Below, one piece after another: positions 1 through 64,000 of a DNA stretch of 64,000 nt. The stretch spans positions 29,978,408 to 30,042,407 of the forward strand of contig NC_026657.2 in the NCBI RefSeq assembly GCF_000004075.3, in the 5' to 3' direction. How positions within the stretch are numbered: the stretch's first letter is position 1; every line of letters begins with the position of its first letter. The notes below the pieces were generated by a model, which saw only the letters and a list, made by a program, of their open reading frames with translations, was not told where the DNA came from and ran no database searches. The DNA comes from Cucumis sativus. Its lineage: Eukaryota > Streptophyta > Magnoliopsida > Cucurbitales > Cucurbitaceae. Position numbers and translations under genes: made by a program.

Positions 1-2831
<2,831 letters not shown>

Positions 2832-3060
2832 AATCAGCAGCAGAAATGGAGGGAGAGGCAAAGAGAATCAAAAAGGAGAGAATTTTTCCGTCGAACTTAG
2901 CGATATTTGGGGAAATCCTCACACGATTTGCGATATTTGTAGCTGATGAAGAAGAAGAGAGATTTCGCCCTTTTTTTTTCTTGTTCGAAAAGAAAGGTTT
3001 TTCTTTTTTCTTTTTTTTTTCTTTCTTTTTTTTTTTTTGGTTATCTAAACGTTTTCTTTT
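2832..3060 (-). promoter_or_regulatory. CDC48 leader and purine-rich upstream tract
   Basis: The DNA just upstream of the CDC48 ATG is an almost continuous purine tract on the coding strand (plus-strand T/C run about 2967-3060, broken by one short mixed stretch). Such pyrimidine/purine-biased tracts are common near plant core promoters. A leader of about 100 bp within it is inferred; no clear TATA box was seen. Confidence 0.4.
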
Positions 3061-3526
3061 CCAATCCCCAACCAATTTGAATAATGTTTTCCACGTAATT
3101 TAAAATAAATAATACTCATTATAATATTTTTACATGTGTTTTATTTGAATTATCAATAGTAAATGAATTGAAGCTTAAGGTAAATGGTGCAAACATATCA
3201 ATTATGTGGTCAATTATTATGTTGGATAACAACACCTATTGTCTTATTAAGATTAAAGGTTCTTGATTTGAAATAAATATGCATATAGTCTCAATTCTAT
3301 TTATGACAAATTTATTTTTGGATTTATCTATAGAATTACTAAACTACATATACTTCATTAGTTAAAGATCTTAGGCAGATTTGAAAAAGAAAAATGAGGG
3401 AAAACTAACTGTTGGATATTGAAAAGAAAAAAAATACATTTTGATGGATGCAGTCGGAGTTGGTCGACCCTAAAAGATAACCCAACCTATGAAGTTTCTG
3501 TTTTAAATTTGGAAACATCTCACCAA

Positions 3527-3586
3527 GATCATACTACATAATATAACCCTAAGATTGATCATACTACATAATATAACCCTAAGATT
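3527..3586. repeat. 30-bp perfect tandem repeat, two copies
   Basis: The 30-bp unit beginning GATCATACTACATAATATAA occurs at 3527-3556 and again without change at 3557-3586, followed by the partial start of a third copy (GACCCTAAG). The lack of any mismatch suggests a recent duplication. Confidence 0.9.
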
Positions 3587-3815
3587 GACCCTAAGACAAG
3601 TGGGTCAACAGACCCCTACTCATATTTTTTGACCCCTACACAATTTTGTTCAATTTTCTAACTTAGTCCAACACAACACAATATTTTGGGTATATTTAAC
3701 CCAACAATACAGTTTGGATAATTCGAGTTGGTCGGGTTACCAATTTTTATGAATATCTTACTTTTTTTTTTATACCCATCAATGGTATTCAATAACTATA
3801 TTATATAAAAAAGTA

Positions 3816-3951
3816 GTTATATTTTTTAAACTATTTACTAAATATTCATTTCTTCTTCCTGGCTTTTACAAAATCCATCAATGAGTTATATTTTTTAAAC
3901 TACTTACGAAATATTCATTTCTTCCTGGGCTTTTACAAAATCCATCAATCA
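3816..3951. repeat. Imperfect tandem duplication of about 68 bp
   Basis: A segment starting GTTATATTTTTTAAACTA at 3816 and ending near 3884 (TCCATCAATGA) is repeated at 3885-3951 with a few substitutions and a 2-3 bp indel. It is non-coding. Confidence 0.85.
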
Positions 3952-4665
3952 CTCTATTAACCCTTTTAAGATATTGAAAAAATTTGGTAAACTTTTGCAA
4001 TTAAATTCATAAATGAAAATATATATATATGAAAAAAAAAATTCAAATATAAAAAAGCAAGCCAAAATATTTACCTAAACTTATATTAAGAATTTTGCAC
4101 TAATACCTGTATGTTCACTTAAGCAACAAAAACTTGTCCTCAAAGGTGTAAACTAAAATGAAACATTTCATTATTCTTTTTTTTGGCAAAATGTACAGGT
4201 AGGTTTTGGCCATCCATAGAACCAAATTTCAATAATAGCATTAACAGGATATAATTTATCTCATACCGACTCTGAGGAAGGAAAATAATAGTAAATGTAG
4301 GCAACATTTTGAAGAATTATTTCATTCTAGATGGATGCATGAGAATATATTTTTTTAATTCTCAAGCCCATCTTGTTGACTGCAATCACATGACAAAGCA
4401 CAAAGAAACATCGGAAGAATAATCACAAATTTTGCCAATTGGGTTGAAGATGTTCTCAGCTTTAGCTGTGTACAATTTACAAGAACTGAACACACAGCCC
4501 CACTTAAAAAAAAAAAAAACACGTTAGAAATTAAGTAGATTTTTCTTTCCATGTCTATTTTGTACAAATTGGGGAACCCCCAAAAGCAAAGAAATTTTTA
4601 GATACAAAACCAAGATTGTGAAGTACTTACGTGGGCAGCACTAGGCTTAGGCCATGTTCTCCCTC

Positions 4666-4700
4666 CTCCACCTCCTCCACCTCCTCCTCCTCCTCCTCCA
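4666..4700. repeat. (CTC/CAC) trinucleotide-type repeat in the probable TKI1 3'UTR
   Basis: The plus strand has CTCCTCCACC units changing to pure CTC repeats; on the TKI1 mRNA strand this is GGA/GGT-rich. It lies about 180 bp past the TKI1 stop. Nearby on the minus strand is a good donor-like site (CAC|GTAAGT at about 4629), so the 3'UTR might be spliced. That is inference only. Confidence 0.5.
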
Positions 4701-4880
4701 ACTAAAAATTAGACACTGAACTTTATATTCTACTTTGCTCTACAGCAAAATACCATGGCTGTATTTCGGATCCAAAATTACAGAATCTCATCTTCTTTAC
4801 TTCTCTAATTTCTGGATTCAAAAGCCAACACCCTGGCTTCCATCTTTCAAAATAATCAGATAAGGAAGGCTTTCTGAAGC

Positions 4881-7800
4881 TCAACTGTTGAATGCTGATG
4901 ATTCTTTCTTGTCCAAGCCGAAAAAGGAGCAATTTTGAAATGCATCCAAACTGCTTGCTATTAAACGGTTCAAGCTGCTAAGGCTATCGCCTAAAATTAA
5001 TTCCTCGTTATGGTACTTGTTAGTCGATGGCAAGTCCAAATCCAAGGGGCCTAAAGAATCAGGCTGAAACAACAAGAAAGAACAAAAACAAAAGTTAGCT
5101 TTATTCTGCATGTGAAAATCGTGTGTGACAACAATCATAGTTCCACAAAATTATACGAATGCTGGTATGGCAATAATATTAGTAATTAGTTAGGTAGCTT
5201 TTTAGGGAAGTTTGGTTGTAAATACAGTCACTAGGGAAGAAGGAGGATAATAATTTTTATGGGTGAATTAGGGCTGGAGAGTGATTCTCAAGAGATTGGC
5301 AGGACCCAAGTACCTCAACCTACTTGGTTTATTATGTAGTTTTGTTACCACCTATATCTCAATATAGTCGGGTCCTATCATAATACAACCAAGAGAATTT
5401 TCAACATGGGAAGAACATAAACGAACATACCCAATAGATATCCGCTAGCTCATCAATATCTTTTGTTTCCGTGATCTGTGGATCAGACTGACACTCGTCC
5501 ATCAGGTCTTCTTGAATGTGATCCTCTATTGGGCTCTCTGATCTAGGAAAATCCTGTGTAATAACAAAATTGAACATATTTTAGAACTATATTCACTTCC
5601 AAGCAATCATTTCCGTTCATCAGTAGAAGTTATGTTGTTTAAACAAGGCATTTTCAAAATAACTACCTCGGTCATGTGGCTGAATCCCATGGAATTGGTT
5701 CTAGCAACATGTTTGCAACCTCGTAAAGAAGAGAATGTGAATGAACTAGGAACCTCTTGAAGGGTAACTGGATTCTTTTGAAATGAGAAGGCATCACATG
5801 TCTCTTCAGCATCCCATATGGAGGATGCATGAGACGCCAAAGTTGGTTGAGGAACTGTCTTGTCTTGCTGTCTGGATATATGAGCAGCAATTGCAGCATC
5901 AAATGAATCACAGCTGAATGGAATCTGCTGAAGACATTGGGTGCCTTCAGCAAGAGGTGTGTCAACGCAATTGGCATCCACATCCTGAGAAACTCCTGAA
6001 AGTAGATCTCCAATGCTTATATTAGTAAGGCTGTCAGCCCATTCCCCAGCTGATAAGGAAGTTCCATTGCTTAACTTCAGATCATCCTGGTTATACAAAG
6101 GATGAACCGTTTAGTATAAAGGAACTTCAAGTACGTTATGAGAAAGAAAAAGTTCGATGGAAGGGCCATAACAATCATCATGACTAAAACAAGAAGATTA
6201 GAATTTTATTATTGAACATCATTGGCACTAGAAGGAAAACAAATGTACTGGCATAATCTAGTTAATCAATTTTCTAGAATTATGCTAATGGTGGAACATA
6301 AATTTCACCCCAAAAAAAGATCCAGTTTGCCCAATTCTTAGAACCGTTGATGGGAGCATACTAACAGTATATTATAGATATAAGTTTGATGTCATGCGAC
6401 GGCAATAACTAGAATCATAACTACAGCAAGAATATATGATTATAATTTTATTAGAACATCAATAGCACTAGAAGGAAAATAAGACTTGTATTGGCTGATT
6501 CCAGTGGATAAATTATTAGGATTTTGCTTAACACACACACACAAGTGTACAATGAGATAAAAATATAATGTGGAAATTCAGTTACGATTAATTCAGAAAC
6601 AAATGAGATTATCAACTACGTGAAAATGGAAGTACTCAAGTGTACAATGATGGAGAGACAAGTGCAGATGGAGAGGATACATGAGCCTCAATAAGCTAAT
6701 GGCAGATACAATGCATGAGATTTATAGAATATTCACCAGCAGAGCTGAATCCATTTCATCTAAAACCTCGTTAGAGGGAAAGTATCAGGGTGCAAATTTC
6801 ATGGTCAAACAATGAAGTACATAGAACACAATGAATTATTTAAAAAGAAACCAAGTTTTTTTAATAATAATACAGAATAAGCGTTTTGATTGAGGGGGAA
6901 AACCCCAAAAGGAGGCAAACTAAAGGAATACATATAGTGCAGCTAGTTATTTAATAGTTAATTAAGAGTATAATCATCAATGAGATAAATACAAAGCAGG
7001 ACAAAGTTTGAGATTTATAGTTAGAGAGAAGAAAAATACCACATCATCAGATCGTTGGATGATAGTTCTATCGGCCGCATTCTTTTTATCCCATGACATA
7101 TTTAATACAGGATCAGAGGACTTCAATAGATCATTTGGACGTGCAGATATGCACCTCTCTGACTCACAGGGGGCAGTCGGAGTTGACGTATTCTTAGTGA
7201 GTGTACCCACTTCATCTTTATTAAAGTCCACAGGTTGAGCATCAATTGATGCTGCATGCACAATTCTTCCCTCAATATCCCTGGCATCCATGATATGATC
7301 ATCTTGAATGCAGTATGCTGGCACAGACGTTTGTAATTCAACAGACTCGTGTTCTGCATTGGAACACCAACCATACCTTCAAAAATATTTCAAGTCAGTT
7401 ATGTTGTTACTAATTCATTTTTTTAGTAGAAATCCAAAAAGGGACAAAATAAATAAACCTTAAACGAAAAACTTGGGGTCTTCCAATTGTTGCATAGACA
7501 TCACCGGCACTCTCAAAGGAGTCTTGTGTCCATCTTTGACAATCTGCCAGGCTTTTTCTCTGGATACTGTACGGAAAAAGCATAAGCTCTCCATGAGCAG
7601 CACTTGAATTGCCCCATTTTCGACTTAGATGCTCTAAAACTGATGAAATTTTCTTGCGAGTACTGAGAGTAAGCTCCAAATATGGATTGTGTTTATCCTG
7701 AACAAAAGACGACTCAACATTGTAGTAATGTCAAAATGCTTAAAATATAAATTGTTGATGCAATCTCTGAGTCTCACCGATTCCAAGGCTCTACGAGTCC

Positions 7801-10011
7801 CATCATCAACTGGGAATAGCTGAAGCTTCAGCTTTATAGAAGCAACATCAATCAAGGAATTTGGCTGAAGAGGGGGCAACAATAGCAAGGGGCTCCCAGC
7901 AGGATCGGTACTTTTTTTCCCTGGAAAAAGTTTGAGAGCAATCAGTCACAACGGTGAAGAAATTTCACACATTTTTGTTCATCCTTTAATGTAGTGTTAG
8001 ATTTTGCATACTACCTTTTCATATAAAGTTTATAACAAATATATAAGAAATAAAAAGTAGATGGCTTGCACTCACCTAAAGTATTTTGATCACGTAAAAC
8101 GTCTCTATTAGTGATGGTGCGCTCTAAATGCTCAGCAGCATCAGCAACCAAAGACACACCTGCTATTGCAGCTTTTTCCCATTTTTTATATGCAGCTGAT
8201 GATACACCTCCTTCTAAAATTAAAAATACCCAATGGATAAATATTTCTTGGTCAGTATCAACAGTGCAACCCCAAATACATAGCAACTTTAACATCTTTT
8301 TCCACTTTTGATGAAATCTTAGTTGATGAAATACATAACGTCTTATTTGCATCTTCACAACACTTAATTCCTATAAAAATCCTTTTTTTAATAAACTTAC
8401 AATCCTGATCTGATATTTCAGATTCAAAAAGTTGGACAAAGGAAATACCTTAGAAATGAAGAATGTAATAGAAAAATTAATTTCTTTTTTTAGGAAACAG
8501 AGAAAACTTAATAAAGAACTCAATCTTCTAAAATAAACCAAGATAACCCTCTCAGAGAAGAGCTCGCACCTGATTTTCTTCTCTGCCTTGATGGTTTAAG
8601 GACTGTGGGATACCCACCATTGTTTCCACGGTTAATACCAACATTCACATTGCGTCTAGAAGCTGTTTTCCTGGGGCCCAATTTTGGAATGTTTTGAGTG
8701 TCGACTAAAACTAATTTAACTGCACGGCCATCATGACCTAATGCTCTACTCTGATTTGAGACAGCATTAGGTATAGGTGGAGGGCAGTTTTCTCCCTGCA
8801 ATGGGCGTTTTCTGACATTCTTCTTCCGATCTTTCAAAAGTTGATGCTCCTTCATGTAAAAGGGAGTTGGTCAGTCCAGCAGCACATGAAGAAGAGTTTC
8901 AAACATAGAAAGGCACCAAAGGATGGGAGGGATTAGATAGTTCTGACTAACCAAGGCTTCAACAAAAATCTTGAAACGTCGGGGTTTCAGATGAAGTTTT
9001 GAAGCTTTGCAACTATATTTTTCCAGTAACGACCACCTGTTGGGCATGCCAAAAATCGCGAGATAAATCAAAACAATCATTTTATACTATTTTCTCAAAA
9101 TAAATATCTTCTTATATTATATGTGAAGTAGTCAAACCGCACAAAGAAAATAATAATAACTCATTAAAGTACTACAGAAATTACAAATTCCCTCAACCGT
9201 CAGTCCACTCACTCCAGATACACAAGGGCCAACATTCCCAACAATGATGTCAAATGGATTATGCCAGAATACGAGAAGCCAAATTGATTTTCATAGTTCT
9301 TCACACATATGCCAACAATCAAATGAAACTATCCACTCACATTTGGAAGCATAGATAAGATTGATGGAATGGTGACCACATAATAAATATTAATAATTAC
9401 CATCGAAGCATTGCAGCATTAGTATCCTTAGAGTTTTTAGCATCCAGACATAACCCAGGAGCCAACAGCTTATTCATACGCCTTACCAGACGGTAATAAT
9501 AATGTCTGACCTGTTTGCAAAATTATTTTCAATACATAAGAAGGGAATAAAGTACAAGTACAAGGATAACTTTCCAACAGAAGACCCTTTATAACAAGCA
9601 CCTGGTCCTTGTTTTTGCTTTGGACATGACAAGTGATTTTTTCAAAATTCTGCACAGAATGCATGATGCAATCAGAAGACATCCATATTAACAAATATGC
9701 AAAGTGAGTGGACAGCTACATACCTTGCCAACTTGCCGTAATGCAGTGAAGAAACTTTCCTCCTCTTCTCGTGTCCAAGCAGCCCATTGTCGAGTAGGCC
9801 TTTTGGCTGCATGAACCAATAAAGAACAAATTAGAGGCAAAAAAATTTCAGGTGAAGAAGGTAAAGAAAATGACAACAAAATACCAGGCAGGGGTTCTAT
9901 GACATGATCAGGAGTTGATGCTGCAATGCCTTGATCTCCAACATGAGCAATGATAGTCTCTGACTGAAGATGTGTCTCAGAGTTGGAGGAGACAATTAAA
10001 TCTGTCTGCAT
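4881..10011 (-). CDS. TKI1: TSL-kinase interacting protein 1-like SANT/Myb protein
   Basis: Nuclear SANT/Myb-domain protein of the plant family first found as a partner of the TOUSLED kinase, presumed to act in chromatin or transcription. Thirteen coding exons: 10011-9885, 9806-9724, 9649-9602, 9510-9401, 9036-8952, 8849-8570, 8213-8076, 7920-7778, 7697-7459, 7376-7040, 6086-5667, 5553-5431, 5063-4881. They join in frame to 771 codons plus stop, close to the roughly 740 residues I recall for the Arabidopsis protein. The SANT/Myb repeat occupies about residues 48-95 (QWAAWTREEEESFFTALRQV, then KNKDQVRHYYYRLVRRM). A basic linker with RKPR/KRKS-like runs follows (residues about 150-240), then conserved blocks SSAAYKKWEKAAIAGVSLVA and IKLKLQLFPVDD, then a Ser/Asp-rich acidic C-terminus. 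The start at 10011 is the only in-frame ATG, but it reads ATGCAG after an A/T-rich stretch and could instead be an intron end; I prefer it as start because an acceptor lies at 10088. Confidence 0.9.
6197..6530. repeat. Diverged duplication inside a TKI1 intron
   Basis: Within the intron between the exons ending 7040 and starting 6086, the segment at about 6197-6290 (AGAATTTTATTATTGAACAT, then GGCACTAGAAGGAAAA) recurs diverged at about 6440-6530. The two copies share the order of blocks but have many substitutions. The intron ends with a short (CA)n near 6532. Confidence 0.6.
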
Positions 10012-11085
10012 TTTATATTTTACAATGAACTATTTACTCTTGCCCTTCATTGACTTCCAAATGATGCTATTAAGCATCAGCTAACAACTGCAAAAATGGG
10101 TGATCCTTTCAAAGTCAAAAGAGAAATCCAAGATCTTCTTACAGAATTTTTTAAAAAGCTATAAATCATACGAGAAAGAGTAGCACTTTAAAACAGATTG
10201 TCTTTATCCAATTTAATCATGTACAACATCAGGAGAAACACCAGAAAATGTTAACAATGGTAGAGCTTACCACTGGGCTTCACATACTCCAAACAATTAC
10301 GAAGTAAAAGTAAAACATAACGAGTGGTTTCTTGTGTCCAGCAATTCATAAATCATCAAATGGAATAAAATGGAAAAGTATAACTACGACCATTACGACA
10401 TAACTCATGATTACTCATATACAGCTTTGCAGGCATCCCTATTTATCCAAAATCCTGTAGCACAAAAATGATAAACAAAACCTAATTCCATCAATTCAAT
10501 CAAACCCTACCCCAAATAAACTTATAGCTCACAAACTAAAATAGAGGATGTAATCAAACTTTGGACTAGAAATTCACTACTACCAGACGGCTGAGAATTC
10601 CCAGCTAATTCAAATCGTTTAACCCTAAATTAAATCCGAAGAACGATCACTCAGCAAAACCTTACATGAACAACTAATTAACCAAATTACGTTAAAATTC
10701 CTTAAATTCAAATCACAAGCAGACAATCGAAAACAAATATTCTAACAATCTCCACTCCATTTTTAGGTCATCAGAGACGATTTAGGGTTTCGAACTGCAT
10801 CCATGGTGAACAGAAAAAATCTTCAGAAAAATCAACAAGCGAATCGAATACGTACACTACACAAGCAATACCTCAAATGGATCGGAAAATTCGAACAATC
10901 TGTAACGCCAAAAGCTTCGAATATTATACAAAAACGATGAAAACCGGAGGGGATTTTCCGACAGCCGTCTACAGTAGAAGGATGAGAAAGATGAAAACAA
11001 AAATAAAAAATAAAAAATAATAATTTTACTTTGTGAAAAGAGAAGAGGGAAAAACAAATTGAAAAAAAAAAGTGTAATTCCTCAA
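9963..11085 (-). repeat. Segment A, source copy: TKI1 first codons plus leader, intron and promoter
   Basis: This stretch aligns almost end to end with 20118-21205 in the same orientation. Shared landmarks in order (plus strand) are GAGTTGGAGGAGACAATTAA, CTTCCAAATGATGC, AACACCA, ATCAACAAGCGAATCGAATA, GCCAAAAGCTTCGAATATTA, GACAGCCGTCTAC and AAGTGTAATTCCT. In one ungapped 42-nt test block I counted 36 identities. It begins inside TKI1 coding exon 1. Confidence 0.92.
10012..11060 (-). promoter_or_regulatory. TKI1 promoter, 5'UTR exon and 5'UTR intron
   Basis: On the minus strand a non-coding leader exon ends at 10872 (TTTGAG|GTATTG). An acceptor TTTTTGCAG ends at 10088, leaving a second leader exon of about 76 nt that holds two tiny upstream frames (an ATG followed directly by Leu and stop, and a six-codon frame) before the ATG at 10011. 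Donor and acceptor are both kept in the duplicate of this segment at 20.1-21.2 kb, which supports them as real. The transcription start is probably within about 10900-11000; an AT-rich region follows. Confidence 0.6.
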
Positions 11086-12556
11086 AATGCTAAAAAGAAA
11101 AAACAAATTGTGAATTTGTTGGGAAAGGATCTGTCTTAAACATTTACTTCCCCTACTTTATTCTATAAGGCCATGTATTTTATTTTTTTGACACAGAGAA
11201 AATATTTTTAAATATTACTTAACCTTATAACAAAATAATAATAATGTATTTTCTAATATTTATTAAATAATTAATACAAATATAACTTAATATGGCAGAT
11301 TGTGAATGTGGGTAAAGTTTAGGAAAATAGATCTAGATTTATTAAAGGTTCAATTTTCTTACCTTTTTCTTTTTTCATTCGACGGTTTTAATATTCAATC
11401 ACTTGAGCGATTAGATGGTTAATTAAAAAAGAAGTTGAATAAGATGGATTAAGAATAATTTTTTTTCCTTTTTTATTTAGTGTTGGAATCTATGTGTTTG
11501 AAAGAAAAGAAGAAAAAGTAAAGGGGTTGAGTTTGAGAAGCAAAATGGGGAACTTTTCTTTCTTTAGAAGGATTTGCTCATTGGGTTGCTGGGAATATGT
11601 TAAAGGGGCTATAAAAACTGAAACTTGGAAAAAAAGGATGGGGGGGGGGGGGGGGGGGGGGGGTTTAAATGCTCTTCTTTTGGGCCCTTTTCCCTGCCAA
11701 TTTGTGTATGTCAAAAGTCTTACTATTTTTGTTTTATTTTTAAATACTATTTGAATAGCTTTCAAAATGTTCATTTTGATCGATTGATTTTTTTTAAATA
11801 TTTGAAAGGTAACCATTTTAATTCATTAAAAATGAGAATGAAATGATCAAAGTAGTCACTTTTTTCAAAGAACAAGGATCAAAATGAAAAAAGTACGCCA
11901 ACCAAAGTAGTCTTAAAATTTTATTATATTTTGAAAACCATTCAAATTTTTATTATATTTTGAGAACCACTTTTGTTTTGTATAGGATAAGAGATAAAGT
12001 TGTCATATTCCTAATTGTTGGTTAGCTTGCAACAATAGCACAGCAGGCTGCAGCACCACATTGAATTTATCAGTACAAAAGTGGATGCTTAAAAACTGAC
12101 CCATTGGTAAACATTGAATGAAAATGAGAAGAGAATCTAGGTAGGAAAATACAGATTATTGAAGGGAATGATGCTCAAGAAAGTGACCATTTAGTGAACA
12201 ATTAATGGAAATAAAAAGAGAATCAAGATTAAAGATATTGATTATTAAAGGTAATCTAATTGATTGAGAACCAGAGGAGAAATGAGTCTTTTGTTTTCTT
12301 TTCTTTGCAACAAAGGGCAAGGCTTTTCTCTAACGTTGAGTCAAGCTCTTCGGAATCAGGCAACATTTTTTATCACACTAGTTTCTTTGACGGATCAGCT
12401 TCTACACTACAAACTTGGTTAATGATAACGGCCTCCGTCGATTAGATAAAACACAAGGTTGAAAGTATATGAACTAGGAGACCATGTTAGGTTGTACTTT
12501 CATGGCTTCTTAGAGCTTCAGTGGTGAATAACCATAACAAAGGAAATTTTTTCTGG
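11061..12556. other. Spacer between TKI1 promoter and PGK-TrmB 3' end
   Basis: No gene is supported. It contains the long G run at 11640-11663, and near 12100-12250 two diverged copies of an 80-bp block (CATTGGTAAACATTGAATGA and its relative CATTTAGTGAACAATTAATG). Open frames here are short and lack similarity to anything I recognise. The 3'UTR of the fusion gene should occupy the right end. Confidence 0.5.
11640..11663. repeat. Homopolymer of 24 G
   Basis: An uninterrupted run of 24 G on the plus strand, preceded by GGAT. Runs of this length are rare in plant DNA, where A/T homopolymers dominate. It could form a G-quadruplex or simply be a slippage-prone site, and its exact length may be a sequencing artefact. 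Confidence 0.9.
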
Positions 12557-15500
12557 TCAGTTGAACGATTTGGTCGTTGATTTCGAGAGCATTAACCTAA
12601 ACATAGGATCCCCACGATCTAATACGTGTCGTTCCCAATCCGATCTGACTCCAAACGGGTTCTCACTTAGCCATTCTTCCCCAACTTGTTCTTGCAAAAC
12701 ACCTAGTTTCCCTTTTCCATATAGTAAGAAAGCTTCCCTCATTCTTAAAGCAACAGCTTCAACATCAGATTGAAGAAAGACCTAACAAATAGGAATCCAG
12801 ATGTAACAAGAGTAATAACCATATGACATAAGAGAAGTCCAACATCCAAGATGAACATTTACTTGAAAAGAAAAAAAAGGTGAAGATGCACTGAGAAAAT
12901 GGTAGTACCTTGCCATTAGACGCAAGCAAGTCTGCCACTGCCTCCACTAATGACCTTTGCAACATTCTCCATCTGTGCTCCGGTTTATTGAAATCGGGGT
13001 TGGGACACTGTATATACAGAGAGTAAATATATTTGGTACAGAGGTGTGCAATTAAGATTTTAAAGTATCGATAGAGCTAGCACTATGAATGGCTCGTATC
13101 AAGCAATTAATAGTTAGGCTTTTGTAAATAGCAACGCCTCTTCAAGGCTTTAACTTTCAAGAATGAAATCAGTATCTGGTTCAAAGTCATGAAGGTAGTG
13201 AATTCTATGAGTGATCTGAATTTAGAGATATTAGCTGGAAAATTCCAAGTGCGTAGCATAGCAGAGTAAAACAAACAGCATTCTATCAGTTCTCAGTAAT
13301 ATCATGGCTAGGAAGGGTCAAAATCCAAATATTGGGGACAACATGATCCATGAGGGTTGTGTACCTGTATAGAGACAAGCACCAACTCCCCTGGATAATT
13401 ACACACAATAGAACGAAACGTTGACGTTGCATTCGTCGCAATAAAATGCCTGATACCATGAGAAAAAATCGAGATAAAATTTAGTAAAGAAACAAAAAAC
13501 CAGATCCAAAGGTACATGTTAACCTAGCGTCAGGGACAGAGGATGCTTCATTGATATGCCTTACCCATTCTTCATCTCCAATTGATGAACAGAATGTAGA
13601 CAACGTTTCACAAGCTGAAAAGGTCGTACAAGTGTGAGATAATGTATATGGTTAAGGTTAATGCTGATAATGACAAGAAAGAAGACCTTTTCATTAATCT
13701 CTAAACCAAGAAAATTGTGATCCTTCCTCCTCCTAGCCATTTCCAGAAGAAACATCCCATTACCTGGCATTTACAACTTACAACTTATCAGCTAACTTCG
13801 TGAATAAACAATTAAATGCAATCGTCATTGGCTTCTTTAAACTTGTACAGTTGTACCAACAAAAGAAAAAACCATTCACTTGTACCAAAAATGTCAGATA
13901 GCATGAAAATCAACCTTTTAGCTGTTAGATACAGAGTTTTACTATAAAAGGGATAGAAAGAATTTTAATCCCCCAAAAAAAAAGTATATGATACAAAGAA
14001 GATAATACCACTTCCAATGTCAACCACTAAAGGCAGAGTTGTATCACAAAACACTGCATCCCAGTTAATCTCATATGGGTATGCCTGCATGAACAAATCA
14101 TTTCAAACTAGTTTTAGCTGCTCATCCAGATGCATACTTCAAAAATCTATCCTATGGTGGGGATGTCTTTAATGGAGTAATACCGTTCTAAAATAAGAAC
14201 TTTCTGCACAAGAAATGATGATAAATGGAAATTGTAGCCTTGCAAAACTAGACAGCACGTGTAATCTTGAAAAAATCAATCATCAAATAGTACGTGTGAA
14301 TACGATTTATGACATTCCCCCTATAAGTTCACATTATGTTCTGCTCTTCGTTGAAACAATTTAAACACATCATTTGTTTTTTAGAAAATATAACAAAAAT
14401 GCCTAAAAACTTACTCTATCCAAGGCCAAAACCCCTGGAAGTTGTTTCCCTTTAAAGAAATCCCATACAACTGAAGCATTCTCAAAAACATTATAAGCAC
14501 ATAGGGTACTCGATTCCTGCATAATTGCTTTGCATGCAGTGGTTCCAACAACAGTTATATCACAATCCCTTTGGGATAGATCATATAGCTTTCTTGCTAA
14601 TCTAGAAGCTCCACGGGCACTTTGGCTTGAATCACTGAATTTCACAGGTCCAATCCATATAATTTTCTGCAACATAGCGCTCAAAGTGTTAGACCGATCC
14701 TCACTTGAGTAAACAACAGATAAGTAATAGTTGGTGCTTTAGAAAAATGATTGCAGAATGATGCATTATTGAACCTCTTCCAACTGTAAGTCCATGACCA
14801 TAAGTGCTAAATCTTAGGATCTGTAATATTATCTCAGGAGATCAATGCTTTCATAATTCCATCATTCAAAAAATGCCAATTCTTCTTCTCCAACCCTTAC
14901 CCAAAGATTTGAATCCCCACAATTTCAAGTTTGATTGCACAGGCATATACATCAAAGGAATAAAAAAGTCATAGGAGCAGTAAAATGATCAAATCCCTAC
15001 AATTTGAATGAAAGTAGATAGTAGATAGTGTTCCATTGATATTCAAATAAAGCAGAAATTGGAATGATTTGATCTATCCTAGTTTTTCTTCGCATGCCAA
15101 AAATTACAGCAGTTTTCTAAATAAAAGAGAAGTTGGACAACCCGAGGTGCTAAATCATAGATCTATTGAACAAGCCGAGGAGCTAAATCATAAACTATTG
15201 GACAACCCAAGGTGCTGAGCATAAAATTATGGTTCATAGCTACCACTTACCAGGCAATGGCAGATACATGGGATTTTAGATCAAGCAGAAGCAACTTTTG
15301 TAACTTAAGGAAAATTTGACTTCTACCTTGCTATTCATAAGCAGGGCATTTATTTCGTCCAGTGATGTAGGACCAAGATCAACTGGTAGCCAACCTAGAA
15401 GCGGAAGAAGTTAATATAACAAAATAACAAGTTTTTAAATACGAAGTGTAAAACCTTAAAAAGGATAAATATTCATTTGAGTTGGGGAAAATGAGAACTT

Positions 15501-17313
15501 ACCATCTGGAATATCATGGGAAGCAAATATTTCCATTTTCTTTGAAGTGTCAACGTTCGCACACCAGAAGTCCTTGGGGTATACAATTCGTACCCTTTTA
15601 TCAAGTGAAAACTGGATTAGTTCTGCAGCTTCCTTACATACACCATGATTCATCAATCTGTAAGAAACAGACAGCCCCAAGGCTTGCATGATCTGAAATG
15701 ACATCATTCCAACAAAGACCAACACAGAGCATGTTGAAGCTAAAACGTGCAAGGCAGCCAATTTGTTTAAGAGGTTGCCTCCTCCAATCTGCATCAAAAA
15801 GTTCATAATACATTACATAGAATCGTTTTATGGCTGATGAGGGGAAAATCCATATCTATTCAAGTACTGGAGAATATACAATTGCAACATAAGGTTGCCT
15901 CTTGGTTTGTGCAGCTTTTTTTAACTGGCATAAACCTTCTTGAAAGTTAAAGCCAGCTAGGCAGGTACTGCAAAAACGAGTAATCCCAACTGTGGATGCA
16001 AGAATTCTATGAGATTGGGAGAAGGAGTCATTAACAAAAATATCAACACCTAAAGATAGCATCTTGGAAAATTTTGAGCAATTCGCAACTTCTTCTTTGA
16101 ACACGGAAAGATTCTCGAGAAGGAGAATATCAGCTTTCTCAAAGCCTTCTTCGGTTAACATCATACTATACGAACTGCACTTTACCGGGCAAACTTTGAG
16201 TTGAAGAACAGAGGACAAATAATCTGTAATTGCAAGCCATCAATTATTAAGCATAAAGTAAAATCTAAACAAACCAAAACCATCTGAAGTCTAAAAGTGG
16301 AGCTCTGTTAAGGTTTAACTTTCATGCATTATGGTTGTCTATTTACTTCAATCCTACTTCGACATATTCATGTAGAATCAACATAATGAATTATCTCCAA
16401 TAAAATAATAACAATAACAAAATCATAATGAATTATCTCCATTCTTAAAATGAAACAACAGTGTACAATATCGAAACCAGAAAACATCCTAGAATGTGTA
16501 CCCACGACAGACTTTATATCCAGATATCTTGCAGCAGAGTTTGTATTCCAGTTGCTAGCAAGTATTACTTTTGCTCCAGATTTGTGCAAGTATTTAATGG
16601 TGAACACTGCATTCTTCATCGAGTTAGTCTTTAGGTCCATTTCTTCCAGTAGCAGTAATGTTGAATCAAATCTGACCATTACAACTTTTCCGGCAAGTTC
16701 TTCCCTGGGAAACTCTCCAAGAGTTTGTACATGTGGAACAGCCTCTAAATTCCACCAACTGGAAGCATGGTCCTACAGGATCCACAAATTCTTATTAAGA
16801 CCACAAGCCAGTTATACACAATACTTGGTATGAGAGAACATGTGTTGGACTTTTAAATGGCAAACTTCACTTAAGGCAAAAAAAAAAAAACAAAGAAATC
16901 AAATCAAGTTTAAAAAACTCAGACAAAGAAAGTAGGATACTGAAAACTTAAGTTATACACAGAGAAATAAAATCCTAAAGTTCCCTTTCCATCATTAAAT
17001 AAATTGGATGGCAAAGACTGAGCCTTTTAAATACCTCCGAGTTCACCAAGTTCTTACAATAGACTGCCCCCCAACTTCGTGCTGAGAAGCATTTCAAACA
17101 AGACATACTTGTATAAGATTAAGGCGCAAACTCAAAGTTTAATATATAGAGAAAAATTAACTTTATACCTGGGGTTGACATTAAGACAGCATGATATCTG
17201 TCATATTTGGAGAAATATGGAGACAAATTTTGACGATATAACTTGGCTGGATCTTGAGCAACTGCTTTAATAACGAAAAGAATTCCTTGAGGTGGATTTA
17301 AAAGCTGGCCCAT
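12557..17313 (-). CDS. Fusion: degenerate phosphoglycerate kinase + tRNA (guanine-N7) methyltransferase (TrmB)
   Basis: One reading frame joins two enzymes. Exons: 17313-17169, 17081-17035, 16772-16502, 16223-15880, 15788-15503, 15394-15327, 14666-14415, 14084-14009, 13763-13687, 13614-13565, 13449-13365, 13007-12909, 12781-12557; 674 codons plus stop. Residues about 65-470 follow phosphoglycerate kinase from its first strand (KVVMVRFD) through VDIFVNDSFSQSHRILAST to KQLPGVLALD. Residues about 471-674 are TrmB-like: SAM motif VVDIGSGNGMFLLEMA, then GLEI, then CPNPDFNKPEHRWRM and ENPFGVRSDWERH. TrmB enzymes put m7G at position 46 of tRNA. The PGK half lacks most catalytic residues (see findings), so kinase activity is unlikely. 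The boundary is a clean exon junction (AGA|GCA), in phase 0. The N-terminus is uncertain: the ATG at 17313 is the first Met, but an acceptor at about 17331-17343 could extend the frame upstream, possibly with a targeting peptide. Confidence 0.85.
15133..15229. repeat. Three tandem 32-33 bp units in a PGK-TrmB intron
   Basis: Units start at 15133, 15166 and 15198, each beginning TTGGACAACCCGAGGTGCTA or a variant (TTGAACAAGCCGAGGAGCTA, TTGGACAACCCAAGGTGCTG). They lie in the intron between exons 15394-15327 and 14666-14415. Confidence 0.85.
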
Positions 17314-18742
17314 CTCCTTTTTCCTTATTCGAGAAACGAGAATTCTGCACTAGACTGCAACAAACCAATCATAAAACAACATGAGGTAGAGAACTTTCAA
17401 ATTTGAGAATGAACCAAATAGGTAAGACCGTAAGGAGGTGTTTAGTCTTCCGTAATGAGATAGATTTGTAACGTAACACAATCCAAAACTCACGTTTGTA
17501 AAAAGCGTTTTGATCCAATTTGTAATATAAAAACTTAACTCATTCCATCCATTTTCAATTCAACCCTCTTTTTTACTGTTTACGTCTTTGATTAGTTATG
17601 CTTTCCAACACTCTTCTGATTTTCAAATCAGTAATTCTGGTGGTATTTCAGCTCTTCAAAGTCTCTGAGAGCATTGGGAGACTCCATCCCAGAGTACGTG
17701 GCATATCGATAATCGATTCCACCTAAACTATGAACTTATAGTTGAACACTAAAAATGTTTATCAAATTAAGTGGCTAGCAACGAGTATGGTTTTAAATTG
17801 TAATAGTTCTTAGAATGAAACTTACTAGATGATAATTCATAAAAGTTTCCGGCAAAGTTTCTCCTGAAAACTAGATAAAATACGCCTAAAATTGAAACTT
17901 TATATCGTGGAAAATGAGACCCATGATATAAATACTCCATTTGCATGTTTTCTTTTAAAAAGAAATGAGCTTACCGATTTGAAACCTTTCTTAGAGGCAT
18001 CTCCGACCAATTTTCCGGTCATCTATTGTCTTCCTTCTTTCCTTCATGTGTTATCTCCCTCCGGACTTCACTTTTCTTTTTCTCTCTCCTCCCCCACGTT
18101 TCGTTGGCATGTAGAGGGTGCGTTTTTTTAAAAAAAATAATTAATATTTTTGTTCCTAAATTTTCCTCTTGCAACCCAAAAGATACGTTAAAAAAAACCA
18201 AAATGAGTATGAATAATTTCACTTGTGTTAGACGCAAGTTACAGGCCAAAATTCATCGATTTTCAATCTTTAGAATAATTTTCATTTGGCTCGAGAAAAC
18301 GAGCTAAAATGTAATTAAAATCACTGAAATTCTAAGAGAGTCTTGAGATCCTTTAGGAATCAAGAGCGGAACAAAAAATTAGACCGCAAATCATAAAAGG
18401 ATGAAAAACATAATTAAACGATTATTTAATTGGCTCAATCCAAACGTGTTTTTCCATTATCGTTGAATTAGGCCTATTTTGAATTGATGTAAAAGACTGT
18501 TTCTGCAATATGGTTAAATGAGATTAGTCTTTCTGCCTGCCAATGGTAAATGGTTTCAACATGGTAGCTAATTTATCTTACAAATGATTTGTTAGAAGGT
18601 TGAAGTTTCTCAAATAAGTTTGGGATCAAAGTCACGTTAGAATTATCAAATGTAAAGAAATAGAATGAATGAAACAAGAAAAAAAGGGGAAGAAATTCAT
18701 TTTTTGAGTTTAAATCACAGGCCAATTTGCCATTGCAGTATT
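17314..18742. other. Upstream region of the fusion gene and TAF8 3' flank
   Basis: The minus strand upstream of 17313 should hold the promoter and any 5' exon of the PGK-TrmB gene. A 19-codon frame at about 17681-17625 starting MESPNALRDFEELKYH was seen but cannot be confirmed. Around 18010-18110 the plus strand is a C/T-rich tract with CTCCCCCACGTTTC. The part right of about 18510 is 3' flank of TAF8, because it is shared with the broken TAF8 copy at 24.4 kb. Confidence 0.4.
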
Positions 18743-18803
18743 GAAGAGAGAAAAGAGAGAAGAGAGAAAAGAGAGAAAAGAGAGAAAAGAGAGAAAAGAG
18801 AGA
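18743..18803. repeat. AGAGAAAAG minisatellite in TAF8 3' flank
   Basis: About six units of the 9-bp purine repeat AGAGAAAAG, one unit shortened. The corresponding place in the TAF8 copy at about 24690 lacks this array and roughly 140 bp around it. Confidence 0.85.
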
Positions 18804-18877
18804 TTCAGAAAGGGCTTAAAGTTTAACACATTCAAGCAAGCAACAGCAATGGGAATAATTATGATCGGGCTTTTGGA

Positions 18878-19990
18878 TTATGATTGATTGAGTTCTTCTG
18901 GCTTCTCTATAGAATGTCTGAGAATGTATTCAACTCTCCTCTTCTTTTCATCTCTTTCGTTCTTATGCTTTCGATCTCTTTCGTCGTCTCGTCTGACCCA
19001 AAACACGGATTCCCTAATTCCTCTCATTTTAGCACTCAAATTCATAGATCCTCCAAGAAATGTTTTGCAAGTTTCTAACTTGAAATGAACAAGAGGCCTC
19101 ACACGAGGAAGAATCTTTGCCTTCTCGTCTTGACTATTCGGACAGCCACCGCCTTTAATCGCCTCAATGGCAGGGGCGAACACCTCTGGCACAGACAAAT
19201 GGCTTATCCCATCCTTGCCACTTGTGTTTTCATAAGGCAATCCAATTCCATCTTCTATCTCTTGAAAACAAGTCCCAAGTAATGAATTACTTTCACCTCC
19301 TGAAAACTCGATCTCGCCATTGCCACTTCTTTCTGAACCGCAGGAAACCAATCTCTGTTGCAAACCCAACAAAGATTTCTCCGCCTTCCTCCGTTGCTTT
19401 GCAAGTTCTATCTTTTCAGCACGCAGCTCTTTCGGCTTCCTCCTCCATAAAGCTGAATGACTGTACGTATGAGCATCAGGAAATGCTGGCAACCAACTGG
19501 GAATATGTTTGCTAGGTGGGGTTTCACCAATCTGAACAAAGGTAGGAATTGACTCCCTTTTTCTGATCACAGAGAAACATGGTAGTGGATGAGCGAAAGG
19601 GATCTCTTGAACTGAATTCACATAGCAAACAATGTTTTTCACTGACCCCGAATTGGCAAGACAATGATCTGATTGCCAAGCACCCAAAAACCCTTGTGAT
19701 TGTTCCAACTCTTCCAGCCCTCTGATTATATCAAAGACATTGCACTCAATTCTACCAGCTAAATTAGCATAAAATGTTGCAATCTTCCCTAAGTGATGAA
19801 GGTATTTAATGGCAATGTCAGCCAGTGTGTCTAGAGCAGACTCCTTAAAACTTTGAAACCCTACACTATTACACATTTGCGCCACCGCAATTTTGGACAC
19901 CTCTTGGACAAACTCGTTGCCTCTGCATTTCCTCGAATCAGAGCTTTGTTGTTCTTTCGACTTCATGTTATTACCAACTCCATCCCTCAT
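18878..19990 (-). CDS. TAF8: Transcription initiation factor TFIID subunit 8
   Basis: Subunit of the TFIID complex, which recognises core promoters for RNA polymerase II in the nucleus. It is an intronless frame of 370 codons, near the usual plant TAF8 length. Residues about 28-105 are the bromodomain-associated histone fold that pairs with TAF10 (ESALDTLADIAIKYLHHLGK, AGRIECNVFDIIRGLEEL). Residues about 128-215 are the TAF8 C-terminal domain (IPFAHPLPCFSV, HIPSWLPAFPDAHTYSHSAL), ending in a Lys/Arg-rich helix. The tail is basic (RKHKNERDEKKRR). The start at 19990 is preceded by a five-codon uORF whose stop overlaps it (ATGA). Directly upstream lies DNA copied from the TKI1 promoter. A broken paralogue sits at 24.4-25.2 kb. 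The frame is intact and is presumably the working gene. Confidence 0.95.
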   Translation of the reverse strand: MRDGVGNNMKSKEQQSSDSRKCRGNEFVQEVSKIAVAQMCNSVGFQSFKESALDTLADIAIKYLHHLGKIATFYANLAGRIECNVFDIIRGLEELEQSQGFLGAWQSDHCLANSGSVKNIVCYVNSVQEIPFAHPLPCFSVIRKRESIPTFVQIGETPPSKHIPSWLPAFPDAHTYSHSALWRRKPKELRAEKIELAKQRRKAEKSLLGLQQRLVSCGSERSGNGEIEFSGGESNSLLGTCFQEIEDGIGLPYENTSGKDGISHLSVPEVFAPAIEAIKGGGCPNSQDEKAKILPRVRPLVHFKLETCKTFLGGSMNLSAKMRGIRESVFWVRRDDERDRKHKNERDEKKRRVEYILRHSIEKPEELNQS

Positions 19991-20001
19991 TGCCTCTCCA
20001 T
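19987..20001 (-). promoter_or_regulatory. Minimal uORF overlapping the TAF8 start codon
   Basis: The minus strand reads ATG GAG AGG CAA TGA; its stop codon shares ATGA with the TAF8 ATG at 19990. Such a stop-start overlap can permit reinitiation and tune translation. In the broken copy at 25.1 kb the same place has changed and no overlap remains. Confidence 0.5.
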
Positions 20002-21205
20002 TTCAGTCTTCTTCGAATTTCGTCAGCATTTCAATTCTTCTTTGATTCCCCAGGGTAACGGTGGGTTGAATTACAAATGTTAATTTGAAATCTGAAAGCA
20101 GAGAAGAAAAATTCCGAGAATGAAGACGTGTCTAAGAGTTGGAGGAGACAATTAAATCTGTCCGTGTTTTATACTTTTTAAATAACTATTTTTCTCTTGT
20201 CCTTCATCAACTTCCAAATGATGCCTTTAGCATCAGATACCAACTGCAACAATGGAGATCATTTCAAAGTCAAAGGGAAATCAGTGATTTTCATATAGAA
20301 TCTTTTTTGAAAGAAGATAAATTATACGAAAAAGAATGCCACTTGTAAACAGAATGTCTTTATCCAATCTAATCATAATCACGTATACCATCAGGAGAAA
20401 CACCAAAAAACTGATAACAATGGTAAAGCTTTCACGGCGCTTCACATACTCCCAATAATTATAAAGTAAAAGTCGAACATAAAGAGTAGCTTCTTGAGTT
20501 CGTTAATTCAAAGATCATCAAATAAAATAAACTAGAAAAAGTATAAATACTGATTGCAACAGCAATCAAGATTTCTCATATATAGACAGACTCGCTAGCA
20601 TCCCTTTTTATCCAAATCCTTCAGCACAAAAATACTAACAAAACCTAATTGCAGCAATTCAATCAAAGTCCTGCCCAATAAAAAATTACAGCTACATAGT
20701 AAAATATAGGAATTGGTTAAACTTCAGACTAAAAATTCATCACCGGCAGATAGCTGAGAATGTGCAACAAACTCAAATCGTTTAACCCTAGATTAAATCA
20801 GAAGAACGATCGGTAACCAAATTACAAGTAGCAATCGAAGACAACTACTCCAATAATCTCCACCCCATTATTAGATCATCGGAAACGATTTAGGATTTCG
20901 AACTACACCCATGGTCAAGTGAAAAAAAAAAAACTCCACAAAATCAACAAGCGAATCGAATATGTACACTACACTGAAAATACCTGAGATGGAATCAAGA
21001 AACCCAATAATCTGCAACGCCAAAAGCTTCGAATATTATTGGAAAACGATCAAGAGGGGAGAGAAATTTACCGACAGCCGTCTACGGTAAAGGGATGAGA
21101 AAGAAGAAAAGGAAAATTAAGAACTAAAAATAATGATTTTTGTGCTTAACAACGGAAGAGGGAAGATAATCTTTTTGAAAAAATAAGTGTAATTCCTTAA
21201 AATAA
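20002..21205 (-). promoter_or_regulatory. TAF8 leader and captured TKI1-type promoter
   Basis: TAF8's own leader covers about 20002-20115. A strong acceptor (TTCTTCTCTGCTTTCAG) ends at 20092. From 20118 outward the DNA is a duplicate of the TKI1 5' region, keeping the leader-exon donor (CATCTCAG|GTATTT, exon end 20984). A 5'UTR intron of about 890 bp running from captured donor to native acceptor is therefore possible. This is inference; no transcript data are available. Confidence 0.55.
20118..21205 (-). repeat. Segment A, second copy (TKI1 5' region upstream of TAF8)
   Basis: Direct duplicate of 9963-11085, about 10.1 kb away and in the same orientation. The TKI1 start codon is destroyed here (ATGCAG became CACGGA) and only about 16 codons' worth of exon 1 were carried along. 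The piece is thus a truncated TKI1 fragment rather than the source. Confidence 0.92.
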
Positions 21206-22502
21206 TAACCAAAAATCGAATCTTGGGATCATACATTTTCATGTGTTTCGTGTTTTGCGCCAACAAAACTGGCAACGCTTCGAATTTACCTGCCCTAATG
21301 CTGTTCTAAAGAAAATGATCAACTCATCTAATAACTTTAGACATTCTATAGTCATTCTTGAATTAGAGGATACATTGTGGCATTAACTAAGAAATACGAA
21401 TGAACAAAAAGGTAGATAAAGACTTTTTTTTCTTCACATTATGTTTTTGTTCTCTTTCGAAGTAAGAGAAAGAAAAGCATCGACTGGAGTGGGAGAGTCA
21501 GAGTCGAAAATGTTGACATTAATAGGTGAAGTAAAATATACATTCAAACAAGTTACACGAGACGAATTTGAATGTTTAACTAGAATGATGTAATGTATAT
21601 TAACTATTATCTAGTCATCTTCGATTAAGTTTTATATTAAAGAAGAGCATGTTTGGATTAACTAGAAAAAAAGTTTCTATTCCTAACAATTTTTTTTATT
21701 TGTTTATAAAATTATAATAAGGTTAGTTATGTTTTTTTTTGTGTGAAGTGTTTTTATCGTAAGTTTGTTTTGATTTAAAATTATGATGAATGTTTGCTGG
21801 TAAACATTGTTAACCACACTTTTAAAACTGTATTGAAAACACTTTTATTGTCTATGTTCTTTTACTTTTTTTCCAACATACGATTGGTTGTTGTTAGGTG
21901 ATGCAATTGGTTGACCAAATTGATCTATACAATTGGTTGTGGGAGGAATTGAAGCTTATGCTTGCCAACAAATTTGATGAAGTAGGTTATTGTTGGTGAA
22001 CATTGGAGTTGATTGGCAAAAGTAGTCGACGAAAGACAATTGCCAACATCAACTATGATAGAAGTGAAGTAAACAGTTAGTAAATGTCATATATTTTGAT
22101 AGTTTTGTGTAGTATACAGATCTATAATTTTAAAAGAGATTAATGATTAAACAATCAAAATCAAATATAAACACTTGCAGAGTCACCTATACAAATTATC
22201 AAAAAATACAAACATAAATTATCATAGATAGTTCCAAACATAAATTATAATGTTGAGTGACCTTTTAAGTGAACGCGAAATAGTTTGTTATATTTATAAA
22301 TAATTTATTTTATTTTACTATATTTAAAAATATGAGTGGATTAAATTAGGTTAAATAGGTTTCTAGAGGAGCTTTTCATATCTATCGAAAATTGCCCTAT
22401 TTGCTATGTGCATTGCATGCTTCAAAAATTAGGGTTAGTTATGGATGAAAACTTATTAGGTATAAAATTGAATAGACGTACAGGTAATAAGTAATTTGAC
22501 AT
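21206..22502. other. AT-rich spacer before EMC5
   Basis: No gene is seen. A run of short GTTG/TTGG-rich words lies at 21880-22030. The right end carries a telo-box-like TTAGGGTT at about 22430, roughly 280 bp before the EMC5 start codon. Confidence 0.45.
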
Positions 22503-22503
22503 T

Positions 22504-22536
<33 letters not shown>
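22503..22536. repeat. (TA)n(TG)n compound microsatellite
   Basis: Roughly nine TA units run directly into seven TG units, about 180 bp upstream of the EMC5 start codon. It is probably length-polymorphic. Confidence 0.9.
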
Positions 22537-22711
22537 AATGCCGTTAATATCATAGAAGCAGGACAGATGATTCGAATCTCATAGATCGGACAAAAAATTG
22601 GGGATTGTGGAGCTAAGCAAGGAGAAGATCCCATCTATATTGCTTCACCTTCATTTTTGTAGTTTCTTTGGTAGCTTCCGGCGTCCGGTGATTGAGATCC
22701 GTCAAGTCGAG

Positions 22712-24145
22712 ATGGGAGTAGGTTTCGTGGTCGGTGTTTTCGGAGTTCTAATTCTGGCTCATGCTGCTTATTCTACCATTCAATGTATGCCCTAAAAAAC
22801 CCAATTGTCATACTCTCTATAGTTCTAGGTTTTCTTGCTTCCCGTTGTTGGTAAACCCTGCACTTCTCGATTCATCTTTTTTGATTGCAGATAGGAGCTT
22901 ATTGAAGATCATGCAGGAAGAGTTTTCTGGCCCTCCGTTTCATGTATTGTCATCGCCATTTTTTTTTTCTTTCTATAATTTTGGCTTGATTCAGCATATT
23001 TCACTCGATTTCAGGTGTTCTTGAATTAAGGAAGTTCTTTCTTTTCCCCTAACTTTAGGTGGCAGTCGAATTGATTCTAGGGTTAGTTTTGTCCATGTGG
23101 GCTGCACTCACCGTGCCAGGGAAGTTTCACTCGATAAATCCAGAAGCCGAGGAGAATAGGTACATTTCCCTTTCAAATTGTGCTTCGTTTTCCCCATCGT
23201 AATCATATTTCCCATCTCCATACAAAACGGTGATAGTTTAATATATTAGATTCCATTTGCATGTTAAATGTGATAAGGCTTTGGTGCTGAGGGTTAGCTC
23301 TGGTAGCAGAACTGTGCTAAAGCGTGTCACGAAATTTAAACAAATCCAAACGATCAGCCCAATTGTCTTGTTTTGTGATCTGTTAATACATTCTTTTGGG
23401 AAATCAATTTGTGGATTCTGTCATTCATTTGATTTTAGAAGTTCTAATCAAAGAGAAGTTGAGTTTTCTTCCCATCAACTCAAACAAATATGTTCTGCTA
23501 ATATCAAAAGTGGCTAACTCTTCGATGCAACAGTGTAAATTCGCTGGCATCTGCACTTGTGTTGTAATTCTGTAAGAATTTTGTTGGGGAAGTAGCAGCA
23601 TTTTCCTTGTTGTGACAATGCTTTTACAATGTAGTCTATGGTTTTTCAAAAAAGGAAAAAAACAATGATTCTCAGTGAATGGTAAAACATGTGCGGAAAC
23701 CTAATTGGAGAAGTAACCAGGCACCTCGCCCTCCTCCAGGGTATCTTGCAAGCTACTGATGTGCCTTGTACTTAAGGGCATATAATGTAGGATCTAGTAG
23801 GTATTTTTGTTTTCTTTGAAGATTTTACAAAGCCGCTCCTAGATATTCTTAGAGAGAGTTAGATATCAATTCATTAGAAGTTTTAGAGAGTTTATCTATT
23901 TGGTTTGTTCCCTATATTTTCATAGAACAGATTCCCATCCCTTCAATTTGAATGTTGAATATTCCAAGAATATAGAGTTGTCACTGTTACTACTAATTTC
24001 AAAGCAAGTTAAATTAATTTTCATGTAGATAAATGTTTTTCTCCATTGCAGGATAGTTTCTCTTCCAGCAAATCAAGATTTTATGGTCTTCAACCACCGA
24101 GGCAGACTATTTCCCAAGCAAGCAGATTTGAAACTGAAACACTGA
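22712..24145 (+). CDS. EMC5: ER membrane protein complex subunit 5 / membrane magnesium transporter-like
   Basis: Small membrane protein of the MMgT/EMC5 family, part of the ER membrane complex that inserts transmembrane proteins; animal members were also described as Mg2+ transporters. Exons 22712-22784, 22891-22943, 23059-23159 and 24052-24145 give 106 residues, as expected for plant members (about 104). There are two hydrophobic segments, residues about 4-22 (VGFVVGVFGVLILAHAAYS) and about 43-62 (VAVELILGLVLSMWAALTVP), separated by a short loop with RSLLKIMQEEF. The tail contains FMVFNHRGRLFP, a family signature. The start is the first Met in good context (GAGATGG) and matches the family N-terminus. 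All borders are GT..AG. The neighbouring genes are unrelated in function. Confidence 0.93.
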
Positions 24146-24391
24146 GATCTCTATCATGATTAAAGTAGACCCAGGGGAATCCAAGCTGGAAGCAGAAATG
24201 GACGTTAAAGATAGCTTAAAGGAGATATTGCTGCGTTCCATTAATCTAATGTTCTCCTTCACTTGTTTATTATTTTGGATACTGTGAGGTTTTTCCCATG
24301 TTTATTTTATAGTCTCTGCCTCAAAACAAGGTTTTTCCAGTGTTATTGAACTAGGTTCTTGAATCAATACTAAAGGTTAGTATGTGTTTCT

Positions 24392-25230
24392 GCAGTCTGG
24401 CTAACTGAGATCAGTCTTTTTGTCTGGCAATGGTAAATGGTTTCAATAAGGTAGCTGATTAATTGAATTAAGATTCTTTTAGATGGGTACAAGTACATGG
24501 TTCTTGTTATAAACTGAATTTTGTTCTCTGATGCAAACTTGAGTCCTTCTATATTGAAGCACAAAATAAAGGTCATCCTATTGACTTCATTTGCTATATA
24601 TGTGCATTCCAATAGTTTGTCTCACCAAATAAGAAATGCTGTGTCAGTGCCAGATTAGAATAATCAAATGTGTAAGAGATGAGTGAAAGTGAGCTTCAGA
24701 AGGGCATTTAACTCGTTGGAGATCGGGCTGTTAGATTATGATTGGTTTAGATTTTCTGGTTTGTTTATGGAATGTCTGAGAAATGTATTCAAGTCTTCGC
24801 TTCTTTTTACCTCTTTCGTTACTGTGGTTTTGATCTCTTTGGCATCATCTTGTCTGATTCAGAACCAACAGAACCCTACTTCCTTGCCATTTTAGCATTC
24901 AAATTCATAGATCCTCCAAGAAATGTTTTTCAAGTTTCTAACTTGAAACGAAAGAGTAGTTGGAAGAATCTGATCTTGCCAATCGTCTTGACCATTGAGT
25001 TTTCATTGATGAAAACACGTCCCAAGCTCGCTGTTGACGCTTTTTGACCAAACTCACTGCCTCTGTATTTCCGTGAATTAGACATCTGTTCTTTCAACTT
25101 CATGTTATTCCCCTTCCCCATCCTTCAGCATTTCAATCTTCAAATTTCGCCTCACTCAAATGGATCAAAATCCAGTTATACCTGTTGGAAAGATGATTCA
25201 ATTCTTCTTTAATTAATGGTAGGTTGAATG
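24392..25230 (-). pseudogene. Broken, internally deleted copy of TAF8
   Basis: It aligns with 18510-20075 in the same orientation. The 3' flank (CAATGGTAAATGGTTTCAA), stop region (GGATTATGATTG versus AGATTATGATTG) and tail codons (CAAATTCATAGATCCTCCAA) are present, as are the first codons (TTCAACTTCATGTTATT). The middle of the frame, corresponding to roughly 19140-19890, is absent; histone fold and TAF8 domain are therefore lost. The tail frame also carries indels and stops, and the ATG is not conserved. It cannot encode TAF8. It lies just past the EMC5 3' end and could contribute to that gene's 3'UTR or to antisense transcripts. Whether it arose by duplication with deletion or by two events cannot be told. 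Confidence 0.88.
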
Positions 25231-25940
25231 GAGTACTTGGAGATCCAACAATCAAATGTGTTTGTAATTGCGAATAACCAACAATGAAGGTGGAGAATAA
25301 CAGACGCAACCATAGACATTCGACTCCGTTTGGAAGAGTGATTAAACCAAACACTCAAGTAAAATTGGGTAAAAAGTGCCTCTTCGTCTAAAGAAATTAA
25401 ACCTTGACTTTATATTTGAGTTAATTATAGTTGATTACACATCTTAGCCATTAAATCATTAAAGAAATTAATCAATATAATCTAATAAACTCAAAATAAT
25501 AAATATGAAATTTCAAAATTCTGCCAAATTGACTTAACTTTACTAATGTATAATTAAAATGCAAACTCCACACCTTAATTATAAATTACTATTCATTTTA
25601 GACATTAAGCCATATTTATTTAATTTTTTTTTGAAAAAAATGATTTTAAATGCACCCTAAAAGTTATTTTGAGTGGCTATCAAATGTCCTAATTTTGTTC
25701 AAAATGACTTGATTTTTAAACTAAAATGTATTCCAAACACACCTTATTTCTAAAATTAGTTTATTTAGAGAGAACATTGATGTACCTAATTTATTTTAAA
25801 ATAATCTATTTCCCTTTTTTTTTTTTCAAAATTACACCATTTTTCCAATTGACCAATAGCTTTGCCCATTTTTGAACAATTTATCATGTGTTACTTGTTG
25901 ATTGAATTAACAAACCACAATTAACTTACCTAACAATAAG
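25231..25940. other. AT-rich spacer
   Basis: No gene is supported. The left end (25231-25370) is no longer alignable with TAF8 flank. The rest is homopolymer-rich A/T sequence leading into the promoter of the complex I gene. Confidence 0.45.
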
Positions 25941-26121
25941 ATTGGGCCTCGGACTCAAGTGGGCTTAATCTCAATCATAAAATGGGCCTCTTCTTCTCAC
26001 TCGGGCCGTTAATTTGTGTTCACACAGATGGGGTATTCCATGGCGGTAGATATTAGATAAGCCGATAGAACTGAAAACCTGAAAGTTCTGAGAAGCCAAA
26101 GCGAGAGAGAGAGACGAACAA
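25941..26121 (+). promoter_or_regulatory. Promoter with three site II elements
   Basis: TGGGCC at 25943-25948, TGGGCT at 25960-25965 and TGGGCC at 25983-25988 lie 130-180 bp before the start codon, with a further GGGCC at about 26003. Site II (TGGGCY) boxes bind TCP factors and are typical of plant nuclear genes for oxidative phosphorylation subunits. A GA-rich leader (GCGAGAGAGAGAGACGAACA) directly precedes the ATG. Confidence 0.7.
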
Positions 26122-27823
26122 ATGGAGAAGTACTTCGGCAATCCTTACAGAGGCGACCCTGGAGTTCCACACTCCGACCCAGGTAGTTTTGTCAACATTT
26201 GGATTGGAGCCGCCGCGTTTTCTACTATTTCATGGTTTAATCCCTACATATGGCATATCTCCAATCAATTCAAGTACTTCTTTCTTTCTTTCTTTCTCAG
26301 TGAAATGTCTTAATTTTTTAAACTACAGCACTGTTAGTTTGAATTCTTGTTCTGCTCTGCAATTCGCCTTCCTGCTTCATTACTTTGTTCTTATGTACCG
26401 ATGTTCAATTTCTGTAGGAATAACTTTACATTATTTTTGGTGGGTAGGGTTTGAAATCATTTTTTTTTTAATAAATCCCAGTTGACCTTATCACACTAGA
26501 AGTTTTATGGACTGTAGATGACTCAGTTTCATTGCGTGTATAGTGATAATTTTCTCACTCATTGTTCAACTGACCGTGAAATTCGAAATTTTATTGTATA
26601 GTGATAAAAGTCTTTATACTTATTATGCATTGTCTGTATAGGAATAAACATCTTTTGTTCTGCGGAAGAGTTGATTCTATTGTTGAATTTACGTTTCTTG
26701 TCATTGGAATTTATGCGACCCTCCAAAAAATAATTGTTGCCAACGCTTCTACCTGTACATCGAACTAAATTTTGTAGTTTGAATAGCCTGTCTGGAAACT
26801 CCGAGACTCCAACGCTTGTTAGACACGAATAAGAAACTTGTTAGTGCAACAAATGGGTCATACTTGCATAGAGCACAACATAAATAGACTAAAAAGACAC
26901 ATATATAACAATAATTGTCAAATACATCGAACTAAGTTTTTCTTAAGTATATACATGCATGCATTAGCTCATTTACTTAGAAATTTCTTTTGGTATAAAA
27001 ATGGTATATAGTTATAAAATGTATATTTCAATAAATGTTTCCTCGTCGTGTTCTTTATTTTTTTTTAACAAAAATGACATGACACCATGTTCTGTTATAT
27101 ACTATCTGTGCTTCTTAGTCTACAAAAATATAAATTTGTTTTTCCTACGATGCATATGAACTATCATATCTATATATGATTTTCTTCTTATGTTCTATGC
27201 TAACCTTGTTTACTGATTCTGCTTCTTTTAGTCTTGAGAAACACTCTCGTAAATGAATATGATATAGTGGATTTTTATATCAGGTCTATGTCTCATGCTA
27301 TCGCTTGGTTGGTTCATTATGTTGTCCTATTGCTTAGAACTCGAAACACGAATCTAATTTTGGTATAAATGTGCATTCTTGATTGTAGGCTACTGATATA
27401 GGAGATATTGGCATCATTGCTTGTTGTTTTTTGTACACTTCTTTTGCATCATTCCCATTAGAGGTCATGGGTGTGCGCTGTGATTCTTTATATTGTTTTT
27501 GCTGTTACTGTTTTGCAATTGCTTAGAACTCAAATCACGAATCTAATTTTGATAAAATGTGCATTCTCAATTTGTAATTTATAGTTGGCATGACAAAGCG
27601 TTTTTGTTTGAGCAATATCACTGGAAAAGGGCTCGTGAAAAGAATAAGCCTTACCAGTTCACGGTATGATGTTCTACTTCATTTTACATTGAAACCACGT
27701 TTAACTTTTAATATCTTATGGAATGGCTATGTTCTTATAAAATTTCCATTTCTGCAGTGGAATAAGATGGACAGGGAACTCCGGGATTCCTATTATTTCA
27801 ACATGCCTATTTTCTTTCCTTAG
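26122..27823 (+). CDS. Mitochondrial complex I ESSS-type subunit (NDUFB11-like)
   Basis: Small accessory subunit of mitochondrial NADH:ubiquinone oxidoreductase, by similarity to the plant proteins annotated as ESSS subunit (Arabidopsis At2g42310 type, recalled). Exons 26122-26273, 27585-27663 and 27758-27823 give 98 residues, the full family length. The N-terminus MEKYFGNPYRGDPGVPHSDP and the C-terminus RDSYYFNMPIFFP are the conserved ends. A single hydrophobic stretch at residues about 23-45 (FVNIWIGAAAFSTISW) should be the membrane helix, followed by a charged block (HWKRAREKNKPY) facing one side. There is no cleavable presequence. All borders are GT..AG; the first intron is 1.3 kb. The site II boxes upstream fit a respiratory gene. 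Confidence 0.88.
27330..27568. repeat. 50-bp direct repeat covering the end of the first intron
   Basis: TTGCTTAGAACTCGAAACAC with following 30 bp at 27330-27380 recurs at 27519-27568, the second copy ending just before the true acceptor at 27584. The first copy is followed by ATTGTAG and a weak echo of the exon (ATTGGCATCATT versus TTGGCATGACAA), as if intron end plus exon start had been duplicated and then decayed. Confidence 0.75.
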
Positions 27824-30800
27824 GTTTTCTGATTATGTAAGGAAACTGTTGCGTGACTGCTTAGTTATTTTCTTCGTTTGGGTGGCAAAGACAGATTACT
27901 ATTACACCAAAACTTGAAGGGTTATGAATGTGTATTTCTTTTGGCTCATTATTCAAACGGCATGTCATGTGGTCATTCTATACTGTAGTAATGATTTTGA
28001 CATTGGAAAAATCGCACCAAATACCTTTTCCTGTTATATGATAAAGATCTGAAGGGGCGTTATATAATTTATATCATACTGAAAGGGAACATAGAAACCG
28101 AAAGAAGTCCTAAGACTGAGTGATCAGATGTTCAAGTGAGATAATATAACGCACGCTCTGGCTTTGATTTATGAACATTCATCACTCTGCTGTGGTATTG
28201 TATTATCATCCAGATCTTAGATTCTGATATCTTCTTGCTTATCTCGATAGAAAAGATCAAACCTATTATTGCTCAGTGTCACATTTTGTAGGTGGGATGT
28301 TCTGAACTTCTGATTCTAAGATGAAACAGAACCCCAAAATTTCTCATATTTGGATTTGTTAGGAAAGCTTCACTATTGCATTATGTGGGCCTGGATTATT
28401 CACTAGTCAAGGCCCAAAGTTGAATATTTTGGGCTTAAAGCTCTGTTTGATAAAGGATTGTTACCCCTTTTTGAAGCAGCACCCACAATTTCAGCTTTAC
28501 ATAAGTATGCATAAAAGAAAAAGGGTCACAATGTCCAAAGTAAAGTATGTTCATGCCCACCCAAGGAAAAGCTGTTGAATCAAAAGATGAGAAGAAAAGA
28601 AAAAGGAAAAAGTAAGAAAACACTGCTGAGGAGAATTTGAACCAAGTTTTGGAGAAGACCCATTTCTTTTCTCACTTCCATTAGCTTATCTAAATATGAA
28701 AGTCAAAAATCAGAATGATTATGGTTATCAACTTCATTCTTTATGATTATGATGATATTCTATAAGATATTCATCATTCCTCTACATTAAAATGGATGAA
28801 TTTCCATTTATGCCATTATACTCTCGTAAATATATCTTTCAAAGTTAACTTCACCGTCGTTCCTTGTGAAAGGCTTTATGTTAAAAGAATACGCATAACT
28901 CAATTAACATAGTTTTTAAACTATTAATTTTAGGAGCTTTATGTTAAAAGAATAAGCATAACTCAATTGCCATAGTTTTTAAACTATTAATTTTAGGAAC
29001 AATATTGAAATATTGTTTGACAAATAACTTATAAAAAAAAACTCTTAAATGACTTTTTTTTCTTCCTCTAGAAGAATTTACTTTAGAACTTATAGTTACT
29101 TAGAACTAGAAAGACATAAATAAAAAGTTGAAAGCATAGAAAGAAAAGACATAATAATATGGGTATTTGGGTAAGTTGAAAATGAAAGAATTTGGTGCAT
29201 GAATTAAAATTTTATTTCAAAGTTCAAAGTTGAAACTATATGACTATTTAAACAATGTGGGTCCAAATTACAAATTAGTGGTTGCCACTTTTTCACCCTC
29301 ACTCTTTTTCTCACAAATTTAGTGCATCACACGTGTTTGGTTTTCTTGGTTTCTTTCTCAAATCATATTTTTCTCCTTACCCTTCCAGTCAAATTTGTTC
29401 AATTTTAATTTATATATTCGTAATTATCTCATTTTAGTCCATTTTAAATTTTACATTTCTACTATAATTTTTAAAGCGTGAAAATTCATTTGTAGAAAAA
29501 TATATAAATACATTAAATTAACTCAAATGTCGAATCACAAATGGTTAATTATTGCATGTGTTTTTTTCTGTGTGATAGAGACATTTTATTTATAGAGTTC
29601 CAAATTTTTTGTCAATGCTTATTTGTAGGATTAATGAAAATTCTTCTTTCTAAGTGACCATTTTTGTTGTCTACATGAGGGGCAATTTTCATTATCACAA
29701 GTAGCAAAGACAAAACTTTAGACTGTTGCCATATGTATAAACCTATATCACCAATATTATTTAAAATGTAGAATTTATAATTTTGATGAAAGTTAATATA
29801 TACCTAAATAACAACAATACTCATACCCAATTAGAACAACAAATTTATACCTAAAGTTAGTGATGTGAATAATTGACTAAACCATACAATCAAAATTGTA
29901 TTATGTTTATGTTTAGGGGTTGTTTTGTTTCATTCCAAAATTTCTTGTTATTCAAACTAAGGTTCTTTGCTATTTTATTTCCATTGTTGTTTGCTTTTCA
30001 AAAAAAAATAAAAAATGATGATTTAAAAGTCCACAATATTATCAAAACTATCATTGTCAGTTCCAACATAGTTTTTGAAATTTGGGACTTGTTAATAAAA
30101 CAACCATTAAAAGAAAATTGATTGAGACCAAATTCTAATTTCTTCAAAGATATGGCTTGACTTAGATATGAAAGGTGAAGATTTTCTAGTTTGATCGTAA
30201 TCCATTTTTTTAGGAAAAGAAAACCCAAAATGTAAAATACTCAAACAATGAAAATTATGCAAAATTAAGAAAAAGACAAAATTACATTAATACATCATGG
30301 TATATGATTATCAACTTTACGTTGTTGAATGTATAATAGAAATGAAGTGCAAAATGTATTTAAAATTTTGAATCCTCATCTCAATCATTATCAATGTAAT
30401 AGTGTAATCATAACAAATTAAAATGTATAAGAAAAACAAATTGTAAAATGTATTTAAATATTGAATCCACGACTCGATATTGATATGTTTTTTTCATCTT
30501 AAACATATAATACCAAAAAAAAAGGAGAAAAAAGTCAAAATCAAAATATTTGATGGAAAAAAAAGGAGCAAAAATGTTAATTCAAATTTATATTAATGTT
30601 TATTAAAATGAAGGTAAAATTTTAAAGTTAGATCTACCATTGAATGTCTCTCTCAATGATTATTCACAACCAATTCATTGTTTCAAAAATTTGATTCATA
30701 GCCACAATGATTTCTCTTAAGCCATTAAATACCAAACAAAGATATTTGATCATAGTTCATACCAATTGTTTTGGTAGTCAATTGCGTTATTATTAAACCG

Positions 30801-31470
30801 ACATAAAAGGCCGCACTCTAAAAAGGAAAAGAAAACCAAACATCAAAAATCAAAAGTGAAATTAATAATTTAACCTTTTTAGCAATCAGAGGAAGTAAAA
30901 ACCTATTTAATTTGAAGATTATGCCCACAGTTAATTTTCAACATGTATCATTTTAATCCTAAATTTTTTAAAAATACAAGTTCACAAGATGTTAAAGTAA
31001 TATTGTTTATTATGTTAACTAATTACATGACATTTTATTTTTAAAAAAAAGTATATCATCTCTAAAATATCAATAATTTTAAAATCTAAAAAGAAAGTAC
31101 TTTTTGTTTTAATTATTTTAATTATACTAAAATATAGAGATATTTCTAAATATGATCGTTAAATTCAAAATAATGTTATATATAACAATATTTTAAAAAA
31201 TTATAAATATAACAATATAGATACAAATATTTTAAAATATTGTTATATATTTAATTATTATCTATTTATAATTACTCATAGAAAAAAGATAAATTATTAA
31301 ATAGTAAAAAGAATAGAAATATTTAAAATATATATATATAGCAAAAAAAATCTGAAAGGGGTGTAATTTGTAAATTGTTTCAATTTCTTTCCTATATTTA
31401 AAAAGTATCTAAAAAAAGATAATTATCAAAGAAGACATATAACTTTTATATATATAAATATAATTTATTT
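27824..31470. other. Gene desert, left part
   Basis: No coding gene is supported. Just past the complex I gene, 28384-28435 has TGGGCC, GGCCC and TGGGCT boxes close together, but no gene follows. From about 29000 the DNA is strongly A/T-rich with many short direct echoes and no clear element ends. Confidence 0.5.
28873..28998. repeat. 63-bp tandem duplication
   Basis: Unit 28873-28935 (starting GCTTTATGTTAAAAGAATAC) is repeated at 28936-28998 (starting GCTTTATGTTAAAAGAATAA). I counted three mismatches and no gaps. Confidence 0.92.
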
Positions 31471-31860
31471 AACCATGGGCGAGATAAATTAGTAACGAGT
31501 AATATTATTAGTGTTGGAAGGCGGCAAAACCGAAAAGGTAAACCGAGAAAACGCGGGAAGCGTAAGGTGAAGGCAACCAAAAGGGAAGAAAAGAAACGCA
31601 AAGACGAAAGTTAAAAATATATATATGTTATTTTGAATTTTAATTAATTATAATTTGGTGTCAAAAGACTCAAATTTCAAACTTCCCACGTGTCACTGAC
31701 GTGGATGGGTCCTACAGGTTCCCTCTTTGCTTGTCTGGCGGCTCGGTTGGTTCACCCTTCACGGACTGGTTTTTATTATACTAATATTCCTTTGGTTTCC
31801 TACCAACACCAGCACGTGTCTTTTCCAACCCCCTCCTTTCTTCTTTTTTTTTTTTTTGTA
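31471..31860 (+). other. Base-composition island: Lys/Arg-rich open frame, then G-box/ACGT cluster
   Basis: Inside the desert, 31471-31614 is an open frame without ATG, ending in TAA, whose last residues are extremely basic (RKGKPRKRGKRKVKATKR then EEKKRKDES). About 70 bp later comes CCCACGTGTCACTGACGTGG, combining a G-box/ABRE core with a TGACGT box, and a GC-richer stretch to about 31780. It looks like a decayed exon plus an intact promoter-like segment, but no gene can be attached. Confidence 0.3.
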
Positions 31861-33220
31861 CCTTTTCATTTTTAATTTTCAACCCTTTACACTTTTTTTT
31901 TAAAAATATTATATCCTTTCATTTAAAACAACAGAAATTAAATTCTATATAAATCATGAAACCTAAAGTTTAACCTTTTTCAAACTACTGAAACAAAATT
32001 TCTATTTATCTTATAAAATTATATAATAGTACAAAATAATGATGATTAGCCTTTTTTTTTTTTTTCAACACAAAACCATGTTCACGAGAAAATACAATGT
32101 ACTATATCACGTGGATAACAATTTATTTCATTTACTACTAGATCGGAACACATGTTTAAAGATATAATGAATTTTTTTTACCACAAAACTTTGTATACAA
32201 AAACATTTTAATCAATCCAGGACTGTTTGGAGAAAGAAAATCAAACTTCAAAAATTAAAATTAAAATATTTAAAGTTGAAAGATATAATGTAAACAAATA
32301 AAATGTTTTTTTAAGATGGCTATGTTTCTCCTGTTTGTTTATGATTGTTTGAACGTTTGAACATTTTCAAAATATGTACTTACTGAAGTACAAAGTTAAT
32401 TTTCTTTTTTCTTTTTCTTTTTCTTTTTCATCCAATATTGGATTATTTTCTTAAATATAGATGGAATGGTTATTCTATTTTTATATGCTCTCAGTGTATG
32501 TGAATATAAACATAGCTTTATGGATATTACAATAAATCCAGTTGTTAGAGATTCATAATGTTGAGTTATTTGGAGAAAAAGCTAATTTACATAAAGTTTG
32601 TTAATTTGTAAGTTGAATTTAGTCAATTTTACATGAATCCAATTCGTGTAAAGCTACAAATTTAAAGGGAAAAAGAGGCAATTGAAAACTATATTGTAAA
32701 TTCTTAGAACTTAATCGAGAATTAAAATGTAGAGACTGAACAAAACAATGGGAAATCGTTGATGTTGATGGATGGTGTGTGTATGTAGGAATTATAAGAA
32801 AAATTCAAACATAAATATAAAACTGTTCGTACTACCTAATGGCTAGACTATACCCTCCAAACAAAACCCTAATACAACAAAGTAACTTCAAGCCCTAGGC
32901 AGTTCATATCAAGAGAAAGATAACGAAAATTTGTTAAACTCATGGCCAAATTAACAAAAGTATTTACAATTTTGTAGTATAATTGTGTGCAGTGAGTTTT
33001 TAACTTGAGATGTAGATATTTTTTTTATTTTCACAATTTTTTTATTATACAGTAAAAATGATTTTACATTTTTTACAATTTAGTAAAACCTTAAAAGAAA
33101 GAGGGAAGAGAAAAGAGGAAAAGAGGAAAAGAGTCAAATTTGAAATTCAAACTTTACATCGTAATAAATGGATGGCCCAGCCATGGGCATGGGATTGACA
33201 GCTTCACAAAACCATATCAT

Positions 33221-33248
33221 ATCCATCCATCCATCCATCCATCCATCC
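33221..33248. repeat. (ATCC)n microsatellite
   Basis: Nearly seven uninterrupted tetranucleotide units. Confidence 0.9.
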
Positions 33249-36200
33249 CCATGACATACATGTTTACATCATCTAGAAGTTGCCACCATTTTCAGAGTCT
33301 TAGTCATCAATGAGTCAGATTTCGGGTCCCACATATTGACATGACTCACCATCCTCTTTCTTTTTTTATTTTTATTTTTTTCAACTTTTATATTTAATTA
33401 AAAACTTAATTACTATTACTAATATTATTGTTGTTGTTATTCCAATTTTCTAACTAATTTTTATATCATTATCTTCATACTATTGCTAAATCAGGTTGTC
33501 CCATTCATTCCTAATTCTTCAATTTCATTTCCTTTTAATATCCACCTATTCTTTTACACCAAAAAAAGTTAATGCTATTTTATTAAATTTTGTAATTGCA
33601 TCCTTTGGAATCTACCTAATAATACTTTTGGATTTTGAGTTTTAATACTTAAACCAATTAAAATATTTTTATTATTTTGTTGTTTCTTAAGTCACTATAT
33701 AACAAAATAAAAGTTTGAAAATTGATCTTATTAGTTGATTAAGTTCCGATTATGACATTCATTCATCTGCTATAAATTCATTAGAATTCCTCAAAAAAAA
33801 AATCCAAATTCTAACTTTAGTTTCTATTTAACCTTTCAATTTTATTTTCTCAAAAACTTATTATTAATTTTAATATATATTTAACATTTACAAAAAGGAA
33901 GAATAAAGGAAAAATTGGCGAATAATAAACGAATTTAAAGATCAAATGATAAAAACACACACAAAAAAGTGCAAAGGACAAAAAAACAATATTTAATTAT
34001 AAGTATAAAGAGGGTGGATAAACATTAAATTAGAATAAAATTGAAATGGGCAGTACTCCAGCTAAAATGAAGAAACCATAATTTAATTTAATTATAAGCT
34101 TTGATTTTAATTTTAAAAATACAGTATTCTTAGCAATAAACAAATAAACAAATAAGAAAACGTAGGTAAAGAAAATAAAATAAGGACTATTTGCAATGTC
34201 ACGCCGGTGTGAGTTGAGGACCCGTTTAACGCATTAGACATGTGGACGTATTTTTAAATCAAAATTAAATTCCTTATGAACAAAAAAATAAATATATATA
34301 ATGAAATCTCTAATCACAAGAATGTGTCTTACGTATATATTTTCTCTTATTATAATTGTAATTTGCTACATTTAATTTGGTTTGAACTCTGATATCGTCA
34401 TTTTGATGTCTCATTGGAAGTGATAATGTTATTATAATTAAAATTCTAATTATTTGTATCTAGGATATATTTTTTTTTAATTTTAATTTGAATTATAATA
34501 GTATATATTCGAATAGTAAATTATTTGTATTTAGAAAAAAAATAGTAAACATGGTAGTAAATGATGAATATGAAATACTAAATATTATAGCAAAAACAAG
34601 GTTTTGAAATACTATTTCTCATAGCTAATTAAAAATTACAAAACATTGTTTATCGATAGCTAGATATAGTTATTATAAGTCTTGAATTATTTTTTCCATA
34701 AACACACAAAACAATAATATGGTAGATAATTACTAAAATTTATCTTAATTTTCTAAAGTTTGGTATAATTTTGTCTATTAAAAATTTTCTAAATTTACGG
34801 CCATTCACAATCTTATGCTATACAAATTTTTATCACTCGATGGCCATTTGATTTTTAATGTTTATTTTTTAAAAAAATTAAATCTATAAATACTAATTTT
34901 ACATGTAGAATTCATTTTGGTGTTATTTATTTATTTTTGTTAATTTTTAGAAAATCGAGTAAAAGTTTGAAAATTAAAAGGAGGAGTTTTTTAAAATTCA
35001 TCTTTCCTTGTCGAGTTTGATTAAGAATTATTTTTTACTATGTTAGTTTAAGAAAGATACAAACTATGGAAAGAATATGAAATAAAAGAAGACTTAATTA
35101 AAAAATAAAAAAAATAAAAGGACGAAACCTAAATTAAGGGAATTTATTGAGAATGAACTAAAATATTTAATAACGATAAGTCATCTTCCTGCATAGCGAT
35201 ATTATTTACTTTAAAAAGCTATATAGATTATTTTTCAAGAGCTTTAATTGTGTCAAATAAGATATTGTTTTATTACCTCTAATATTATTAAAATGATAAT
35301 TGTCCAAAAAGCATCTCAACGTGATATATCTTTTTCCATTTGATAAATAATTAAATATGGTCATTAATGTTAATCCAAATTCACTAATTAATAATGTGGA
35401 TTCGATGGTGTACCTAATCCCATTTTTCGATCCAACAAAACCCACAGGAAAAAAAAAGTTGCTTTGAATGTTTATGGTATGTTGATGTCATTCCAAATTA
35501 ACAAAATGGGAATGCTAAAAAAAATAGTAAACTTGCAAAATATAGTATTATATTTATTGATGAAAAATATACAAATTTATAATACAACCAATTTATAAGT
35601 TAAAATTAATCCAAACATCTTAAAGTAGTAATTATATTATTGCAATACATTATATCCATAGTACTCAATTCTAAGTCCAATATTAGAATTTATAGGGTAA
35701 CTATATGATTCATGCACATTTATTATCACATAGGTCTTAGCCTTATATTTTAAGCAATGTATTATTAAATTTTGGATCACTTAGATATCACATGATAAGC
35801 CATAAGGTTTAATCCAATTCCATGTATGTAGCAAATGATTGCAAACAAATATTCTAATTATATAATATTAATCTTTAACGTCGAAAAGAAAAAGTTAAAA
35901 GGATAACAAAGATGGGTTTAGGTTATATATAATTAACTTAAGTTTTAAATTAATTATTTACTTTCATGTCTAGATGATTAGCATTTTGATTAGTTAACTT
36001 TGTTTTTTAAAACTTTTAAATTCATTACCAATAAATATATTAAATTGAACTTTTAAGTTTGTATTTGATAACTTGGCCCTAAAGTATAATTAATTGGTTT
36101 ATTAATTTAAAGGATGGTCTCATCATAATTGTTACCTAGGGGAATAAAATTATAATTTAACGTAGTATTTTTATAACATAATGGTTTGATAAGAAGAGAG

Positions 36201-38914
36201 GATAGGGTTTCGAAGATATTGGAAAAAGTAAAACCACGTTTGGCCATGGAAAGCAGAAAATTTAATTAAAATAAACCATAGTGCTTGATGGATATAAAGC
36301 TAAATAATGTGGGAAATTTACACGTGGATATGATATAGATTATGCATGCATGACACGTGGCAGTGGAGCATAGTGATTAGTGTAGTGCTGAAGAGTGCGT
36401 GTACGTCAAACTTAGGTATACATAAAAGTGGAGTTTCATAATTTCCATTTACCCATCCAAATTATTATAAATTTATTCATCAATATTATTTTTATAATTA
36501 ACTCAAGTTATTTACCAATGTATACGTAAATAACAAAAGTCTAAAGCTAAATCAAGCCTCTAACTTGGTCTAGATTAACATCATTTACAACCCATGAAAT
36601 GAAAATATGGTAACAGGAATAAAAAGAATAAAAGAATTGAAAGATTAGAGACTGCACTAATTTTGGTTATATATTGCTCACGTTAAAACAGTATTATAAT
36701 CCACACTTTAAGAACAACATTATCAACTTGTAATAAAGAAAATTAAAGGGGGATGGCCAAAGTGACAAATCTTTTTTTAAAGAAAGATTATTATCAACTA
36801 AAATATATATCAAAGGTAGGTTGGTCATCGAATGAGATATTTAATGACGTGGGTTAAATTGTTTAGTTGTATATTATTTGTGGGCACCTTTGCAAGTTCC
36901 ATTCTCATGGTGGTCTTTTTGAAAAATAATAATAGATTTTTCTTTGTTTGATTCCTAATTTTCCATTTAGGCAAAAAGCATGCATTTAAGAGAAAAAAGA
37001 AGTAAGTTTGTTCATTTGGTTAATTTCTTGCATTTGCACATGAAAAAAGCAATTTAAATGGTTCTTCTTGCCAAACTATTACATAAAGGAGAATACTTTC
37101 ACGCCATTACAATCCTTTTGTTTTCAATATATATTTTCTAATCATGTTTGATTTGATCAACATGTTTTGTTCTCACATATATATATATTTTTTTTGTTGA
37201 GGATGTAAAACATAACTACACGTATACAAACCACACGTAAGAATTAAATTTTTATTGGTATACGAGACTTTTAGTTTTAAAAAAGAAATTAAAACATGGT
37301 TCTAAAAGTAGCTGATATAACAAATAAATTTATAAGATAAAGATAGTATGATATTAATTTTGAAAAACAAAAAAAAAAATGCAAATGATTATCCAATTAG
37401 AAAATTTGTTATTATGAAAACTACATGATACAATTACAAAAATAAGGAGAGAAGATAGTTATTATTACTATAATACAAGGTTATATTATAGTGCTACGGT
37501 AACTCATTTGAGTTTGGGAAGAAGCTAAGTAACATGAGTTTTTCTAAAACACCAACATATATTTGGTCTCTACATTTTAGGTTTAGTTTTTTTTTTATTT
37601 ATTTAATTTTAAAATTTAGTTTGATTTCTATTTAATTTTAAATTTTAAAATATAGAAAGAATTGAATAGAGATTTATTGTGTCTATGCATGTATAATTGC
37701 CAATTAGGCTAGACTTTTGTTTGTGTAATTTTTAAATTAATTCATTTTTTTCATTGATATTTTGAATGTAATCAGTTCTCTATTTATTTTAATACTGTTT
37801 TTTTTTAAGGAAAAATGTATAAGGGAATATAATATATGTTAGAAATAATAGAATTTTGTTGTGGCAGGTGTTTTTCACTATTTCTTACTTATTTGACCAT
37901 GAATATAATTTAATCACAAAATTTGTCCAATTATCTAAATTAAAAATTTAACCGACCTACTAAAAAGGGAAATGGATTGGAAGATGAAATATGTTGTATA
38001 CGATTTTATTATTCAATTTTAACGATATTATTATATAAAAATAGTAGAGATTCATGGGAATGTTAAAATAATTAAAATAATTCAATTTTAGAATTAAAAT
38101 CGTTGTCAAAGTTGAAAAGAAACCACAAAACACATTAGATGGGCAGTGACGTAATCATTTCAAGCCACATTCAACCTTTAATTATTTATGTTTCTAAAAT
38201 TACTTTTTTCAAGTAGAGTTTTCAATTTTCTAATCTCCTTCCAATTGTCTAATGACATACTTTTTATTGTACAATTTTTCCATTTGGTGCTTTTTAGAAA
38301 AAAAATACAAAAATTGTCATTTGGTTGCCTATTCTTTTCACTATATGGTATTTTATCTTCTTTGCTATTTACTTTGTTAGTCAATTTCTTTTGTATTTTA
38401 TTTGTTATAACATTGTGTCCTGACGTGTGGAAAAAACATATGTGAAGATCTTAATTTTTCCAATAACAAACATAAAGTTAGATTTATTTTATTTTAGTTT
38501 TGATGGTGTGTATTGTAATTTGAGCTCAATATTGAATATTAATCCTTTGTGAGTTATTAATTATTGTCGGGACAATATTATTTTTCATACTTTTTCACAA
38601 TGGTATAATATTGTGAAAAAATAGTAAACACACTCTAACAAAGAAATATTTAAAATAGTATTATATTGTAGTAGTTAATTATGGATTATATAGTTGAAAA
38701 ACACCCACTTTCATGATTGGAACCCCAAGCACAGAGTAACCTAGAATGGTTGATTCAATCCAGAAGTTATCAATAATGAACATTCCAATTAATACTTAGA
38801 TTGGATGATAATTTAATAACTTAAAATGCACACAAATTGGCTCTTTAATTTACAATTATTGAATATAACATAAATTAGTGTACCTTATAAAAATGATCAT
38901 ATCTTCCTTTGCTG

Positions 38915-39845
38915 GTCATGTAAAAGTAGAACTCTATGATTGTCATTTTAGGTGAAGCAAAAGTGAGGTAGGCTTTTATATAAAACAAATAAGATTGCAT
39001 TGATGGAGGTTTAGAGTTAAAAAATGAGTGGTTTTTGGACATATAAAGTTTAGTGTATTCACATCAAGAATAAAGAAATGCCTATCTCTTTTGCATTAAC
39101 ATCTGTTTGCTATGAAAAATACTTGTCAATCATTAAAAAGTTTACTTTTGCATTGATTTAACTTATTGTGAATGTGAAGTATCGTCATCGTGAATTTGAT
39201 AATTTAGTAGTATTGCATGTGTTCTGTCTTAAAACGTTGGAGGTCCTATTCTCCTATCTCTGTATCTCACACAAACAAAATAGTTCACCATATTATTAGA
39301 GGTAACTAATAAAAAATAAAATCTAATATTTATGTTTTCAAAATTATTTTTTTTAGGCAAATTATTAAATAAACCACTTTTATTATTGTTATTTAATTAA
39401 TGAACTATATTTGTTCATTTAATTCTAAACTTCAATATAAGTTTTGTCCATGTAATGTGGATATACATATCCAAATCATTTTTTTTTTTTAAGTAGGAAG
39501 GAAGTAACAAAATGAAACCAAAATTAAAAGTAAATTCTTTTAAAAAAAGTTAAAGAATGAAGTAAATCCTAAAAGTTAGACTAAAATAAAGATGATAGAA
39601 AAGTTGATCAAAATGGAATTGTACTGTTGCATTGTAGCACATCTAAATCTATGTAAAATAAACTATCACCTTTTTTTTGTTACCCATGTAATTAAAAGTA
39701 GTTCTATGATTGTTTTAGGATAAGAAAAGGCAAAGTAGACTTCTATATATTTAAAAAAAAAAAAAACAAAAATGAATCCAATGAGAGGATGATAAGAGAG
39801 AGTGGAGTACGAGTGGCTTTTGGACAAGGTTAAAATTAAAAAAGA
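38915..39845. repeat. Diverged direct duplication, copies about 780 bp apart
   Basis: Blocks in the order CATGTAAAAGTAGAACTCTA, TGATTGTCATTTTAGG, GCAAAAGTGAGGTAGGCTTT, GAGTGGTTTTTGGACA at 38915-39045 recur at 39690-39845 as CATGTAATTAAAAGTAGTTC, TGATTGTTTTAGGATAAG, GGCAAAGTAGACTTCTATAT, GAGTGGCTTTTGGACA. The copies are old and non-coding. Confidence 0.65.
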
Positions 39846-40803
39846 AAAACCAATCAGCAAAATTCATACTGATTTGCTAGTTGATTTTCTTTTATTATTA
39901 TGACTAACAAGAAACTTTATGCCTATCCTAAAGGGTTAAAATTGATCAGTCGTAAGATAAACTTTATGCCTATCCAATTTTTAATATCTCTTTAGTGCTC
40001 AAAATAATAATAATACGAAGGGTTCTTAAATTGCTAGCCGCCAAAATCATATAGCCCAAAACATTATATTATATTTTTTCCGTTATCATCAACAATCAAA
40101 CGAAAGAGAAAGGCATCCTTTTATATGGTTGGACTATTGTCATTTGTTTTTCTTCCATTGTCAATATTTGTTATAGAAGAGAATATTCCATTTTCATCTA
40201 ATTAATATATATATATATACACAATTTATAGTTCTTGATAAATGTTGTGCCCGTGACAAATTCCTATTGAGTTATAATTTAACGAATCTGAAAAAAAAAA
40301 ACATATAAATATTGTATCTCAAAAGTTCAACTCTTTATGATAAGATATAGCAAGAGACAAAAAAATAATGATAATAATAACAAATAAAATTATTGATCAG
40401 AGTATTTGTTCGCTAAAATTTCCATCTTCTTAGTCTTTAAATTTGACATGAAATATCAAATTAAAAATAATATACCCAAGAGATGCATTTAAATAGTTTA
40501 TATTAAAAAGTGTATTCAAGAGGAGTTACAAAGTTGATGACTTATGGTGTAATAAAAAGTTGATGAAATATAAGTTGGATGGTTTTTAGTTGTGAGCCAA
40601 CACATTTCTACTTTCTTTTTACTTCTTGAGCCAAACACTTCCTCATATTAACTACAACAAACTAGTTTTGTAAACTTTAAATTTAATTTGGTAAATTAGC
40701 TAATTTGTAGATAAGAAAGAGAAAGAGAGAGATATAGAATATGTGTGAATATCTTTATTAATGAATTTGTAGTATATATTTAAAAAGAAAATAATTGAAG
40801 ATG

Positions 40804-40830
40804 GAAAGGAAAGGAAAGGAAAGGAAAAGG
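40804..40830. repeat. (GGAAA)n microsatellite
   Basis: Five GGAAA units in a purine-only stretch. Confidence 0.85.
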
Positions 40831-41581
40831 AAAAATGTCAATGTCTAGATGACGAAAGAGGAATGGAAATAGCTTTACTTGTGAAGGCAGGTTTGTTCGA
40901 TTGTCGCCTTCGAAAATGGAGAATTTAAAACGCATATTTCATGCTCCCACGTCACCTTTCCAACTCCAACTCTCTATGCCAAATTATTATTATTATTATT
41001 ATTTACCTATTTTCAAAAACAGATAACAATTTAAATTAAGAGAAAATAGTGTAAACTTTGTAGATATGGGAGAAGGTGAGACAAAAAGAAAATAGAAAGA
41101 AGATAAGGTGATACTGATCAATTTTGAAAAATGTAAGGCAGTGGAAATTACGTAACATATCCAATAATATTATTCTATATATTATATTGTTTTTCTCTAT
41201 ATGCCTTCATGCATGCATCAAAGGTTGGGGTCACCTTCACTCTTAATATCATCTCCTCCTTATTCCATATTCTTCATATATATATATATATAAAAACTCA
41301 TTTAAATTTTCTTAACAAACAACCACGCAGATCGTTAAATTCAAAAGTTGTAGACTTAGATTTGAAATTGTAAGTCTAAAAAAGGAATTGTGTGATAACG
41401 TGTGTAGTTATAAACACATGTGACTTTCTTAGCTTTGTATATGTTATGTCTATCTAAAGATGTTTGTTTGATTTGCTAACATGGTGTTTGAGTTGGAAAC
41501 TCTAATCAACCAATGACATTGAAGATTTTAAGTTTGGTATTGAATGAGTTGAGATATGATTTGTACTTTTTTTTTTCACGT

Positions 41582-41715
41582 GTTGTGTTGAAAAAGTTGA
41601 GAGTTCCATATTAGAAAAATAAAGGGGACTCATACTCCATATAAAGTAGATGGGCTACTCCTCTCATTGTCAATTGGTTTTGAGATGAAACTCCATACTA
41701 CAAAATTTAACATGT
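41582..41715 (+). mobile_element. Possible solo LTR / TRIM fragment
   Basis: The stretch runs from TGTTGTGTTG through GAGAGTTCCATATTAGAAAA, a TATA-like ATATAAAG, GATGGGCTACTCCTCTCATT and GAGATGAAACTCCATACTAC to TTTAACA. It resembles repeated LTR-like sequences I remember from dicot genomes that begin TGTTG and end AACA. No target-site duplication, primer-binding site or internal region was found, so the call is tentative. Confidence 0.35.
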
Positions 41716-43454
41716 TGGAGCTTTTTACTATTTTGTGGTTTCGTAAATGGCAAAGAGATTAAATAGACAAAAGATATTAGAAAAATGTCCAGCAACTTAA
41801 TATTGTTAAAATAGAAAATGGGAGAGATTAAATTTTAATAGCGTTATCCTGATAAACTCGTGCATTTGAAAAGCTTTGTTTCATTCCGTGTTTTTTAGCA
41901 TATGTGGTATGATGGAGTGAGTATGTCACCTCTTTCATACGAAGTAGCTTTGACAAATTCAATCATGGCGTGAGAAAATTATTTTCAAGTTGAGTATGTT
42001 GGATTTATTTAATGTATCTTTAAGATATGTTAAATGGCTATTTTGGATAATCTTCAAAATATTTTACATAAAATTTTAACTGTATGTAAATATTTAATTA
42101 ATCATTTTAAATCAGCTAGGGAGGTTGGATGAAATTTTGGAACTCTTTGTAAGGATAAAAAAAGTTAGGTATTGTTTGTAGGCGAAGTTCAAGATGACCT
42201 TCACCTTCCCATGGCTTTTCAAATAAGAAAAACTAAGTTAATCGTCCCACATATTTTTATAATCATATTGAATTTGTATCTATTTCATTTTTAAACTTTC
42301 AACGTATCTTTATAAATCCCTATATTTTCAATATTATATCCATAAACTTACTAGAGATAAAATATAAGATTTTTTGTTTTGTAAATAACAAAATTATTGA
42401 AAACATCTACCCACATCTAATTTTTTTCAATTTTTTTTTCTATTTTGGTTTTTTTTAGTATTTTTATAATTATTTTGTTGTGAATGCTTTGCTTTATTTA
42501 TCATGTTTGTAATAAACTTTTAACTTTTGATGTTTGTGAGATGTACCATTCTGTCAAATTGAACATTTTTGTAGTAAGGAAAGAAGATTTAAATGAGATT
42601 TTCTGTATTAATATCATTTAAATATGAAATTAAGAGCCCACAATTTTAAGAAATAAAATATAAGAAATTTTGGGAAGTGCCTATAGGTAGAAAAGCCTAC
42701 ACACACTTGCAAATCTATTAACTAATTAATATATATTAGGGAGACAGTTAGTCTAAATCTTTAATTAACAAAGGGTTAAACAAGTCAACCATCCCTAAGC
42801 TACTTTCACATTTCCCAAAACAGCCTTCGGATTCTCCACATCATTTTGTTTCCTTTGTTTGCATTCACTCATTTCACTTTCACCAATTCTGTATTATATT
42901 TGAATACCAAGATCATTAAAATAAGAGCCCTATATTATAGTATTTATACAATGAATATACCATCCCTTCAATGCTAATTACTTTAATTAAAAATTCATAC
43001 GAACTTTAGGGAAAAGAGGAAAATTAAAGCTTTCATAAGGAATGATGGAAATGAAAAGAGTTTCAAGAGTGTCATCATTTTGACACAACACCTTTAATCA
43101 TTAACCATAGGCCATCAAATCAAAAATTAAAACAAAATTATCATCTATTTGATTATTTGTTAATATTTTATTAATTCCATAAATTACAACCAAAAATTCC
43201 TGAGGTTGAAACGAAACAACAAAGATGAGCGCAACCACCCACCAACCAACTCCACTCCAACCAACAACACAAACAAAAACCGAACCGGATCAGACCAGAC
43301 CCCCCAAAAAATCCATTTTCTCTTCATTTCTTTTCAATAGTTTTTATCTTTAGAGTGAGAGCTCATTTTAATTTTACATACACATACATATGTCTCTATT
43401 TACAGATTATGGATTTTTCAAATGAGATGAAATCTCAGCCGTTGATCGGGAATG

Positions 43455-45155
43455 TTACATGACGGAACAAGCGTTGGGATTCTCATCGCTGAACATCTGC
43501 GGCTGATCGTTTCGCATGTGGTGGGGAAAATGAGGGTCCATTGGAACGACGTCGTATCTATGGTCTACGTAACCATGGTTATCGTAACCATGGTTATTGT
43601 AACCATAGTTGGGGTTATAGTAACTCGGGTTAGCTTCCATTGAGTAGCTTTGGTACTGCATCGGTGCTTCGTAGTATAGTTGTTGGAATGGATATCCGCC
43701 GTAATATTCAAACTTGTTCACTACATCCGCCGGTTTTACTCCACCGCCCTCGCCCGCGGCTGCTGGTGCTGCTGCTGGTGCGGGTTTTGATTCACCCTCC
43801 TTTTTTTCCCCACCGCCTTCTTTTTCCTTCTGTTCTCCTCCACCGCCTTCTTTCTTTTCTCCCCCACCGCCTTCCTTTTCCTTTTTCTCCCCACCGCCAC
43901 CGGCTTCTTCCTTCTTCTTTTCGCCGCCACCAGCCGCGGCAGCGGGAGCAGGGGATTCTTCCTTTGTCTTTTCTCCGGCAGCTTCTTCCTTTTTGGGTGG
44001 GACAATTTCGACCTTTCTTTTGAGTTTGTCTTTGAGATACGGCTCAAGTTGCTTCACATCCATTGTTCCTTTAACGGTAACCAAATCTTTGACTCCGTCC
44101 AAATCCACCGACTGAACTCCTGCAGAGGAAACGGGAGTTATATTTCAACTCGATTTGATTCGGGATTTTGATTTATGGGGTTAATACATGAAATTAGGGT
44201 TCTTACCGTTGATTTTCAAAATGATTCTGCGGATTTTTTGGATGCAACCTTCACAATGTAGCCGGATCTTCAAAACGACAGTGCTCTGCTTCAAATGAAT
44301 AAAAAAAAAACAGAGTAAATCAACAAATCATTTAAATGTATTATCAATTGGTTTAAATTTGAAACTCCTTCTGTGTGCAATTCTTTCTATATTGTGAAAA
44401 ATAATTTGAAAGATGATTTAAGAAATAAGAAACTAGAACGTGGGTGTGATGTGGATAGTTTGGATTGCGTCATTTTTTTTCAATCCTGTAAAGAAATCAG
44501 TAATTACCTCTTTAGGTTTTTCTTCAGGAGCTTTCTTCTCTTCAGGCTTCTTCTCAGCAGCGGCAGGAGCTGCGGCTGCGGCGGCGGGAGCATCTTTTTT
44601 GGGTTGAGGGGAAATAAGTTCCACTTTCTTCTTGGTCTTAAGCTCCAATTTCTGTTTTACAGCAACAACATCCATTCTACCAATCACAGTTAACTTATTC
44701 GCTCCACAATCCGCCTTCACACTCTCAACATCTGTAACAAATTACGATTATAAAAATTAAATAAAAACATTGGAATATACGAATAATAACAATAAGAAAA
44801 GTTATTGATTACGAAATTTAGATTTACCTTTTACATGTCGTACAGCTCGTTTAATCTTTTTCGCACACCCTTCGCAATGCATGTCGATTTTATATATGGC
44901 TGTGACTGCTCCGCCCTCCTCTTTCTTAGCTCCGCCATCCTTGACTACCGGTACAGCCGCCGGAGCCGGAGCTGGTACAGGTGCCGCCGGCTTCTTCTCG
45001 GCCTCATTTTTAGCGGCTGATTCTTCCACTTTTGCCTGCAGAATCCATCAAATGTAAAATTGTTAAAAAGGAATCAAAATCTGTAATTTGTAATTAGAAA
45101 ATTTTAAAATGAAAAATTGAGGAGAGAAGGGGAGAGAGAAACCCACCTCTCCCAT
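43455..45155 (-). CDS. Heavy metal-associated isoprenylated plant protein, two HMA domains
   Basis: Plant-specific metallochaperone-like protein (HIPP family). Exons 45155-45147, 45035-44828, 44731-44508, 44285-44207 and 44119-43455 give 394 residues. HMA domain 1 has the metal motif MHCEGC (Cys 57 and 60); HMA domain 2 has LHCEGC (Cys 158 and 161). Both are followed by the usual [11 protein letters not shown] or QKIRRIILK helix. The domains are separated by an Ala/Pro/Lys/Glu linker. After HMA2 comes a low-complexity run of GGGEKKE-type units (residues about 205-280), then a Tyr/Asn/Gly-rich tail. The protein ends in CSVM, a CaaX box that predicts farnesylation and membrane or nuclear association. 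The first coding exon carries only Met-Gly-Glu; the frame and family N-terminus support it. Confidence 0.92.
43775..43960 (-). repeat. GGGEKKE-coding imperfect repeats within the HMA gene
   Basis: Plus strand shows repeated TCTCCCCCACCGCCTTC-like units. On the coding strand they encode alternating Gly-Gly-Gly and Glu-Lys-Lys-Glu blocks, so the length of this tract may vary between alleles. Confidence 0.75.
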
Positions 45156-45251
45156 TTCTTTTGAAGTTATTTCTTTCTTCTAATCAAAAATTGGGAGAAG
45201 AAATGAAGTGGGGATTTAGAATATATAGAAATGAATTTCAATGGTTATGGA

Positions 45252-45290
<39 letters not shown>

Positions 45291-45330
45291 GGTCTAATGG
45301 ATGGTGAGGATGGATGGAAAGGGCTTTGAA
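45156..45330 (-). promoter_or_regulatory. HMA gene promoter with (ATG)n microsatellite
   Basis: A TATA-like sequence (minus-strand TTCTATATATTC) lies at about 45218-45230, roughly 65-75 bp before the start codon. A (GAT)n array of about 13 units occupies 45251-45290, immediately upstream of it, where length changes could alter promoter spacing. Confidence 0.55.
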
Positions 45331-45622
45331 CATTGCCGTCCGATTAGACTGGGAGGCTTTTTTTTCAATCATATCGGCTGTGCCTGTATCCAATCACCTG
45401 ATTTTAAGTGGATATGACGTGGCCTCGTAAAATGTCAATAATACCCCTTCTCGCAATTCTCTCAGTTATTTAATGGACAAATATATAAATTTAAAACATA
45501 AATTATGTCAGTAGAATTTTATAGTTTAAATTTATATAATTCTAAGTTATTAGTTAAAATTGATACAAAATTCAAAAGTTTATAGTTTAAATTATATAAA
45601 ATTTAAAGTTTAAAAATACAAA

Positions 45623-45624
<2 letters not shown>

Positions 45625-45662
<38 letters not shown>
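45625..45662. repeat. (TA)n microsatellite
   Basis: About 19 TA units, plus-strand reading AATATATA through to TATACAG. Confidence 0.92.
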
Positions 45663-45666
<4 letters not shown>

Positions 45667-47176
45667 TGTTTTTTAATTATTTTAAACCAAATTTACGTGG
45701 ATTTGACGTATAAACAATCAATTGCACTCTAAAAGCATTTTTTTAATTCAATTTTCGAATTTTTTTTGGTGGTTGTATTTCTTTTAGTTCTTTCAATTAT
45801 TGTATTTTTGAATATCTTAAATGTAGGTATACTAAAACAGATTTTTGTGAAGCTATAGACCTAAATGTTAGGAAAATCCAAAACAGAAATAAAGGTTTTA
45901 TCTTTTTCTTTTACAATAAATTAAATTATTTTTTCATTTCATCTCAACTTTTACCTTTCTATTTTTCTTTCCCATCTCCTTTTCATTTTACTCACGTTTT
46001 AAAGAATCAAATCTATTTTCCCTCAGGTACTATTAGCAATTATTGATACATTTTAGACAATGTGCATATTCTTATGTACATATCATTACTCACAAGCTTA
46101 AACATTTATGTGAATTAACAAGTTAAAATTAGTATTTGAACAAGTCGTTTTGAAGTCTTATGTATTGTTTTATTTCCTCTCCATTTTAACTTACTTGATT
46201 TCCATGTTGTGGATCTTGTTTAAATTTTAATCCTACAAGTAAAATAAAAGGTTAGATGATGTATGGACTGTTTTATCTAATTTTCCATTCTTTGTCAAGT
46301 CACAAAATTTTAGAGGTTAACTTTCAATTAATCTTATAAAGAATATACTTGATGGTTTTGAAATTTTTGTCCAAGCTTAGTAATAATACAAATTTTAGGA
46401 TAATGAGTGCTTGTGTTATTACAAATGACAAATTTATTTATTTAGCCATATATATACACACACTTCAATCAATCGTTAGATAAATGTCTTCTCTTTTTCT
46501 CTCATGGTTGTTATATATATATATATATTCCTAACCATAATTCTAACGATCAAGTATAGTAGAATTGTATAGATTGATAATATTAATTAGGATATATATC
46601 ATTCTTATATTGATTAAGAAAATGAAAAAAATATTGCTGAAAAAAGGGCAAAACGATAATATTGATTTTTTAAAAACAGTGTACTTAAAATACAATCAGT
46701 ATGGTCATTTTGTTTTATAATTTCGTGAACTTTAGTCTATCATAATACATATTAAACGTAGTAACTCCTAGTTGTTATTTTATTTTTTTATCAAATTATA
46801 TTAAATAACAACAATAATTTGTGTGAACTTGTTTACAAAATTTACCAAAAATATGTTAATAAAATGATAAAACAAGAAAACAAGAAACTAATTTTAACAC
46901 ATTTACGGTGTAGAATTAAACAAAATCCATAAAAGAGACAAATAATAATATTCTAAACAATGAAGTTTCTGGAGTCTTCCTAGAAGACAAACCATACTAT
47001 TTTTCAACCATATACGTTAATAATTAGTTTCTGTAGGTGAATAAATATGTATTTCAATCTCTAATAATCCTGTTAAACTATGTGACAGAGTTGATTAAAT
47101 ATATTGTTGATCAGTTATAATATTTGATTCAAAATTTTACCAATGAAGTTGAAGTGATGATAAACTTTGTTAATAT

Positions 47177-47299
47177 ATGAAGGAGAAACGTCTCATATTT
47201 GGTCTCTCTCTATTTCTAGTTTTCTCTTTAGCTTTATTAGGCGAACTGGTTTCATGTTTTATGAACTTTCCCACTGTCTTTTTCTTTTTCCTTGCTTAA
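47177..47299 (+). CDS. Short frame with signal-peptide-like sequence (40 aa), uncertain
   Basis: ATG at 47177 opens MKEKRLIFGLSLFLVFSLAL, followed by LGELVSC and a second hydrophobic run before TAA at 47297. A charged start, a Leu/Phe-rich core and a small-residue end have the form of a secretory signal peptide. A donor-like GTTTCATG after GGCGAACTG would allow a spliced secreted peptide, but I found no convincing second exon. It may be chance in AT-rich DNA or a relic. Confidence 0.2.
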   Translation: MKEKRLIFGLSLFLVFSLALLGELVSCFMNFPTVFFFFLA

Positions 47300-48289
47300 A
47301 TTCTTACTCTGGGTGCTTTACTTACTCAGCCCTAGGGTTTAAAATAATCTCTAGATTTGATAATAATTTTGTTAGATTTATATGTTTTTATGTAGAGAAG
47401 ATCTTTACGATCATTACAACACGTCAATTGAATTTTTAGATCAAACCTCCATATATATTTATTTGATACTTAAAAATGAATTCTTATAATTTTGGTTTGG
47501 ATTTTGCATTTCTTACAAAAATTTAATAAGCAAATCAAGTAAATTTAGATGTACAAATTTGAAAACCACTTTAGTAGTTTGATATAGACAGTTGCAATTA
47601 AAGTCACAACAACCATCACTTTGCCAAAAGAAACTAATAATTAAAATGTTACTTTTGTATTTTGGATCATTATAATTCTACAAGGCAAATGGTAAAATTA
47701 CTTTATGCTTAACCTTGTTTTGATTAGCTACTCACTTTATTTTTCTCCAAACAAAATCAGTGTTTTTCTAACATTTTATCTATATAACTAAATATATTCG
47801 CATCATATCTTTTTGAAAGTTATTATTTAACAAAAAAAATTGAAACAATTTACAAAATATTCGTGTTAAGATTTTTGCTATCTTTTATAAATAGTTTAAA
47901 ACACTTTACTATATCCATAAGAAATTCTCATTTATATCAACTTATACTCTTAACATTTGGTTGGTAGTGCATCAAAATTAAATCTTAACTAACAGTCATA
48001 TCAATTTAAATCTTAAACTTTCATAAATTTATCAATTTAATCACTCAACTTTCATACATTATTTATTAATTTAAGTAAAACAACAACTCAAGTTGAGGGT
48101 TTAGATGAATACAATTATTAACTTGTTTAAATTGATTGTTTTTTTCTTTATAAAAAAGAAAAAAGAGAAAAGAGGGAAGCTTGGTCAATTGAATTATTCT
48201 AATATGTTGACAAAGAAAAGTAAGATTTAAACCAACATTGATTGTAATAAATAAGGTGAAGTGATAAAGTTCAAACACACTTTTTGAAC

Positions 48290-48620
48290 GGTATAGATTT
48301 CTTGGGTTACGACGGCAGCAAAGCGCCGCCGCCGCCATATAAGGAAAGTACGGCGGCGGAGGGAGGGGCCATGGAAAATGAAATGTATTTGACTTCTTGC
48401 CGATGGCCTTATTGATCGGACAATACAACAAAAGTATGAATTTAAGATAGCGTTTTCTAAGAGACGAAGATTGTGGACCGGTGGTTCGTATTTTGAGGAT
48501 AGCGTGTCAACATCCTAATGAGCTGTGACGGAACTTCGCCCACTACCATGGTGAGCTTGACACCCATTATTTAGGTTTTTTTAGTTTTGTCCTGTTTTTC
48601 GGTTCGGGTGGGGGGGACCG
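48290..48620. other. GC-rich island with short Gly-rich frame
   Basis: In otherwise AT-rich DNA, 48310-48375 is GC-rich with (GCC)n runs on both strands. The minus strand has an ATG at 48372 opening a 21-codon frame MAPPSAAVLSLYGGGGALLP that then stops. Further right, GACCGGTGG, CGGTTCGGGTGGGGGGGACC and similar words continue to about 48620. It could be a promoter/leader of an unseen or lost gene. Confidence 0.3.
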
Positions 48621-51600
48621 GCCTAATTATTGGAGGAAAAATAAGAAATAAACCCATTCCTCGATTGGATCATTTTGTTTTCTTTTTGTTATTTTCCCTC
48701 ACACCACAACCATACTTTCGTAATATAATTAAGTAATAATATCGTTGATTTTCTTTTTTAGAAAAATGAATGGCCTTTAAAATAGAAGATATTAATCATT
48801 TTATTTATTTACTTTTTCTAAAAGACATTTAAAAAAAAAAAATTGTTGAAAGTTTGATCTTGTGGTCAATAACAATGTATTAATGGCTAAAATGACATCT
48901 TGGTCACTTTATTCATAAACTTGTTCAATTTATATTTTTAAAAATAAATCTTAAATTTAGATGGTCAAAAAGTTGATTATTTTATAAGATTATCAAACAA
49001 TAATTATATTTTTATTGCAAAGAAAAATGTTAAACATAATTTATGGTAGAAATATTGATAAAAAAATGAAAATTATTAAAAAATCTTTAAAATCCTAAGG
49101 GTAAGATTTAGTGAAAGCAAATTAACTAATATTGAATAAATTCTAAATTATAATAAAATCTATTAAACTCTATCTACTCAAAAACATTTTTTTTTTTTGC
49201 TATATATTGTAAATAATTTTATATATTTTTCACTATCCATAACAATTCTCCATTACATATTATTTTACATAATTTAAAGAGATACTAAAATGTTTTAAGA
49301 GCTAAATTGAGGTTTAAATTTATTCTGTTTGGAATAATTTATTTTTTGCCTCTAGTTAATTCATAATAATGTGTGGTTAGAGATTATTGAATTGTGATCA
49401 AGGATAAATATTATATGTTTGATGTAATCCAGTAGGTTAGATTTACCCAAACCTATTATATATAATCATGACTCCAAACATAATGGTAGGACCTCTCATT
49501 TAATTTACCATAAAGTATAAAACAACTTGTTCACATCACCCTCATTTTACTCAAGTAAAAACACACCAAATTATTTGAATACACATCTAGAATTGTGGAG
49601 GCATAGAACTTCCAAAATTCCACCTAAAGAGAAAATTAGTTTTATGGTTTTATGGTTTTACCTTAATTATTGAGTTATATATTCGTAGTATCGTGGAATA
49701 AGAGATTGAACATCAATGTTTAAGGATGGAATGCATCTACCATCCAATCAATCTCATTTTGACATTAATATATGAAGTTAAGGTAAGAAAGCAATAATTT
49801 CAATGTATGTTACAATTAATTTCTCTGTCATGTATTTGAAATATTTAATACAAAGATGGTTTTAAAAAATAGGTAAAAACTGACTTAAAGAATGTATTAT
49901 TGACCAAGAAATACCATGTTTAGCTTTAAAAACTTTTATTTCATTTTAATGATTTTCAAATGTACATTAATATATAAAGAAAACCTTTTAAAATCGTACT
50001 AATTTTTAAAAAAAACCATAGTTAATTAACCAAATCTACTTTAGGGTACATTTGATGCTTATTTAGAAATGGTTAAAAGTGATTAGAGAAACAAAATTTA
50101 ACTATTTCTTAAAATAGATTGCAAAATCTATTAAAATATTTTACTAACTTTTAAATTGATTTGTAATAAAAATAGACATTTTGATATTTTTATATAACCA
50201 AATGTATTTCCTAAATTATCGTGCAATTGAAATTTAAAAAAAAAAAAAAAAAGATTATACCATCCTTTAATTATTTTGCTATATCTAAATATCCCTGAAT
50301 TTATGTATTTCAATCTATAAAATTGATCCATTTTCATGGTATTCATTTTCTGAGTCCTAAACTTAATGATTGCTTCAATTTTCTCAACCAAGCTCGTGTT
50401 TCTCATTTTTCTCTTTGGTCCCATATAATTTTATTTTATTCAATCACAAATTGTTTCTATGGTTTGCACATGTAAATTTTGTACTTGACACATGGTATAA
50501 GTTGAAAAGTGAAAAAGAGGTTTAAAGAGAATCATTTTCTAGATTCGGTTTCGTTAATTATTTAGGTTTTGTTTAGTAACAATTTAATTTGTTGTTTTAA
50601 AAAATCTAGCTATAAAATAACAAATTGAAAAAAAAAAACACAAGATCAATTGGTTATCTATATCACCATCTATCATTAGTCCATAGTTATATTTTCTAAA
50701 TATTTTGAACAATTTTGTTATATATAAAATTAATTGATTTTCGCTTTAACGTGAAATGTTTTCGTGTTGAACTTAAAACAAGGAAAATCTTAAGTAAAAT
50801 TACAAACTTGACCTTTTTTAACTTTAAGGTAAAAGCTTCATCATGAATTGGTACGTTCCTTCCTATTCCTAAAAATGAAATATCATTTCATTGTTTTGGG
50901 ATAAATTTAAATCAACTAAAATGAGTGATAGAGAAAAAAAGAATAATCTAAAAGTGTATAGAGGTAGGAGGAGGCTATGAATATAAAGTTGACGAGTGGC
51001 CAAAGTTCAAAAAAGTAATTATTAGAGGAAGGAAAGGTAAAAATTACCCATTAACAAACACCACATAGAATAATCAAATATTATAGAAAATTTACATTTT
51101 CTTACCTCCCTGTTAAACTTTACCTACTTATTTTTTTTATAATACAACAAATAACAAAATTCAATCTCTAATATTAGAAGAATATTATCGCTCATTTTGA
51201 TTATGTAATGAATTATATCGTTTTTACTTAAAGATAAAATGTTTATTAGTATCATATTTATTGGTTAACATTTTATAATCAATTAAAGTCAAATCTCAAC
51301 AAACTAGTTCTCAAATAGGTTAAAACAACAACACCATTATTATGGACTTCTTCTATTCACCCAACAATTTACTTTTCAATTAATCAAATGATTCCTTCTC
51401 CTCCTTACTTTATTCCTTGTATCCATGATTTGAAACCAATATAAATAAATAACCCCATAATTTTAATGATTTCCATCGTTCAAATATTCTTCAAGTAATT
51501 CAAAATTTTATTTGAATTCAAACCATTGAAAAAGACTAGAAAAAAAATGGAATAGACAAATAGTCCACTGTTTAGGATAGGTGTTTATAATTATGATTTA

Positions 51601-52853
51601 TGTTTGATTTTATTTTTTACTCATATAAGAAAATATAAATTAGTTTGAATAAAATGTGGGGATAAATCCATAAATATGTGTAATGTTTTATTACATCCGA
51701 GTTTAGATAAAATTAACAAAGTTTAAATTGTATAGGTGAAATTAGTTTGCATGTTTCATTTAATTAAAATATAAATTGGTTTTGAGATTACATTTTCAAT
51801 TTGGTAATAATTTTGATCGTTCTAATGATTTTAGTCACTGTCATGAAAAAAATACAATCAAAAGTATGTATTGATATTTAATAGGTAATAATAAAAACAC
51901 ATTTCCAAACTTAATCACTCAAGCTAGATTAGAAATTTAAATCTTAACAACTATTTGAAGAAATGAAGTCACTTGTAATTAGAATGGTTAAATCATAAAG
52001 ACTAACTCAAGAAAAAGAAGAAAAAAGAAAAGAAATTCCAACAAAAACCATATCCCCATTGAAGATATAAAGTTGATGAAAAGACATTTTATTCCTACAA
52101 AACCTTATTAAAGAACCAACCCGAAAGCCTCAAACTCTATGTTGATGGAATGGGCTATTGCTATTATGGGTACAAAATGTGAAGAGATAATTTAATTTCT
52201 TAATTTGTAAGATTAATTAGAAGATGGGAACGGAAGCCTAAACTAAACATTAATTGAAGGGAAGGGCAGAAGAAAGATATTTAGGGAGAAATAAATGTTT
52301 GAATTGAAATTGATATTGATGGCTTCATTTATTGTAATGGTTTTGGTCAAATAGAGAGAGTGGAATAAAGTGCCCGATGTCTATACATTTTTTTTAAAAA
52401 AAAGATCTTAGATAGAGCATAGAGATTTTATAAATAACATTAAAATGGATGATAATTTTCAACGTGATTTTTGATGTTCGCCATTGTTTCAATGCCACGT
52501 TTGGTTACGTTATCAAAGCCGCCTTCAGTGCCGGGTGTTGCCCGTCTTCTCACCATCCTCTCCTCCTTTCTTTACTCATTATAACTTTAACTTTAGTGGT
52601 TAAATTGTGCATTCTTGGGTATTTATTTGGTTTTTTTTTAAAAAAAAATTAAGTAATAAATTTGGAAGGTAACAGAAATGTTTATAAACTTCATTTTCAA
52701 AATTTAAAAATATACCAAACTCATGTATTAGAAAATATAGCAATATAGAAAGTTTACGTATATAATAAAATTAAGATTCAGATTGTGACGTTAATAAAGG
52801 TTAGTTAATAATAGAGCATATCACATATACATTTAGCTGTATTTTCAATTGGG

Positions 52854-53866
52854 CTCATTCATGTTATCTCTATATTCTTCCCAACTAGACATGTGGGCTT
52901 CAGAGCAAAACCAAAGCCCCATGGGCTTGGATACAAAAGATTACCCGGGCCCAAGCCCAGAGCAGTTGTTTTTCTCTCAAGATACCAAACTCCGATAGTA
53001 GTTTTAAAAAGCAAGTCATATTTTGAAACTAAAGAACAAAATCAAAAAAGTAAAATAGTTAAGAAAGAGAGCCTAAACAATTAGTCATTCAACTTTATCA
53101 TCGATTTAAGTCTTGTTTTAATTTAATTTCTAGGTTTGAAAGATCTTTTTTAGTATAATTTAGAATTAGAGGATTTGAACTACAAGTAGTATTCCATGTA
53201 ATCTTTTTATCTTGGTGTTTATCTTTTTCGAATAAAAATTGTTAGAACGAAAGAGTATAAGTGGAATCACAGGAAAATGTAAAAGTAAGTCCAACACAAG
53301 AGTAATTGATATATACATACCAATTGAAGTAGAAGTTTAATTCGATTATCATTTCTAAAAAATCCCCTTTGCACAAAAAGTTTCAAACATGACAAAGATG
53401 GTAGGGAAAAAACTTAGATGCATCTAGGATGGATCTAATGTAAGAAAGGTAAGAGAGCATGGGGGTGGCAGCGGCATGCAAAAACCAATGGGTGAACACT
53501 CATGTCAGTGATTTGAGACTTTACTAGTTTTAGGTTTTGGCCCACTAAAACTGGAACTTCCCTTTTCAACTGTGAAGAACTTCATCGTCTTTTTCAACAT
53601 GCGCGCTTGCCTTCGCCCAAAAGATGATTCAGAACAAGACGGAAGGTGAGGCTTCGTCATCATATTCCAATTTTCGCTGTTTATGTTCTTTCACTCCCCT
53701 CGTTACTCTATTCCTTCCTTCCGGTATTTTTTTTGTCTTGCATTGCATGCAAAATGTTCCACTCCCATTATCCCATTTTTTCAATTATTCTGTTTCCCAC
53801 GTGAATTCCACTTTTTTTTTTTTTTTTTTTTTTAATGAATATGCGACAAATGATGTTTTAGGTTGA
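52854..53866 (+). other. Promoter-like TGGGCY cluster followed by orphan frame
   Basis: TGGGCT occurs at about 52851, 52891 and 52923, with GGGCCCAAGCCCA at 52950-52962 and GGCCCA again at 53539. About 640 bp on, an ATG at 53599 opens MRACLRPKDDSEQDG up to a donor-like AG|GTGAGG at 53645; in another frame an ATG at 53624 runs 80 codons with hydrophobic C-terminal half. No family is recognised and a T22 run interrupts the area. It may be a decayed or very small gene. Confidence 0.25.
53812..53833. repeat. T22 homopolymer
   Basis: An uninterrupted run of 22 T. It could be the poly(A) end of a retroposed transcript on the minus strand, but no matching gene was identified. Confidence 0.85.
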
Positions 53867-54128
53867 TATTGTTTTCATCTTTTTTAATGCACATGATGTG
53901 TTTGTTACAATGTTTGGTTCTCGTTGTCTCAAAAGATCTTATTCTTGCGTTTACATGCACTAGATTCTCAAATAATGGTTTTCTAGTAAGTGGGGCAAAA
54001 TTTAAGATAATACACTTAATATACTTACTGGATACAAAATACCAGACAAAACCCAAAAGAATTAATAAGGGTATAAGGGATTTTGTGTTTTTTCTTTCTT
54101 TCTTTTTCAACTACTAAAGTTCAATTTC

Positions 54129-57100
54129 CTAGCTATCTCTCTTCTCATCCTCTATAGTTCTTGCTGAGGAAGTTGAACCAGATGTCATACCAATGACTTG
54201 GCTGTGTGTGAATCTTTGTAACTGAATCATCTTAGCGTAACACCCATCAGGGTAATTTTTCAACAAATGGGAGTGTGATCCCTGTTCTGAAACTTTGCCA
54301 TCATCAATTACTGCAATGACATGAGCATTCCTGATAGTTGATAGTCGATGGGCAACTACGATTGTTGTTTTTCCTGAACAAGCTCGGTCGAGCGCCTCCT
54401 GAACTGATCGCTCTGACTCAGCATCGAGTGCACTTGTAGCCTCGTCTAATAGCATAAGCTCTGCCTTCCTGATCAATGCACGGGCAATTGCAATTCTTTG
54501 TTTCTGTCCACCTGATAGTTGAACTCCTCTCTCCCCAACAAAAGTTTTATATCCTTCTGGCAACCCAGATATGAACTTATGGGCATTTGCCAAAGTAGCA
54601 GCTTCAATAATCTCGGCTTCGGTGGCTGATTCATGGCCATAAGCTATATTATCATATATGGAAGCAGCAAACAAGCATGGCTCTTGAGGGACCATTGCAA
54701 TATGCTTTCTTAGGGACTTGAGATTGAACTTACGAATATCCTTTCCATCAATCATAACTCGTCCCGATGTCGGCTCATAGAATCTTTGGACTAGTGAAAT
54801 AACAGAGCTCTTGCCACACCCGCTAGGGCCAACAAGAGCAAGAGTCTTACCTGCTCGTACACGCAAATTAAGGTCTCTAAAGACAAGGATGTCAGGACGA
54901 GTTGGGTAGGAAAAGTCAACATGTTTTAATTCAACTTCTCCACGAAGTTTATCTGGGACTTGGGTGACGTTTGGATCATCAGGTTCAATTTCAGTTTTAC
55001 GGTCAAGAAGTGCAAATACGGAACGCATGGCTCGACCACCCTTGATAAAGTCAGGAGCTAGAGTGAGTGTTTCGGCTGCACCATTTGCAGAAACCATAAG
55101 GACCATGAAAACACGAATTGCCTTTGAAAAATCAGAGAGCCCATGCTTCACAAGCCATGAGGCATACCAAAGACCAAGAGCATAGGAAGCATAAAGAGAA
55201 AACTGAGCAACACCAAACCCACTACCAGCAATTTGTCCCTTCCAAAAGCAGCGACGTAGTGGGATTTCGAGGTTGGTTGAAAAAAGTCTGACAATCTTCT
55301 CTTCCGAGTTGAATGCCGCAACTGTCCTTACATTGGCTATTGCCTCCCCTGCTAGCTGTGTGGCCTTGGCATGGTTGGCCTCAAGGTCTCCTGAGAAACC
55401 AGTCATGAACATTTTCTGTAGAACAGTGGCAGCAACAACCACGGGGAAGACAGCTACAAGGACAAGAGACAGGCGCCACTGCAAAACAAACCCAGCGGTG
55501 CAAGCAACTAGCATGAGTGATGTGTTCTGTACAATCACTGAAATCCTGTCTCCAATGGCTGATCTGACGTTGTTAGCATCCAAGGCCAGCCTTGCAGCAA
55601 TCTTTGCACTCTCATTTTCTTCCTGATCAAACCATGCCATTTCATTTTTCAGTATTGCTGTCAGCATCTTCTCTCTTACACGTTTGGTGAGGTTCTCTCC
55701 TACAATATCCCAGAAGAAATGCTGTATTGTATTGAAGAGAAGAGCAGCCGACGAAAGTCCGATTAACAAGTAGCAGTACTTAATAATTTCTCTGCTCATG
55801 AAAGCATGGTCTGGGTTGTAATAGACACTGAGAACAGCACTTAGAACGTATGCAAAGAAGGCGCTTAAAAACCCACAAACAACAGAGCCTATAGAACCAA
55901 GTAGTGCACAAAGCCATTCGGGTGAATTCATTTTCACGAGACGCCAAAAGGAACTGGCTTGCTCCTTAAAGGCCAGTTTTTCAAGCCTGTAATTGGGAAG
56001 TGAAGCATCGAGAGAAAGACTAAAATCAGATGTGGAGAAGTCAGATAATCGACGTGAATATGGTGATCGACCATAGGAAGAATTCCGTGCAATGATTGGG
56101 GAGCTCACTGAGTTCCTGGCACTTGAAGGCCTGAAATCATAGTTCATGTTAGTCAGTTAAGTTAGTGAAAGAAAATTAAAAATGAAAAAGAATACATTTT
56201 TTTAGCTACCTTGCACTACTTTTTCTGGCATTATTGAGAGCAGTTTCATGTGCCATCTCCTGCATCCGGATAAGCTTGGCATATACACCATTTTCTCCTT
56301 TAGCAAATAGCTCATCATGCGTTCCCATTTCAGAAACACTTCCTTGTTGGAGTACAGCCACAAGGTCAGCCTTCCGAATGGTAGAGAGTCGATGGGCAAT
56401 GACAAGAGTGGTCCGCCCTATCATAAAACGATCAAGAGCTTCTTGTACAAGCTTTTCTGACTCAGAGTCCAATGCACTAGTAGCTTCATCTAAGAGTAGG
56501 ATTGCAGGGTTTTTAAGCATTGCCCTTGCTATTGCGATCCTCTGCTTCTGCCCTCCAGAAAGCTGCAGTCCTCTTTCACCTACCTACAAAAAGTTTACGT
56601 TTTACTTAAAACCTCACAATTCATATTCATAATGATTCATTATCATATCAAAACTAGATTAGGATTTCGAAGTCCTATTATCTAAGACGAGCAAGAACAA
56701 AGTGGTCTTTCTTTCTACTCGGGATTCATAATCATTGCAGTCATTCTATCAAAAGGTGAGCAATTAGTAATTTTTGAGCTATTTTTTATAATGTGAAGCA
56801 AAGAGATATAGAATCATGTCAAGAACTTGTGGAAGCCTCGGATAACAAATAATCAATAAGTTTAAAATTGATGATGTTCTCTTTGTTATCTCGAAGTTCC
56901 AAATTTGATTTAAATAGTTCTGTCTTCTTTGAGAATTTTATTAAAATACACAAGTCAAGTTTTTTGGCTCGAGAAATAATTAACCCCGTTGATTCCTGCT
57001 CTTTCTATATTATCTTCAAAACCTATCATCTTCGTGTCATCATTTTTTCTACTTTAGCATGCAAATGTCAATAGCATCTTTTTTCTTATAATGTTGAAAA

Positions 57101-60039
57101 TTAATAGTTGAAACACAATATATAAATATGTAAATAATTTTATATTCTTTGAACATAGATGTCAGCATTGACGATTTTCTATTCAATCTCCATAACCATA
57201 TGCTTGATATGTCCCTCTCTTTAGTTTATTTGGTTTTGATTTGTTACAGCAGACAAGCTAAAAACCTATTTATTTCTGCACATGCATTGTTGACCAAGGC
57301 ATGTTATCCTGTTTCCATTGTCTGTAGTACCAAAACATTTCTTCTCAGTTGCACATAAAAGAGAGGGGGAAAAGTCGGTTTAACCTTGTTAAAGGCAATA
57401 AAATATTCCATTTTCATATTCAAAATCGGGGAAGCAAATGGTTCATTATAAGGTATAAGAAAGAGCATATGTAAATCATCACATACGTATTTTTGTTAGA
57501 TCAATGTAAAAGAAAAGCTTTTACCCGTCAGAAAAATTAGAACAGGTTTCTTTTGCTCCAAACATTAAGACGTTGCTTTAGGCCTTCAAAAACTAATATT
57601 AGAGGATAACCACCTAACACTATAAACAACCATATTTTAATGTTGATATTTTGCTTTACCTTTCAACTTTCAAGCCGTTGGAAGATGCTTAAGAGTATCA
57701 TATTTTAACACATTCGTTTTAAGATGATATCTAACCTGAGTGTCATAGCCTTCAGGAAGTTTGATAATGAATGAATGAGCATTGGCGACTCGAGCTGCTT
57801 CCTCTACCTCAAGTTGATCTGCTTCAGGTCTGCCTAAGAGAATATTCTCTTTGATGGTGGTAGCAAAAAGAGCAGGTTCTTGGCTCACCAATCCTATCTG
57901 CTGTCTTAACCATCTAAGCTTCAAAGTTTTTATGTCACGTCCGTCTAGTAGAACTTCACCTGCACATTCAGTCAAGAAAGAACTTCTCTTGTAAACTAAA
58001 CCAAATCCAAAAACTTAAATTTCAAGAATAAGACTGAAAAGTGAAAACCAAAACCAAAAGCAATGTATTAATTACTTAAAAAGTTGACACAGATCAGGGG
58101 AGTTATACCTGAAATGGGGTCATAGAATCTTTCAATTAGGGCAACAACCGTGCTCTTTCCGGAGCCGCTGCTTCCGACCAGAGCTATAGTTTTTCCAGCA
58201 GGGACAGCTAGGGAGAAATTATTGAGGATTCTTACATCTGGCCTGGATGGGTATGTGAAATCAACATTCTTCAGCTCAACCAGTCCTGAAACAGATTCTA
58301 ATTCCAAACCAGATTCATTGTTGCGGTTTAGAGTGGGCTTATGGTCAATTATACGGTAGATTTTGGCAGCTGCAACTTTAGCCTTAGCGAATGAACTCAT
58401 GCTGGGAGCAGATTGCCCCAGTGCCCTGTCAAGCAAAAGCGATCCATCAGCCAAAAAATTGGAGGCTTGAAGGTGAAATTCGGAGATGATAGTGGCTACT
58501 TACAGTCCACCAATCATCACTGCAAACATAGTGGCTATGGCCAGTCCACCATTGGTGGCGTGGTGTCTGACAAGATAACCTCCGTACCAGAGCAGAAGGG
58601 CGTAACAGCAGAAAACGACGAAGTAAGTAGCGCCCAATCCGATACCCTTGGAGAATCCACTCTTGTAACCTATCTTCTGAGAAATCTTCAATGCGGCGGA
58701 GTATCTCTGTAATGCTCTTGATTCGCCCACGAATGCAAAAACAACTCGAATTTGAACTATTGTCTGCATGTTACGTCAAGAATTGACAGTACCCAGATGA
58801 GAGAAGGTGCCAAAATCTTTAGAAGATCAAGTTTTGGAAGGAATTCCTCTTACCTGTTCGACGATATTCCCGGCTTCTGAAAGAGCGTCCTGGGTCTTGG
58901 CAGAGAGCTTGGCTATTGTGGTGGTGTAGATGCCGCCGATTACGGCAATCAAAGGAACCACCGCAAGAGTCACCAACGCCAATTGCCACACAGCAGTGAA
59001 ACCCACAACGAACCCGGACACGAAAGTTGCCATATAGTGGATGAAGTTGCCCAGCTGCAAAATCCATACACAGTTACTCCATTAGGCGTGTACAAGGGGA
59101 TTTCGAAATAGAGAGATTACTGAAAATAGAGGTTGTTTCTTCTTGTTTTTTTTTTTTTTTTTTGCTTCGCACCTTCTCACTAATGGCGTCTTGGACCATC
59201 ACTGCATCAGTGTTGATGGCGAAAACGACGTCAGATGTTCGCACCTCTGTATCAAAATACTGAATGTCCTGGTCCAGTGCCGCTTCTAGGTACTTGATCC
59301 TCATCTTTGTGGACTGCCGCTCGCCGGTCCACATCCAACACGAAATCTCTGCAACCGTTTTCAGTTAAATTGACATATGAATGTAAAGATAAACCCAGAA
59401 GAAGCCTAACGGAACTCTAAGTACCTGCCCAAGATGAAGCCCATATCGCAGCTCCAACCACGAGAAAGTAGAATGCGTACTGAAAATAGAAAGGTTTCAG
59501 TTTTTTAATTAGAGATTATGATCAATCAACATAAGCACTACGATTGTGTTCATGAGTTATAGTTTCTACTTTACCTTCAAAACCTCCTGCATCATTTTAT
59601 CCACATCATTGGCGTAAGACCCAAAAGAGTTAACAAGATCAGCAAAGAAACGAAGAAACAGAGGCAAAGAACAACCGTGGACAAGAGCTCCGACGGACCC
59701 AATTGCCATCAAAACGTAATCCAACCCATCAGCGAATCTGAAAAGCTCCCCAAATCCAATGGCGGTAACAGCCTCAGGCTTCTCCCCACTAGTGCCACCG
59801 CCGTTTTCCTTCTTGGAAACAGTGGTAGACTCCATTTCTCTGTTTTTAGCTCTGCCAACTCCGTCTTGAGGCTCTTGTGTGGGTCTGAGGTCTTCAGGGT
59901 CAGTGTTTTCCGCTGTAGGGTTGTTGGTGATAGATGGGTCAGAAGGAGGAAGAGGATGAGAAGAGAGGAGCTCAAGGCCTTGCATTTCGGACCATTTCCA
60001 CTGCTCAGTCGTCTTTATCTCTTCTGAATATTGTGACAT
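54129..60039 (-). CDS. ABCB1: ABC transporter B family member 1 (P-glycoprotein, auxin exporter)
   Basis: Full-size plasma-membrane ABC transporter; plant ABCB1/PGP1 exports auxin and brassinosteroid-type hormones. Nine coding exons: 60039-59575, 59479-59425, 59348-59173, 59054-58854, 58763-58504, 58425-58109, 57959-57736, 56583-56210, 56130-54129. They give 1357 residues in the order TMD1-NBD1-TMD2-NBD2. NBD1: Walker [10 protein letters not shown] at 470-478, signature LSGGQ at 574-578, Walker B ILLLDE ending 599. NBD2: Walker [10 protein letters not shown] at 1125-1133, signature LSGGQ at 1229-1233, Walker B LMLLDE ending 1254, H-loop His 1285. All catalytic residues are present. The linker (about 680-740) is Ser/Arg-rich ([20 protein letters not shown]), a likely phosphorylation region. 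The N-terminal 90 residues before the first helix are longer than in Arabidopsis ABCB1 and include [13 protein letters not shown]. The ATG at 60039 is the first in frame. Confidence 0.97.
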
Positions 60040-60480
60040 TGGCGAAATTCCTCGCTTTGTGAACAATTTCCCCCCTTTCTTTACCTTATAGTTTTCTTTT
60101 ATTTTTTTTCTTTATTTTTGCTCACTGTACCCGCCTTGGTTTGAGCTCAGAGCTCATATTTTTGCCGCTAACTTTTTTCAATCCACACACTGCTTTGGCT
60201 ACTGCTACAGTCTTGTGAGAATTTTTTTTTCTCTCTTTTTACTCTCTCATCAGTTGTGTTGGGATGTTCTCTTTCTTCTTCATCATCTTATTCTTATTTG
60301 AATGCAAGTGTGAAAGACGGACAAATACTGGGCTGCTTCTTTTTTTACAGTCAGATTGCTTTTCCAATTGTTCCCAACTTTGCTTCTTCTGTAAAAAAAC
60401 ATAGAAAGTGACATATGTTAGAGAGAGTCCCGGAGTGAGAAAAAGAGAAGGATTTTCCATCCGACAAGTCACACTGTTTC
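60040..60480 (-). promoter_or_regulatory. ABCB1 leader and proximal promoter
   Basis: Region directly upstream of the ABCB1 ATG: C/T-rich on the plus strand near 60065-60115 and 60220-60245, GC-richer words around 60125-60200. No in-frame ATG precedes the chosen start. A TATA box was not identified with certainty. Confidence 0.4.
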
Positions 60481-63400
60481 AAAAACTGAGATGGTTTTTT
60501 TTATAAAAAAAAGATTTTTTTTTTACTAGAACATATTCAAAGTAGGGGGGAAAATACCCTTCTTTCTTTCCTTCAACTCAGAACTAAAAACAATTAAAAT
60601 ATCTCTTTCCTCTTTAATCCCAATAAGAAAAATAATTGCTCCAGTCATCGTCAAAAGAAAACCTTATAATTGTTTTTATTTTGTATTTTACTATATAATG
60701 TTCTGGATGATCTCGATATTAGATTTATCATTTGTTTCCAGGCTTAATCATATCGTCAGTGAAACTTGGAAAAGTCCATATGAACAGCCCACAAAAGAGA
60801 GGTAAACTTCTATTTCAAAACTTGGCAAAACTATTATGGAAGTTAGAAAAGGGGAGGGAAAGAACCCTTTTTTGGGGTGATGATGAAATTTAAATAGAAT
60901 GGAAAATGTGATTTTAACGGTTATAAATGGATTAAAGGTATAACAATCCAGTCAGTTAAAGAAAAATAACTTTTTTAAAAGTATGCAATGAAAAGAAAGG
61001 TTTTTAGCTTCTGGTTTCTTGTGCACTACTCTGTTTTGCAACTGAAATTAAATATATTTTTGAATGGTTACATATTTTATTTTTATCTCTAAAATCTACT
61101 GTTATCCTTGTTGGTATTGCAATTTTTAAAATAAATTATTTGTAATTTAATAGCTGTTTAATATTTTATTTTTCTTCATTTATTTCACTCAAGTATCTTT
61201 GTGAGTTTAGGATCACTAGTTTCAAGAAAAAAAAAGTGTTTAGAATCACATGTAAGCTGGTGTCTAAGTTTTGAATTATGTAATTCAATTCAGACATTTA
61301 ATAGAGTATTTAAAAATTAAAATCCTAAAAAATATTTTAAAAAATCAACAATGAAAACATTTTTTAAAAAATTTCATTTTGTATTTGAAGAATATGGACC
61401 TGTTTTTTCTTTAAAAAAACATATGAACAATGATTACATGTCAATCAATTAGCTATATAACCTTTTAATTTTAGTTAAATCTCATTTTAGTTTTCAACTT
61501 TTAAGATTATTTTATTTTAAAATATAGTATATATTTTATATTAATTTTTTTAAAAAAAAATTCTACCTAATAGTCTCTATATTTTAAAAGTTATCTTCAA
61601 ACTTTTAATTGCTCTATTAGCTATAAAATTATAAAATTACAATTTGTCTAGTAAAACTATAATTTGTAATTTAAAAAGTTGAATGAATAAACACAAACAA
61701 CGTTAACTTCATGAACTAATTTAAACCATCATTTTTCTAGAAAATCACAGTATATTAAAAAAAAATGGAATGAAACCAGGACACTGTGTGAAAATTTAAA
61801 ATTTAGGATTGTTTTGGATAAAAGAAAATGTGAAGAGAAGGTATGAAATGTTGAAAAAAAATTGTGACCTTACATTACCTTACCTTACCCAACACTGTTT
61901 GTCTCCTTCAAATAAGGGGAACTTTGGCACACACAGTCAATAAATTGAATGAATTCTTTAATATTATTAGTAGTTTACTCTATATACAAAAGTCTGATTA
62001 AATTAATGGAAAGTCCTCCATAAAATATGGTAAAATAATAAGAATAAAAAGCACAACCATTGCATTATTTGAATATTTATATTTTTGCAGGTTTGAAGGT
62101 TGACCGCAGAGAAACCAAACAAATAGTTTGAAAACCTGATAGCGTATACACATTGACTCTATTTCTTTTGTCAGAACAACAACAACTACAAAGAAAAAAA
62201 AAGGTTCTTTTCTTACTCTCTATGCCTTTCTTTGATGTCTCATTATTGAAGTAATGTCTTAGGAAAGAAGAAGCTCTCATTAATGAAAACTGAAACACAT
62301 ACAAAACTGGAAAAAATAAAAAGAAAGTCTTGAATTGTCATTAAGTTTTGGGTGCTGGGTCTATACACATTACACACACTTTTATTTTGCATTTATTTAA
62401 GAGTAAATAAACATTATGTTTTATTAATTAATTGATGCTAGTACAAAAATTAGGAGGTGGGAGCTAGAGTTGGTATCTTGGATGGAGAACTTTAATGTGC
62501 ATTTTTTGTAAGTTGTCAAAGTGTGTAGTTACAGACCAGCTTGCATTTCTTTTTTCATATCCCATCTGAGGCTTTGAAATTTACAATACAACATTTTCAA
62601 ATTTATGATCGGTACATGTGAATGGAAGTGGAAAAAAATCAATGAAGTGGAAGGAAAGGTTTCTATCCAATATGGGTCGTTTTTGTCATTTGTGTTGGGA
62701 ATTATCCTGAATTATAATAACCATATCTTACCACTGTAAATATTATTTAAAAGTATCTAATTAACTGATGCAAACATTATTTCAAAATCTCATATTTGCT
62801 AAAGTATTTATTACTTACTAGAGTTTTTATTATTTTACTTTCATTATCTTTTAATATTTTTGTTATAGTGTTTACTATTTTCTCTAACTAAAATAATTTG
62901 CAATTCAAATACATACGTCTATAACTTATTGTTATAATAACATTCTCTTATCCCAAAGGTTCCAATGTATTTGACCAAAGTGTAAAGACATACCCTTCAT
63001 TTGTTTTAGTTGTAAATACCATCCTTTATTTTGTACAAACATCTCAAACTATGATTTTGGTAAATATTATTTACAAAATTGGCAAAAAAAAAAAAAAAAA
63101 AAAAACCTTGAGGTCCCATCTATTTGTTTTTTAAAAGAAACTTAAGTCAAAATTATTTGCACTTTTGTTCGATACATGAGTTAAATTCTTGGTTAAATTC
63201 AACGAACAAAACACAAAATTTTAAAATTATATAGTTTTTTAGTTTTCAAAATCTAACTTAGTATTTTTAAAAGTATTGGTGAAAGTAAATAACAAAACTA
63301 TAAATGTTGATGTGAAATGAGTGTTTATAAGTTTAATTTTAAAAAATCAAACAAGATCTAAACAATGGTAATCCAAATGATTTTTTTATTATTTAGCCTC

Positions 63401-64000
63401 AAGTATTTTTTTTTTTTTTAAGAAAAGTAGGAACATAAAATGGATTGATATTGATATTGATTTGTGAGTCAGTTTGATTGAACAGACAAAAATAGTTTAG
63501 TACAGTTTGAATTGCATTCATCTTTTTAAACTCTATTTAATGGTTGGGTAATAACTCATTATGGTAAAATTTTGTGTTGTGTTGTATAGTTAGAGTAAAA
63601 GGTAAAAACAGAAGCGATGCCCAGTTTAAGATAACCCCAAGAACTATTCGTAAAATAAAGGAATAGACGTGGTCCTACTACTCTAACACTATTCATCCAC
63701 TACCATTGTTTATATTTTATACAAAATCTGAAATGATGAGAATTTTGAAAACAGAGTTTGTGAAAAGAGAAAAAAAAGGGTTTATTATAATACCGAAATC
63801 TGGGGTTTTGAGGGCAAAGTGGGTGGAATTTATGAAACTAAACAGCCTTTTTCCATCCCAAATAGGGGGAGGGAGATCCAAGGCATGTGGGTTTATCATA
63901 ATCATATTCCAAACAACAACCTTTCAAATATATATATACCACCAAAAATAAGAAATAAAAAAGTTAAAGTGAGGAGAGAGTGTCAGAAAATCTGAAAATA
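60481..64000. other. AT-rich intergenic DNA to the window end
   Basis: No gene is supported. It contains A/T homopolymers (A22 at 63084-63105) and scattered short repeats. The last 100 bp include (TA)n at 63930-63938 and a GAGGAGAGAG leader-like stretch at the very end, which might be the 5' flank of a gene outside the window. Confidence 0.45.
63084..63105. repeat. A22 homopolymer
   Basis: An uninterrupted run of 22 A in intergenic DNA. Confidence 0.85.

Follow-up and report, generated by a model that had tools for sequence, protein, structure and literature searches.

TKI1-derived DNA upstream of a divergent TAF8 paralogue in cucumber: a possible promoter swap by duplication

The window analysed here, a stretch of 64,000 nucleotides from Cucumis sativus (NC_026657.2, positions 29,978,408 to 30,042,407), carries an intact TAF8-like gene about 10 kb from the gene for TSL-kinase interacting protein 1 (TKI1). 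The initial annotation had proposed that TAF8 captured the promoter, leader exon and splice donor of TKI1, which raises the question of where the DNA in front of TAF8 comes from, how it arrived there and whether TAF8 would be transcribed from it. The features of the locus are listed in Table 1.

Table 1. Coordinates of features at the TKI1-TAF8 locus (window positions unless a chromosome is given)
Feature	Position	Strand	Basis
TKI1 coding exons, 13, 771 residues	4881..10011	-	gene model; 100% protein match over 100%
Source segment, 5' end of intact TKI1	9962..11088	-	self-BLAST, gene model, homologue alignment
Outer limits of similarity between live TAF8 and its sister (3' flank to 5' leader); inner part absent from sister	18448..20071	-	
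Live TAF8-like gene (window type): one exon, intact ORF of 370 residues, Bromo_TP and TAF8_C	18878..19990	-	ORF, domain search
Junction between TAF8-derived and TKI1-derived DNA, 46 bp; holds pyrimidine tract and AG acceptor	20072..20117	-	
Candidate acceptor, exon start 20091	20091..20111	-	joint fourth of 59 AG sites
Duplicate of the TKI1 5' end, from its upstream flank through the presumed leader exon and the intron to coding base 50; ATG lost	20118..21205	-	self-BLAST, genome search, alignment
TATA-like TATAAA at 20173 with pyrimidine patch TCTCCTCC ~25 nt downstream, rival start	20141..20173	-	
Candidate donor CAG/GTATTT, exon end 20984	20978..20986	-	top-scoring of 69 GT sites
MMgT-family gene, between TKI1-derived block and decayed TAF8	22712..24145	+	domain search
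Sister TAF8, decayed: deletion of the inner part, stops, frameshifts	24331..25229	-	similarity to live TAF8, protein matches
Dispersed repeat upstream of decayed TAF8	~25407..25849	.	37/41 genome matches of 24160-26050
TAF8-like gene, intact, single-exon	C5:30512384-30513511		genome search
TAF8-like gene, intact, single-exon, 97% to melon P0151	C6:22923276-22924355		genome search

Source of the DNA upstream of TAF8

Self-BLAST of the window paired 9962-11088 with 20118-21203 in the same orientation (1152 columns, 74.7% identical, E 0.0), and this was the top-scoring repeat pair of the whole window. A search of the 226.6-Mb cucumber genome with 20118-21205 (simple repeats skipped) returned two places, the segment itself and the 5' end of TKI1. 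On global alignment of 9962-11088 with 20118-21205 the identity was 79.3% over 1066 ungapped columns (K2P divergence 0.245, bootstrap interval 0.213-0.282), which bears out the same-strand duplicate claimed in the initial annotation. As also claimed there, the copy breaks off within coding exon 1 of TKI1 (50 bases in) and has an altered ATG. It starts 128 bp upstream of the TAF8 ATG (19990); the initial annotation gave 120 bp.

The sequences identify TKI1 as the source of the duplicated block, in agreement with the earlier assignment, because TKI1 is represented by an intact 13-exon model with a conserved MQTD start and no other TKI1 matches lie nearby. Its product matches P0001 (770 aa; annotated in Cucumis sativus as TSL-kinase interacting protein 1 isoform X2) at 100% over the full length, contains a Myb/SANT domain (Myb_DNA-binding, 32.2 bits) and matches named TKI1 proteins over its full length. 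In an alignment of 18 homologues, chosen from 120 listed among 538 matches, the N-terminus MQTD was found in all seven cucurbit rows and MQ in 14 of the 18, and conservation of the first 45 residues was merely loose outside cucurbits. The TKI1 protein had 14 matches in the genome, 12 of which were its own exons and two a distant paralogue on C6; none was near TAF8. The upstream DNA of TAF8 thus derives from the TKI1 5' end, and physical capture of TKI1 DNA as the proximal 5' region of TAF8, by duplication, is well supported.

Several other repeats were noted in the window. There is a run of 24 G at 11640-11663, upstream of TKI1, and a short repeat at 22214-22348, between TAF8 and the EMC5-like gene, which accounts for 38 of 42 genome matches of 20118-22650. 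Self-comparison also found a palindrome at 45608-45687 (36 bp perfect at 45626-45661, within 80 bp at 77.5%).

Candidate start and splice sites of the TAF8 leader

The splice sites of the TAF8 upstream region were scored with a model built from just 12 TKI1 introns. The donor with exon end 20984, which had been predicted to be retained, scored 9.6 and ranked first among the GT sites, while its TKI1 counterpart (GAG/GTATTG) scored 5.1 and ranked joint fifth of 82. The polypyrimidine acceptor predicted near the TAF8 start was likewise recovered, as the AG before 20091, which is preceded by a pyrimidine tract. The presumed acceptor of the TKI1 leader intron (exon start 10088) and the matching site in the copy (20246) were both outside the eight best acceptors of their stretches, and for this reason TKI1's own leader intron is only presumed. 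The presumed leader exon is free of ATG in both TKI1 and the copy. Two upstream ATGs would be left by the splice 20984/20091, four by use of the TKI1-type acceptor and 18 by an unspliced transcript, counted on a leader one base short at its end; the splice 20984/20091 would retain two short upstream ORFs. Just before the coding region, a four-codon upstream ORF, MERQ (20001-19987), overlaps the TAF8 start codon with its stop as ATGA, and another short one, MLTKFEED (20029-20003), immediately precedes it.

By position, TAF8 is likely transcribed from TKI1-derived DNA, since the leader that it shares with its sister ends at 20071, and transcription would most likely begin inside the TKI1-derived block. 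A leader with the splice 20984/20091 would be the likeliest single transcript form, though not a certain one. Whether TAF8 also uses the start, leader exon and donor of TKI1 is a separate matter, and we consider such use possible but somewhat doubtful.

The pattern of divergence along the block bears on this point. Identity in the promoter flank (73.1%) and in the leader exon (78.1%) showed no excess over the intron interior (77.1%; P-value = 0.44 and 0.90, respectively, Fisher test). Conservation along the block was patchy (P-value = 0.01, variance), and neither the longest identical run (28; P-value = 0.27) nor the best 40-base window (P-value = 0.56) was out of the ordinary. No selective constraint on the promoter or leader was thus detected; these parts drift much like the intron. 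The motif TTNGATYTG of intron-mediated enhancement (IME), with one mismatch allowed, was not enriched in either intron; CGATT occurred three times versus expectations of 0.85 and 1.15 for the two introns (P-value = 0.07 and 0.08), and an IME motif signal was rejected for want of clear enrichment. The copied intron also gave no sign of a structured RNA of a known family, as no Rfam match reached gathering score in 9000-26000.

The drift of promoter and leader exon at the pace of the intron suits another account, in which the block does derive from TKI1 but its promoter is dead, and TAF8 starts at the TATA-like box at 20173 or in its native leader, without the leader exon or intron of TKI1. The box, which sits in the former 5'UTR and start-codon region of TKI1, is followed about 25 nt downstream by the pyrimidine patch listed in Table 1, and is a credible alternative start. 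However, by our estimate such words turn up by chance in DNA this rich in AT (two were found in 1310 bp), and the donor is intact and scores above that of TKI1. We regard a dead promoter as the less likely account.

TAF8 paralogues, the decayed sister and the duplication history

The window gene contains both domains of the family (Bromo_TP, 78 bits, cut-off 24.6; TAF8_C, 56.8 bits, cut-off 21), and the search of the cucumber genome found three TAF8-like open frames in all, each a single exon: this one on C3 and two others on C5 and C6. In a tree of 42 proteins, chosen from 120 listed among 424 matches, it fell in a fully supported clade of nine rows (stem 0.69), in which all six rows of named species were cucurbits; a second cucurbit TAF8 clade had six rows (stem 0.44). 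A second tree of 34 rows with all three cucumber genes agreed with the first and placed the C5 gene deeper, on a long branch and with unsure placement. In these trees, the window gene belongs to a divergent cucurbit paralogue group, which weakens the earlier description of it as a general transcription factor subunit and, as one of three copies, limits the reach of any putative regulation shared with TKI1. The window-type gene probably predates the duplication of TKI1, since its clade includes Momordica and Cucurbita members. In Benincasa and Cucurbita pepo, the matches to TKI1 and to the window-type TAF8 come from contigs of equal length, which hints at an old linkage; in Cucurbita maxima the lengths differ. 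Searches of the literature on TAF8 in cucumber gave no match, and among the matches listed for TSL-kinase interacting protein and TFIID subunit 8 none concerned this locus, as far as the parts of those sources available go.

The C5 and C6 genes have upstream regions that resemble one another (score 133, reached by 0 of 300 shuffles). Compared with the C6 and C5 regions, respectively, the P-values were 0.04 and 0.37 for the window leader, 0.03 and 0.73 for the TKI1-derived block, and 0.41 and 0.06 for the sister flank. These matches were given no weight, because they come from several tests against plain shuffles of AT-rich DNA.

The decayed sister is of the window type: each of the seven window-type proteins compared with it (P0121-P0127) gave a match with E no higher than 2.4e-10, while P0151, of the other cucurbit type, gave no match. 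The sister keeps NAKMA, as do four of the six other window-type proteins, where the window gene is changed to SAKMR; the Q in EFGQ/EFVQ is common to the sister and the window gene alone (0/6 other window-type proteins). Where the sister has a TGA, Cys is found in the window gene, in Benincasa and in P0122, and Ser in the remaining four. This pattern fits, weakly, a split of the sister within or near the Cucumis-Benincasa group, the evidence being weak because one Ser codon could also yield TGA. The divergence of Benincasa and Cucumis is put at 16.8 million years in the part of PMC7395165 available. No poly-A tract was seen by eye near the sister (24320-24331), a weak test of retrogene origin for an old copy, and intron loss is uninformative on this point because TAF8 is intronless.

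No clear TKI1 sequence was found upstream of the sister at strict scoring (142 of 281 control windows were as good). With loose gap costs, the sister flank scored 71 against the spliced TKI1 leader, and none of 277 control windows reached this score (maximum 70); the five comparisons of the flank with leaders gave P-values of 0.08, 0.003, 0.09, 0.39 and 0.91, the spliced TKI1 leader being the 0.003. We set this match aside because strict scoring failed to repeat it and, for a copy of the block's age, an alignment at roughly 80% would be expected. The comparison is limited to the ~177 bp that precede the dispersed repeat, and the strongest short similarity between the sister and TKI1 regions (30 bp, E 0.011) falls inside that repeat. 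The flank of the sister is probably the native TAF8 flank.

The similarity between TAF8 and its sister stops at 20071, 46 bp short of the start of TKI1 similarity at 20118, and its leader part is itself significant (score 43, P-value = 0.002, shuffles). The 46 bp between match neither the continuation of TKI1 nor that of the sister (P-value = 0.84 and 0.17). The window thus holds two pairs of direct, collinear copies (9962-11088 and 20118-21205; 18448-20071 and 24331-25229) with a tail-to-head junction, as expected of tandem duplication. The copy and its direction, the intact TAF8 gene, the decayed sister, the collinearity and the junction are all observed. In the simplest form, a single tandem duplication would have spanned the DNA between TKI1 exon 1 and a point just upstream of TAF8, followed by deletions; a duplication from TKI1 exon 1 to the 5' side of TAF8 creates such a tail-to-head join. 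The TAF8 pair has a divergence of 0.174 pooled (0.134-0.213), a value lowered by constraint on the TAF8 coding region, and 0.204 in the 3' flank (0.12-0.31), and the divergences of the two pairs are of the same order.

Two events are possible, because the pooled interval of the TAF8 pair (0.134-0.213) only just touches that of the TKI1 pair (0.213-0.282). In that case, one local duplication would have copied the TKI1 front end beside TAF8 and another, independent one would have copied TAF8 to 24331-25229; the live TAF8 would be the original, and the dead copy promoterless from the outset. The point estimates of divergence do differ, and the intervening genes have left no relics: none of the EMC5-like gene was found below 18448 and none of the phosphoglycerate kinase (PGK)/methyltransferase stretch above 21205. 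These intervening genes are PGK (three ORFs match it, the weakest below cut-off), a methyltransferase-like ORF that scores below its cut-off, and the MMgT-family gene, which we take to be EMC5. The absence of relics in both directions does not agree with a single tandem duplication in its plain form; one has to suppose either that the intervening copies were later deleted completely or that the two duplications were separate. Against two events, both similarities end within 46 bp at one junction, on the same strand and in the same order, and we find two duplications less likely. Carriage of the TKI1 fragment by a transposon of Pack-MULE or Helitron type, elements that capture plant gene fragments (PMC13317346, in the part available), was rejected as very improbable, because no inverted repeat of at least 12 bp brackets the block, as one would around a Pack-MULE (the three inverted pairs in 19990-21500 are not at its ends), just two copies were found genome-wide and the source is 10 kb away in the same orientation.

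Proposed history and comparison with known systems

Taken as a whole, a promoter swap made by duplication, with TAF8 transcribed from within the block, is the explanation to which we incline, with modest confidence. In one duplication, the front end of TKI1 would have come to lie against the 5' leader of a TAF8 paralogue, both in one orientation. At the junction, TAF8 would have kept its reading frame and gained TKI1-derived DNA as its proximal upstream region, and the sister, with its probably native flank, would then have decayed. The single event, the transcription start, the splicing and any shared regulation are the parts that we infer. As a tentative extension, the junction may have given a working chimeric 5'UTR at once, running from the TKI1 promoter, leader exon and donor to the junction acceptor; the fusion would have outlived the sister, the donor would now be stronger than that of TKI1, and a TAF8 paralogue would have been re-wired to TKI1 expression in the Cucumis lineage. 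If true, the locus would be a compact plant example of promoters exchanged through duplication, in which the donor, the recipient and the dead sister all lie within 16 kb and each step is testable in one locus and close relatives, and it would show a route for a TFIID-subunit paralogue to gain separate regulation.

The closest likeness is to SYCP1 of amphioxus, in which, in the part of PMC5803294 available, a gene copy replaced its parent, co-opted the promoter of the neighbouring gene CHIC and acquired a new multi-exon 5'UTR. The surviving SYCP1 works, and the surviving TAF8 would work, from a neighbour's promoter with a leader from outside the ancestral gene, the parent copy being lost. However, SYCP1 is a retrogene that shares a bidirectional promoter and whose transcripts and expression have been demonstrated, whereas the promoter of TAF8 would itself be duplicated DNA.

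Other systems share single features with the locus, as far as the available parts of each account go. As in fusion genes of Oryza (PMC9199173), parts of two genes are joined, but here these are only a noncoding front end with 50 dead coding bases, and the TAF8 frame is unfused. Transposon-mediated capture in plants (PMC13317346) similarly moves a gene fragment beside another gene, whereas the cucumber block has two copies only and is without bracketing inverted repeats. Leader introns raise expression in plants through IME (PMC6760150), and here, too, promoter and leader intron would move as one unit, although TTNGATYTG is not enriched in the cucumber block. In mungbean (PMC11394781), there are also three TAF8-related loci per genome, some of them single-exon; unlike the reading preferred for the cucumber locus, that account, in the part available, describes TAF8 without promoter exchange.
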